This document shows positions 1 to 64,000 of a DNA stretch of 64,000 nt, piece after piece. Each line of letters begins with the position of its first letter. Position 1 is the first letter of the stretch. The notes below the pieces were generated by a model, which searched no databases, was not told the origin of the DNA, and worked only from the letters and a program-made list of their open reading frames with translations. This DNA comes from Emydura subglobosa (taxonomy: Eukaryota; Chordata; Testudines; Chelidae), in the NCBI GenBank assembly GCA_007922225.1, contig ML679958.1, positions 54,950,838 through 55,014,837 on the forward strand, given 5' to 3'. The position numbers and the translations under genes were made by a program.

Positions 1-80
1 TTCAGTGTTTTCGAGTTATTTTGGATCACTGCTTCTGGAACCTCAAGTGTCAGCTGGGATATGAAAAGATTTACTCCATT

Positions 81-172
81 TAGGGAGATCAGATAGCAAG
101 TGTGAAAAATCAGGACAGGGGGTGGGAGTAATAAGCACCTATATAAGACAAAGCTCCAAAATTGGGACTAGC
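81..172 (+). mobile_element. Truncated copy of a short TIR element (MITE), left part only
   Basis: This stretch matches the left part of the complete copy at 30995-31124: both share the sequence after the TIR (CAGATAGCAAGTGT, then CCTATATAAG and ACAAAGC). The left end TAGGGAGATCAGAT is a diverged form of the TIR TAGGGTGACCAGAT. The right TIR is absent, so the copy is broken. Identity rests on the in-window comparison; assignment to a superfamily is inference. Confidence 0.7.
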
Positions 173-239
173 TCCATTTGCTTTGCCTAGGAGGCTTTTC
201 CTGTTTCCCCATCTGATGCAGACCCTGCCTTTGTAACTA

Positions 240-600
240 CAAGGATAGAAAACTACAGCTGGTGCAGCGTGCAATGGCTCATTGTTTCAAAAGGGCAAAA
301 TGTATCAGCAGATACTGTAATATACCAGCATTCCATGATCTGCATTGGTTACCTGTGGACTTCTGAGTGAAGTTGTTTATGATCCATAAAGTCTGAAATT
401 GTCTAGAAATCATTGTTTGAGAGATTGCTTCTCTTTATAAGCCCCATTATGGAAACCTAACATCTTCTGGGCTCACCATAAGTCATGGGATTTAAACTTC
501 CCTTGGCTGGAGCTAGGGCAATGGAGAGCCTATACTTTTGGCACCTGCTTCTTTAAGGTCCATGAGTTGTGTTTACAAATATTGGGAACCTAAAGTGACT
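240..600 (+). pseudogene. Old non-LTR retrotransposon remnant, C-terminal end of ORF2
   Basis: Translation of the plus strand near 250-450 gives, with stops, a run resembling the C-terminal domain of Jockey-superfamily LINE ORF2 proteins. It has a VQRAMAH-like start, then an LHWLPV motif near 330-350 and a K-rich stretch after it. LHWLPV is a familiar mark of the region downstream of the reverse transcriptase in many LINEs. No catalytic domain remains, frames are interrupted and the start of the element is missing. A comparable remnant lies at 17310-17545. Confidence is moderate because only one short motif is well kept. Confidence 0.5.
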
Positions 601-2335
601 GATCTTTATACCAATAAAGACTAGAAATTAAAATAAAATCAATAAGGAATTGGTTGCTTTTACTGATGTGGGGTGCCAGGTATCTTGTTAAAGGAGGCCA
701 AGAAAGGTTTAAAATTAAAATGTACTTCAGTTTCCCCATACTATTCTACCAAAGATGTAAAAACCATGACATGAAAAGCCCAGCTATACAGGTTAGACCA
801 TAGTTTGCTGTCTATGCCCATTCAATCTTGGCCTCTGGGGACAATGTAAACAAAAAGCATATTAGAGACATATACAATATATTTTTGTGTTGGGTAGTCT
901 GTTGGGAACTAGACTCATTTCACATACTGTGAATCACTGAAGAACCATGAAAGGGTATGGATCATTTACCCTAATGATTACACAGCTACAGTATCTCAAA
1001 ATACATAGGATGTGTTGTATTTTAAATCTTAAAATAAGACACAATAAGGATTACAGAAAGGTTCTTTAATATTCCATCTTCTGAGTCTGAACTCTTAACT
1101 GCACCCTAAACTCTTTTTAAACCTATTTAGGACATGTCGCTTAATATTTACCTAGAAGCTCCCCTGACTTACTGGATTCTTAAACTTATAACCAGTCTGC
1201 TTCTCAAATATCCACTAAAATGGTGATTTTCTTTTTCCAGACCTTAAACCAACATATTAAAATTAATCATAAAGCAAATTTTAAATGAACAAAACATGAC
1301 AATGAAAATGAATGGAAGTATGAGATTAATTTTTCAGTGTTTGCAGTTCATTCCCCACCTGCATGACATACAGCACTGTACATTTCACTTTGTTTTTATT
1401 GTTTTTTTAATCCCATTAATTTCCTCCTCTCCCACCCCCTAGTCCTCTTACTGGACCTCTTACTGGACCTTCTCTTGTTCTTTATTTATTTATGGGGAAA
1501 ATACATATAGAAATCGCTACAAAACAACTGATACAAACCTTGTGTCTAAAGTTATCAAAACGTTACATTTTATTTAAAATTTTCTGCATTAATGTTTATG
1601 CATCAGCATTTCATTTACTGTTATTATTTTTTTCTGGGAAACAAAGCAGGATATATCTGGAGACCAAATTCAAGCCTCATGTTAATTCTGTGAAATGCAA
1701 TTTGTTGACTCCATCCCTTTAGAAATGTGCACTGCGTAGCATGCAGTATTCTTAATATGGCTAGATACTTCATATGAGAGTAATTTAATTGTCAGTTCTG
1801 CTCAACCATTGTTTAATGAATTCCTAACAATTTGAAAGGCAAGCTGTTGGAGGGCCATTATTAAATTTCATATTTGCTTTGCAGTTTTCTTCACTATTGC
1901 TTCATCTATTTAGGATTATGATGACATTAGCTTTTGATTTCCTTCAAAAATAAAAACATGAAGCTATGAATATTTGCTTCTTGCACAATGCAAAGTTTAA
2001 ATTTTTCCTTGCTCATGTTCATTGGCTTGAAAGAGAAAGAGAGAAAGAAAGAGGTTAATTTATGTTAAGAAGGATTCTCATTTAAGCTAAGGAGAGATGA
2101 TTATAACAAATCAGTAGGATAAAATGTGGGTATATAAGAGAAAAATAATGACAACATGCAAGATGAAGCGTACTGAAAGCATTAGGAAAATTTAAATAAC
2201 TGTGCCAGTAATTATTCTTATGGTATTAATTTTAATGGGTGATCCCTTGTGCTTGAAGTACGTGAAAGAGTAAGCAGGAACACTTGGTTGACATTCACTG
2301 TACTGTTCATTACTATATACATCTTTATCATTTCA
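600..2335. other. AT-rich sequence without recognised features
   Basis: I see no coding exon or clear repeat here. There is a short GA-rich run near 2028-2054. Short open frames in this stretch have no recognisable domain. Confidence 0.6.
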
Positions 2336-2339
2336 CCTT

Positions 2340-2780
2340 TTATTAATCTCTTCTCTGAGCTAAATTGACTTAATCTTTTTGTTCTCTCTTGCAATGGAAG
2401 TCTTTCCATATATATAAGAATTTTCATTTCCCTTCTCCGGATAAGTTTCTATTTTGCTATATCCTTTTTAGACTGCAGTGACCAGAGATGGGTACAACAT
2501 TCATGGGATTCACATCAGTATTATTCTATTTTATCTCTTTATCTTAACACAGCCTTATGTCTTGTAGACTGCCATTGTGCAGTGAGCAGATGTTTTCACA
2601 ATGACACCTAGGTCTTTTTCCTAAGTGGTTACAGTTAATCGAGAATCTATCAATGTATATAAGTAGCTCATGTTGTTCATTCCAATGTGCATCACATTCC
2701 CCTTATCTACGGTGACTTTCAACAGCTAGTGTCCTGTCTAATGTCTCGCTTTCTCAAGTCCTTCTGGAATTTATTTATAT
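2340..2780 (-). mobile_element. Old CR1-type LINE fragment (antisense)
   Basis: Read on the plus strand this is the reverse complement of a CR1 reverse-transcriptase/3' region. It contains in order the blocks usual for antisense amniote CR1: a TTTTTAGACT block, GGGTACAACATTC-like text, TAGACTGCCATTGTGCAGTGAGC, then a CACAATGACACCTAGGTCTT block and CAATGTGCATCACATT. These blocks also occur in the younger antisense copy at 22488-24105. Divergence is high and no frame is open. Recognition is from general knowledge of CR1 consensus text. Confidence 0.65.
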
Positions 2781-5255
2781 ATACAGGTTTTTTTATGGTA
2801 CTCATCATTACAGTATCTGAGCACCTTACGGACATTAAGAGGTTTTAGGAAGAATTATTATCCCCATTTCAATTTAAATTATCAGTTTGACACTTTTGTC
2901 TTTGAGAGCAGTGGGGGGGGGAGGGGAGTGGGGAGGCTGGTATTTCCCCTACTGCACTTTGCAGGTGGGTAGGGTGAAGAATGGAGAAGCTCTGCCTTGC
3001 TTGCTGGCACACAGAGGGTAGTAAGTGATCTGTTATTGGTCAGGTACATTAGCAGACTATGTCCCCCCAGGGGGAGGGGGAAGAATTATGAAAGGAATTA
3101 TGCTTCTCGTCCTGATTTCTCTCTGAGGACTAATTCCTTCCCTGGATTCCACTCACAGTGACACGATTACACACTGCTTCTTACACTGGGCTGTGCCTAC
3201 AGACATACTCTGGTTCTTAACTTATGCTGCTTCCATCAACTGTTCAAGTAAAATTTCCAGCCACATTTATTAAATGTATTTACTAAATACATATTAGAAT
3301 AAACTATTCCGTCAACTTCTAATCCGATACATAAAATAGAGTTCTCAATTAATTTATCCCACAACCCCAGGTATTCCAAATAATTTCCCTCACTTGTCCA
3401 TGTTTTCCATATGGATTTCCTTGCCATGATCAGCTGATTGAATATTCAAGGATCTGGAATTTTCTCTGTGTGTCAACTACTATTCTGTTGCATTGCCAAT
3501 GTCCTGTTTTATTGACTGCAATGGAGAGTGGCGGTTCGTAAGATGTGCAATTCGCCTTTTTAAAGATTCACTCCTGAATTGCATGATATTAAAATGTTGT
3601 AAATTTTACTCACCATTCCAGAGACTAAACTTTTTTCATGAATAACACTTCCTTTTTTTAATTAAAAAGCATGAATCTGCTACAGAAAAGGACATGTTCC
3701 TCTCTGTGCACTGACATAAATTCAGTTTCATTTATATGCTGTAACTTAGAGCAAAATTTGGCCCATTGTCATTTTCCTACCTACTCCTTGCATGACCTGT
3801 CCTCTGCTTTTAGGACCAATCTCAATTGACATCCTTGAACATTTGGCTCTTCTCTGACAAGGATTTCTCTTCTTAGTCCCCCTCAGGCATCAGCTCCTAT
3901 CCTGATTACTCAGATTGGGCACTGGTTCAAGGATTTGGATTTACAGGCATAGCAGTGAGTAAAGGATGAACAAGCCCATGGCAACATAGTGCATTGTGTA
4001 GAATACCCTGCATTCACCTCTGTGGTTTACTTCTTCATTAAGAGCTGCAGGCAAATGGCCTGTATTCCTCTGCAGGACTGATCCAAAAGAACAGTGCTTG
4101 ACACAGAAGCATAGTAATGGTACTATTTTAAGTTGTTTACTTTGAAGCTTCAGGATCTTGGTGAATTGTTTATCAGCATGTGAGATGCAATCAGTAATTA
4201 GAATTCTGTGAACCCTTCCAATTTAGTCTGAAATGTGTTCATGAAGTTTCTGGGTTAGACTTGTACCCAGGGCTTTGGACACTTTGATCTTTGAAAAGTT
4301 GGGATTAAAATGAACCTAAATTTCTTATGGTCCAATCCAGAAGGAAGCTTAGTATGATCATTTCACACAGGGTTCATTGGTTCACCAGAATAAAAAGTGA
4401 AACTTGCAGCATACTGGAAAATACCACAACCTGTCCCAGGTGACTTTTCCCAATGAACAGAGTTTGAAGTGAAAACATTCTGACAAACAGGAGCCTCACA
4501 ATTTTGACTAAATCCAATACAGCAAAACAAGATCAACAGACATTTCACAGTTACAAAGTAAGTTCTCATGTACCAGTAATGCTTCACGAAATTCAGTCAA
4601 ACTCAAACTAAGTAAGATTTTGAGCTTTCTTTTTCACATTGAGTTAAACATTTTGCATAGTCCTTGTGGCATTTAAATAGATTTCCTTGGTTTTGCTAGA
4701 GAATAATGTAGATACATAAACAGGCAAATGTACGTGATAACACATTTATACACAGTACCTACTACAAGTAAAGAACATGTGGGTCATAAATACCTGCCAC
4801 TCAAGCTCTAAACTGCAAACTATTTTCAAGTAATCCCCTACTCATATGACTGAATTCTAAAACCGTTGTTGCAGTATGACAAACAAAAGGTGACACACTG
4901 AATACTATGTTTGCTTTCCATCTTTTTTCCCCACCACTGTTGGATTTCTGCACTATCTGCTTCTCTCCTATGGTATATCATGTCAATAAATATAAAGCAT
5001 TAGAAAATGAAAAGAACCATATTATATTAGAGCTGGGATACCAGCAGCTGTAGGCATCAAAGTGGCAGCATTATACACCAATACAATGTATAAGTAAAGG
5101 AAAAATAGGTAGTTTTATGCTCCTCAGAGGAAATAACTTTCTCTGAAATAATTGACAAAGTAATTTTTATTGAGTTAGATCCCCTCTGAAATAAGAATTT
5201 CAAAGAAAAGAATTCCTGATATCCCTTATAAACTTGGTGTTTGTTTAAAATTTCT
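2781..5255. other. No recognised gene or repeat
   Basis: This is AT-rich sequence with a short G-rich run near 2909-2932. A minus-strand frame at 4363-4587 begins with a hydrophobic segment but shows no family signature, so I do not call it a gene. Confidence 0.5.
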
Positions 5256-5479
5256 TATATTATATTTAGGTCCAAAAGGGGCACAAGGGGAAGGTTAGAA
5301 AGCCCAAGGAGTCTTCCCCTTTGAGTCCCTTTATTGGGCATGGACATAATGAAAGTCCTTGTACTCCTCATACAGAGCCTATGCATTTGGTGCTAGGCTC
5401 CCCAAAGAGGGCAGGAAGAGTCAGGGAAGGGACAGGGATTCCAGCCCAGAATGAGGACTGGGAGGACGGTGGGAACACA

Positions 5480-5993
5480 CTTCCCTCTATTGTGTCCAGT
5501 TTTGGGCCCCCCATTACAGATAGGATGTGGACAAATTGGAGAGAGTACAGAGGAGGTCAACAAAAATGATTAGGGGGCTGGAGCACATGGCTTATGAAGA
5601 GAGGCTGAGGGATCTAGGCTTGTTTAGTCCGCAGAAGAGAAGAATGGAGGGGGGATTTGATAGTAGCCTTTAACTACTTGAAAGGGGGATCCAGGGAGGA
5701 TGGGGCTAGGCTGTTCTCAGTAGTGGTAGATGACAGAACAAGGAGCAATGGTCTCAAGTTGCAGTGGGGGGAAGTCTAGGTTGGATATTAGGAAAAGCTT
5801 TTTCCACTAGGAAGGTGGTGAAGCACTGGAATGGGTTACCTAGGGAGGTGGTGGAATCTCCATTCTTAGAGATTTTTAATGTGCAGCTTGACAAAACCCT
5901 GGTTGGGATGATTTATTTGGGGTTGCTCCTGCTTTAGCAGGGTGTTGGAGTAGATGACCTCCTGAGGTCCCTTCCAACCCTAATCTTCTATGA
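5480..5993 (+). mobile_element. CR1 LINE, 3'-terminal fragment (sense)
   Basis: The sequence follows the 3' end of CR1 closely: a TTTTGGGCCCC block, the region encoding the end of ORF2 (AGAAGAGAAGAATGGAGG, TTGGATATTAGGAAAAGC, CACTGGAATGGGTTACC), and the 3' tail running to GAGGTCCCTTCCAACCC and the terminal TTCTATGA. CR1 elements end in short ATTCTATG-like repeats and not in poly(A), which fits the end at 5993. The copy is 5'-truncated, as is usual for CR1. It is fairly well preserved. Confidence 0.9.
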
Positions 5994-6790
5994 AATGAAG
6001 GTCAATGGCAGCACTCCCTCTGCATTCCAGGAGGCATTATGCCACTCAAGGCTCAATGCATCCTGGAGTTTTCTGCTGGGTTCATGAACCCATGTACTGA
6101 ACCCTAATGGAGGCTGTGGCTTAGTACCACAACTCAACCTTAAACCTCAGCCTTATTTGACCTCAAAGGAGTTGACTCAGCATGAAACACCATTTCCAGT
6201 ATGACATGAGTGCTCACTCTCCTTTCAAATCCGTCCTCATAACCGGCTTGCTTTTCACCTCTGATGGACTCACTATCTGCTCCTCCGCTCTTCCTCTACC
6301 GCTTCTCAGTGTAAAACATTAGAATAATGTCTATGATCCTTTCATAATAAAATGTGAGTCACATTCTCTTTCCTGTAGCACTCACTGGATCTTACCCCAC
6401 CCATTTTCTTTGTCCCATATCTTCAGATCTGTCTGCAGAAACTGTAAACTCTTAGACAGAGGGGCCTTGTCTGTTTTAACCTCTGTGATGTACTATTTGA
6501 ATTTAAAATGTTATTTACATTTGTACTTAGGATATGCCTAAGAATAAATAATAATGTGCTTAACTGATAGGAAATGCCAGAAAATAAGTTGTGCAGCCTA
6601 AGAATGTCTCATTTCAGAATACAAGTGTAGACATTTTGCATCACTAGTCAAGAAGAGATTTGGAGAGTAATGTGTTTAGTAAGTCTAGCCACATATATGT
6701 GTAATTGCAATGAAATGGCTCACAGAAGTTCCCAGATGTAACAGAATATGTCCATTTTTTCACTGGAGTAGTTGAAGGGAGCAGGATTTG
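5994..6790. other. No recognised gene or repeat
   Basis: This is ordinary non-coding sequence between the CR1 end and a hAT-type MITE. I see no long open frame or convincing motif. Confidence 0.5.
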
Positions 6791-6798
6791 GGTAGGCC

Positions 6799-7203
6799 AA
6801 TGGCTCTCAACATTTACAGACATCTGCACCCCTTTCAGGAATCTGATTTGTCTTGCATACCCCCAAGTTTCATCTCACTTAAAAACTACTTGCTTACAGA
6901 AATACACAGCATGCTATTACCGAAAAATAGCTTACTTTCTCATTTTTACCATATAATTATAAAATAAGTAGATTGGAATGAAAATACTGTACTTACATTT
7001 CAGTGTATAATATATAGAGCAGTATAAATAAGTCATTGTATGTATGAAATTTTAGTTTGTACAGACTTTGCTAGCGCTTTTTATGTAGTCTGTTGTAAAA
7101 CTAGGCAAATATCTAGATTTATCTAGAATATCTAGTTGATGTACCCTCTAAAAAACCTCTTTGTATGCCCAGGGGTACATGTACCCCTGGTTGAGAAGCA
7201 CCG
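6799..7203. mobile_element. Non-autonomous hAT-type DNA transposon (MITE), about 405 bp
   Basis: The left end reads AATGGCTCTCAAC and the reverse complement of the right end reads CGGTGCTTCTCAACC. Both are variants of the CAGTGGTTCTCAACC terminus of vertebrate hAT-Charlie-type elements. Flanks are GGTAGGCC (6791-6798) and TGTAGGCC (7204-7211), an 8-bp target-site duplication with one mismatch, as expected for hAT insertion. The interior is AT-rich and non-coding, so the element depended on transposase supplied elsewhere. Just inside the right end is a palindromic run, GGGGTACATGTACCCC (7172-7187). Confidence 0.85.
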
Positions 7204-7211
7204 TGTAGGCC

Positions 7212-8335
7212 ATGAGGAGGACCTCAGCACAGCCCAGCATTACAGCCTCTCTCCACTCACCAGAACAGCCAAGTTTGGATGGAAACAGATGAAGGCACTG
7301 GAGAGAAGTGTGGATACAAAAAATAGTTCTGTCAATATACAGATCCACAAGCAATGAACGAGGGAGTGGAACTTTCTACCAAGCAGTTCAGATGCTGGTT
7401 TATATATTTCAGGAGGATTACTCCCACCCATTCCCCATGATCTTTTCCCCCATAACAAGCCTGACTATCCATCCTTAATGTAGTGTAAGGATGGGTGAGA
7501 TATCGACCTTAAGACTGGAAGGTAATAAGCAAGATAGACACAAAACAATTCCAATAATGGACATACCATGCAACTTTCCCCATTAGATCTGTAAAGGCAT
7601 TTTACCAACATAGCCTCAAAAATTTTAGCAGCCAAAGTGAGGCTTCACAAAGATAAATAACACAGCTTTCCTTTTTCTGTCTAGTGCCTGACAACAAAAT
7701 AATAATGTGTTTGCTGAGCATTTGTCACTTTAATGATCTCAATAACCCTTGGTTCAGTACAGGAGGTAGGGGACTACTTATAGCCAGCATACAGCATTAT
7801 GGAAATAATTAAACATAAAAAAATAAATCTACGCTGCACTCCAAATCAAAATACATGCATCCTTATAAAACAAAATCTCCTTTCTGAGGCATCCAAAAAA
7901 AAAAAAAAAAAAGAACCCCATACTCAGAAGCAATGATTCAGTGCTGATGAAAGACTAGGTAAACTAAATTATTGACTGTGTTTTCCTTCCTGAAGACCAA
8001 GGACACATGATCCAATAATGATCTACATGTGGGAGAGTCCTCTGGATTCAGATCTCCCCATTTTCATGAGTGGTGTGAGGGGGATGATTAAAAGTGCTGC
8101 TTCCATGGAAACCTCATCCTGTGCTTGCCCTGCACAGACATCCCTTTGCTTGAGATCTGTAAGGATAGAGCTCTGAAGATTTCAGGACAGAGAGCTGGGA
8201 CAGAGCTTTGTCAGACTGCAGAATCAGTGTGAGGATCTGGAGAATAGATTGATCTGCTCTCTGCAGCATTAGCCCCTGCACTGCTTCTAAATTTTTTGCA
8301 TACGGTGTAGTGCCATGGGGAGCTACACCACTTCA
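7212..8335. other. No recognised gene; one poly(A) run
   Basis: The only notable item is an A-homopolymer near 7895-7912. Overlapping short frames on both strands near 7136-7458 have no recognisable domain. Confidence 0.5.
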
Positions 8336-8339
8336 TAGA

Positions 8340-8465
8340 GCGTGAAGCTAGAAAGGAGCCACAGATGTCTAGTCTATCTTGTATATCACAGACTACCAAT
8401 ACCATCCAGCACCCACACACTAAGCCCCAACAACTGAAATGAGATCAAAGTATTACAGTTCTCCA
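8340..8465 (-). mobile_element. Possible CR1 3'-end fragment (antisense)
   Basis: The blocks AGATGTCTAGTCTATC, ATATCACAGACTACC and ACTAAGCCCCAACAAC resemble, with many changes, the antisense CR1 3' region seen better preserved at 12782-13200. No terminal repeat is clear. This is a weak call based on patterned similarity. Confidence 0.4.
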
Positions 8466-8469
8466 GTTC

Positions 8470-11240
8470 CCCTTTGTGGCTGCTATGGGAGCAGCACAGC
8501 CCCTTTGTGACTACTGTGTGATGCAGAGCCCACCATCTCCACCACCACCTCCAGCCAACGGCAGTACAGCTCTGTCAGGATCTGTGCTGTCAGCAGTATC
8601 TATCCTTTCAGGCAGATATTGACTTCCTGCAGAAAGGGGAGAGTCCCTTCTCCATTGAACCCCAAAATTGAGGTGTTAGAAGGAAGGGCACAACCTTCCA
8701 AATCCCTTCCCCCAGAATTACCTGCCTTGATACAGAATTGCTCAGAGACCTCTTAAACAGTTCCATCTTTGCTTTCTACATTAACCAATTAAATTGTATA
8801 TAGATTCCAGGAATAAGGAAGGGTCCCTGAGTTATTACATTTCTTAAAGGAATAAAACTAAAATGTGAGTTCAAAACTCAATAACAAATGACTTCAAGCA
8901 TTTTACCCTTTACCCATCTGCTCCCCTGGACCTTTACACTGTATTCCTCATAGCCTTAATAAAAAAATTAAATTTCAGCTAGTGACTCATGCATTCCACC
9001 ATTCTTGATCTAGTTCACTTACAGTGTAGTAGCCAGAGGATATATCTTTCAGGAAATGATTTCATATCCCAAAGAGAGGTATCATCGAGAATTTCCTTGG
9101 TCAACTCCTTACAGTAAAAGAACCATTAATTCACTAATTGGAGACTCACTAATCTCTTCTTGAGTAGAAGGTGATGTAAATCTTGCATCTCCCTGCATAT
9201 CCCCTAATGCTGTGCAGCCACTTTGTACCACAATGCTGGCATCATTTCACTCTAAAGTGGATTTAACCAGTCCAGGGAGGATCACGCTAGCGTAAGAGCA
9301 ATTCTCTACTGGAATAGAAATAATATCTGAACTTGCTCCATTCACATTCCCCCCTGCTGATTTAGGAGGTGTGGCCACAGGAAAGGGGGACTTAGTCAGG
9401 ATTCACATGCACTAAGCCAGTCCTTGGCTGTATCCAGGCCTTTATAACTGTTGTATCTGGAGAAAGACAGAGAAGTCTGAGGGCTATTCTAGCACAGTAC
9501 AAGCAGGACTGACCAGCACAGAGCACCCGCTGGATCAGGGGGGTGAAACAATGAACTTTAAGTAATCTTTGAACATCTCCCCTTAACTTTCTCTCTGTGC
9601 TGTTTAATCACAACCCATAGCCTGGTTTATTATCTTTTATACCAGTCAATAGAAATCCTCTCTTTTCTTCCTTAACGCTAATTCCTAAAATCATGTCCCT
9701 TCATTATTGGTTTTATAATTGAACACTTCATACTTCCGCTATACATTGTCTCTATGCAACAAGTGTAAGTGATTTTTCACTGTTACTGGACCTATCCACT
9801 TGGTTCACATTTGGGGGTACAGTTTGTATGGTGCCTAAACTTGCATTCTTTTGTATATTGCAGTAAACAATTTTCTTTTGGCCAGAGCCAATGAATTCTT
9901 CCTTCATGACCCTGAGTTAGTGTAGGATATTTTTAAGCACAATTAATAATTTTACTTATAATAATGCTTATGTTGAATCTCCACCTATGTTATTTTTCTT
10001 TTAAATCACCTTTAAGAAGTCTTTTTAAAAAGTTGCCACCTTAGACAAGCCCCTAATATGCCTAAAGAAACTGAGACACAGGAAACTGATTGAGTTTAAA
10101 AGTTTGTTGTGTTCTTCCTGAAGAATAAAATGAGATATCATAGGAAAAAAAGTGCTGCTTAGCCTCCATCTAAATGGTCTGATCAAATTAGCAGGTTAAC
10201 TGCTTAGACATAGAATCAATGCTGGTCTATTTTTCATAATGGCATATTGAAGGACCAAAAGGAACTTACAGAAATCCTATCTATTTCAAATAGATATTCT
10301 CTTCTTTGTGATTAATCCACCAATACCTTTTATCTATGTAGGGCTCCATAACACCTTGCCATGTCTCAGAGGAGATACATTGGGACCAGTGCCCAGTCCA
10401 CTGTTCAGACCATAATGTTGCCTTAAAGGATGTAACTGGGTATATGATTTTATGTAGACATGTTAATACACATATTAATATAGTGTATTATAGTAACCAA
10501 TCTATAAGGTACTTTTAAATTATTTTTAACTTCAAGCAATATCCAAGGCACCTCAATTCTCCTTTTACATTGATCAAATCCAAAATCCAGAGTTTAAATA
10601 TAGTTCCTTCCCAATTATTTTACAATGTGAGAAGTTAGAGACCATTGTATAAAAGCCATTTGCTACATCACTTGTGGATAAAACAGATCAATTTCTTTAT
10701 TGCATTTGGGTGAGGATGGAACAATTTTAGCCTTAAAAGGCATCATGCCATGTATATTCCTGTTACTTATGCATCTTAAAACTCTCTCATACTTTACCTG
10801 GCAACATACTTTATCACCCCTGACTCCCAGTGGGTGGTTACAAAACACACAAAAATGAAAGAAATGGGAACTGTATTTCTCAAACATACAAATGTAGGAA
10901 GTCAAATATACTGGGTCGTATATACTGAACAAAGGAACAGATTAGTGAATGGTCAAAGTACATTTGTTTTCATGATCTTTCTGTGGCCACATAAAAGAGA
11001 AGATGATAATTAACATGGTCACTCCATCACATTTTGCAGGAGTGGACTAAACTGAACACCTCCTACCCTTTCTGCCCATAATTTAGTGTGTCCCCTGTCC
11101 TCCAGATAGACTTCTGGTAGTGTGCATGTGTTCTTTTCTCTCTAAGATTCAGCTGCTTAATCAGAACTAAGTATTTTGAATGTTTCACATTATAACCACC
11201 AAAATCATGTGCTAAATCCATGTTCAGGCAGTTAAATAAA
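8470..11240. other. No recognised gene or repeat
   Basis: I see no exon-like frame with a known domain and no clear transposon end. The sequence is AT-rich with short frames only. Confidence 0.5.
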
Positions 11241-11246
11241 AGGAGC

Positions 11247-11320
11247 CTGATTTTCAAAGGTGCTGAAGCCCCACGTACTTCACTGGCACATTCAGAACCT
11301 TTGAAAAATTTGGCTTCAAT
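11247..11320. repeat. Short palindromic element (MITE-like)
   Basis: The left arm GATTTTCAAAGGTGCTGAA is mirrored about 50 bp later by TTCAGAACCTTTGAAAAA, so the segment could fold on itself. The arms match a palindromic dispersed repeat that I associate with turtles and crocodilians. There is no coding capacity. Confidence 0.55.
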
Positions 11321-12780
11321 ATATCCAATATTCAATAAATCCCTCGACTTCTTAGCCCACCCTGTAGAGGTGGTTTGCATCCTCACCATGTTCATGCTTT
11401 ACGTAAAGATTCCTTTTGTCAGGTTCCTTTACTAGGTCCATGGCAAATTAAACCTATAGTTCGTGTGGATAGCCTCGACTCTACAAAATAAAATCAAAAC
11501 ATAAATCTAGATGTCTGTTGACACAAAGTCAATTGTTGACTTAAAACTATAAAAGCCTGGCTGAAGTGATCTGGGGCCAGGCAGCTCTCCAAGTTATGAA
11601 AAATGACATAATATTTTAAAAAGACACACTACCACATCAGTGTTGTTCACTGGCTTTAGTCAAGATAGGGAAGCATACAACAAATGACAAACACACCTGA
11701 ACTCTTTTTTTCCACCCCTTTAAAAATAAAGCACTACAGTATTTTACAGTCATAGTCCAAAATATTACAGCTTCCAGTAGTTACAGTGTTTGGGGGGATG
11801 ACTGTAGAGTACTGTACTATTTTTATAAAGGCTCAAAGAGGTTATAGTTGAATTATCTCACGCATCTAAATCAAAGATCTGCCTTTTACTAACCCCTTAA
11901 TACACCATCCCTCCTGTCCCTGACTCCATCCATCTTCTTCCTCTTTAACTATTCCTTTCTATCAGCCAACATGTATTCTTTGGTATCACTACCTACCTTC
12001 ACAGGGCTATTGTGAGGATAAATACATTATAGATGGGGATAAATTATATTACTGGGGACTATATAAGTACCTTAGGAAGATTGTACATTTCCCAGAAAGT
12101 GCTCTGTTATTTTCAAGTGATGTTATGCTGTCTTCAGCTAATATGTTTCAGTGTGTCCCACTAACCCTTTAATCAGGAGAGTTGTTATATTTTTCTTAGT
12201 ACGATGAGCCAGATTGTCAGCCACGACATTAATATGACGCCTAAAAGCATTTATGCTCACAAAAACGTGCGAGCTCTGTTTAACCATCCATTTTGCGGAA
12301 TTACTTTTGTAGATGCACAATAAATAGCTGAAGCTGAAAAGTGGCCTTTTGAGGTAAGTGAGGCCTGGAATCTGTCTGTTTACCAGAGCTAATCAGTTGA
12401 ATCACTCCACAATGAATAAATATTGCAGAAAATACAGGCCAGTGCATACATTTTCCAAAAGTGACTAGTGATTCTGAATGCATTCTCTGAAAATCAGGCC
12501 CTTTAATGTGGCTCTAACAAAAACAGAGACGACACTTGAGATCTCATCATTGTTGAAATTTTAGGTCCAGATTCACTAGCACTAATGCAATTACATGTAA
12601 ATTTACCCAGAGTAGCTGTCACCTAAGCTTGGGGTTTCTTCTGTAGTGGAGAACCCCACTAGCAAAGGCTGCAGAGGAAATGTACTTTTTCTTCTAGTTT
12701 CTCAAATACTGTGGTGATGGATGTGACATGAGAACCCAGAAAGAGAGACATACCATCCTTGGTAATACCATTGCTTCCCT
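11321..12780. other. Mostly unrecognised; possible MITE fragment near 12450-12515
   Basis: Near 12450-12515 the text TTTTCCAAAAGTGACTAGTG followed by CTGAAAATCAGGCCC resembles one end of another palindromic dispersed element. The rest of the interval shows nothing I can name. Confidence 0.4.
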
Positions 12781-12781
12781 T

Positions 12782-13345
12782 TCATAGACTCATAGACTTT
12801 AAGGTCAGAAGGGACCAATATGATCATCTAGTCTGACCTCCTGCACAATCAGGCCACAGAACCTCACCCACCTGGTGCTGTAATAGACCCCTAACCTATG
12901 ACTGAGTTACTGAAGTCCTCAAATCATGGTTTAAAAAGACTACAAAGTACCGAGAATCCACCAGCAACTGACCCATATATCATGCTACAGGAGGAAGGTG
13001 AAAAACCCCCAGGGCCTTTGCCAATCTGCCCTGGGGAAAAATTCCTTCCCAACCCCAGATATGATGATCAGTTAAACCCTGAGCATGTGGGCAAGGCTCA
13101 CCAGCCAGACACCCAAGAAAGAATTCTCTGTAGTAACTCTGAACCCACCCCATCAAACGTCCCATCACAGGCTATTGGAATATTTAGCACAAGTAGTTAG
13201 ATAAGTTTCGTAAGGTAGGTTTTCCATTCCACGGATCATCCCATCAGCCCTTCTTTGCAACCTGGTGGACTTTTCACTGTCAGGCTCCATTCTATAGACT
13301 ATATTGGAGTAAACTCTGCACTGAATCTGGTCCATGCCCATAACA
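12782..13345 (-). mobile_element. CR1 LINE 3' region (antisense, second CR1 subfamily)
   Basis: The plus strand starts with TTCATAGACTCATAGACTTT, the reverse complement of CR1 terminal repeats. It continues with GAAGGGACCAATATGATCAT, CTAGTCTGACCTCCTGC and a long 3'-UTR-like body (AAATTCCTTCCCAACCCC, AATTCTCTGTAGTAACTC). This body differs from the tail at 5480-5993, so it is another CR1 subfamily. Open frames within it (12898-13200 plus, 12980-13168 minus) are by-products of the repeat and not genes. The 5' limit near 13345 is approximate. Confidence 0.85.
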
Positions 13346-16270
13346 AATATACTGCTCAAATGTATGTGGCACAAAATGGGGGAATTAAGGTCATGTTTAT
13401 GACCTTGGCTCTGAATTTCCTTGCTTTTGTCAGTTTCTTTCTGAATTATATTAATTTAAAATGGTTTCCTTCATTATATTACCCTTCCTTCTTGCATCTA
13501 AAATTATTGAGGAATGTGGTAGGTTGCTGGATGGGGAGCTGTTCTGAACATTATTGGATTGTCAGTTACCTAAGGATTCTGATAAGAATACACAAGCAAT
13601 GACTTTTTTCCCCCCTTGTGAATGTAGCAGCATTGAAATTACTGATCTCCTAGCCTAACCTAGACTTACTTATTTAGAGAAATAAAATTGTAGTCTATCT
13701 TTTAATGAGAGTGCAGAATGCTGGCCACATCAGAGAGTAATCTTTTTTAAAGTAGGAACACTGTGTGTATAATTTTCTACATAAATGGAAAAAAAATAAT
13801 CTTATCTACTGCATATCCCCTTTCAGTGTTATGCCGGTTTAGCCAGGCTAAAGCTGTTGACAGAAATTTCTGCACTCAGATGAGAACCAAAGATGAGAAG
13901 AGGTAGTGCAATGGTGATGGAAAAGCTTTATATAATGAGACAAATCCCAGATTCTCTAGGGAGCTCATTCAGCATGGAAACCATTTCATGTATCTTTCAT
14001 TACGGGAATGATATTCTATCTATTAAAAGTACAAAGAGGAAATTGTCCATACAGTCCATTTTAATAGGATAATTCTGTATGGACCGCCATTTGGTTTAGA
14101 AAGCCTATTTGTTGACCATGTTTCAAACAATTCCAATCTATCATAGTATGGTGGCATTAGCACATCTTACTGTGTAAATCTGTCAAGACATTGCAACATA
14201 AATAACACAATCCACCAGGCTGCAAAACTATTATTTGAGGAGTCCATTTAGTTTCATAAACTTTTCCCAGTTCTCGGTTACCTTAAACAAAATATGACAG
14301 ACATTTATATTGTCTAGTATACAAGAAAAATCACTTACAGTATATATATAAAAATAACTTATCTAGTGACTCTGCCAATGAAGAGAAGATAATAATTCCT
14401 GTGACCTTTGCAAATATAGCTTTTCTTTGCATGGTTAGATATACGTGGGGCAGGAGGATACCAATCAGTGGTGTATAAAGTACCCCATGTTGCAATAAAA
14501 CTGAGGCAGATACAGCTGTTTATTCTTTTGAAGAGTCAATTTTAATTTTTGCTCAGATGAAGTTGTTTGTTTTCTCTTTCCTTGCTGTTTTTCATCCTAA
14601 TATAAGATGTTAGTTAGAGGATATTGTCCGAAGTGTAATGTCATCTATACTGACATGGCATCCGGTGCAAATTGAGAATGCTAACTTGTCTTGGAAAAAA
14701 ATATCAAAAGCTGAAGTTCAAGGCAAAACTATGCCGGGCTCACTTTTCTATACAGTAATTACCCTATTTAAACTTAGCTTTTCTAACTGAAACCTAGCCT
14801 GAGGCAGCTTGAAATATAGCGTTGTGGTTTATAGAACTGGACCAAAATTTCTCAAAAACAGACCATTAAGAAATCTCCCTGAGTATTGACTTGAATAGCA
14901 CAGACTGATCACATGGGAGAGCATGCTGATATGAAGAGAGACAAGTATAATTTCAAGGGACTGAGATTTGAAATATTGATTCAGTCACATTAATTGAATT
15001 TTTGCCTTGAGAAGTGATTACAAAAATGTTGCTCCAATATTAATTTGTATCTGCTTTGGATAAGATTAACATTAATTTCTTCGCCAGTCCCCATTACTCT
15101 TTTATTATTCATTAGCATCTCTCTTTGCATGTGTAAGAGACCTTGATGAAGCATGTTTATTCATAGACTAACCTTTTTAAATAATTCTAACAGCTCTCTA
15201 ACAGAAACCTTCCTGGCATGCAGAATATCTCCTCTTTGTTTCATTATTCAGTCCTTGCGCTCTACCCTCCACTTGAGATGCTGAACATGAATCATACTGC
15301 TCTTTCGTATTGCTCTCTTCCTCCCACTGAAATGTCCTCTACAGCCTGATTCCCCATGATAGTTGTGTTCACAAAATACTGCAGCAAATTGTCTCCTGGT
15401 AGATTCTAGGACAGTATCATCTCTCCAAAGCTTGAGTGCAATTATTGATTTGTGCTTTCTTTAGTTCATTACATATTTGTTACTATGTTTTAGTTCATTG
15501 TTCATTTACCTTTCATTAGAATATTTAGTCTGAGTTTGTCTTTGATGAGCACTCTGGAGGCAACATTTTATTTATTCTTTGCGCATGTCACATTTTGAGT
15601 TTATTTTCCAAGCAGATAATGGACAAATAAGAAAAGAGGGGGAAAAGACAGGGGTAGTGAATAATGAGAAAGTGAGTAAATAAATCTCTTGTTTCTTTGC
15701 AACATCAATGTATTTCTCTAAACACTCAAAATTTTTTTTACATAAATGTACACTTGAAAATGCAAAATAGAAAGTTTATTTTGATAAACTAGATGCACAC
15801 ATTTTCAAGTTCATGATAAACCCTCTTTCCAGAGCAATAATACATGGCTACCTCCAGTAAAATGCTGCTACACTTTGCATTATCATTTCATACGTATATT
15901 ACTGTTTATGCTGTGTGGCAAATGCACACAAAAACACCTTCCTAGCCTCAAAAAACTTACATATTCTATTACATTCCCTTTTTTAGAACACGTACTACCT
16001 TTTATATTTAGATTTAGGAGGAACAATAGAAAATATGTTTGAATTGTGTGTTTGACTTCTGTAATAGAAGGGACAATGTTTCTACTTCATGAAGAGGTAA
16101 AAAAAAAAAAAAAAAAGCCTAAAGTCAAAGACTGCAAGTCTCACTTTCACTAAGTTCAATTTTCACTACTGTTGCAGTGTAAAGTAGGCATAAAGTAGAA
16201 TAGGTTTAATACTAATAATGATACCTAGCTGTTATAGAGTGATCAGTACATTTCAACAAGCTTTATAAAG
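13346..16270. other. AT-rich sequence without recognised features
   Basis: This is long low-CpG sequence with an A-homopolymer near 16099-16116 and short T/A runs. A plus-strand frame ending at 13602 partly overlaps the CR1 edge and has no known domain. Confidence 0.5.
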
Positions 16271-16274
16271 GAGG

Positions 16275-16422
16275 CTGGTATCATTATTTCTGTTTTACAG
16301 ATGGGGAAACTGAGGCACAGAAAGTGGCTTGCCCAAAGTAACACAGCAGGTCAGTGGCAGAGGACCCAGATCTCTTCAATCCCATGCCAGAGCTCTGTCC
16401 ACTAAGCTACACTACCTCCCCC
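16275..16422 (-). mobile_element. MIR SINE (antisense)
   Basis: The plus strand carries the MIR body in reverse complement: TTACAGATGGGGAAACTGAG, GCACAGAAAGTGGCTTGCCC, then AAGTAACACAGCAGGTCAG and a tRNA-related end ending in ACTAAGCTACACTACCTCC. MIRs are old tRNA-derived CORE-SINEs shared by amniotes. This is one of the best-preserved copies in the window. Confidence 0.88.
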
Positions 16423-16424
16423 CA

Positions 16425-17305
16425 CTTTACAACTGTTCTACATTTCAAGAGTGGATGAAAGAGGCCTTCAGTGAAGCTAAGAATCAGCCCTCAATATAAG
16501 TTATTCAAGAAAATGTTTGACATTCTGTGATTTCTTGGGGGAAAGATGCTCGTGTGTGTGTGTGCGTGACAAATATTTTCTAAGGAAAAAATATGAGTGG
16601 AAAGTCATTATTTGGAAATAAGCTCCCAGACACTTTGGTGACAGGCATATAAGGAGAGAGAGAAAACTGAGTTTTAGCATTTTCAAGCAATGAAAAATTT
16701 CAAAACATTTCCATTAATTTCATTTACAAGAATATCATTTGTATAAGAGAAAATGTCTTTGGGAGTGGGTATATTGTGGAAGCATATGTAGAGAGCTCAG
16801 AGAGCATGCTATATTATTTCCTCTCTCTCATTAGGCTTATATTATCTCAAAGTGCAGAGATTTATATTAGTAATTCCCATTAATGTTAATATAAACACTA
16901 GCTTTGACTACTAACCTCCCACAGTCTCCAAAACACACACATTTCTTCCCACTGTCTCTACCCACCAGTAAGCCAGCAAAAATAGACAAAAGTAAAAGAG
17001 GGCTTTCTTACAATTTAAAATGCAAACTCAATGAAAAGTTAACTGAACAGATAAAAAATAGAGCACTTGGCTTATCAAATGAATTACACTGTATTCCTTT
17101 GCTTATCCATAAATGCACTCACCAACAAATCTAATAAAAAGCCATAAATGTGTTGAATTCTGATGAAATAAATTGTATGTAATGAAATTTATGAATTATT
17201 TTCTTTACATTGTACTCATTCTTCCATGAGATTCCAAAGAGAATAGAAAAAGAATCTTCATCAGCAAAACTTTATTGCAAGAAGCAAATAATAATTAATT
17301 CCTTA
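16425..17305. other. No recognised gene; short (TG)n run
   Basis: A TG-repeat lies near 16551-16566. A plus-strand frame at 16904-17134 has no recognisable domain. Confidence 0.5.
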
Positions 17306-17309
17306 GATA

Positions 17310-17545
17310 GTCATTGTAATTCACAGACAACACAAACATTACCCCAGTGTTCTGTAGATTGCACTAGCTATCCATATTTCCAGGTACAATTAAGTGTCAT
17401 GTCTTTAAGCCATAAAGTCCTACATGCTTTGAGTCCTAGCTCTTTCATACTTATACACCACCTTTATAGCTTAGGTGTTCTGGTAACAGTTCGCAAAGTT
17501 GAAACCTATAGGGCTAAAGGCAGGGCATTCTCCAGGGGGTGAAGT
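17310..17545 (+). pseudogene. Old non-LTR retrotransposon remnant, C-terminal end
   Basis: Translated with interruptions, the stretch resembles the same LINE C-terminal region as 240-600. It has a diverged LHWLPV-like segment near 17360-17385, a block derived from the usual K-A-L-H-G-L segment, and an ending YRAKGRAFS like the G-R-A-F-S motif near the end of such ORF2 proteins. No reverse-transcriptase core is present. Confidence 0.45.
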
Positions 17546-17549
17546 GTGG

Positions 17550-18490
17550 GTCCTGACTTTATACAAAGGGCCGCACTGACCTTTAAGGGAGGGAATTTGT
17601 GTGGCTGGACGAATGAAGGGAACAGTGCTTTATGGCTGAAAGTGGGCGGAGGGGAGAGAGAGAGGACAAGGGGTGACACTGACTCATCCCCTGGAATCCA
17701 GCTGGGTGGAAGGATTTAAAAGGGCAGCCCATGCGGTGAAGCCCCTTTAACATGGAGCAGGCTGAGGCAGCAGCAGGGAATGGCAGAGTTCAGTGCCTCA
17801 TGGCTCCAGGTGGATGCAGAACTGTGAGAATGGGGTGGGGGAGGGTTGATTTCCTCCTTCCCCTTGTCCGGATAGGTCTTTTTGGGTTCCAGCTTGTGCC
17901 CTCACATGGCTAAAAGCCTTTCCCACAGCCTAAGGGGAAGAGCTACTGAGTCTGGGACTTAACTGAATGCGGGGGACAACAAATGAGGGAACAGGACTGG
18001 TTCAGGTAGGGCGAGGCAGGCAGAGGGCAGAGCTCCAGAAAGGAAGGAGTTGACTAGCAAGGCAGCCCAGAGTCTGAGTCTGTCCTTGGGTTTTGGTACG
18101 CGGGGGAGGAGAAAGAAAGGGAGTGGAAGGAAAGGAAGGATAGGGGAGGAAGGAAAGAGAGTGGAAAGAAAGGAAGGATAGGGGATCGGGTTTTAGGTTT
18201 TTGCTGCTGTGACCAAAGGACAGCTGGGGGGAATTTCACTTCTCCCTCCAGGTTGGTCTTGCTGGGACAAAGAAGGGTGAGGTGAATTAAACCCTGGACA
18301 GGGCAGATAGGAGGATCCTACCCCCCCCTGGACCCACTCTAAGAAGGGCAAGGGGCCAGTGGAGCCCAGGTAGTGTGTCTGATTACTAAAGGCAGCCCCC
18401 TCTCCCCCCACTGATGGAATCGGGGGGCTCCAGGTGAAGCAAACACCCGCGCAAGTGAGATGGCTGCATTTGCTGGTGGGTCGGTCAGTT
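17550..18490 (+). other. GC-richer tract preceding the DIRS gag remnant
   Basis: Base composition rises sharply here against its AT-rich surroundings. A TATA-like GGATTTAAAAGGG lies near 17693-17705. The position directly upstream of the gag remnant suggests the 5' terminal and leader region of the DIRS-like element, but I found no matching inverted terminal repeat downstream. Assignment to the element is therefore inference from position and composition. Confidence 0.4.
18103..18186 (+). repeat. Purine-rich tract with a 38-bp tandem duplication
   Basis: The plus strand is almost purely A/G. The unit beginning GAGTGGAAGGAAAGGAAGG at 18121 recurs 38 bp later at 18159 as GAGTGGAAAGAAAGGAAGG, and both run into ATAGGGGA. 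Long polypurine tracts like this can form triplex or other non-B DNA. Confidence 0.8.
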
Positions 18491-18494
18491 GTCA

Positions 18495-19790
18495 GGGTGA
18501 TTGTGTCTGAGGTGGTTTTTGCAGCATTATAGACCATACAAAGTGTAAGGGGTCGACCAGAGCCAGGACGTTCGTCTCAGGTGATTGCAGGAGATGGTGA
18601 AGATGCAGAGGGCGGGGGTGAGTTGAATCAACAACAGATAGAGGTTCCTGATTGCAAGGGTGCTTGGATCTGCGGTGGGCGAAAGCCACAGTGACAGATG
18701 GTACAGGTGGGCCCCTACCACACATTGTGGTGACAGATGGGGATTGCAGTGGCCTCGATGAGGCAAGGGATCCGGGCACTATTAGTTACTCTGAGGCTTT
18801 AGATGGGGAAAATGCGGATGGACCTGACAGGGTATTGAATGGGCTGGTGCAAGGACTGAGAATCTTAAAGCTATATCAGCTCATGTGGGAGGGACACACC
18901 CCTGTAAGGAGGATCAGGTATTGCACGGCTGCTACCAGCTAACTTGCAGTTATTGCAACAGCTTGGGACATCCATGGGAGAGGGGAATCTTGCCAGGGTG
19001 GTGATGGAGGCATAGGGAGTGCACAAGTTGTGGCAACAGGCAATAGGCAGGAGGAGCAGATACCCTGCACTGGTGTGGGAGCCCTCAGCTGGGGGAGTGG
19101 CGGTTGGGAGAGCACTGGGAAGCTTTCTGCTCGTCCACTATCAAAGACTGTAACTTCATGGGATAGATTTTCCTAAGAAGTGAATATGTGGATATATTAT
19201 CACTCTTGCTGTTGGTGGACAATAAGCAGCAATTGAGTAAACAGCATAGAAAGATGCTTGAATAGTCGAGGGTGCCTAGAATGTGGGAAAATTGGGAGGC
19301 TGCCTTCCTCATCTGTACAGGTGTTATGATGAGCAGTTTAGATTGAAGGCAGCAACACAAACTGGGATTCAGTGGGACATACCACATCCTACACTGTGGT
19401 TGGAATGGATGACACCATGGTGATCTGGTAACCACACAAATAGTGGCCTATTCATAGAGCCCTGTGTGGATACAAAATTTGTATCCAGAACCAAGCCACG
19501 ATCTGCAAAAATGATCTGCAGATGTGGATATCTGTGGATATAAAGTGGATATCCGTGGATTTGCAGCATATTCCTTCCACAGCAAGCCCAGCAGGGGCCT
19601 CGGGCACATAAAAATATTTGCTGGGCATTTAGTGATAGCAGTTGTTTTCACGGCATCTGTAAGTACAGGCATACTTGCAAAATATGTTTTGGAGCTCATA
19701 CAGCACATTCATGCCAGAAAGGTGAGAGGAGGTCATAAGGGGGAAACAGGCTAGAGGATAGAGCAAATGCCACATGCAGGTTTGGCTTGG
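18495..19790 (+). pseudogene. gag: DIRS-like retrotransposon gag, decayed and interrupted
   Basis: Two well-kept blocks identify this as gag of a DIRS-type retroelement. At 19322-19430 frame 2 reads CYDEQFRLKAATQTGIQWD and then a W-L-E-W run, matching the late-gag block of vertebrate DIRS elements. At 19605-19726, in the same frame, lies the Cys/His finger array (ICWAF, then GICKYRHTCKICFGAH and AHSCQKG), a signature of DIRS/Ngaro gag. Upstream (18495-19300) the frame is broken by stops and shifts, and only loose similarity can be claimed. A short TIR-like insert (19456-19567) lies between the two blocks. The protein would have bound the element's RNA; this copy cannot make it. Confidence 0.75.
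19456..19567. mobile_element. Probable small DNA transposon (MITE) inside the DIRS gag
   Basis: The insert starts AGAGCCCTGTGTGGATAC and contains the palindromic run ACAAAATTTGTAT and repeated GGATATC-type words. It ends GGATTTGCAG, which is close to the complement of its start except that the last bases of the right TIR are missing. It separates two gag blocks that are in the same frame. A clean target duplication is not visible, so the right edge is uncertain. Confidence 0.55.
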
Positions 19791-19859
19791 CAGGTATGGG
19801 GCATAGGGAACAGAACACATGCAAGGGCTAGCTGAAAGCAATGGGATAGGCAAGGGCAC

Positions 19860-20185
19860 CATTTCCAGTTAAGCTGGCAGTGTTAAGAGTGCTCCTGTGG
19901 GACTACCTCAGCAAAGCTGATGGGGCAGATTGAAGGCAGGGTTTAATGGGGTTGGGCGGTTCTGATCCCTGTTATGTTTAACATCATAATAATAAACGAA
20001 ATCTGGCCAGGATTTGGCTATATTGTTAAGATAATGATTCTGCAAGAATGACTTGAGGTAGAGTGGCGAACTTGTGGTGTTTTGCCCGGAGCATTGGCCC
20101 CCAAGAAGTCTCCAGGAAATATAGATTATTTCATCACCTTTCTGGGGTTGATAATGGCATAGCAGACGCCTTATCTCATTTTTCA
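19860..20185 (+). pseudogene. DIRS-like pol remnant: start of RT joined to end of RNase H
   Basis: At 19866-19930 the frame KLAVLRVLLWDY with a following S-K-A-D resembles the opening of DIRS ORF2, just before the reverse transcriptase. At 20146-20182 GVDNGIADALSHF matches the end of the DIRS RNase H domain (V-D-N-x-x-A-D-A-L-S). The roughly 200 bp between are far too short for the RT palm, so the catalytic core is deleted. An extra T near 20183 shifts the frame relative to the recombinase that follows. Confidence 0.65.
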
Positions 20186-20186
20186 G

Positions 20187-20640
20187 ATGCACAGATTTCT
20201 GAAGCTGGCACCTGGTGCTATGGAACCTTGGCTTAGGATGGTTGTCAGTGGCGTGCAGAGATCAGTTGCTCTGCACACATGGCAGAGCTATGAAAGAAGT
20301 TTTAATGATTTCATGCAAGCTCAGGATCATGAAGGCCAGTCAATAATTTGGCCCATTGCAAAGGAGCAGGTGCTGCGGTACATGTTGTCATTGACAACAC
20401 ATCAACTGTCGGCCTCGACAATCTCGAATCACCTTTCTACCATTACATTCATCAGCAGGCTAAAGGGTTATGCAGATCCTTGCAGTGTTTTTTTAGTTCA
20501 AAGGTTTATGGTGAGGTGGTTGCATACCAGGGGCCCCAGGGAGGATTCACATACTCCCATCACAGTTTACATGCTCAGGGATCTCGTGCAGCTGAGGCTG
20601 GGAGTGTGGCCATGGTTGGGAAGGGGCTGCGGCTGGGAGA
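20187..20640 (+). pseudogene. DIRS-like tyrosine recombinase, N-terminal half
   Basis: Tyrosine recombinases integrate the circular DNA copies of DIRS-type retrotransposons in place of a DDE integrase. The reading frame starts QMHRFLKLAPGA directly after the RNase H end, as in DIRS elements. It continues with the recombinase core-binding region: TWQSYERSFNDF near residues 32-43, WPIAKEQVLRYM (55-66), STISNHLSTITFISRLKGYADP (77-98) and a PITVYMLRDL-like helix (123-132). After about residue 135 the sequence changes into unrelated Gly/Trp-rich text, so the catalytic half with the R-H-R-Y residues is missing. The family call is strong; the gene is non-functional. Confidence 0.78.
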
Positions 20641-20680
20641 TAGGCCATGGTTGGGGGTCTATGGTTGAGGCTGGGGGCCA

Positions 20681-21400
20681 ACACTGACTCCGGGGACTCC
20701 AGGGACCTTGGGGACCACGGTGGCTGGTGGCTGTGGTGGGTCCCAGTGGTCAGGAGCCAGGCCTTGGCAGGAGCTGGACACCAAGAGTAGGGACAGTCTG
20801 ACTTGGGCCACTCTCCCCCACTGTTTGTAGATGGCCCTGTGTGTTTATTTATCCACTGCACCATTTACATGTTGCCACCTTGACTTGTGGATTTCTTGTG
20901 TAGTGAGTGCTGCTGTCAGACACACTCACTTATCAGCTTTTTCTATTACCTTATATCATTTTTCCAGGGTAGCCAGCATGGTACTTTGACTCCTCACAGA
21001 CTATAACCTTTTTTTTTTTTATTTTATTTTATTTTTTTTTGAAAAAGGTTTATGGATCTTCGGTGTGGAACTACTTTTATGCTGTCAGACAGTATAGCAC
21101 ACATCATACAAAGCAAGTGGTTTTGGCTACACCCTAGAATTTTAACTTATCAACTACACATTACTGGGAGATCCTTAAGGACATATGCACATTGGAGATT
21201 TCACTTTCATTCCAAACATATTTGCTTTTGTGAATTCAAGGCAGGGACACAGTGGTAAATCTTCAAAGCCCTGCATAGGTTTTCAGCTCCAAAAACTCAT
21301 GTTAATTTCAATAGTCCATATGTTTTATTGGGTTACAGGCAATAGAGGCTACTTTCATTATATAACTTTCTTAAACATTGTTTCAACAGCTACAGCTTTG
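20681..21400. other. Unassigned GC-richer edge, then AT-rich DNA with a T-rich run
   Basis: 20681-20870 is GC-rich and of unknown origin; it may be a replaced 3' part of the DIRS relic. Near 21001-21053 a T-rich tract is bounded by ATAACCTTTTTT and its near complement AAAAAGGTTTAT, giving a possible hairpin. Confidence 0.4.
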
Positions 21401-21404
21401 AAGG

Positions 21405-21625
21405 AGGGATGGTCTGGTATAGAATGTTGAATTTGTGCTCAGGAAAAGCAGGTTTCAATTCCCAGCTCATCCATGTTCCTATGAGAACTAGGGCAGTCAC
21501 TTTATCCTCTCAGTTCCATCTGTAAAATAATTATAATATTTCCCTACCTCAAAAGACTGTTGTGAGGATGAAATCCATCAATGATTGTGAGATGCTCAGA
21601 TATTATGGTGATGAGACCAATCTAG
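21405..21625 (+). mobile_element. MIR-like CORE-SINE (sense)
   Basis: The order of blocks is that of a MIR in sense orientation: a tRNA-like head with a B-box-like GGTTTCAATTCCCAGCTC, then CAGTCACTTTATCCTCTCAG, ATCTGTAAAATAATTATAAT, and ACTGTTGTGAGGATGAAATCC with a GAGATGCTCAGATA tail. It is diverged but complete in layout. Confidence 0.8.
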
Positions 21626-21639
21626 ACAGACAGATTGCT

Positions 21640-22480
21640 CACAGCAAAAGTGCATATGTTGTATCATGCCATATCCCAAAATCCAACCACACAATATTCA
21701 CAATGGATACAAGCTGTTGATCAGCTTTATGCAAATGTGGGAAGAATAAGGGAAAAGCTAACTTATCCCATATGATGCAGTAGAACTAACCTTAGGAGCC
21801 CATATGCAATCAGATATGCAAAGTGGGAGCCCAAAAGTTGAGTGGGTCTCCATAAAGGTGGACCCTTCCACATGCAAGAAATCATACAGGAGTCAGTGGG
21901 GTTTCAAAAAATGCTCAGGAGTCTTCCCATGCAGATCTAATTGCAGAACTCACTACAAAAAACAAATTAGGGCCAAGAACCAAGCCTGAATCTAGTTAAG
22001 TCATCTATTTCAACAACTCATCCAACCAGATAAAATTTTACCCACATGACTGAACATATTGATCAGAAAATATCAATAATTAAATATATCATCTACAATA
22101 AGTCTGGGAAAGTCATTGTTCTCTCCTCTCCTCTGTTCAATGGACCATGCAGAACATCTCTGCCATATAACAGTAATATATAATGGATTTCCCTGTTAAA
22201 ACAGGTTTTATTGAGTATATGTTCTTACTTACAATAATGCCTCCATATTTGTGAGTGCCAACTTAGAAGTCAGTCCTAAAAAAAGCGTCTAAACTCTCCT
22301 GCTCATTTACTTCTTTAAAGAAATACAAGAGAAAATGAAGGGGAAATGAGGCCATACCATACCATAATAGATTTCTTATGTTTTGTATATTATGTTTTCT
22401 TTTACATAAGAAATAGATGAGAATCTGAATCGTTCTTTCCCCCCTTCTTGGCACAGCACTGATTGTTTCCTAATATAATG
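21640..22480. other. No recognised gene or repeat
   Basis: This is AT-rich sequence between a SINE and a CR1. I see no exon-like frame with a known domain. Confidence 0.5.
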
Positions 22481-23144
22481 AATCAGAACCATAGAAGTGT
22501 AGGACTATAATGGACCAAAGAAGGACATCTAGTCCAGTCCCCGTCACCAAAGGCAGGACTAAATAATAACTAGACCATTCCTGACAAGTGTTTGTCTAAC
22601 TTGTTCTTAAAAACCTCCAGTGATGGAGATTCTATGAGCTTCCTAGATAATTTGTTTCAGTGTTTAACTACCTGACAGTTAGGAAGTTTTCCCCCCATGT
22701 CTAAAATAAACCTCCCTTACTGTAACGTAAACCTATCGCTTCTTGTCCTATACCCAAAAATTAACAAGAACAAATTTTCAACCTCCTCCTTGTAACAACC
22801 TTTTATGTACTTGAAAACTGTTTTCATGTTCCCCCTCAGTCTTCTCTTCTACAGACTAAACAAATCCAATTTTTTCAATCTTCCCTCATAGATCATATTT
22901 TCTAGACCTTTAATCATTTCTGTTGCACTCATCTGGATTTTTTCCAATTTGTCCACATCTTTCCTGAAATATGGCACCCAGAATAGGACACAACACTCCA
23001 GCTGAGGCCTTATCAGTGCAGAGTAGAGTGGAAGAATTACTTCTCATATCTCGCTTACAACACCCCTCCTAATACATCCCAGAATGATGTTTGTTTTTTT
23101 TGCAGTAGTGTTATACTGTTGATTCATATTTAGCTTGTGATTCA

Positions 23145-23528
23145 CTATAACCCCAGATCCCTTTCCACATAATTTCTTCCTGGGGAGTCATTTCCCATGA
23201 TGTATGTGTGCAGTTGATTGTTCCTTCCTAAATGGAGTACTTTGCATTTGTCTTTATTGAATTTCCTCTTATTTACTTCAAACCATTTCTGCAGTTTGCC
23301 CAGATCATTTTGAATTTTAATCCTATCCTCCAAAGCGCTTGCAACCCTTCCCAGCTTAGTATCATCTGCAAACTTTATAAGTGTACTCCCTATGCCATTA
23401 TATAAATTATTGATGAAGTTATTGAACAGAACCAGATCCGAAACAGATCCAGGCAGGACCCCACTCGATATGACCCAATATCTTGACTGTGAAATTCTGG
23501 TGACTATTCTCTGGGAATGGTTTTCCAA
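23145..23528 (-). pseudogene. CR1 reverse transcriptase, palm/thumb part
   Basis: The frame shows GVLPGSVSDLVLFNNFIN, equivalent to the CR1 G-V-P-Q-G-S-V-L-G-P-L-L-F segment. About 20 residues later it has the catalytic FADD in LIKFADDTKLG, then the conserved KWFEVNKRKFNKDKCKVLHL segment. These form the RT palm and its C-terminal extension. The catalytic pair of aspartates is intact, but the neighbouring part at 23639-23881 is in another frame and stops interrupt the 3' side. The enzyme would copy LINE RNA at a nicked target; this copy is dead. Confidence 0.88.
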
Positions 23529-23638
23529 CCAATTATGCCTCCACCTTACAGTAGCTTCATTTGGGTATACCTAGTTTGTTTATGAGACGGTCATTGAGAC
23601 AGTAACAGAAGCCTCACCATAGTCAAGATATACCACAT

Positions 23639-23881
23639 CTACCTCTTCATCCCTATCCCTAAGGCTTTTTTTACCTTGTCAAAGAGCTTTATTAAGTTGA
23701 TTTGACATGATTTGTTCTTGACAAATCCAAGTTCACTGTTACTTATCAACTTATTATCTTCTAGGTGTTTGCAAATTACTTGCTTGATTATTTGCTTCAT
23801 TATCTTTCTGGGTACTAAAGTTAGGCTGACTAGTCTGTAATTTCCTGGGTTGTTTTTATTCCCCTTTTCATAGATTGGCAC
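23639..23881 (-). pseudogene. CR1 reverse transcriptase, finger part
   Basis: The start [20 protein letters not shown] corresponds to the CR1 RT opening (P-x-x-K-K-G-x-x-x-x-P-x-N-Y-R-P-V-S-L-T). It is followed by a helix and the NSELGFVKNKSCQINLI segment that resembles the usual N-S-Q-x-G-F-x-K-G-K-S-C-x-T-N-L. It lies just upstream, on the minus strand, of the palm part at 23145-23528, from which it is separated by stops and a frameshift. Confidence 0.85.
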
Positions 23882-24239
23882 TATATTTGCCCTCTTTCAG
23901 TCCCCTGCAATCTCTCCTGTCTTCCGAATTTTTGAAGATAATCACTAATGGTTCAGATATCTCCTCTGTCAGCTCCTTGAATATTCTAGGATGTATTTCA
24001 TCAGGCCCTGTCAACTTGAAGACATCTAACTTGTCTAAGTAATTTTTAACTTGTTCTTTCCCTATTTTAGCCTCAGATCCTATCTCATTTTCACTTACGT
24101 GATTTAAAGCATGTAAACACAGTTTGGTAACTTCTAGCTAATGGGCCAAACTTTCAAAAGCTTATCCTAGGCAGGTTTCCCATTGTGGCAGGAAACATGG
24201 ATGAACTGCATAGGCTGTTCCTTCAAATGGATGCTCTGT

Positions 24240-24780
24240 GTGTGATGCTGTATGATTAAAATATGACCATGCATGTCATTGTTGCTACCACTGTTATATA
24301 ATTGCAACAAACCTTATACAAAGTATGTCATATAAGTTATCAATGGAAAAGTTACAATTTATCAAATATCATTATACTATTTGTATGTATGCATCATCTT
24401 TGTATACGAAGTTTTGAATATTGACTATTTACCTGTATTTCAAATGTGTTTGCTCCTGGGTAATACCCACAAGGTAGTTTGTATCCCATCTAGCCAGCCC
24501 ATTGTGAATGGACTATTCAAGTTGATGCCTCATCAGAGAACACTTAGCTCTTACAATAGGATATAGAAGAAGCTCATCCCCGCCTGATGAGCCTTCCTGT
24601 GGATATTTTAGCCAGAATATGGGTAATGGCTGCTCCTATGACTCAACAAAGCATGCAAGGGAATGTGACCTGCTCACGTGACCCTGGATTCCATCTTATG
24701 CCTGTAATTTTCCACAAATTAAAAAGGCTGTTAAAAAGAACTGACCGACAAGCCACCTCTTTTTATACCCGGCTGTTGTT
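24240..24780. mobile_element. Dispersed, LTR-like sequence bordering the viral relic
   Basis: The text (TTTGTATGTATGCATCATC, GAATATTGACTATTTACC, TTTCAAATGTGTTTGCTCC, CTGCTCACGTGACCCTGG, ending near TTATACCCGGCTG) resembles a dispersed repeat I associate with turtle retroviral LTRs, but I cannot name the family. It abuts the end of the ATPase-like frame near 24780. No internal retroelement genes are attached. Confidence 0.4.
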
Positions 24781-25424
24781 CTTTTAAAGTGTAAACCGCC
24801 AGCCAGTCTGGAGGGAAAAGACTGGTTCTTAATCTATAAGCCTCTGGTGTTGAAGCATTTAAATCCACCATGAAGTAGCCGTAAGGTTTTTTGGTAGCAT
24901 TCTCAAAAGCTTTTAGAAAGAATTGCATCTTGCTGGGTTACATTTGCCGAGTGAGCATGGTGATTTGTAATTTATCCCTGGGGTTTCTAAACACAACCAT
25001 GTACTTGGCGTTTAGGTTAATCGTGCAACTCTTTTTTCCCCTGACAAAACACGTTCTGAACTATATACATAATGCTCAGGTTCCTGTGATGCACATACTT
25101 GGTAAAGGCTTTCTCAGTTTCATTGCTTTCACAAGCAGAGTTCATCATATCGTCTACGATAACCATATTTACTTTATTGGTGGGAAACAAACGGTCATTG
25201 TCAAAAGCATCAGACAGTCCCTCTACAAAATTGATAAAGGGATATTTACCGAGCAGTTCTTTATACAGAGGCTGCCAACAACTGTAACACCACATGATGT
25301 TCTCAGACATGACAGACAACAGTCACTCAGCGTTATCCAACACATTTTTTATAAAGTAACTTTTCCCGCAGTTGCTAGACCCCGCGAGAATTATAGAAAA
25401 TGGGTGTTTCCACCACATGTTCAT
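24731..25424 (-). pseudogene. FtsK/HerA-like packaging ATPase (Polinton/adintovirus-like), inactivated
   Basis: In the family this ATPase drives genome packaging into the capsid. The start ATG (25424-25422) shares ATGA with the polymerase stop (25423-25421), which fixes the start. A Walker A loop GSSNCGKS lies about 15-22 residues in. A Walker B-like strand NMVIVDDMM follows near 25165-25140, and then HHRNLSIMYIVQNVF with Q-G-K, the sensor-like helix and strand of this ATPase group. The C-terminal part FENATKKPYGYFMVDL (24907-24860) is also typical. Breaks are an in-frame TGA at 25323-25325, a frameshift near 25030, and a TAA at 24938-24940 followed by another open segment. The last residues, beyond about 24782, run into unrelated repeat sequence. 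Length, roughly 215-230 codons, suits the family. Confidence 0.85.
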
Positions 25425-28400
25425 TTTTCAAAAAAGATGTAGGGCAGCGTTTTAAACCCTTCTCTGAGGACCCTCTTGTTGTAAACGACTTTCTGCATTT
25501 TCTTAAGGGTCTTTGTCTCTATTTGCCACTGGTTTTTGTTCCTCACGATAGAGGGTTGCTGCACCTCTGTTTTTTTGGAGGTGCTTTCCCCCAGGTCGGC
25601 GCTATAGTGCAGGACCAGATCTTTCAAACTGTAAAAATTAATCTTTTCACAGTTTTCTATGTTCCGGGTAAACCCTTTGACTTTCATACAGGCCTTTCTT
25701 CCCAACAGCTTGTACTCATACGTTTTTGGACCGGCTGACACAAACGCGGTGATGTGCTGATCTGGCAGGATTTCGCTTGTGAGGTCCCATAAATAATCCC
25801 CCTGAGGTGGATGCCAGTCAACCTCCCATTGCACAAATATCACCAAGTCTGTGTCATGGTACAGGCACCACTCTTGCAACCTGTCTAACAGGTTGTACAG
25901 TTCCAAACGGGCATAAGCGGTGGAGAAACAGGCAATGAAGACATCGGTATTGCCAGAGACCGAGTAGCGGTCTTTCGCATGCTTCCAAGACATGCATGCT
26001 GTTTCATCATCGATAAACCCACTGAATGAAACTTTGAAACTGGGGGAAAACAGGTACTCAAAGAGTTCATCAGGGTCTCTCACGTGGCTCGTCTTGGGCA
26101 GGTTTGTTCTTTTGCTGAATTTACCTCGCAGAGAATTTAAAAACAGTTTAGCGATTTGACGCTTAGTAGGGTTCAGGGTGATTTCGTGCAGGCATAAACG
26201 CACGCCTTCTTTCTGATAAAAATCATTAACTTATTTTGCCTTTCTTCCTCCGCATGCCAGCTGGGATACCCCAAAGACTCTTGTTTCTGATGCAGGTGTA
26301 ATTTTATGTACTCTGAAAAGAGTTTGTCAGATTTTTCTTCGAAATGCCAGATTTCGTAGATTTTTGCCACCATGTACCCCTTCGCTACGGCCACGTTCAG
26401 TTCCACCATGCACCAAGTCCCCAGGAGGGCCCGTTCCCTGTTAGTGTGGGTGCACGTCTCCTGCTGCTCGGTTTCTGCACAGGTTCAACATAGCGTGAAC
26501 GTGAGTTTGCCACCCACTCTGACAGGCAACAATGGGAAAAAGAGCCCTTGTGGGGGGTACACTTTAACTTTTGCGATTCCAAAATAATTTATGAGAGGTC
26601 CAAATTTGTCACCAATGATATCGGGGTGTCAGATAGGATATTCTTTGGTTTTGTTTATGAAAGGGTACAGACTGGTAAAATTGTAATAGGGGATTTCTTC
26701 ACCAGGGTTAGGTTTGTAATATAGACAGATGGCATTAGTCCTACCCCCAAGAAGAGCATCCCTTGGGACCAGAGGCTGAGGCAACTGTGCTTCGTTTAAC
26801 AAATCCGCAAACTCCATATCCGTTTCTATCATCACCGCCCATTCGTGTCCCCAGAGAGTCCTGACTACATATCCTAGTCTTTTCAGATAGTTGGTCTTGA
26901 GTTTCATTTTGTAATAAAGAAACCCGAAAGTCATCCCTGACATAGGGTTCAGGGGTTTTTCACGGTAACAGGTGACGCAGTCGTGAAAAAAAACACCCAT
27001 TAAACTCAAAGGCTGTGAATACCCCATCAACGAAGGCATAACCATCTAGAAAGTAGGGGCTTACCTGTAAATCCCCACCCCCTAACGTGTGACATATCTC
27101 TAAATTTTCTTTGTGAGTGGTATACAGCAGCCACTGAATAGACAAGGTCGAATATCTCTTTTTCTGCCGGTGATAGTTGTCGAGAGGGAGACGGGCTACC
27201 ATGTTAGACTCTAAAAACATAAATCTTTACATGGCCATCCAGACGGATGCCAGAGTTATGTATTGGAAAGGATCTACACACAATTTCACCTCCACAAATG
27301 TGCCAGAGCCTCTCTCTACCACATCTGATTTGGCCGTCATTTCACAATCTCTTCTCTGTACAGCATACAGGCCTGTCTCAAAATTTTGACATCCTGCTGA
27401 CAGTAATATGCAAGCTCTTTCTGCAAATCAAACATATCATTTTAGTGGTCCCGGTACCAGTCGAAAAAGTTTGCTTTCTCCCGGGGCATCATGCTGTCGA
27501 TGCTGTAGTGCTCCACCCCGGCCACAGGTCCCACGTAATTTTGGTTTTCTAGTGTTAAAAAAATGTGGAAGTACCCTTTGCAGCCTTCAAAACCCATAGC
27601 CTGGGGGAGCTTGTTAAGCTTCATGGGCAGGAAGTTTAACTAATCTATAAAACGGATACCCAGAGTCTTAACTTCCATGCACAACAATTTACTGCCCTGT
27701 GTTATCAACTCTATGCCCATCTTTTCCTTCAGTAATTCCCTGAGGACAAAGTAAGCGTTGTAACCTTTGGAATTGTGCGCTATGAATGTGTAGCCCCAAA
27801 ACTTTTTGCCGATAAAGGTTTGAACGAAATTAGAAAAAAGCACTACCGGCCCTTAAATTCACGAGATTTTTCCGACTTTAGGGACATAGCCAAAATGTAA
27901 TTGGGCACGTGCAACCCCGTCTCCTGCATGCACTCAAAATCATTAAAAAAAATATACTTTTCTGACTTTTCGGGCTTTCTAATGCTGTCCATAAAACACA
28001 CATGACCATCTACACCACCAGTGTTGAAACTGTGACACTGCTTACAGTGCCCTCCTTTGCACTTTTGCCCTTTGTCCACCTAAGATTGATACTTATCACA
28101 CAAAGTTTTAGACAGGCATTTGATTTGATTTTTGGACACAGCTTCTGCATGACCGTCAAAACACTCTTGGGACCGACAATAAAGTCTGCAGCTAGGACAT
28201 CTCAGCAGTATGCCCAGATTGTCCAAACATGTCGTGCTCAAGCAGAGGCGGCAACGGTATCTGCAAGAGTGGTCGTGACTGAACACCGTGTGACAAAACT
28301 CACAATAATTTTTTGCCCCAACAACCATTTCACATCCAAAACCCCATAGTAATGCTCATCGTGCAGCGGGATGAAAAATGTCTTGGGGTACACTGGATCC

Positions 28401-29302
28401 CCCATTTTAAAAAAAAAAACCCACCTCCCTTTCGTTGTGTAAAGCACCACCTGTATGTTGACACGCAAATGCTGTTCAAGTGCCGCCACATCACGGAGCA
28501 TAACCTTTTTGTCTGACCAACCCAATTTTTCATGCAACTTTCTAGCCCCATCTAACAATTATGCATTTTTAGGTTTGCGGTCAGACATGACGGCCAAGAG
28601 CCCGCCCACAAAACACAGATTGGTACCGGTGTAAGCTAGGTCCACTAAACACTGTCTCTTTTTATGGACTATTTGACTGTTGAGAATAGAGTTTAAAACC
28701 CTATGGCCGCCCCCAACCTTGTTTTTCACAACCATCACAATGAGGCATAATGTCCCGTCAACGTACAACTCTCTGTTACTCTGCAACAGTTTAGAGGCCT
28801 AATTTAAGAAATCCTCAACAGACAGGTCGTCCCTATTTCTTCTGACTGAAATTGTTTAAATTGTAAATTAGGATTGTTTAAATTATGACCCTCTAAACAT
28901 AATCGTCCGGGTCTAGCCTGATGTTACAGTCGGTTCTCAATGATGTTACCTCCTGTGCATGGCTTCAATAACCTGCTCAGCTGAATTGATTCACTCAAGA
29001 TTGACAAAACAAAATTCCTCACAATACACCGAACCCCTAAATCTAGGTAACTCCCTTTGCCAGCTTCTCACCTGCTCCATATACACATCGGGGCTGGGGT
29101 CATTTGGGGGTTTCTCTACGGGACCATTTTCTAGGTCAGACTCCAAAGGGCCATCAGGAGCAGATGGGGACCCACCTAGAGAGCTTTCTAAATCAGAGTC
29201 ATCACCACCCCGCAAGTCAGTTTCTACCTCCCCATTCTCAGACATGCCAGTTTGAGAATCTCCACAAGGAGGCATCTCTTTTTGTTTTTCTCTCCTTATC
29301 AC
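25421..29302 (-). pseudogene. Protein-primed-type family B DNA polymerase (Polinton/adintovirus-like), inactivated
   Basis: The family copies the element's own linear DNA from a protein primer. Minus-strand order: an acidic N-terminal part (29302-28991); LHEKLG and HDEHYYGV segments (28558-28300); a Cys-rich finger region (28328-28080); exonuclease motifs FFNDFEC (near 27945), HNSKGYNAYF (near 27765) and YYCQQDVKIL (27405-27380); polymerase motif A YYNFTSLYPF (26688-26659); a C-x2-C...C-H finger near 26490-26430; motif B KLFLNSLRGKF (from 26149); and motif C YHDTDLVIF (from 25861). The span of about 1,290 codons is near full length. In-frame stops include 28799, 28559, 28080, 27640, 27442, 27337, 27227, 26629 and 26485. 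Frameshifts lie near 28840, 28310, 27845, 27300, 26995 and 26215. Motif A and the second exonuclease motif have Asn where the family has catalytic Asp. Confidence 0.88.
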
Positions 29303-29860
29303 CTCTTTAGCCTTTTAAAAAATTTTTACAATGGCTCTGGCCCATAACTTTTTGGCAGCTGTCCATCTATTCCTCAAATGATGTCCCCCTTTTTGATTAC
29401 ACTTTAACGGTCGGGTGCCCCTTTTTGTGACTAGTTGTGCAGCTTTAGAGCCACCCTCTGGAAAACTGAAATATTTTTCAACATATTTATCAAGAGCTTT
29501 TGTATTTTTACATGGTTTCTGGTTATTCTTTCTTCCGAAACCCTGGAGAACACAGCGCCCATCCGCTCTCTGAACGAAGCATCATATTTTTCCCACATCT
29601 TTTTAGAATACCAAAAAGCTGCATCAAACATATTGAGGCGGGGACCTGGTTTGTAGTAATTCTCAGATACCGCAGCATCGTGGGAGCTTTCAGTCCTCGG
29701 TTTTCATTCACAACCCCTAGAGGATTGGAGGTAGTGTAGTTCAGCATGTAATGTTCTCTGACTACTGCTTGGTCTGGGCTGAACTTTGGGAGTATGGGAC
29801 AGTGACTTTGGATGAGGTTATTGGAAACTAAATACTTGTTTATTCAATAACACAATTGCA
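29303..29860 (-). pseudogene. Unassigned protein-coding remnant upstream of the polymerase
   Basis: Three minus-strand open segments follow one another: about 29850-29670 (including LNYTTSNPLGVVNENRG), about 29680-29515 (NMFDAAFWYSKKMWEKYDAS) and about 29515-29310 (DKYVEKYFSFPEGGSK, then a basic stretch ending KKLWARAIVKIF). Each looks like natural protein text and the frames change between them, as in a decayed gene. The last segment reads through one in-frame TAA into the acidic N-terminal part assigned to the polymerase, so it could be an N-terminal extension of PolB or a separate gene. I do not recognise the family. The position upstream of a protein-primed polymerase makes a terminal-protein role conceivable, but nothing in the sequence proves it. 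Confidence 0.5.
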
Positions 29861-29884
29861 ATTAGAAAGGCTGAGGGCATCTTT

Positions 29885-30994
29885 ATGGACCAAGAAACTG
29901 TTCAGGGGGCTTCTGATTTGATCAAATGGAGTCTGGTGGCCTGTCTTTGTTCTTTTACAGGGTGTCTGTATACAACTGATTACAAGCATTATTTAGCATT
30001 TCAGAATCATCTGAGAGATCTTAATAGTCTCTCAACTGCAAGATGGGGAATATGTGGACATGAGGCTCATAAAAGGAAAAAGTTCAGCATCAAAAGAGGA
30101 AGTTGGAATAAGGTAAATTTTCAAAGGACTTTAATAGAAAAGGTGGGTCAGCCTCCTCTGATATATCTGCAGGATGTAAAGAAAAAAGAGACTATAGTGG
30201 GCAATGGTGGGGTTCTGAGTTCCTAGTACTGGCATGTCTGTAGGGACCTTGATAGCATGTTGTGGATAGTTCAGGAATACTACAGTGAGCTCTCTCAGGA
30301 ATAAATGATTTCTCCTTTCCAGCAGCATCAGTTTTTGGATAATACTGCATGTTTTCCAACTTTGGCAGATGGGGAACAGAACTTGCTTGTGAGACTAATA
30401 CAGGAGATGGAGGTTCATGCAGCTAATATGCCAATAAAAGAGTGGACTTCCCCTGGAGCTGACAGATTGACAGCCAAATTCTATCAGTGGTTCATTGATC
30501 TCTTTTCTCTTGTGCTTTCAAGGGCTTTCAGTGATGTTAATTTATTTGTATTACAAGACAACAACAAAGCACATTAGGATCTTCCTTTTATGAAAGCTTT
30601 TAGATTTTTTTCTGTTTTTTTGTCACAAAGCAGGATTTGGAAATTATCCAGAGCTGGAGGGTTATTGCCCTTTTGAACACAGATTACAAAATTGAACATG
30701 GATTACAAAATTTTGGCTTCCATTTAAGACAAGAGACAAGGGAAAATAGCAGGGAAATTATTACATCCCCGTCAGTCTAATGTCATTAAAGGTCACACAA
30801 TGGCAGTCATTTTGTGTAGTTTGCAGGAATTATAAAACCAGGCGACAGGGAGGATGGGAGGTTTATGTTTTGGCCTTGAATCAGGCCAAAGCTTTTGACA
30901 GAGTGAACCTATTTGATTCATTCTATGTGAACTCTGTATTCCTCTATAGTTTATTAACTGGTGACAGATATTGTATGTTCATGCCCTATGCATC
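29885..30994 (+). pseudogene. Tx1/L1-clade LINE ORF2 fragment
   Basis: Broken plus-strand frames give ordered blocks of an L1-clade (Tx1-like) ORF2. These are a basic linker ending near IYLQDVKKKET (about 30160-30190), an IVQEYYSEL block (30268-30294), and a RT opening with WTSPGADRLTAKFYQWF (30442-30492), equivalent to the S-P-G-x-D-G-x-x-x-E-F-Y-K motif. A palm block ALNQAKAFDRVN follows at 30873-30908, equivalent to D-Q-x-K-A-F-D-R-V, in which the first catalytic Asp of the motif is Asn here. The YADD box and all of the 3' half are missing. The fragment begins immediately beside the viral relic and ends at a MITE. Confidence 0.7.
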
Positions 30995-31124
30995 TAGGGT
31001 GACCAGATAGCAAGTGTCAAAAATCAGAACCGGGAGGGGTGTGTGCCTATATAAAGTGCTTACATAAGACAAAGCCCCAAATATCTGGACTGTTCCTATA
31101 AAACTGGGACATCTGGTCACCCTA
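30995..31124. mobile_element. 130-bp MITE with perfect 14-bp TIRs
   Basis: The ends are exact inverted repeats: TAGGGTGACCAGAT (30995-31008) and ATCTGGTCACCCTA (31111-31124). If the outer TA pairs are the target duplication, insertion at TA would fit Tc1/mariner-like chemistry, with 12-bp TIRs GGGTGACCAGAT. There is no coding capacity. A truncated relative lies at 81-172. Confidence 0.9.
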
Positions 31125-31129
31125 TACAC

Positions 31130-32585
31130 ATCCTTTTAGTAAATAGGTGGAGGGGATAGTCTATACAGGTACATTCCCTTGAGTCCATTGTTGTATTTTT
31201 TCCTGGACCCTTTAGTGGGGGCAGTGTATGGAAACACAGGAAAATAGCCATGTTGACAGGGAACCAGGGAAGTATTGAGGCAAAGTGCCTCTTCATGGAT
31301 GGACCAAGCCTCCTGCAGTTCCTTGAGAACCATAAGGATTAGGAGGACAGACCCTAGTCTATTTATTGAGGGCTGAAAAACTCTATTCCCTTGTCCAATG
31401 GAAGAACAAGGGAGGGATTGTGTGAAAGAATAAATTTTCATAAATGTCCTCCCTCAGAACTTCTGCCATTTTCCCCCCCTTTCAGCTGGGTTGATCTAAG
31501 CCTCAGCAAAGACATAGATCAGCCCTGCTTGAAGTGGAAAATATGGGAGTTCTGAGAGAGGAAATCTATGAAGATCATACACCAAATATATATTAAAATA
31601 AAAGGAGCAGGAGTGGGGAGTTGCTCCCCTGATGAGACTATACATGGCAAATTTTAGTCAAAAGTATGTTTTTTATGGCCAGGGTTCTCTCTCCTGAAAA
31701 AAGGAGTTAAAAATGGAAATGCTGACAAACCTTTTGGTGCTTGTAGGACTGTAATATCCCATTTAACACAACCAAAATTGCAAGGTATGCTTTTCATCCT
31801 TCTCTGCTAAGAAGGCAATTACACACAGCATCTTGTTGAAGAAGTTTATAATATGATTAAATGGGCAACATTAAATCAGCTGGTGATTGATTCCTCAAGA
31901 GAATGTACTTCACTTAAACTTGTGTTACTCTACTTCTTTATATTTAAAAGCCCTTTAAGGAGGACATATGACTGCATGATACCACTCAACTCAGGCAAGG
32001 CTTGAAATGAGGGAGTTCAACAAAATAAATATCTTATTTTTTCCTGTGCTGCTATCTTAATTTTAATGTTTACGGAATGTGATAAAAGTAGCCTATATTT
32101 GCATTTTATTTAATCTTAGAGAAGACTAAACTTCGCACATCTGGTCTAGACAATCTTCTAAAGTGCTTGCTTATGTAAATTAAAAATAAGATTTATACTT
32201 GCTACATTTCTAAGCAATTTGTTTGAGCTCACAACTGTAACTAACAAAGATTAAATTTTTGAATCCATATAATTCAATTTGTACTTTCTCCCTAATTCAC
32301 CTCATATTAGTATTTTTGTTTGCAGCTGTTTATTCCTATGTTTATAATTTTTTTAAAAAAGGTTTATCTTCAACTCCCCCCAACCTCTACATAGCTCTCT
32401 CAAATAATTCCTTTCTATTCTTCTTCATCTTTATTTCAAATCAGAAACAGGTCAAGAAACAAAGTTCCAATCAGAAATCAGCTGTAAACTGCGATGTTTC
32501 CAAAGATTTTTGGATTCAGAATTCCGATTCTACTTCAAATATTTGTTGATTGTTAATCATTTTCCCTTAGGGAAACTAAATATAA
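31130..32585. other. No recognised gene or repeat
   Basis: This is mixed sequence becoming AT-rich after 31560. A frame at 32259-32549 has hydrophobic low-complexity text only. Confidence 0.5.
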
Positions 32586-32589
32586 TTAA

Positions 32590-33200
32590 CTCCATTAGTC
32601 TTTCATTATAGATCAATTTCTTTTACTTCTGATTACTTATTGTTGCTTTTCTCTGGACTCCCTTCACTTTGTCAATATCTTTCTCATAACATGATGCTCA
32701 CAATTACATGCAGTACTCCAGATGAGTGGTGCAAGGGCCAAATATAGACAGACTCTTTTTACCTCTCTGACGTTTGATGTGATGCACATGCATGCCAAAA
32801 TTATATGAGCAGCAAAAGAAGCAAATAAATAAATCAAACTATCTTGCACTGGAAACTCATATGGCCAGATTCTCGGCAGGTATAAATCTACATAGCTATA
32901 CTGCATCCAATACTCACAACACCTCCCAATTTAGTATCATCTATAAATGTCATTAGCCTGCAGTTTACTTCTTCCTCTAAACTACTGCTAAAGATATTAA
33001 ATGAGTACAGGCCGAACACAAGGTACCCTGCTAAATTCCACTCCTGCAATCAAGTATGTACTGTTTATGGTCCCTTCAACCAGTTTTCAGTCCATGGGTT
33101 AGTAGTCATATCCAAGCCTCATGCCACTTAATCTGAGAGTGGGATTTTAGGAGAGATTTTAATGTTTTACCAAAAAACAAAATCCATTGCATCTGCTGTT
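32590..33200 (-). mobile_element. Old CR1-like LINE fragment (antisense)
   Basis: The plus strand contains diverged antisense CR1 blocks: TTTCTCTGGACTCCCTTCAC, ACATGCAGTACTCCAGATGA, CCAATTTAGTATCATCTATA, ATATTAAATGAGTACAGGCC and ACCAGTTTTCAGTCCATGG. They follow the same order as in the younger copy at 22488-24105. An unrelated stretch (about 32770-32900) interrupts it. No frame is open. Confidence 0.7.
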
Positions 33201-34149
33201 TCCCTTCATGCACTCATTTTGTAATTCTATCCTATAAAAAGATCAACTTTGGTTTTGGTTTTTTAAACACAAATCAAGCTATTTAGAACTCATATTTATC
33301 TTTTAAAAATTAATGTATGTTTGAGGTTTTCTTTATGACAGGGCAACAATTGCCAAGATCCAAAATGGTAGAAGTATCATGATAAAGATGATTTTGTGAG
33401 TTGCGTCCAAAATAGATTTAAGAAGTAGGCTCCCTTTGCTTTAGGAACTGATCTGGCAACACCAAGGGGTAGGGTGAAGTGAGTTCTAACTAAGATATTC
33501 AGATTCCATGGTCTGTTATGCAAGAGGTCAGACTAAACATAATGGCTGCTTCTGGACTTAATCCATTAAATCCAGTCTTTTGACCCTGACTTTTTTAAGA
33601 GGGAAAAGGTAGATTTATGTTTCTCAGTCAGGGCCATCTATTCCATACCTGCCAGGTCTTCAGGTAGTAGTTGAGCTCAATTCACTTCCATAGAGCTATG
33701 CTGATTTGCACCAGCTGAGAATCTGGCTTCTGTGTTTAATATTAAAACTCATATTACATTAATGTAATATTCAAGTTATCTTTTCAGGCTGTAATCTTGC
33801 ACACATGGATGCACAAGAGTAACTTTGTGCACATTAGTAGTCCCACTGAGACCAATGGGACAAGTCAGATGTGTAAGATTTCAGGTATGTGAGTTTTTGA
33901 AGAACTGGGGACATTAAATGAAAAGTTGGAAAATGCAAAAATTAAAGCTTTCACAGTAACTTGCCCAGATGGCACATTCAGGAGAGCCAGTTCTGGACTC
34001 ATACAAATCCATGCAAATCTCTCTGAAGTCAGCTAGAGTAACGTATGCAAATCTCAATGCAGAATTGGGTCCAGTATATAATGGTATAATTAATTTCTGA
34101 AATGTCGTCACCCCTATATGAAGTGTGACCAAGTTAAGTTTGTTATTAA

Positions 34150-34153
<4 letters not shown>

Positions 34154-34184
<31 letters not shown>
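34154..34184 (+). repeat. Poly(T) run of 31 bases
   Basis: An uninterrupted T run is preceded by A-rich text. It could be the antisense tail of a retroposed sequence, but no recognisable body adjoins it. It also creates a spurious lysine-rich minus-strand frame. Confidence 0.95.
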
Positions 34185-34185
<1 letters not shown>

Positions 34186-35067
34186 GCATTTCCTGGGTTT
34201 TGACTGTATAGATGTTTTCTTAATGTTCAACAACAACAATTAGGATTGTATTTAGTTTTCCTTATTACTTTAAGAGGAAAAAATGCTGATTAGATTGATA
34301 TTCTTTGTTAATTTCACGCTGTATTCTACAATGTCATTGCAAAGCCTTACACAAATTTGAAGTCCACGAGGAACCAAAACCACACCTAACAACTGCCAGT
34401 AGTTCTCCTGTGATCTTCCAAAGACCTATACATCTCTAATTTTACTTATAGGAGTAGTTCAATTGACTTCAAGGGATTACTCAGACGCAAAAAAATTAAA
34501 CATGTGGTTAAACTTCGAAAGATAGAGACCTACGCTGTATTATTGTATTCCACAATCACCAAAATTTCATTCTTCACATCCACAAGAACATTTAAAAAAT
34601 AGTTTATGGCCATTTGTTTTGCCTTTTTTCCCCCCTTTTCCATTCACCCTCAAGCAGATGGAGCTACGATAATTTACAGCAGTTGAAGATCTGTCCCCTG
34701 GAGACTAGTTCTTAGCAAGCCCCAGAAAAATGTAAGCTTGTAACATTCATCCATTTTTTGGTGTGTGTGTGGAAAACTATTAATAATATTAAGTACTTTT
34801 TACAGGAAATATATATTAGTGTTATTGTTGCATTACTTGTAATTCAGTGAATAGATTTTGCTTCAGCTTTGTAAAATAGAAAATATGACATATTCAGTGA
34901 CAAGAGAGAGTATTGTTGAAAATTATGAGTATGTAAAAACCAGAAAATTGTAACTGAAGTTTCAATATAACTTTAACTATAGCATTTTCTACCCAGTGAA
35001 TACTATAAAATGTGAAAGATAAGTGTCAGAAACTAACAGGCTTAGGTTTTGTGCACAAGCTTTTAAC

Positions 35068-35102
35068 GTGCGCACGCACGCGCGCACGCACGCACACACA
35101 CA
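35068..35102 (+). repeat. Alternating purine-pyrimidine (GCAC/GC)n tract, Z-DNA-prone
   Basis: Strict purine-pyrimidine alternation runs over about 35 bp with many CG steps, ending in (CA)n. Such tracts can adopt left-handed DNA. The local density of CpG is striking in an otherwise CpG-poor region. Confidence 0.85.
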
Positions 35103-38100
35103 AAATCTATCCTGGCCAGCCACTCAGCTTCCGCAGGTAACCCCATGCTTAGAGGGTCTCATCCCAAAAGTAATTCAACACTTCTAATTATAACCTGGCT
35201 CATTCAAAAGGACTTGGCAAAATCAATATGTTTCCATGGCACCAAGCATATCCCCTCTGGATGCCGACTTCCATTTTTTTCTCATTTTTTATTTAAAAAC
35301 TGAAAAGAGTTGAGATTTGAAAGCTAAACAAGAAGTGTCTGGGTACCCAGTATAGCTCCAGGCCTAACTTTTTTTTGTTCTTTAGTTTATATAAAGCTTT
35401 GAAGAATAGGTTTTCTTAGCTGGGGTACCCTAATAGTCAACACAATTGAACATGATCAAAGGCTTGTGAGATTATATTTCAACTCTACAAGCAGCAAGAA
35501 AAGCTGTATGGATTATAATGGCATTGTGTACATTTGTAGTCACCAGCATAGGAACAGAGAATCCCCCTTGTCAAATGCCTGACTTTCTTAGTCTTTCAGA
35601 TATAACCTTTGAACACCGAGACTTTGCATTAAAAGAGCAAGCCAGCCTTACTCCCACTATGATTGCAGTCATTTTCAAATGATATGTAAATGGGATGCAT
35701 AATGCTTTCCCCTATATTCACTTTATAATATTGATAAATTGCCATGAACTCATAAATGACGTTGGGTGTAGGTGTCATGCTGTCTTTTGAGCTTGGTTAC
35801 TATCTTCCTAACATGTTATAATGAAAATATATTCTGCAGCACTCCTATGCTGTGAAAGGTATAAAGTACCTCCTTTCTGGCTTCATTTTAGAACTGATTG
35901 GAGATTAACAAGGCATACACCCTGCTAACTGGTAACCAACACCATCATATATATTCTAAATCAAAATGCAACAGAAATATTTGGAGTGATTAAACAAGAG
36001 AATATTGTTAACCCACAATTCTCTTTTGGCTTTAGCTATTAAGTTAAAAATGACAGATGAGACATTCAGCAAGTTAATGTGTGATAACAAAAATAAAAGG
36101 ATGACATATCAGAAGAAAATCTCCCTCTTTGATGCTTATGCACTAATTGTACTTCAATTCCAAAATAACTAAATGAATACCCGTGTAGCAGAACCATTGT
36201 GTCAGAGAGTTTTTCATGTAAAAGTCGGTTGAAGAGAGTATTTGGGTTCCAAGTCTCTTTCAGGGAGGTCCTTTTTAAGAGTCAGACCAAAGCATAATTT
36301 GGATAAGAAGTTTGGCTTCAGAAGAGGTTAGTGTTGTGTATGGGCATTGTGTAAGGTTCCTGGAAAATAGGATTCCACAAGCTAGCTGGTCACAAATCCC
36401 CTGCTATCTACCTTCCTTTCAGCAGGTAGGATAAGTGCTCCTCGACTACAGAGATGGGTGCAACAGAAAACCCTTAGATAGACAGATAAAAGTGTGTCCT
36501 ATTGTTTTGTGCTGATATACATGTTTTCTGTGTGATCTCATCTGCCTACTTACCTTTTTCTCCTTTCTTCTGCCTTAACTTCCCATCTTCTACAACAGAA
36601 TGATAGGGGCACTAGCCAATTCAGGAAAAGTTTGAGACCAGCTGCAGATGAGGGTGGGGAGGAAGAATAACTTTAAATAACTGGCTAGCTTCCCTTTTCA
36701 CTAAAGACACCTGCCTGCAGCTATAAATGTGGATTGCAATAGCAGGTTGCACTGCTCCAGGTGTGCTGTAGATCAGCTTATTAGGACTCTGAGCTAGAGG
36801 AAGGGTGGACTTTGACTATTTTAATTGGATTGATTTGTTTCCCTGGAGAATCCAGCTCTTGATTTTACATATAAAACAGACCAGAGTTTGCACCTACTTT
36901 GGTTAATATTTTAATGTCTGTAAAATTGTGATTGGCTAAACTGGTATTGCTCATGATTGGGACTTAATATATATTATTAATACAAGTGAGGGTAATCTTT
37001 TAAAACAAAAAAGCTGGAGTAACTCCAGGTATAAAAATGTTGAGCAGCACTCTTTTCATTAGTTCAGGGTTATGTCAGAAGTATCTAGGAAAGGATATGG
37101 TACTCATCCTGTAAATGCTTATGCACATGAGTAGGTCTGCTGAGTTCAATGGCATTACTGTTGTATACATTGTATACATTCATAACTATTTGTAGGTTAG
37201 AGGCTTAAATGAATGCAAATTGGGAGCGTGTTTGTGCTAAATGAAAGCTCAGTTAGAAAGCAGGGAACCAAACGGATGTCTGCCAGCAATTTTAAATGTA
37301 CAAAAGTTCTGTTTTCTTGTAATTTATAGACCTGAAATGGATGGGAAAAGCTAAGCCACAGTTGCTGATATTTCTGCATGACTGTTCAGCCTGCAATAAA
37401 AAGCTATTTATTTTGAACCTGAAAATCTATGAGTTCAAATGAAGATCACTATAAAAGAGGTGACCCACAAGACACTAAAATTGCCTCTTCTCTATTCTAT
37501 TAGCTGCTGAAGGCTTCCATCTTTGTAAGTTTCTGGAGTGACAGTGAGCTACAGTAAAATGGGAGTAAAACTGACCTTCCTTTAGGCACATGCCATACTT
37601 TTTTATTGTCCTATTGCATCAACACTCTGTTGCAAAATAAGCATTGAAAACCTTAAATCATGTGGCTCTAGGGGCTCCTAGAGATACTGGGGTCTTATCA
37701 GCACCCACATCCAAAATCTAAATAAGAGAGGAGCAAAGAATTCACTGTATAACATGATGAATTTAACCTGTTTGTTTGTTTTTGTTTTCAGAATGTCTGT
37801 GAACAGATTGTGATTTCTTTTAATTTATTATTTGAATTTACACTATACAGTTTTGTCAAGGTTGTTGTTGTTTTGATTTAATCCATACTTCGATTGTGAA
37901 TACTTAAATGTCAAATTTGAACACCTGTCATTTGAAACGTAAGCCATTTTGGTTAAATTGTGATTGTTCCCACATTCTCTATAATTTCTGTTTCCTGATT
38001 AGATACATTTCATTGTTTTGATCTGGAAAAGGGTGGCTTGAGCCAGTCACTGGGGCCCTAGTTTTGCCAGGGAGTTGTGGCAAGCTGGGAGAAATGTCAG

Positions 38101-39724
38101 ATAAGCAACAGCAGAGGACATCAGAAAATTGTAAACCTTTTCCCTTCTAATGTGGCATAAGCATGCGGAAGTGAATTCATTCTTAAATTAGAACAAATGT
38201 GCAAAATCTGTTCATACTATTCACCTACCTCAATAAATAACCTGTTGTTGGGCTCCATTCACTACAGAGGCTATCATCACACTCTGTGAAAACTCATTTG
38301 CTGAGCGAATGTACTAACTGTGGCACAGCAAGTGCAATGACACTATTCCCCTGGGTATTACTGAGCATGAGCATTTGCAAGATCAAGATGAAAGGCTGCC
38401 ATGTTACCAGTATTTCAAGGGTCACATTTCAACCACGTGTGTTAGCAGTGCTGATGTTCTCCAGAGATCTTGCTAAGGTCCTCTGGGAAAGAATAGTAGG
38501 AAGAAATAGATTGTATTTTGAATAGAAGTAAGTTTGAGTCCTAAACAAGAAGAACAAAGCACAAAAAAGTTTCTTTTGTATTTTCATTTATTTCCCCTCC
38601 CTCCTCAATTCACCTTTAAGCTCAGTTACCACTTTAACTCAGCTATCAAAGTCTATCTCTGAACCACCTCTAATTCCGTTTTGACTGAGTTCTTGTATTA
38701 AAGGTAGTTGCTACACTTACTCTGTGAGAAATGAATTGCTCTACCAAGCTTCCAAGTAAAGAACTTGTTCATCCATTTCAGAAAGGAGATCTGAACCAGG
38801 TGGAATTATCTATAGAACAGAAATCCTTTTGCACGTTAATACTTTTTAAGTGAATGTAGGAAATTGTACATAATAACATGGGAAAACAGAAAGATCCTAT
38901 AATACACTATAATTCAGCAGAAACTACAATTCCTTCGTAAGAGACTTATGCAAGTGACATGGAGACAAGGTGGTTTCCTAAGGGACTTTTCAAGAGCTGA
39001 TGTTAAAATAACCACCTCCATATGGATAGAAAGGCAAGAGAGGGGCAAATGAACAAGAGTATAGAGTCAATTACAATTTGTAAGGAAATATAAAGCTAAA
39101 TATCAATATAAATGTTATATTAAAAATACCAATTTGATGAAACTTACAAGGGGCCTAAATAATGATCACGGAATGGGTAAAACCTGTTATATATGAAGAA
39201 ATACCTTTTTAAAAAGGTTAAAGAATATGAATGTTCCCCAAAATTAAATATAATGGGGGGAAAAACCCTGAAAATGTATAGATTGTTTAAGAGAAAATTT
39301 TGGGTGGGAAGAGGCTGGAGAAAGGTGACAAGTAACTGTAGCTGGAGGTTGTAGCTACCATGAAAGAATAGAAGTCATTTGGGGAGGTACAAAGGGTATA
39401 ACTACTGTGCTTCACATTAATAAATCCACATTTACTGCACAAAGTTTTAAATTTATTGTGCTATTTGAAATATTGCCTATATTTGAAAAGGAAGTGTCAT
39501 GATAAAACTTTACTATTGTATAGTCAAAAATGTTTCTCTTCCCACTACTACTCTTGTAGGAGTCATGATTGCTTTAAACATAGGGACATTTAGACAAAAT
39601 ATCAGCAATACATGTCTTCCATTTGGTGAAATCTATTAGGTAGTGGGTAGTATCCCAAGAGGGAAATGGGAAGCCCATTTGCTTTGGACATTAAAAAATT
39701 ACACTGGTAAAACATCAGAAAATG

Positions 39725-39807
39725 TACTTCAGGGTACAATCCTGCAGCAGGGAGATGGACTGCTTGACTGAATAGGTCTTTATGATCTCTAACTTCTATG
39801 GTTCTAG
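39725..39807 (+). mobile_element. CR1 LINE 3'-end fragment (sense)
   Basis: The blocks GCAGGGAGATGGACTGCTTG, then AGGTCTTTATGATCTCTAAC and TTCTATGGTTCTA match the last 80 bases of a CR1, including its TTCTATG-type terminal repeats. Confidence 0.7.
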
Positions 39808-39809
39808 GA

Positions 39810-42480
39810 AAATAGCTGAGAAGCTAATGCTATTTAGTGGAAGTTTTACATTAATAATGGATCTGACTTGGGGTTCAAATGGATATTTCTGGACTCAGAG
39901 TTGTTTGGAAGCACGTATATAAATTGTCAAGCATTTATCTGCTCTTACTCCTAAATGGTGAGTGCCACTATCACATACAGTGTGTTGGTGGAAAACATTG
40001 ATTCTGGAAATGACATTTCAGTTGCTGTACAATTGATTTCCAAGCACCTGCAGGTACCTGGTAACCTTACTGCACATGACCAGCTAGAAATAGTCCAACA
40101 GCACAGAAAAGAGATTGTACTTTTGCTGTTTTATGCCATATTCACATGACCAATATTACAGCACACTTCCATTATAAACACCTGTTTTCAAATACATGTA
40201 ACTTTCTGCAGAATTCTTCCTTTTGGATATAAAGTTCAAGGCTAGGTTCAGCCTGCAGGTACTTTATTGTGAAGACATAAGAGAAATATCCACTTAGTTG
40301 TGGGCTCCCTTGTGTGACAATGGTAAAAAAAAAAAGTTTTTAGTTCATCATTGGTATTGCTTCACTGGCTCTAAAGGAATTGCATAAAAGATCCATTTTT
40401 CCTTCAGTGTAATTTAGGAAAAGCTGTTTTTAAAAGATATTTTCTTGGTGGCTTGTCCTCACTGAAGACTAATCTCCAGGTTGGATTAAAATATAAATAA
40501 AAAGTTATTTGAGTAATTGAGTTACAACTCATTACAAAAGCAGGGTTTTGCACATACACTAGCAATTTCCACTAAATTTAGCATTAGAATGCAATGGAAG
40601 CCTTGGCTGCACATCTTCTCCCAGCTTCTTCCTCATGCATCTCCAATGTAGCATCACTAACACAGCTTCTGCAGATGGTAGCTGCTCTGACTCCTTCTAA
40701 AGGGTGTGGAGGGGATACAGCAGAAATATGAAACAGTCTAGGGCTTATGTATTTAAAGTAGTGCCCTGCATTGGGTGAAGTAAGTATGGCCTTGCTGCAC
40801 CAGAAGTTGCAGGTGCTGCTGACTCCTCTTGGATTCCGATTGGTGCACCCATGCAACAGCAACAGCTCAGCTATCCTGCAAAGCTGTGGAGACAGAGAAT
40901 AGCATGATCTACACCATGAATTCTTGGTACCACTCAAGACCCATGAGTATGTGAACAAAACTAGCATCTGAACTGCATTGAGATGAGAATCAGGTCTCTT
41001 CCTTCGATGCAGTGGGAAAAAGAAAAATCTCCCTCTCTTTGGGGAAAGGAAATGAAGAGATCATGCTGGTCCGTCTTTCTTACCCAGTCCACATGAGGTG
41101 GTAGGGAGACTATTCCAAGTTTTTAAACACAGGACTCATCCAACCACTAAGTCATCAATTCCATCCCACTTACCATTGTCTTTTGGAGGGCCAGTTGCAA
41201 AACATGTTCTCCATCTATAATTCTAAGGAGTACAATATTACCTCCCCCCCAAAAAAGTTGAAATACTGTGGGATATATTATATGAATGTAATAATTGTTA
41301 TAATCTATTCAGATGTGATATTGGGGCTCTTCCTATAAATTACAACTCTTTCTGAAGAATAGTGTTCTCTCTTTAGCATGAGGAATCTGAAGCAATTGAT
41401 TATATTTTTATTCACATTAACGTTTTCCAGAAAATAAATGCATTTTAAAGCTCCACTCTCTCTACTCTTGTGCTACCAATACCACCACAAGGAGCCCATT
41501 TTCAGCAACACCATGTCAAGTCTAGTTAAAGTCTCTCATTTCACTTAGCTAAACATTTTATAGCGGTCATCAGTAAAACATTGAAGATTTTCATTTGAAG
41601 TTGCAAATACCAGCAAAAGCACTGTCTCTCTAATTACTGTCAAATAGTGAATGTCAACATTTTAATGTTGATCTTTGTAGCTTCTCCTCAGGGATAGCTC
41701 AGTTACTGTATCCTAATCTTTTGTTATAGACAGGGTCAGCTTGGTGGAAAAAAATGTTGTTAGTCTTGCTAGCTCTGTCCACAAAATAAGCTCTCTCTAT
41801 GAGTTGCAAAAAAATAGATGCTACTTGCAGTATATCATGCAGATACTCCAAATGTAATCCCTGAGGGGGCTTGAATGTGCCATTGGGTTGGGCTAGGCCT
41901 CTTGGTCTTGACTCCTTCCCATTTGAGGAAAAATGATCAGTGATAATCTCTCCAAAAGCCACCCATTTTAGCAACAAAATGAGATACCCACAGTAAATCT
42001 GTGATACTCCCTCTCCTTCCTTGTATGAAGAATAAAATACTTAACAACATTGACCTTTAAATTATCATCACTGCTTGAAAGTTAACATCTCAGGAGATGA
42101 ATGCAGCGGGTCACACCTCTCTGAGTATTTATTCCAGGCTCTCTGTAGATTCATCTTTGCTTCAGTTACACTCGTTTCACACTTTTTAGATTTTCTTCAC
42201 AATGTTAACAGCTAATGACCGACTTTTTCTTTTAAAATGAAAGATTAGATTCTGGAAAATAAGGTGAAAGCTTCAAAGGAGTGTTGGTATAGCATATGGG
42301 CATGCAGCAGCTCTTTCCAACCCCTTTCGATAAATGGCTGTTACATTTCCTTGTTGCTTTGTTACATATCTTCAAAATGTCTGTTTGTCAAATACGCCTC
42401 TCATTTACAGTTATGTAGTCCCACTGAAGTCTGGATTTATATCTTTTACAACCTGGCACAGTCCTCCTTTGGGACAGTCA
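39810..42480. other. No recognised gene; two unassigned open frames
   Basis: A minus-strand frame of 92 codons (41699-41977) and one of 127 codons (40584-40967) are open but show no domain that I recognise. The 92-codon frame has protein-like composition (PPQGLHLEYLHDILQ), so it could be decayed transposon coding. No neighbour supports a gene. Confidence 0.4.
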
Positions 42481-42484
42481 TGAA

Positions 42485-43380
42485 ACTACTGTAAGTGGAC
42501 CCAACTGCTGATACCACAAATTTCTCAAACCGCCTGGGTTTGGGTTTAGACTAGTCACTGTTCCTACCTCTGGGATGTAAGGCATATTCCCAGATTCAGA
42601 CCTCTCAATTGAACACTTCCTTGGGACATCAGACTTTGAAGTCTACTACCAGACTTTCAAACCAATGCATCAGATCTCCCATGCCCCCAGCTGCTTAAAC
42701 ATAGCCCCCCTGAATTCCACATGGCTGTAGCACTCTGGCTTCTAGTTGAACTCCTTGGGAGGCAACATGGGAAGAAAGCAAGGAACACAGACTTAGCAAA
42801 GGAATATCTTAACAACAGTCGCTTTACTCTTAAAAAGCTATAAAGAGTTAGAGATCTTTGAAAAATAACAGAAGTCCTGAAATGCACTCTTCCCATGTCT
42901 GACCTTGCCCCATCATGGTAAGCAGAGTTATTTCTGTCCTCTCTCTTTCCTCTCATCATCATGTATATAGTGATGGACAGACCACCTCCACAGAGGAGCA
43001 CCCCTTCTTAAATATTGCCTATGTCCTTTTCTGCCACGTGTCCAGGCTGGGTAAGTGCCTGGAGTTTCTCAGTCAGATTTCTGTGTAGAAAGTCCATTGT
43101 TCCATGGACATGGGCTTGTAGCTGAGAGACAATCAGCCAATGGGCTTAGATTATTGTCTTGGTGACTTCACAGAGATTGTCCTTCAGTGAGATGTCAAGC
43201 AACTTTCTTGTGCAGGGTAACTGACTGGAATACAGCATAATAAACTTGCCTTGGGCAAGTTTAGACATGAATTCAGCTTGTAGCACAAGATAGATGTTCT
43301 AATCCAAACTGAAGGTTATTATACAAAATGGAGCTCACTCACAATTTGACCCAGATATAGCCCACTCTGTCACAATATCA
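42485..43380. other. Possible retroelement-derived tract
   Basis: Composition and texture (GC-richer, ending near CACTCTGTCACA) resemble LTR-type dispersed sequence in this genome, compare 56830-57815. I can identify neither LTR boundaries nor genes. This is a weak call. Confidence 0.25.
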
Positions 43381-43384
43381 GTGC

Positions 43385-44290
43385 AACAAACAGCAGAATC
43401 TGACCTCCTTTCCTTTTTTTTTTTTTTTGTTACATATTTTTTATTATTATTTAAAGGGATTCGAAATGCAGTACACATAAAAGGCATTGTGTAAAAGAAA
43501 ATTACTTATTCAGCACAGAAATGGTAATTCATAAGCATCTATTTTTCAGATAGACTTTCCATGGTTATCTCTTTCTATTCACAACACTGCCATTTTCTGT
43601 CCAAATAGATAACAGGTTATGCAAGAAAATAAATACCATAGTGTGCTCTGTGGTTGTGCCTTTTAATGTGAGACACAGTAGGCATTGTATGAGCCTACAT
43701 GCTACTTAAACAACGCGGGTCGCTAAATCCATTTGATATCAAACAGATCGCGCCTGGATGATTAATTACAGACCTCATAGAAAAGGTAAACAATCCATTC
43801 TGATTGCAGAGCAGCAAGAATACATCTCCTTAATCACAGTAGGATCACTACATCCTACTCTCCACAGGTGTGTAGGTTTATGTCACCAGCATCTGCTATG
43901 AATCAAATGAACTTGTTATTTTCATTCTACAATACCAAAGTGTGTTGATGAAAATAACCACACGGTATACAATTTTTGATTGCACAGAGAGAAAATGTGT
44001 TATTTTATGTGTAATTTGGACTGCAATGTTTCTTTTGGGTTGTGTCTCATTTGGCAGCATATCTTTCCCAGATATTACCATCAATATGCTATACATAAAA
44101 CCATATTCATCACTGGCATTTAAGCGTATTAACTAAACAGCAATTATACAGTCATTGAAGGATTATAGTAAAGCACATAAGTGAGTGTCACCGTGTTTTC
44201 TTCTTTGCCCTACATTGAGGTTTTGCTGCTAATAACAAGCCACAGAATAACCAAATTATGCATAAAAATACAAAGGCACTTGAAAGGTAA
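43385..44290. other. No recognised gene or repeat
   Basis: This is AT-rich DNA with a T run near 43415-43429. Short frames near 43896-44136 lie on both strands with no domain. Confidence 0.5.
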
Positions 44291-44295
44291 CATTC

Positions 44296-45411
44296 TGGAG
44301 CTGGATTCACAAAAGGATTAAGGGTCCTAACTGCCATTTTTTGCACCTAAATCCCAGAATCAGGCCCCACTGGGGTTCACAAAACCTCTACTCAGTCACT
44401 GCCAAGATTGCAGGTGTCTAAACTCACTCATTGCCTACATTTTTGCAATAAGAGCTCCCTCTGTTTCTGCCTATAGGCATGAGCACTGAAGCGCTACTCT
44501 AGGCCTCTGGACACCTAAGCCCCATAGCAATGCACATACTGGTTCCTCCAGCTAACTCTCTTATGGGGCCTGATCTGGTAAGTGTGCTTAGAACTCATCG
44601 ACTGGATCAGGCCCTTGAGTTCACACAAAATGGCCGGGGGGGTGGGGAGGACTTCCCTCATACCTTTTAGTCCAATGGATAGCATATTCATCTGGAATGT
44701 AGGAAACCCCCTGAAACTTCAAGTTCCTTTTCCAGCTGAGAAGGAGAAGATATTTGAACAGTGATCTGCTCCATCTCAGATGAGGGCCCCAACCAGTGGG
44801 CTAGTCTCATACAGAGCTCCCTCAGTCTCTCCTGCTGAAGATGTTGCACTCTGGATAAATACTGAAAGAGTCATTGAACCAGACAGAGAGAGTGAAAGAG
44901 AGAGAGAAAGCATAACCGTGATAACAATGCTATAGCCTGGTGGTTAAAGCATTCATGTGGGAGACCCAGATTCCAGTCCCTATGCTCCAAAACCACATCC
45001 TAACTCAGTACCCTAATCACTGAGCTAAAATTTAGGAGGGAATTCATCCCATCCATTGCTTCTAGCAAAACTTGCGTAGGTGCCTATTGCCAAGAGAGAG
45101 TGTGCATCTGAGAATCCTAAACTGAGGATGATTCCTCTCTTCATCCCGGATTTAGGAACCAAACTCCCTAGAGTTTAGGACCCACCCCTCACCTTTCCAC
45201 TCCCATTAGCTAGATTGGATGAGGAGCTGCCTAGCCTGCTGACTATTGTGAATCATAGTCTAAGGCATCTATCACCCTCCTGTCATTGTACAGGAATCCT
45301 AGGTGCCTAGCTCACACTTTGTGAATCATAATGATTTCCTAGGCATCCAAAAGGTAGGTGTGGTGATACTCAGCATCAGTGTGCCTAAATTCCTTTGTGA
45401 ATCTAGCCCTT
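44296..45411. mobile_element. TIR element with internal tRNA-like segments, copy 1 (about 1.1 kb)
   Basis: The left end GCTGGATTCACAAAAGGATT is inverted at the right end as TTCCTTTGTGAATCTAGCCC. Inside are tRNA-like segments, for example TAGCCTGGTGGTTAAAGCAT followed by a B-box-like CCAGATTCCAGTCCC (44933-44980), and TAGTCCAATGGATAGC with CTTCAAGTTCC (44669-44728). The body aligns with copy 2 at 49299-50710 over several blocks, such as CTCTCCTGCTGAAG and GTCATTGAACCAG. No transposase is present. A clean target duplication is not visible. Confidence 0.75.
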
Positions 45412-45414
45412 GGA

Positions 45415-48400
45415 GCACAACCATTGCTAGTTAGTCTATTGTTAAATGATGTCATTTGACATTTAAATTTGAAACTTGTGTTCAATTCAAAATACATAGG
45501 ATGTAGTACTACAAAGTACTATTTATTCATTCAGAGCTTGGAAGCTATATGACAATGTGAAGTTGATGATTATTTAAGGGCTAATCCAGCTCCCATGGAA
45601 ATCAATGGAATAGATCCCATTATCTTCTGTGGCCCTCAGATTCCTTACAGAAACCACACAGCTCTAGTAGTATTCTCAACCCAATCACTTTGGTAACACC
45701 TCCTGTATGGATAATTGCCTCATCTTCAAGATGAATTTTCTCTCTGTCTCTTTTATAAAGAGAAAATCATGTGTTTGGCTACTACAGTGCTGATCATGGT
45801 CTAAAACTCTGGATAGATAGACAAAAAGCCTTACAATTTACAATACATTTTGCTTCCATAATATAATGGTATTTATTAGTGTTGCAGAAGGGAAAAAAAC
45901 TAGATTTAATGTGAAAGTTTTCATCATTTTATTCTGGCTCCATTTCACTTGACTTGAATGCTTATCCACAACTGAATTTATCCTAAAGATTGTTGTTCAA
46001 AATATTCTGTTAAATATTTGCACAATGATAGTTTAATGACATTATTAATATACAGGAGAAAGCAAAAGCAAGTATCATGTAAGGAGTGAGTCTACCTTTT
46101 GTATTTACAATACAGAGCAAGTGAACAGTTGGTCTTTCCCCCCCATATTACAATCAGCATGCCAAGCAATCATGACCATATCGACATTTTTGGTGCATTT
46201 GTTGTGTTTTTGGAAAACTTTTAGGAAAGTCTAAAATGTGTCCATACAATTTTGCAATGATGAATAACAGGAAATAAATACTAATCCCCATAAGCAATCA
46301 ACCTATGTCCTGAATTGATAAGGATTGATAGTCCTTGTAATATCTTGACTTGGTTTCTGTTCCAAAGCTCACTGAAGTGTGTGGGAATCTTTCCATTTAC
46401 TTTAATCAGCTCTGGATCAGACTCTTAGCCACTATAGCTAATCACATTCTGCACTTTATTGCCTAAGGCTCTGATCCTCCATACATAAGTGTGAGTGGAC
46501 TCTTGCAGCTCTGCAGAACTCCACTCAATACGTCTCTGCAAAGATGGTTGGGTATGTCTCTGAAGAATGTCTTGCAATATCAGAGCCTAAGTTTCCAGAA
46601 ACTAGCTCTTCCTTGTCTTACCTGTCATAAATTAGTACTGCTATAATTTTGATACATTGTCTTGTATGATTTTAATTATTGCTATTATTCGTTTAAAGAA
46701 AAAGATTTTTCATAGATCAGATCTCTGCTTAAACTGCTTGTCTCTTCAAAATTAACATTAGGGAAGTAAGAGGTCTTGATAACATATCTATCATCCAACA
46801 TGAAAGTGAGTTGTACTTGACTTGTAGGAAGATAATTTCAGGTGTTTATTAGTTGTGTTTTTTAAGTACCAAAGTAAATGCTAAAGCCACCTTTTTTAAA
46901 TTGAGCAACCTATATTCAGTTAGGTTAACTGGTTACTATTCTGCAATTTCAACTCATGTTTCAATTATTTGTTGTTTTGTTCTGTTTCAAGTGAGAAAGC
47001 AAGATGTCTAGTTCTATTTTAAAATTAATCATTTGTGCCAGTTTTACTTTTTCTGCTTCATGGGTTCCTAATGAATGGTTTTATTGGAGAGTATATGCTG
47101 TATTTATAATATAATTGTTTTCAAATTGTAAGATTCAATATTCAAAACCTGAATTATGAGTCACCAGCAGTTATCTAGTCTCTCCAAAGAGTTCAGTCTG
47201 TTTATTTATAAAAAGTAGATTAATCTAAACATCTTTACAAGATGGGTCCCTCTGTCCCCTGTTGTGTCATCACTTCTGAAATACAGAAAGGCAAACCCTA
47301 TAGCCCATGTATTAAAACACGGGAAACAAAGAGAAACAAGGTTTGCCACGTAATTTACCCAGCATACTTATGTTATACTCAGTGACTTGGAAGCTATGTG
47401 AGTTGGGAGGACTTAAAGTCTTGTCACTTAAAACAATGACAAACTACTAAAACATCAAAGCCCTTTTACTAAATGGATTTTTTTTTCTAACATGGGAATA
47501 GGCTGAGCATTTGCCAGTTAAAAAACTGTGCCAACAGTACCAGTGCATCTGTGGTTTTTGTAATCCTTTAGTGGCACTCTCATCCAACCTCCTTATGATA
47601 AACAGAGTTGTGTCCACATGACACATTTTTCTCCACCATGTGTCAACCATAATTGTGAATCTACAACTGCCCAACTATGCATCAGTGAACTCTGTGAAAC
47701 CATTAATTTACTACAATTCGAGATTACAGGTTGTACTAGAGATAGAGCCTTAAGCTAGGAGAAAAACAGCTTGGTCTATGACCTCTTGACCTGCACCTCT
47801 TCTTAACTGCCTTGGTTATTCGCCTATCCCTCTATTTTTGAAGTATCTACACTGATAAAAACAGTTTGTTGCAGGCCATTTTATATCACGACTGCAGTTT
47901 CTTTTTAAAGAACTGATGGCCTTATTTTAATTCTTTATAGGAGAGTGCTAGCTCTCTTTCTCTCACACTCTTATTTTACTACTGGTAACATAACAAAATC
48001 AAATCTTAATTGTAAGTACTTACCATGCACAAAGCAGATCAATCTGTTCCATTAAATGCGTCACATGAGACAAGCAGTCAAGTCTAATTGATTTCAAAGT
48101 CATGTGGCCCAACTACCATTATAGTATTTTCCCTAAGATGGCCTCAATCAATGTGCCTAGCACTTAAAAAAAATTACACCAATCTAGCTACATTTCTTGA
48201 CACCATTTTATTCATACATATTAGAAACAATCTGGTAGTAGAAAAGTATCGTCTGTAAGATCTGGAATAGCAAAGCATATGAGTAACCAAGTGTTGATTC
48301 TTGCTTGACTCAAATGGTATTTCTGCTGCTTATTTCTTGAATTTTCCTACCCTGGGCTCAGCAGCTCAGTCAATCAGTCTTACAAGCAGTTCTAATAGTT

Positions 48401-48865
48401 CTTGGATTGGAGTTTGATGCAGACTTTGAATGAGCAGATGCTTATATAAAAGCTAAAATAGAACAGTATTAGAAGGATTAAGTGATTCAGCCATCTCAGA
48501 AAGCTGTAATTCAAGAAACAACCGTTCAAATCTTTCATTGCTGTTTTCTTTGATAAAAAGTAGGTGTTAACCTTTTGGGAAGTATTTTCTACAGTGGCAG
48601 CAACCCCAAGCCTGTCCATTCAACAGCACTTTAAAAGTAATGCAGTTCATATTGTCAGTAAGGGAGAAGGAAGCAACAAGAATGATTCCTAGGTTCTCCT
48701 AGGATTGTGAAAGAGGCAAAATATATGTGACCAGTTATATGTGGATATTTGGGGGAGGGGAAGCATGTGTGTGTGTGAGTGTAAAAGTTGAGGTGTAGAG
48801 TTGAAAGAGAGGAATTCCAATAGCAAGGTAGAAATTAAAGAAATGCTAACAAAATGGCAAGATCG
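45415..48865. other. No recognised gene or repeat
   Basis: This is AT-rich sequence. A segment near 45575-45620 (CAGCTCCCATGGAAATCAATGG) resembles the core of palindromic turtle-type repeats. (TG)n lies near 48763-48778. Confidence 0.5.
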
Positions 48866-48867
48866 TC

Positions 48868-49140
48868 TGTGGTACTGAACTGGGGTTGAAAAGACCTGAG
48901 TTCAATTCTTTTCTTAGTCACAGCCTACCTGAGAGACCTTGAAAGCCCTTTAATCTCTGTTCTTCAGTTCCTATCTGTGAAATGGGAATAATAATACTTC
49001 CTTTCTCTCACCTACTGTTTGTCTTGGCTACTTAGATTTTATGCACTTTTGGGTGGGGACTGTCTATTATTAAGTGCATTCTTAGCACTACAGAGCCCAG
49101 ATCTTGGTTGGGAGGCTGAGGTGCTAGTGTAATACAAAAT
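48868..49140 (+). mobile_element. MIR-like CORE-SINE (sense) with long 3' tail
   Basis: The tRNA-like head contains GGTACTGAACTGGGGTTG and the B-box-like CTGAGTTCAATTC. The core reads TCAGTTCCTATCTGTGAAAT, GGGAATAATAATACTTCC. The tail, with GTGGGGACTGTCTATTATTA, GCACTACAGAGCCCAGATCT and TAATACAAAATAATGAA, matches the 3' part of MIR-like SINEs common in turtles. It is complete in layout. Confidence 0.85.
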
Positions 49141-49298
49141 AATGAACCATGGGCTAGACAGTCTAATGGATATTCCTGCCTTCACCATTAACTCACTATA
49201 TGATCCTGAGCAAATCACGTAGGCTAAATGTGCCTAAGTATGGACTTAGGCTCCTACTTTAGATACCTAAGTTTGAAAATGTTGGCTGTAAATGCTGT

Positions 49299-50710
49299 GG
49301 GCTAGATTCGCAGAGGAGCATAGATGTGGCATCGCTGACCATCCCCACACCTAAATTATATGTGCCTATAAAACCACTGGGATTCACAAAGTCTGAGGTG
49401 GGTGCTCTGGCTTCCTATACAATGAATGGAAGGAGACACGTATCTCAGAATAGGATTCAGAAAAGCCAGTATACTAGAGGGCACCTCACCTAAACTAGCC
49501 AATGGGCAATGCCAAAGTGAGGGCTGTGTCCTAATCTTCATCCCTTTCAGGGAGTTCGGCACCTCCTTCTCAGCTACAAATCCTCCCTTGAAGTTAGGCA
49601 CCTCCGTTATTTTTGTGAGGAGGAGGCACTAGTCCTCCCTCATAACTTTTAACCCAGTGGTTAGGATAGTTCCCTGGGACGTTCCCTAGAAGCTGTACTG
49701 TCAGAAGCTGGAACTGAATGACAGGGGATGGATGACTCAATAAATTGCCCTGTTCTGTTAATTCCTTCTGAAGCAGCTGGCACTGGCCACTGTTGGAAAG
49801 CAGGATACTGGACCATTGGTCTGACCCACTGTGACCATTCTTATGTCCTTATGATTTGAGAGACACGCTCCCCTAGTTAAAATCTCCCCCTACACCAGAG
49901 GAGGAGAAGGGATTTACACAGGGATCTTTCACCTCTCATGTAAATGGTCTAGCTGCTGAACTATGGGATTTTCTGACACACAGCTTACCCAATCTCTCCT
50001 GTTGAAACTTTTCTACTGTGGATATACTATTTAAAAAGTCATTGGAGCAGGACGACTGGATCCTGGGTCCTCTACGTCACACATGAGTGCTCTCGCCACC
50101 AGGCTGTAGTCAAACTCATGCTTGTACTTGCTCTTTCTGGCCCAATGACTCTTTCATTATTTAGCCACAGTGCAACAGCTTCACCAGAAGTGATGGAGGA
50201 AGCCCCACCTCAGGATATCTCATAACCCTCTGGTTTGGGCACTTTTCTGGGTGTTGGCAGCTACATGTTGAAACACTTTCTCCCTCTCAGTGAAGAGGGT
50301 TTGAATTGGGGGGGAGGGGCTCTCTAACACAAATACCCTAATTTCTGGGCTAAAAGTTGTGAAGGAGGTTGTCCTTCCACTCCTGAGCAGTTTTGTGTGA
50401 GTTCACATATGGGGTCCAATCCAGTAGGTCAGCCCTGAGCACACTTACCAGATCAGGCTCCACAGGCGGGTAGGTGGAGGAACATCACACTGGGGCTTAG
50501 GCATCCAAAAGCCTAGAATGGGGTTGCCGTTGCCCAAGTGCACAGGAAGAAACATGGGCACTGAGCTAACTTTTACTGTGAAAGTTTAGGCAGCTACAGG
50601 GTTCAGCAGCAGCTGAGAGGTGGTTTTGTGAATCCCAGTGAGGCCTGACACTGGGATTAGGTGCCTAAAGTAGCTGTTAGGCACCTAAATTCTTTTATGA
50701 ATCTAGCCCT
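49299..50710. mobile_element. TIR element with internal tRNA-like segments, copy 2 (about 1.4 kb with insert)
   Basis: The left end GGGCTAGATTCGCAGAGG is inverted at the right end as CTTTTATGAATCTAGCCC. The body aligns with copy 1 at 44296-45411 in the same orientation. It includes the ACCCAGTGGTTAGGATAG tRNA-like A-box region near 49650 and an antisense-like segment around 49930-49970. A CR1 3' end (49683-49858) interrupts it, which accounts for most of the extra length. There is no transposase. Confidence 0.78.
49683..49858 (+). mobile_element. CR1-type LINE 3' end nested in TIR element copy 2
   Basis: The sequence TGGCACTGGCCACTGTTGG, CAGGATACTGGACCATTGG, CTGACCCACTGTGACC and terminal TTCTTATGTCCTTATG matches the tail also seen at 62840-62912. 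It therefore inserted after the TIR element did. Confidence 0.75.
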
Positions 50711-50714
50711 ATGT

Positions 50715-51740
50715 GCCTTTGTTTTCCCACCTGTAAAAAATGGATTTTGATCGTTGGTGAAGTACTTTAAGAACTTTTGCTGAAAAGCATTATTATATAA
50801 ATCCCAAGTAGTACTATTATTATATTTGGACAGTGTATGCCTGTACATCTAGTATAAATGGAGTTATAATAAATTATACTAGTCCATTTATAACTCAGCA
50901 AATTATATTTTGGATTTAAAAGCACCTCTTCAGTTCATTAGTTTTCCTGCTGAAACCATAGGTTCAAATCTTGCCTCTGTTACATCAGTGTAGTTACAGA
51001 TCTCATTGGAGTTGCATAGATGTAGACAAGGACAAATTGAGAGCATGCAGAACAGAACCAATGTACTAGCTGAGATAATAATCTTCAGTCTGAAATATTG
51101 TTACATATTGTATTACTTTGTGCACTTATTGAATGCTGTAACTGCAGTTTTTGATAGCCCCTCTGCTCAATGGGGCAAACCCTCCCCCATAAACCTGTGT
51201 CTTTTTTCCATACCCTTTTGCATCTTCTGTTAGTGCTTGTTCCATGTAAAACCAGAAGCTTTACTAGATTAAGACTGTAAACAAAATTCTGTAGTCTGTT
51301 GAAAATGCTGGAAGACTTGTCATTTAATGGCATACTTCCATATTCCTTGGTTTATGTTTTTGATAACAATATCAATGTGTTTAAGGACTTTATTCATACA
51401 CAGCGCCCTTCACTCTGTGATCATGCCAACTTTTCAGCAAAGACCTGAAATCCGGCTTCCTCACTAGTTATTAAAACTCAATAAACTGTCACTATTCAAG
51501 CAGAAGAAGATGCAGTTCTCTAGATTAAATAATATGTGGCGAAAAGCCATAGTAACCATGCAAAATACTATAATTAAATATGTCAACCAACAGTGATAAA
51601 AGGATCGATCCTGCTTTATTTCTTAAGGCCTAATAGAATATGTTCACAAGCTGTTTGACAAAATCACTGGAATTTATTTTAGGGTTGTCTCTCTGCAGTG
51701 CTTTGTGATACTATATATTAACTTAAATACATTATACATA
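50715..51740. other. No recognised gene or repeat
   Basis: This is AT-rich. Short frames on both strands around 51006-51333 have no domain. Confidence 0.5.
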
Positions 51741-51744
51741 AACA

Positions 51745-51912
51745 ATGTATTGCGCCAAGTTCTGTTCTCATTTACTCCAGAGTAAAGACAGAGTAATCCA
51801 AATACTATGGGGTTATTTGTGCCCTTAGTTATACCATTGTAAATATAGACTAATTCCATTGACTTTAAGAAGATTACCCTGGATTTATACCAGTGTAAAT
51901 GAGAGCAGGTAA
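51745..51912. repeat. Palindromic MITE-like element
   Basis: The left arm CTGTTCTCATTTACTCCAG is mirrored by CCAGTGTAAATGAGAGCAG at the right, with a CCATTGACTTTAAG core between. The arms pair imperfectly over about 20 bp. This matches a class of palindromic dispersed repeats I associate with turtles. Confidence 0.6.
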
Positions 51913-52980
51913 TTTTATTTCATTATATGAACAGTGTAGAAAGTGTGGGAGAACTGCAAGACACTCAGAATCTTTATTACCATGTAATAGAGTGGCAAAT
52001 TATAGGACTCTATGTAGGCATGCAGGGCTCTTCCTGTGTTATCCTGCGTGAAGGTCCAACTACTTGGCCACAAGAGACAGAGTCTGTTATCTGGGTTTTG
52101 GTAGAAAACAGACTTGTTGTTAATTTAGAACAAAGCTTTCTGCCTAGCAAATGCAAAAGAAGGCAAGTTTTAAAATAACTGTTTTTTTCAAAACTGCAAT
52201 GTCAACTTACACCAGTGATCTTGGCTGATGTATTGCTCAGCTCTTGCCTACTTCTTCCGTTTTACTTGCTTGCTTTTCCAACCAAATGCCTCATTGTCAT
52301 TTGTGAACTGTAAAACTGAGTTCACAAACTTTTTCGACTTTATCAAGTGAGTAGGTCAACACAAATGATTGAAGGCACACATGGAGGAAATACTCACTGA
52401 ATTGCAGACTGACTGGAAAAGAGTCACACATTTCACAAAGGTATACAAACCTGCTGTCAGATGCAGGACATGTGGCACAATATTTTGCTGTATTTAGGTT
52501 AGAAACGTTTAGCTTTGAGAGTTTTGGACAAGAAATAATGGTAATTTTTTTGTGTTTACTGGGATTGTTTGCAAGGTATGATAGCGTATTGCAACATAAC
52601 GTGGAAACTAATAAGGCCAGTACTGCAAAGATGACATACTTATCTAAGCAAATTCAAAATTAATTTATCAGTAGGATCACAAGAAAAGTATAACAGACTA
52701 TTTTCAAGAAGGTAAGAAAAACTAAATACTTTTATATTGTGTTTGATTACACTCCAGACCTCTCCCAAATAGAACAAATGTCTCAGATGTTAAGGCTGAT
52801 CGGGGTTTCAAAAGATGATGTGCAGATTGTTGAGAACTTTGTAGATGTAATGTTTACCCACACCATAAGAAGCAGGTTATTTTAGAGAAGCTGAAACAAA
52901 TGCCAGTTTAAATATGGCTGATTGCAGTGGAGAGAACTATGACAGCAGAGCTAACATGGCTGCAGCATATGAAGTGTAGA
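51913..52980. other. No recognised gene or repeat
   Basis: Two plus-strand frames (51927-52178 and 52472-52663) are open but show no family signature. Confidence 0.5.
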
Positions 52981-52984
52981 AGCC

Positions 52985-53520
52985 CACATTGCTGTAACCT
53001 TGGATCATGGTGGTTCTGGGCTACTGATACCTCTGCATTGTTATGGGAAACTTAGGCTTAGTGCCCATGAGAGGACCTTGTGAGGCTGGACTTGGCAGGA
53101 AGTACCGCCCAGCGGGACCTGAGTGTCGGCCCCTCACAGCCCCCTGATTGGCCAATACAAGTACTAAAACCAGGAAGCCAAGAAGGGGAGCTATCTGAGT
53201 AACCATCTGCCTGTTTCTGGTCCAGACCCTACCTGTGATGAATCCTAGATTCCAGCTTCCGATCCTGGTTTGTCCTTTACTTCGACATTCAATTTCTGTC
53301 TGTAACCTGGTTAATGACCCTGATCTCCTGGTAATCTGACGCTGCATGTCTCCTGATATCTGAGTCTTGGTTCATCCTCTGTCCTGTCTCAGACTCTGAC
53401 CTACCAGTAATCTGACCCTGCCTACCACTTGGTTCCTGACTCTTGATTTGTCCTCTGGCCCATCTTGGAGTCTGACCTTCTGGTACCTGACTCAACCTGT
53501 CTCCCGACTCTTGCTCTGAC
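52985..53520. repeat. LTR-like tract ending in a 76-bp tandem repeat
   Basis: From about 53245 to 53520 a unit of 76 bp repeats roughly 3.6 times. TGATCTCCTGGTAATCTGAC at 53321 recurs as TGACCTACCAGTAATCTGAC at 53397 and TGACCTTCTGGTACCTGAC at 53473. Upstream, 52985-53240 is GC-richer and contains CTGATTGGCCAATAC, an inverted/direct CCAAT pair typical of promoters and LTRs. Whether the whole is a solo LTR is inference; the tandem periodicity is seen directly. Confidence 0.65.
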
Positions 53521-53524
53521 TACT

Positions 53525-55555
53525 AGGTATCATTGCTGTCATCCTAGTCATGACAAAAAGGTGCTCAAAATCAAATTAAGTAGGTAAATCTGCTTTCATC
53601 TTTCACACCATGTGCTGACCACTCACTTAATCTTGTTGGAGAAGCTGCTGCAATGGTTGTTCCCCAAATTGTTCTATTTTTTGGAATTGCACAAAGTTTG
53701 CATACCGTGACTTCCACTTTGGTATGTGTTTGAAAAAGCACATTAGCATTACATTAAAATGCCAAAGCACAACAAGTGGTCAACAAGGGTAGAGGCAATC
53801 TGTCTTCTATGAAATCAGTCTGGGCATGTTTGTAACACTTTAGATGAGATCAAAGTCTTCACACAGTATTATGCCAGAACATAAGGTGGAAGCTGATAGC
53901 TTGTGAACAAATATTTCAGAGCTTTTGTATTTTCTGGTTTAGCTGAGATGTGGTATATTATCAAAAACTAACATTGTGAGCAAAAAACTACAGAGTCCAG
54001 ATCCTGACATTCAAATGGCTTGTGGTTAACTTGGTAGCATTTGAGACACTTAATCAGAATAACAGTCTTCTGAGATCATTGCATGTAAGGAAGCTGCTGC
54101 TTCACAGGCTGAAACAATAGGTATATTCATGCACTTCAAAAAGAAATGACATGAGCTGGTAAAGTAATGCCAAGCAAACTCTCAAAGGATGAAAGGTCAT
54201 TAAATCCTGAAAGTTTTTGAATGCAAGGTTTTCAATCCCGCCTTAGACAAAATATTAATACAGTTGGATGATAGGATGTGTAAGTATGATGGAGTCGGAG
54301 AAAGGTTTTTTCATTTAACTTAAAGAAACTTAAAAGTCTTCAAAGCAAGAAACTTAAAAGTCTCAGCAGGCCTAAAGAGGAACACTTGAAACTTAGCAAG
54401 CAACTACCTGAGGATTTAAAGTCAGAGTTTTGAGAACTGAGCTCTTTGCCAGTTTTTACAAGCAAAACATTAATAATGACTTGGAAATAAAGGTGCCCAT
54501 TGATCTCCTTAGATTCATTCACAAAAAGTCTTTACATGCAAGTTTCCCCAACAACACTGCATATTTTTTGCTGTCTTCCTGTAATCAGGTCTGCTAATGA
54601 AAGAGTTTCAGCAAACTAAAAGTAATCGAGATCTATCTAAGAACGTTCATAGGGCAGAAAAGGTTAAGTGAACTGACATTATTTCTATAGAGAACTTGGA
54701 AGCAAGATGGATGGACTGGGATGAGGTAATTAATAAGCTTCAGAGAAGGCTAGGAAGGTCCTTTTCTAAAAGTACTTAGTGAAGATTATATCTTTTGTTT
54801 GTTTTTTTGTTGTGGGGGGATGGTGGGGATTTGAGTTTTCAAACTGGGCCCAAACATCCTTGACAAGGCACTGATAGGAACTTCCCCAACTGTCTCATCA
54901 ATGTGCATAAAAATCTTAGACCTGGAAGGACCTGTTCTAAGGGAAAGAGTTTAATTCATTCATTTGTCCCTATGCTGAGGCTACTACAAGTGTCAACTGT
55001 GGAGGTTTTTGTGATTTAGATACTTGTCTACTAGAAACTCAACAAAGAACTCTTTTCAACTAGGTCACTGAACAGGCATCAGATAGCAAAGCTTTTTCAC
55101 TTCTTTTGTTGTTCTTCTCTCCAGTGAACTATCTCCTTATGATATTTCTAATATTCCCTGCTGCTAGTTGAGGTTGAAAAACCATGGGAAGGACTGTCCT
55201 TGAAGTATTTGACTCCTTTGATGCCTGATGTGACTGCAAACAGGAAATGCACAGCGCTGAACAATGCTTTCTTATCAAAACTAACAAACCATGTCTTACT
55301 TTCATCAAAGGTTTGGTACAAATTTGGAGTGAAAGATCTGGGTACTCTCACTTCATTCAAAACAATTCATTCACGTCTGCTCTCCTGTTGGGGATGGGGG
55401 TTTTATCTTTCTCCAGTTTCTCTCTCTTCTTTAGCAATTATTCTCTAATCTTTCCATAGCTGTTTCTTCCCATTCTCCTCCCCCTCTTACTCTTCATTTC
55501 TCACAAGCAACCCTTTTCTTCAAGACCTCCCCTACTCTACCTTCCTCCTCCTCTA
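53525..55555. other. No recognised gene; pyrimidine-rich run at the end
   Basis: This is AT-rich sequence followed by a C/T-rich stretch (about 55460-55555) next to the gag remnant. Antisense coding of a retroelement pol was looked for here and not seen. Confidence 0.5.
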
Positions 55556-55559
55556 CTGC

Positions 55560-56690
55560 TGCTCATGGGGCAACAAGTGGCACTAACATTGGAAATTGTG
55601 GTTGCAGATCATGGTGTGACCTTTAGCTTTGGGCAATTTGGTTTTATATGGCCGGGAGCCCCACAGTGGTGGCAGACTACCTGCCTTCCCTTAGGGAAAG
55701 AGATTTTAAAATATGAGCTCCTTTGGATTTGGGGAAGTAGAGGTTAGGTTTCTTCCCAGATGCTTCCTGCCTCTTAAACTGGAATGACTGGGGGATTTCC
55801 CTTCCCTTGAGATTTGCACCCTCCTCTCCATATAAGCCCTTGACATAACATATTCATCAGCACTTTCTGCAGCTTCCAGAACTGTGGAAGGTATTGTTTT
55901 TGTTTTTTGTCACAAATAGCTTCCTTTACCTCATCTTTGGCCACCCATGACAACTGCTCCTGTGTCATCAGGTCAAACAGTTTTTCATAGTTATCTTCAG
56001 CCCCCAACCCTATTATCCATTTTTTTTCATAAAATTACACATTTTATGCACATGAGTGATATTGTGAAACATTTTATGATTTCTATACTTCAATTAATAG
56101 GACTCAGGGATAATCTTAAACCTTTTCAATACATTTTACTTAAAATTTCTTACACACTTTAGCATCACTATCTTCCATGTCATTAAAAATTTGTCTTGTC
56201 TTCCCAGTTAATCTGATCAAGAGGATTGGCATCCCCTTGATCTCTGGGATCTTGTGGATCCCACACAGTCTCTCAAGGATGGATAGGAAATCCTCTATAT
56301 AGTCAGACTCTTGGTAAACTGAGCCAGCTTTTTCCCACTACCTGGTGCTGTGTGAAGGAGGCTATACTCACACAGACTAGATCTACTGCATTTCCTGCTC
56401 AAGTACTTAGTGCTGCAATGTTTGAGCTCTCTTCCTCTTTTAGCTATTCCTTGTGTTGTTAGGCTTTTCCCTCAATTTTAGCATTGGCTTTGACTGCTGC
56501 TATACGTTCCGTGAGACTTTGATGAGCTCGTTCCTCAGCCTTGGTCTCACTGCAGCTCTGCCATCATTCTCTTGTGCTCACATACTTTCTGGGCTGCCTG
56601 TTCCTTGTGATGCCTGGGACAGCAGGCCCCTTGGACACCTGGCTAAAGCCTGTAAGCAAAACTCTCAGTTCCTGATCTGAGGCGCTCTTT
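55560..56690 (-). pseudogene. gag: LTR-retroelement gag (capsid region and CCHC knuckle), decayed
   Basis: Minus-strand translation gives, in order, a charged coiled-coil-like part AEERAHQSLTERIAAVKANA (about 56545-56485) and a capsid block YIEDFLSILERLCGIHKIPE with LLIRLTGKTRQIFNDM (56305-56180). A helix NYEKLFDLMTQEQL (55990-55949) follows, then a segment with EAAESADEYVMSRA in another frame, and a zinc knuckle CHHCGAPGHIKPNC (55674-55633), an exact C-x2-C-x4-H-x4-C. This is the capsid-nucleocapsid order of retroviral/Gypsy-like gag, close to the group from which vertebrate SCAN domains came. Frameshifts and stops separate the blocks. No pol follows. Gag would assemble the particle and bind RNA. 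Confidence 0.78.
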
Positions 56691-56829
56691 GTATGGGATA
56701 TCTCCTTATCTTTACATATCTTTTCAAGGCCTTTTGTGTCAAGACCCTCCTATGACTGTCATTCATTCATTGTGACTAATCTTTATCCCTTAAAAACTCC
56801 CAATATCAAATTTAAATTAAGAGCGCTGG

Positions 56830-57815
56830 TGTTATGATAAGCCCAATTGATATGTGGCATGTGAATCCTGCCAAGGCTATGCCAATTGCCATGCAGTCTG
56901 GAATGGCTCACAACTTAGAGTGCCAACATCAGCACAGGCTGTCAAAAAGCAGGGCAGACACCCCAAACTGGTTTTATCTTCTGTAATTAGATTTCACCAG
57001 CCCTGTAATAAATGTGAACTCCTGGATCACTGTTACAGTCTTACCATGGAGTCACAGACAGTCCCCTTGGGCACTTCACTCTATCTTGCCACTCAGGCAA
57101 GCTGGACTATGTGATAAATGATCACTTAAACCTAAAAATCATAAAATATTCAGGTTGCTCCCAGTCCCAAGAGACCAGTCACTTACCCCAGATTTATATG
57201 TACCTTAGATCTCACACTAAAGACAATGCTGATAGCCAATCCTGTAATAAAGTAACTAAAGGTTTTTATATATTACACACACACACACAAATGAGTTTGT
57301 CTGTGACGTAAAACGTGACAGAGTTGTAATAATCTGTCAATTTAAAAATTTCTTTCAGGGCCAACCCGTATCAAGTAGCATGGGGATCTCTTTGATTGTG
57401 TTTCTGAATCTTTACCCCTCAGAATTCAGACAGCATGAAAGAGATCCAGTTTATCTTTGTCAGGGATTTTTATCCCCTTCACCCCAGAGTGCAAAACTGA
57501 TAAGATGAGTTCATGAATAGGTCTCTCCTTCCTGGAGAGAGTTAGGAATGCAGTCAACAGGGCCTTTGTCCTTTGATGCTACACAATATCTTATTTGCCT
57601 TCAATGGGCCATCTTGTATGCAGGGCAAGCACTTTACCTTAATTAATACTTTAATTCCTGCTTGGTGAGCTACACAATTACAGAGGTTTACATTGCAAAC
57701 ACTCAATAACATTTTGTACGATGGGTTATTATAAATGAGATCAATGTATGAAGCATTCTACCAGTATTTTATAAAGACTAAACACTAACCACATTCTTAT
57801 AATCTCAACATCTAA
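56830..57815 (-). mobile_element. Probable LTR/5' region of the minus-strand retroelement
   Basis: This block lies directly upstream (minus strand) of the gag remnant and has the texture of a dispersed turtle LTR: GTCACAGACAGTCCCCTTGG, AAGAGACCAGTCACTTACCC, TTACAGAGGTTTACATTGC, TATTTTATAAAGACTAAACA, CATTCTTATAATCTCAACA. A (CA)n run lies at 57276-57289. Exact LTR ends and a primer-binding site were not identified. Confidence 0.5.
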
Positions 57816-57819
57816 TATC

Positions 57820-59235
57820 TATTTTGAGTATGCTAATATACATGTAAGCAAGACGGGTCTCCAGCTGTTCATTTGTAAGTGTTCAGGGAAGCCTGTGGCC
57901 TCGACATGAGCTGGCACTAGTTCTGCCAGCATCGCGAGGTCTTTTATTGAGATGCCTAACCTGGATTTAGGTGTTTAATTTTAGGCAGCCTGTGATTTGT
58001 TAAGAAACCCACAGTCCTATGAAGCGATTGAAAAATAACTCTAAAGCAAACAACATTAATCAAAGTTTATCTCCAAACTGCATGTAGCCTGCTAAAATCA
58101 AGGATTTCTCAATTTGGAGGTTGAGCCATCCACGGTTTCAGTCTCCAAGCTGAGACATATCTTAGATTTTAGTGAGCTCTACTCAATTTGGGAGATAAGC
58201 TTAGTTTAATGCTATTTACTTAGGGCTATTGGTCATAATTCTTCTCTCACTGACACAGACAGAGGAGAATCGGGCCTATTTATTGTTTTCTTATCTAAAA
58301 TAGGGATCATAGTTGTGCCGGGTGCTTTACAAAATATTTGACCATTTTTTTCAAATGTGGGTGCCTAAAGTTAGGCATCTTAAATCCCTGTTTCTTGTTT
58401 TGCTTGATCTGAAATATCAGACAATCTTCCTGTTCTTCCTTGCTCAATTCCCCTTTTCTCTCTGCAGTAGCAGCTTCAAGACTTGTTTAAAAAGTTCTGT
58501 GCACAGTATGTCACAAATCGTTTGATCATATCAGTTCTGTGTAAATCAGAAATTTATGTACAGGGAGCCTTCCCTAGGGAATACAAACATTTATTTGAGT
58601 GTCTTTCAGCTCCACTGTTCTTGAGGCAGGGGTTAAAGACAGTTATATTCCAAATCTATTCCTAAATAATTCAGGCAAACAACTCACCTTACCAAGCACC
58701 ATGGGGAACTGAATATAGTGAATCAGAAGTACTTTACTAGTTTGTATGCATGACTCCGACTGGTGGCAAAAATCAATTTGCCTATTTAAAAAAGGCCCTC
58801 TTGGGGATAGAAGAATGCAGACCTCTAATGGCTTACTGTCTTCTATGTCTTTGTCTGATGACAAACAGAACTAGAATTGACAACAAAGTACTACGCTCAT
58901 CAGCTAAAATGAATCATAGGTTCTGATTTTTTTCCCCATCCTACTTGAAATACAGTGGGCCTATTTTTCTAAACTACACATGTACAATGGTGCATCTAAT
59001 TTACTAGAATTGCATGCATACCTGCTATTTATATGCAGAAATGGCTCCTGGTGCCTAACTGGCCAGTTATATGTCAAAATATCCTGTTGCAAATTAGGCA
59101 CTCGAATGTATACTGTGGATGCACATACATTTCTAAAAAATGGAGCCATATACACTCTAATGAGAATGTTGAAACTGTGATGAAGCAAGCTACTAAAGAA
59201 AAGTCTTGGCATGGAGACTAGCACACATTTTATGC
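57820..59235. other. No recognised gene; possible small palindromic repeats
   Basis: Short GTGCCTAAAGTTAGGCA-type palindromes lie near 58361-58377, and a related stretch lies near 58960-59140. I see no exon or clear element. Confidence 0.4.
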
Positions 59236-59238
59236 TTG

Positions 59239-59385
59239 GAGAGGCAGCATTGTCCCATGGACAGAGGTCTGCATTGACACCTAAGAAACCAAGGGTTTTA
59301 TGCCCAGCTCTGACACTGACCTGCTGTGTAACCTTGGGAAAGTCTCTCCATCTTTGTGACTATTTCTCCTCTAGTGTTGCTTGCT
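59239..59385 (+). mobile_element. MIR-like CORE-SINE (sense), 5' and core part
   Basis: Head and core are readable: GAGGCAGCATTGTCCCATGG, the B-box-like GGTTTTATGCCCAGCTCTG, ACACTGACCTGCTGTGTAAC and CTTGGGAAAGTCTCTCC. The 3' tail is lost. Confidence 0.8.
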
Positions 59386-59389
59386 TGGA

Positions 59390-60225
59390 TACCAATAGCA
59401 GTGAAGCCACTTGCAATGACTTAGGGGATCAAATAGTCCAGTGGATGAAAAATATTTAATTCTAGAACTTGTAAAAAAAAAAAAAAGCCCCATAGCAAAG
59501 ATTTTATTATAATTTAATGTATAAGTTTTGAAGACTTTTTTTTAAAAAGGTATTTCAACTAAATGAAAACCAAAAAATATTTTGTCACTTGAAAGGAGGA
59601 GGGAAGAAAGGAAAGAGAAAAAGCCAGAGAAGTTTTTGAAAACTAAACACTCCAATTTCTTTTGTTTTGAAAAAAAAAAAAATTTAACCCAAAATGAAAA
59701 CATTCATCAAAAGCTTTGGTTTCAGTTTAAAAGTCTTTTTTTATGTTAAAAAAAAAAAGTTGACAAGTCTGTATAGGAGCATTTAACATATACTTAGCAT
59801 TCACTTTGCACAGGTATAAGTGACTATATCATGTGCAAGGCAATGGGGTGAGTCAGATTATCTAAATTTTGTACAGTTTTTATTGAGAATTCGGATTTTG
59901 TTAGGTCTGGACAGAAAATAAAAAAAAAAAATTAAAAATTCTAAATGACAAACCCACTTCTTAACATTCTCAGATGGCATCTGTTTAACTGGCATCTTTT
60001 GAGACCTCATAGTGCCTCATGGTTACAACCACTTTAGGACCTCACTATCAGAGCGATGTAAAGGGGCTTCCATGTAAATGAGGATAAGGCACTATTTTTA
60101 TTGCTGCTGTCTTGAGCTAGCCCTTTTTTCAAGTTCGTACTTGTCCTATGAACCAAGCCTTGCAGAAAAATGTTTTAAACCAAGCACAAACAGCTAAGGT
60201 ATGAACCCACTTCATCTCCTACCAC
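59390..60225. other. AT-rich DNA with several A-homopolymers
   Basis: A-runs occur near 59473-59485, 59673-59685, 59749-59758 and 59921-59931. No gene or nameable repeat is visible. Confidence 0.5.
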
Positions 60226-60229
60226 ATTC

Positions 60230-60815
60230 CTATCAGTGTGTTTGTAACAGATCCCTGCTCACTACCGCAGCACCTCCTGCTGGCCTCTCCAGCGGTGCGT
60301 CACCCGTCCTATCTCTCCATGTCTCAGTATCTGTGCCTCCCCCTTCTGGGGGGGGGGGGAGGGGGGGGAAATTCAATAGTCCTTAGCCACTTATATCAGT
60401 GGCCACAGTTCAGAGTCAGGCCCTTACTTCAGAGCCCATCTGCTCCCAGGCTGGAGTCAGCTCTCCCGTCTCTGTCCAGCTCTTACTCCAGGGCCCAGCG
60501 GCTGCTCCTCCTCTTGCAGTCCACCCCTGCCTTTGCTTCAGGGACCATGGCTGCTCCTTCCCTGGAGCCAGACACTGCTCTATCCAGTGTGTTGGCCTGC
60601 CTCATCTTGCTGGCTAGCCAGCCTTCTTCCCCTGAGCTCCTGAGGGTGACTGCCCCCTCCCTCTGGCAGGTAGCCCTTCTTATATGGTCCTGCCTGGTCC
60701 CGATTGGCTGCTTCCCCCTTAGTCCTTCCGATTGGCTGCTACCCCCGCAACCTCTCCAGGGCTCTATTAACCCCTTCTCTGCCAGGGTGGGCTACCTGCC
60801 CCACCACAGTGTTCT
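60230..60815. mobile_element. GC-rich LTR-like tract
   Basis: Composition jumps to GC-rich for about 585 bp. It contains a TATA-like CTTCTTATATGGTCC (60677-60691), two CGATTGGCTGC-type inverted CCAAT boxes (60700 and 60730) and a G-homopolymer run (60348-60368). This combination suggests a retroviral promoter/LTR. The long plus-strand frame here (60238-60828) is Ser/Leu/Pro-rich with no domain and is best read as chance in GC-rich DNA. No retroelement genes adjoin it. Confidence 0.45.
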
Positions 60816-61027
60816 AAATAAAGTATGAACTTCAAAATCTAGTTGGAACAATTTAAATGCTAACATACACAGGCAACTTATTTTTCGCTTTATTTTAACA
60901 TATACATGCACAAGGACATGTGAGGCCAAAATGTTCAAATCTTAATGCCTAAAGGCTGGCACCTAATTACAGGTGTCTTGATTTTCAGTATTGCTAAACA
61001 CCTACAGAGCAGTAAAGATGTGCTAGT

Positions 61028-61195
61028 GGCTGGGGAATTAGCCTAAGATGTAGGAGACCTAGGTTCAATTGCCTATTCTATACCATAGACTTCTTGTGTG
61101 ACACAGCACAAGTCCGTCCCTTTGTGACTCAGTTCCTCATTTATAAAATAGGGATCATAACCTTTGTTATGATATAAGTATATAATTTAGGTTTC
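61028..61195 (+). mobile_element. MIR-like CORE-SINE (sense)
   Basis: The tRNA-like head TGGGGAATTAGCCTAAGATG contains the B-box-like GGTTCAATTGCC. Core GACTTCTTGTGTGACACAGC and CAGTTCCTCATTTATAAAAT, then GGGATCATAACC, follow in MIR order. Confidence 0.82.
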
Positions 61196-61429
61196 TATAA
61201 GTATTGAGGCCTGTGTATCTTGCCTGAGATAGCATTTTGGGTCTGCTTTTGGGCCTGCTTTTACGCAAAGAACAAAGACATAGTGTGTTCGTCTTGCCTA
61301 CCCAAAGCAGATGGATTTTCTTTTTAACTGTGAGAAAGATAAGGGATGTAGTTACAATGTTTCAAGGCATGGTGGAGGTTCAATATATGAATGCACAAAT
61401 GAAGGGAAGCTCTGACTCCTCTTAAAAAT

Positions 61430-62040
61430 AGACACCAGAGCAAGGTCAAGCAACTGGCTGGGGAAATATGGGGACGTGGGGGGTGAAGGGAGGTGAAAAA
61501 GAAATACTATAGGGCCATAAAGTGACTATGGCCAAGATGTAACCCTGCTTCATACCCCTCCCATGAGGTACAAAATGGGTTGTATCAAAGCCCCCAGACC
61601 TAGACCCCCCAAAACAGAACATGACCATATATTGGAAAGGATGGTACCAGGGCCCTACAGGTATCAAGAAGAAGGAGGGAGAAGAGGGGGCTCCTTTGGC
61701 ATACGGAGCCATACTTAGGGGAGGAGGAAGTTTGTCAGCACATGAAACTATGGTCAGGGGAAGAGGAAGCTCTATGGTTAAGGGGGAGGAAGGAAACTCT
61801 ATCAACATATAGAGAGATAAGCCCAACTAGTGTGAGGGGTTTAAAATACGGTTATGGAAGAAGAAGCCTGACAGGTATGAAGGGCTCTGGTTTTATGTTT
61901 GTCTTTTGTATCCCCAATAAACCTCTCAAGGATTGCCTGCATATTGGACTCTGGACTGTTCCTTTCCAGTGAACTGTATCTGGGAACTGAGAAGTAACAG
62001 GGCGGCGGGAGCCCTAACAATCCTTCCATACCTCACAGTG
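61430..62040 (+). mobile_element. Possible solo LTR with polyadenylation signal
   Basis: Near 61900-61980 the order TTTGTATCCCC, AATAAACCTCTCAAGGATTG, then GACTCTGGACTGTTCC resembles the R-U5 part of a retroviral LTR (polyadenylation signal and a short U5). The upstream part is G/A-rich without domains. Exact ends and a target duplication were not found. Confidence 0.4.
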
Positions 62041-62183
62041 GTCTTTGAGAGAAAATTGGTATTACCCACTGAAATATCATGGGAAAAGGCTCCTTCAACC
62101 ATGGGATATATAGACATAGAAGCACCTATACTTATGGTGACTTTAGAGGGTGTTTAGAACCTCTGAAATTCAGATCTCTTTTA

Positions 62184-62980
62184 GGCCCCAATTCAGAAAA
62201 GCAACCCTGTTCTGGAAAGCAGTTAAATGCATGTTTAGCTCTCTGCATGTGCTTAAGCCCCATTGAAGCAGTTAAGAACAAAATTATCAGACATATCAAA
62301 CATTATCAAACATATCAAACACGATATGTTGGGGGAGAGTCAACATGGCTTTTGTAAAGGGAAATCATGCCTCACCAATCTATTAGAATTCTTTAGGGGG
62401 TATACAAACATGTAGACATGGGTGATCTGGTTGATATAACATATCTGGACTTTCAGAAAGCCTTTGACAAGGTCCCTCACAAAAGGCTTTTAAGCATACT
62501 AAGGAGAACATGACAGGGAGTTATACAATCATGAATGGTAAGGAGAAAATGTGTTATTTACCCCTTCACATAACACAAGAACTAGAGGCCACTTAATGAA
62601 ATTAACAGGCAGCAGGTTTAAAACAAACAAAAGGAAGTACTTTTTCACAAAAGGGATGGTCAACCTGTGGAACTCATTGCCAGGGGATGTTGTGAAAGCA
62701 AAAAAGTATAACTGGGTTCAAAAAAGAATTAGATAAGTTCACGGAGGATAGGTACATTAATGATTCTTAGCCAAGATAGTCAGGGACACAATCCTATGCT
62801 CCAGGTGTCCCTAAACCTCCAATTGTCAGAAGTATTTGGCAGTGGCCATTGTCACAGACAGGCTATTGCGCTAGATGGACCATTGGCCTGACCCAGTGTG
62901 GCTGTTCTTATGTACTTAAATGCTTTCCTAAATAAGGATGGACTTAAACACCTGCATATGTGCTTTCCCACATCAGGGTC
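62184..62980. mobile_element. Palindromic MITE split by a nested CR1
   Basis: The left half begins GGCCCCAATTCAGAAAAGCA (62184) and includes GCATGTGCTTAAGCCCCATTG. The right half (about 62913-62980) reads ACTTAAATGCTTTCCT and ends CCCACATCAGGGTC, close to the inverted left end. Together they form a palindromic element of a type I associate with turtles and crocodilians, interrupted by about 590 bp of CR1. Confidence 0.65.
62325..62912 (+). mobile_element. CR1-type LINE fragment with internal deletion, nested
   Basis: The 5' part encodes an RT segment: GESTWLL-like text followed by LVDITYLDFQKAFDKVPHKR near 62428-62487, which holds the D-F-x-K-A-F-D-x-V motif. Then it jumps to the 3' tail: AACTAGAGGCCACTTAATGA, AAGTACTTTTTCACAAAAGG, GTGGAACTCATTGCCAGGGG, GATGGACCATTGGCCTGACC, ending TTCTTATG. 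The rest of the RT, including FADD, is deleted. Confidence 0.82.
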
Positions 62981-62989
62981 TGTTTTAGC

Positions 62990-64000
62990 TATCTAAATAT
63001 GGATTTAGGACTAAAATCTGGGCCATCTAATTTAACTGTGATGTAAGGGCAATCCCCTTTGGAGGAATCTTTGGCTAAAAACAGACAAAAACTTCATATG
63101 TGTTTGGTTATTGTAGTTGTCAGTAAAGTTCTCTACAGCTGTAAGGACTGGTTGACTCTTCAGTTAGCATGGTCTCATTTGAGGCAAGTTCTTCTGCCTA
63201 CTTGCCCTTTATTTGTGGAATTTTATTCCTTTGAGGAACTGGTGCTAAACCTTTGCCAAAAACTTTTAATCCAACTGTAAAAACATCATTTTTAATTGTT
63301 TTTTTATTGATATGCTCTGATTGCTATGTTCACATGCAGAGTGTTATATGACTGCCTAACATGATTGAAGTTCAGATTCACAGTGCACATTCCAGGCAAA
63401 ATCTGGTTGGTGTGTCTTTTGTCCTAAAGGTATCTTAAGTTTTTCTACACAATGTTAATTAAGCTAAAGAAACTCTCTTTGTTCCTTTAAAGCTCAAGAA
63501 TATTTTAAGTTAGTAGTAGATTTTTCTTCTACTTCTCACTGATTTTAAATTTTGATAGATATTAGCTCTTCCTTTAAGATTTCTTAAATTTAAACTAAAA
63601 TACCCTTGCAGAAGTATTTTCTTTAATTCTTTGATGCTGGACATCTCAATATTTAAATAGTGTGGATGAAGAGAAAGTTAATTAACGCTAAGAATTTATA
63701 GAATCCTCCTTGAGAGGTGAAATCCTGACATCCCCCCATTCAAGTCAATGACAAAATTCCCATTGATTTCAATGGAGCCAAAGGAGTAATAAGCGAGTTA
63801 TATGCATTTTCTGCCCAGTTTTATAAACAATGAATTCTATACATTGTCCTGAAAAGAAATCTGATCTGACAAGTTGGAAATGTGAGTGAAACACTGTTGG
63901 CAGCTAATGATTCTGGAAAGAGTTAAGAGTATTCTGTTAACTCAGTGAGACAAAACATTACCTCAACAGGATATAGGGATGATAGAAATGGCTTTCTATT
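62990..64000. other. No recognised gene
   Basis: This is AT-rich sequence. A segment near 63740-63780 (CCATTGATTTCAATGGAGC) resembles the core of the palindromic repeats seen elsewhere in the window. Confidence 0.5.

Follow-up and report, generated by a model that had tools for sequence, protein, structure and literature searches.

The broken polymerase gene

The window, by which we mean the whole stretch of 64,000 nucleotides from Emydura subglobosa that was analysed, carries on its minus strand a viral gene for a family B DNA polymerase (PolB), in pieces and broken by stops and frame changes between 25433 and 27735, and beside it an ATPase-like gene that is also broken (Table 1). The 269-residue C-terminal polymerase piece returned 19 matches in a protein search (best E=4.8e-108, 75% identity), in the order Natator depressus (75%), Chrysemys picta (75%), a metagenomic protein and then Alligator and snakes, with shorter matches to Mauremys mutica and Chelonia mydas. 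This piece also matched the DNA polymerase family PHROG 1907 (E=1.9e-11) and Pfam DNA_pol_B_2 (PF03175, E=2.4e-4). A further PF03175 match fell on the middle pieces (E=3.4e-3), and both Pfam matches were under the gathering score.

Table 1. Coordinates of the relic and of the neighbouring LINE remnant in the window
Feature	Positions	Strand	Evidence
Broken packaging-ATPase-like gene	24731..25424	-	Walker A-like and Walker B-like motifs; 45-aa match to P0002
C-terminal piece of PolB, from the regions of motifs B and C to the C terminus	25421..26230	-	269 codons without a stop; PF03175, protein search, PHROG 1907, tree
Middle pieces of PolB, with the motif A region and a Cys-rich insert; frame differs from C-terminal piece, in-frame stops present	26203..27045	-	PF03175 on 26629-27045; tblastn P0021 (61.8% over 27033-26203), P0019 (75%)
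PolB upstream pieces (Exo III region), more frame changes and stops	26960..27735	-	tblastn P0021 (27426-26987, two frames), P0025 (27624-27343), P0056 (27735-27343)
Probable N-terminal part of PolB: Exo I/II-like motifs, Cys-rich stretches, broken frames	27736..28798	-	Motif and position only
LINE (reverse transcriptase) remnant beyond ATPase end, outside the viral relic	23145..24137	-	RVT_1 at 23145-23570 (E=2.1e-5) and 23639-23896 (E=1.3e-4), both under gathering score; 23868-24137 by position

In tblastn at E<=1e-3, 126 of 127 proteins matched the window, a high count that is expected because these queries were retrieved by homology to this PolB; none of the 127 matched the reversed window or any of five dinucleotide-block-shuffled windows. 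The only protein that failed to match (P0020) is not a polymerase. All matches fell within the PolB span, save one extra match in the ATPase-like gene. The sequence-only reading had placed a PolB on the minus strand, and these searches bear this out. None of the 127 proteins reached the probable N-terminal third of the gene (27736-28798), which gave only weak, sub-threshold matches in Pfam and PHROG. Within it, 28238-28798 sits, by position only, where an OTU-like domain would be in an adintovirus, the PolB of these viruses being described in part of PMC11071296 as bearing such a domain at its N terminus.

A 664-aa Alligator protein aligned to the window in four pieces of alternating frame, and the gene therefore contains at least three frame changes besides its in-frame stops. 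Measured against P0021, the reading frame shifts three times or more from 27426 to 25433. The regions that we take to be Exo III and polymerase motifs A, B and C all fall within the span supported by homology; positions that relatives otherwise conserve in A, B and C are altered. Motif C was located in 123 proteins; directly after DTD, 119 of these have serine and the other four, two of which are Mauremys mutica models, have leucine, as the window also does. Given these residue changes and the frame breaks, the polymerase gene is almost surely dead, as judged from its sequence. The exonuclease motifs and Cys-rich fingers claimed earlier fared unevenly: the Exo III region lies in the homology-supported span, and the Exo I-like part and the Cys-rich part lie in the uncovered N-terminal third. 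P0017 and P0018, two Mauremys mutica models from one chromosome, have the window's motif C change, and in both a common acidic N-terminal protein is fused to a short PolB piece.

The predicted structure of the polymerase piece (mean pLDDT 80, from 84 sequences) gave seven matches in BFVD at E<=1e-3, one of them to a MELD virus DNA polymerase B, one to a bidnavirus-like polymerase and others to DNA polymerases labelled as phage or parvovirus; a Foldseek search of the PDB found nothing at that threshold. The PolB alignment matched a Phi29-type protein-primed polymerase (PDB 1xhx) weakly as a profile (E=0.0021), with no single stretch significant. That polymerase is a remote one from another virus group. 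In a phage collection the PolB found one match (30%, E=4e-3), to the protein-primed polymerase of an archaeal virus. Scans of viral contigs yielded no pattern match with the PolB piece, two with a 78-aa exonuclease-region piece (neither a relative) and 10 remote loci at 26-51% identity with the PolB alignment.

The ATPase-like gene and the ends of the relic

The ATPase-like gene follows PolB directly, its ATG overlapping the PolB stop as ATGA (25424-25421), and this is the side-by-side arrangement on the minus strand noted in the sequence-only reading. Before its end at 24731 the gene is interrupted by two in-frame stops and shifts frame once; stops and frame changes are seen in both genes, in line with the decay that had been proposed. 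A Walker A-like P-loop and a Walker B-like strand can be read in its sequence. The sole homology support came from the Chrysemys picta model P0002 (75.6% over 45 residues, E=5e-18), which is annotated as DNA polymerase-like and carries both this PolB and the 45 ATPase residues. The alignment scored 190 against 23 +/- 4 for shuffles, and none of 500 shuffles reached 190. A 101-aa piece of the gene had no Pfam match, its best PHROG (E=0.085) and PDB (E=0.38) matches were not significant and a viral-contig scan with it gave no pattern match. Against the 10 remote PolB loci it produced one weak 11-residue match (E=0.09). As a query, the P0002 tail retrieved P0002 itself and P0020 and no other protein; P0020 also contains the part that follows the ATPase stretch. 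The Walker-like stretches, the position beside PolB and the P0002 match fit the earlier assignment to an FtsK/HerA-like packaging ATPase, and the family and PDB searches gave no significant match; from its sequence, the gene is likely to be one.

The Pfam scan was mostly confined to ORFs of at least 75 aa and took in 125 of these out of 133 in the window, the other eight being plus-strand ORFs antisense to the relic. It gave no match to an integrase (rve), a major or minor capsid protein or an adenovirus-like protease. No credible pair of terminal inverted repeats (TIRs) was present in 15000-45000, where one 34-nt pair at 71% was seen. PM and PZ were not found in the window, and the protein that comes after the ATPase piece (P0020, the P0002 tail) had no window match in tblastn at E<=1e-3. 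Their best match, at 39486-39367 (E=0.16), was taken as chance. Since the remainder of P0002, the integrase, the capsid, the protease and a credible TIR were all not found, the relic is probably truncated after the ATPase. For the same reason, together with the lack of PM and PZ, the name Maverick is carried mainly by the polymerase.

The viral assignment had previously been extended to a right end at 28994-29860, where we recognised nothing viral. The ORFs at 28994-29843 were rejected as viral accessory genes: they had no Pfam match of note, the lone weak one being to the PrP8 snRNA-binding domain (E=0.0019, under the gathering score), and the alignments of three of them were no better than shuffles. 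When these three were aligned with P0020 and with the N-terminal portions of three gene models (two from Mauremys, one from Alligator), 169 to 493 of 500 shuffles reached the score.

Placement and interpretation

A profile search built on nine sequences returned 986 proteins at E<=1e-3. Nearly all of the 120 listed contain the DNA_pol_B_2 domain, and they include proteins of Alligator, Pogona, Xenopus laevis, Bufo, Latimeria and fishes and the PolB of a Pimephales minnow adintovirus. The closest listed matches are from turtles, and no herpesvirus, adenovirus or linear-plasmid PolB is named among these 120, many of which are unnamed. In a tree of 38 rows, picked from the matches (40 selected proteins and the window piece, with three short ones omitted), the window piece grouped with the two turtle copies of Natator and Chrysemys (97/91), and this shows placement within the group only, adenovirus, herpesvirus and plasmid polymerases not being among the rows. 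Alligator, lizard, snake and amphibian copies were near, fishes further away and invertebrates outside. The end branch of the window piece was 0.27, compared with 0.05-0.07 for the two turtle copies, in keeping with a copy in decay.

Fossils of this type have been well described. The parts of Barreat and Katzourakis (PMC8097293) used here report 3,511 Maverick loci mapped in 143 species, 96% of them decayed, with 101 loci (one intact) in Terrapene carolina and fossils that are orthologous among testudinoid turtles. They also describe the polymerase, ATPase, PM and PZ of vertebrate Mavericks as one module, and decayed copies as often lacking TIRs (2,166 elements without discernible ones). In part of PMC9683012, placental mammal Maverick fossils were found by using a box turtle element, and part of PMC10812802 records adintovirus reads from a tortoise and names GenBank BK010890, a box turtle element. 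The window copy resembles the Maverick (Polinton) fossils of turtles such as Terrapene carolina, likened here from the published description and not from sequence, in its PolB family, its adjoining ATPase-like gene, its decay by stops and frame changes and its turtle placement. It differs from them in being truncated and in that integrase, capsid, protease, PM, PZ and TIRs were not found. The Pimephales adintovirus PolB (P0040) is 44% identical to the polymerase piece (E=5.3e-98), but it is an open 619-aa protein in the fish branch of the tree, whereas the window gene is broken. Hexon and integrase, which define adintoviruses in the cited part of PMC11071296, were not found in the window. In the NCBI taxonomy adintoviruses are now Eupolintoviridae, with the genera Alphadintovirus and Betadintovirus.

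We conclude, with a probability of about 0.93, that a DNA virus of the Maverick/adintovirus type left this broken fragment, which is likely to be a truncated insertion in a turtle germline, decayed and non-functional. This conclusion is based on the PolB homology at 25433-27735, the broken frames of both genes, the PolB-ATPase overlap and the turtle placement. The sequence-only reading, which had called the locus a Polinton/Maverick-adintovirus-like relic, agrees with the best listed matches (vertebrate genomic PolBs and a named adintovirus) and with the order of the ATPase-like gene and PolB, which is the published one.

That some other virus was inserted, one whose polymerase is related (bidnavirus-like or adenovirus-like), is very improbable. 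It would fit a locus in which integrase and inverted repeats were not found, and the BFVD matches do include bidnavirus-like and parvovirus-labelled polymerases; the bidnavirus PolB is itself of the alpha-adintovirus type, according to part of PMC11071296. However, the sequence matches, as far as the 120 listed out of 986 go, come from vertebrate genomes and from an adintovirus, the piece is nested among tetrapod copies in the tree and an ATPase-like gene adjoins it. We give slightly less credence still to retention of the 269-codon piece by the host, with its frame kept open by host use. That piece is stop-free, which counted against a decayed relic, and is the longest open one in the PolB region, and several reptiles have annotated gene models of related pieces. 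It nevertheless starts after a frame change, the conserved residues of motifs B and C are changed and the end branch is long. Gene models that cover decayed elements often come from automatic prediction. A host-used remnant of this kind, for example an RNA or protein that might interfere with live turtle adintoviruses, is just as doubtful.

Under the Maverick/adintovirus reading, the living element would have replicated with its protein-primed family B DNA polymerase and packaged its DNA with the neighbouring ATPase, both of which are established for the group. It would have inserted via its own integrase, also established for the group and presumed for the window copy. Truncation past the ATPase, loss of function and ageing probably followed. 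The locus is new, in a well-described turtle fossil record where its kind is already documented, and calling it the most unusual item in the window was too strong. It adds one further record, dated by decay, of a virus group with a long history of infecting turtles; its value would rise only if an orthologous insertion were present in distant turtle families, which would set a minimum age.

Neighbouring elements in the window

The LINE remnant that lies beyond the end of the ATPase-like gene is one that we take to be CR1. At 30305-30577 on the plus strand, an ORF without a Pfam match resembles by eye the beginning of the reverse transcriptase region in a LINE. A 174-aa ORF at 20163-20684 (plus strand) contains a Phage_int_SAM_1 domain (E=1.6e-6, above the gathering score) and is perhaps, we assume, from a DIRS-type tyrosine-recombinase retroelement. 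Inverted, collinear repeats occur at 44300-45374 and 49334-50707, about 71-82% alike in pieces and with about 4 kb between the arms; they may represent one element whose long ends are inverted, or else a single repeat present twice in opposite orientation. Short repeat copies at 77-169 and 30991-31091 are 77% alike over 101 bases, and the second, which ends next to a short inverted motif, appears similar to a small DNA transposon.
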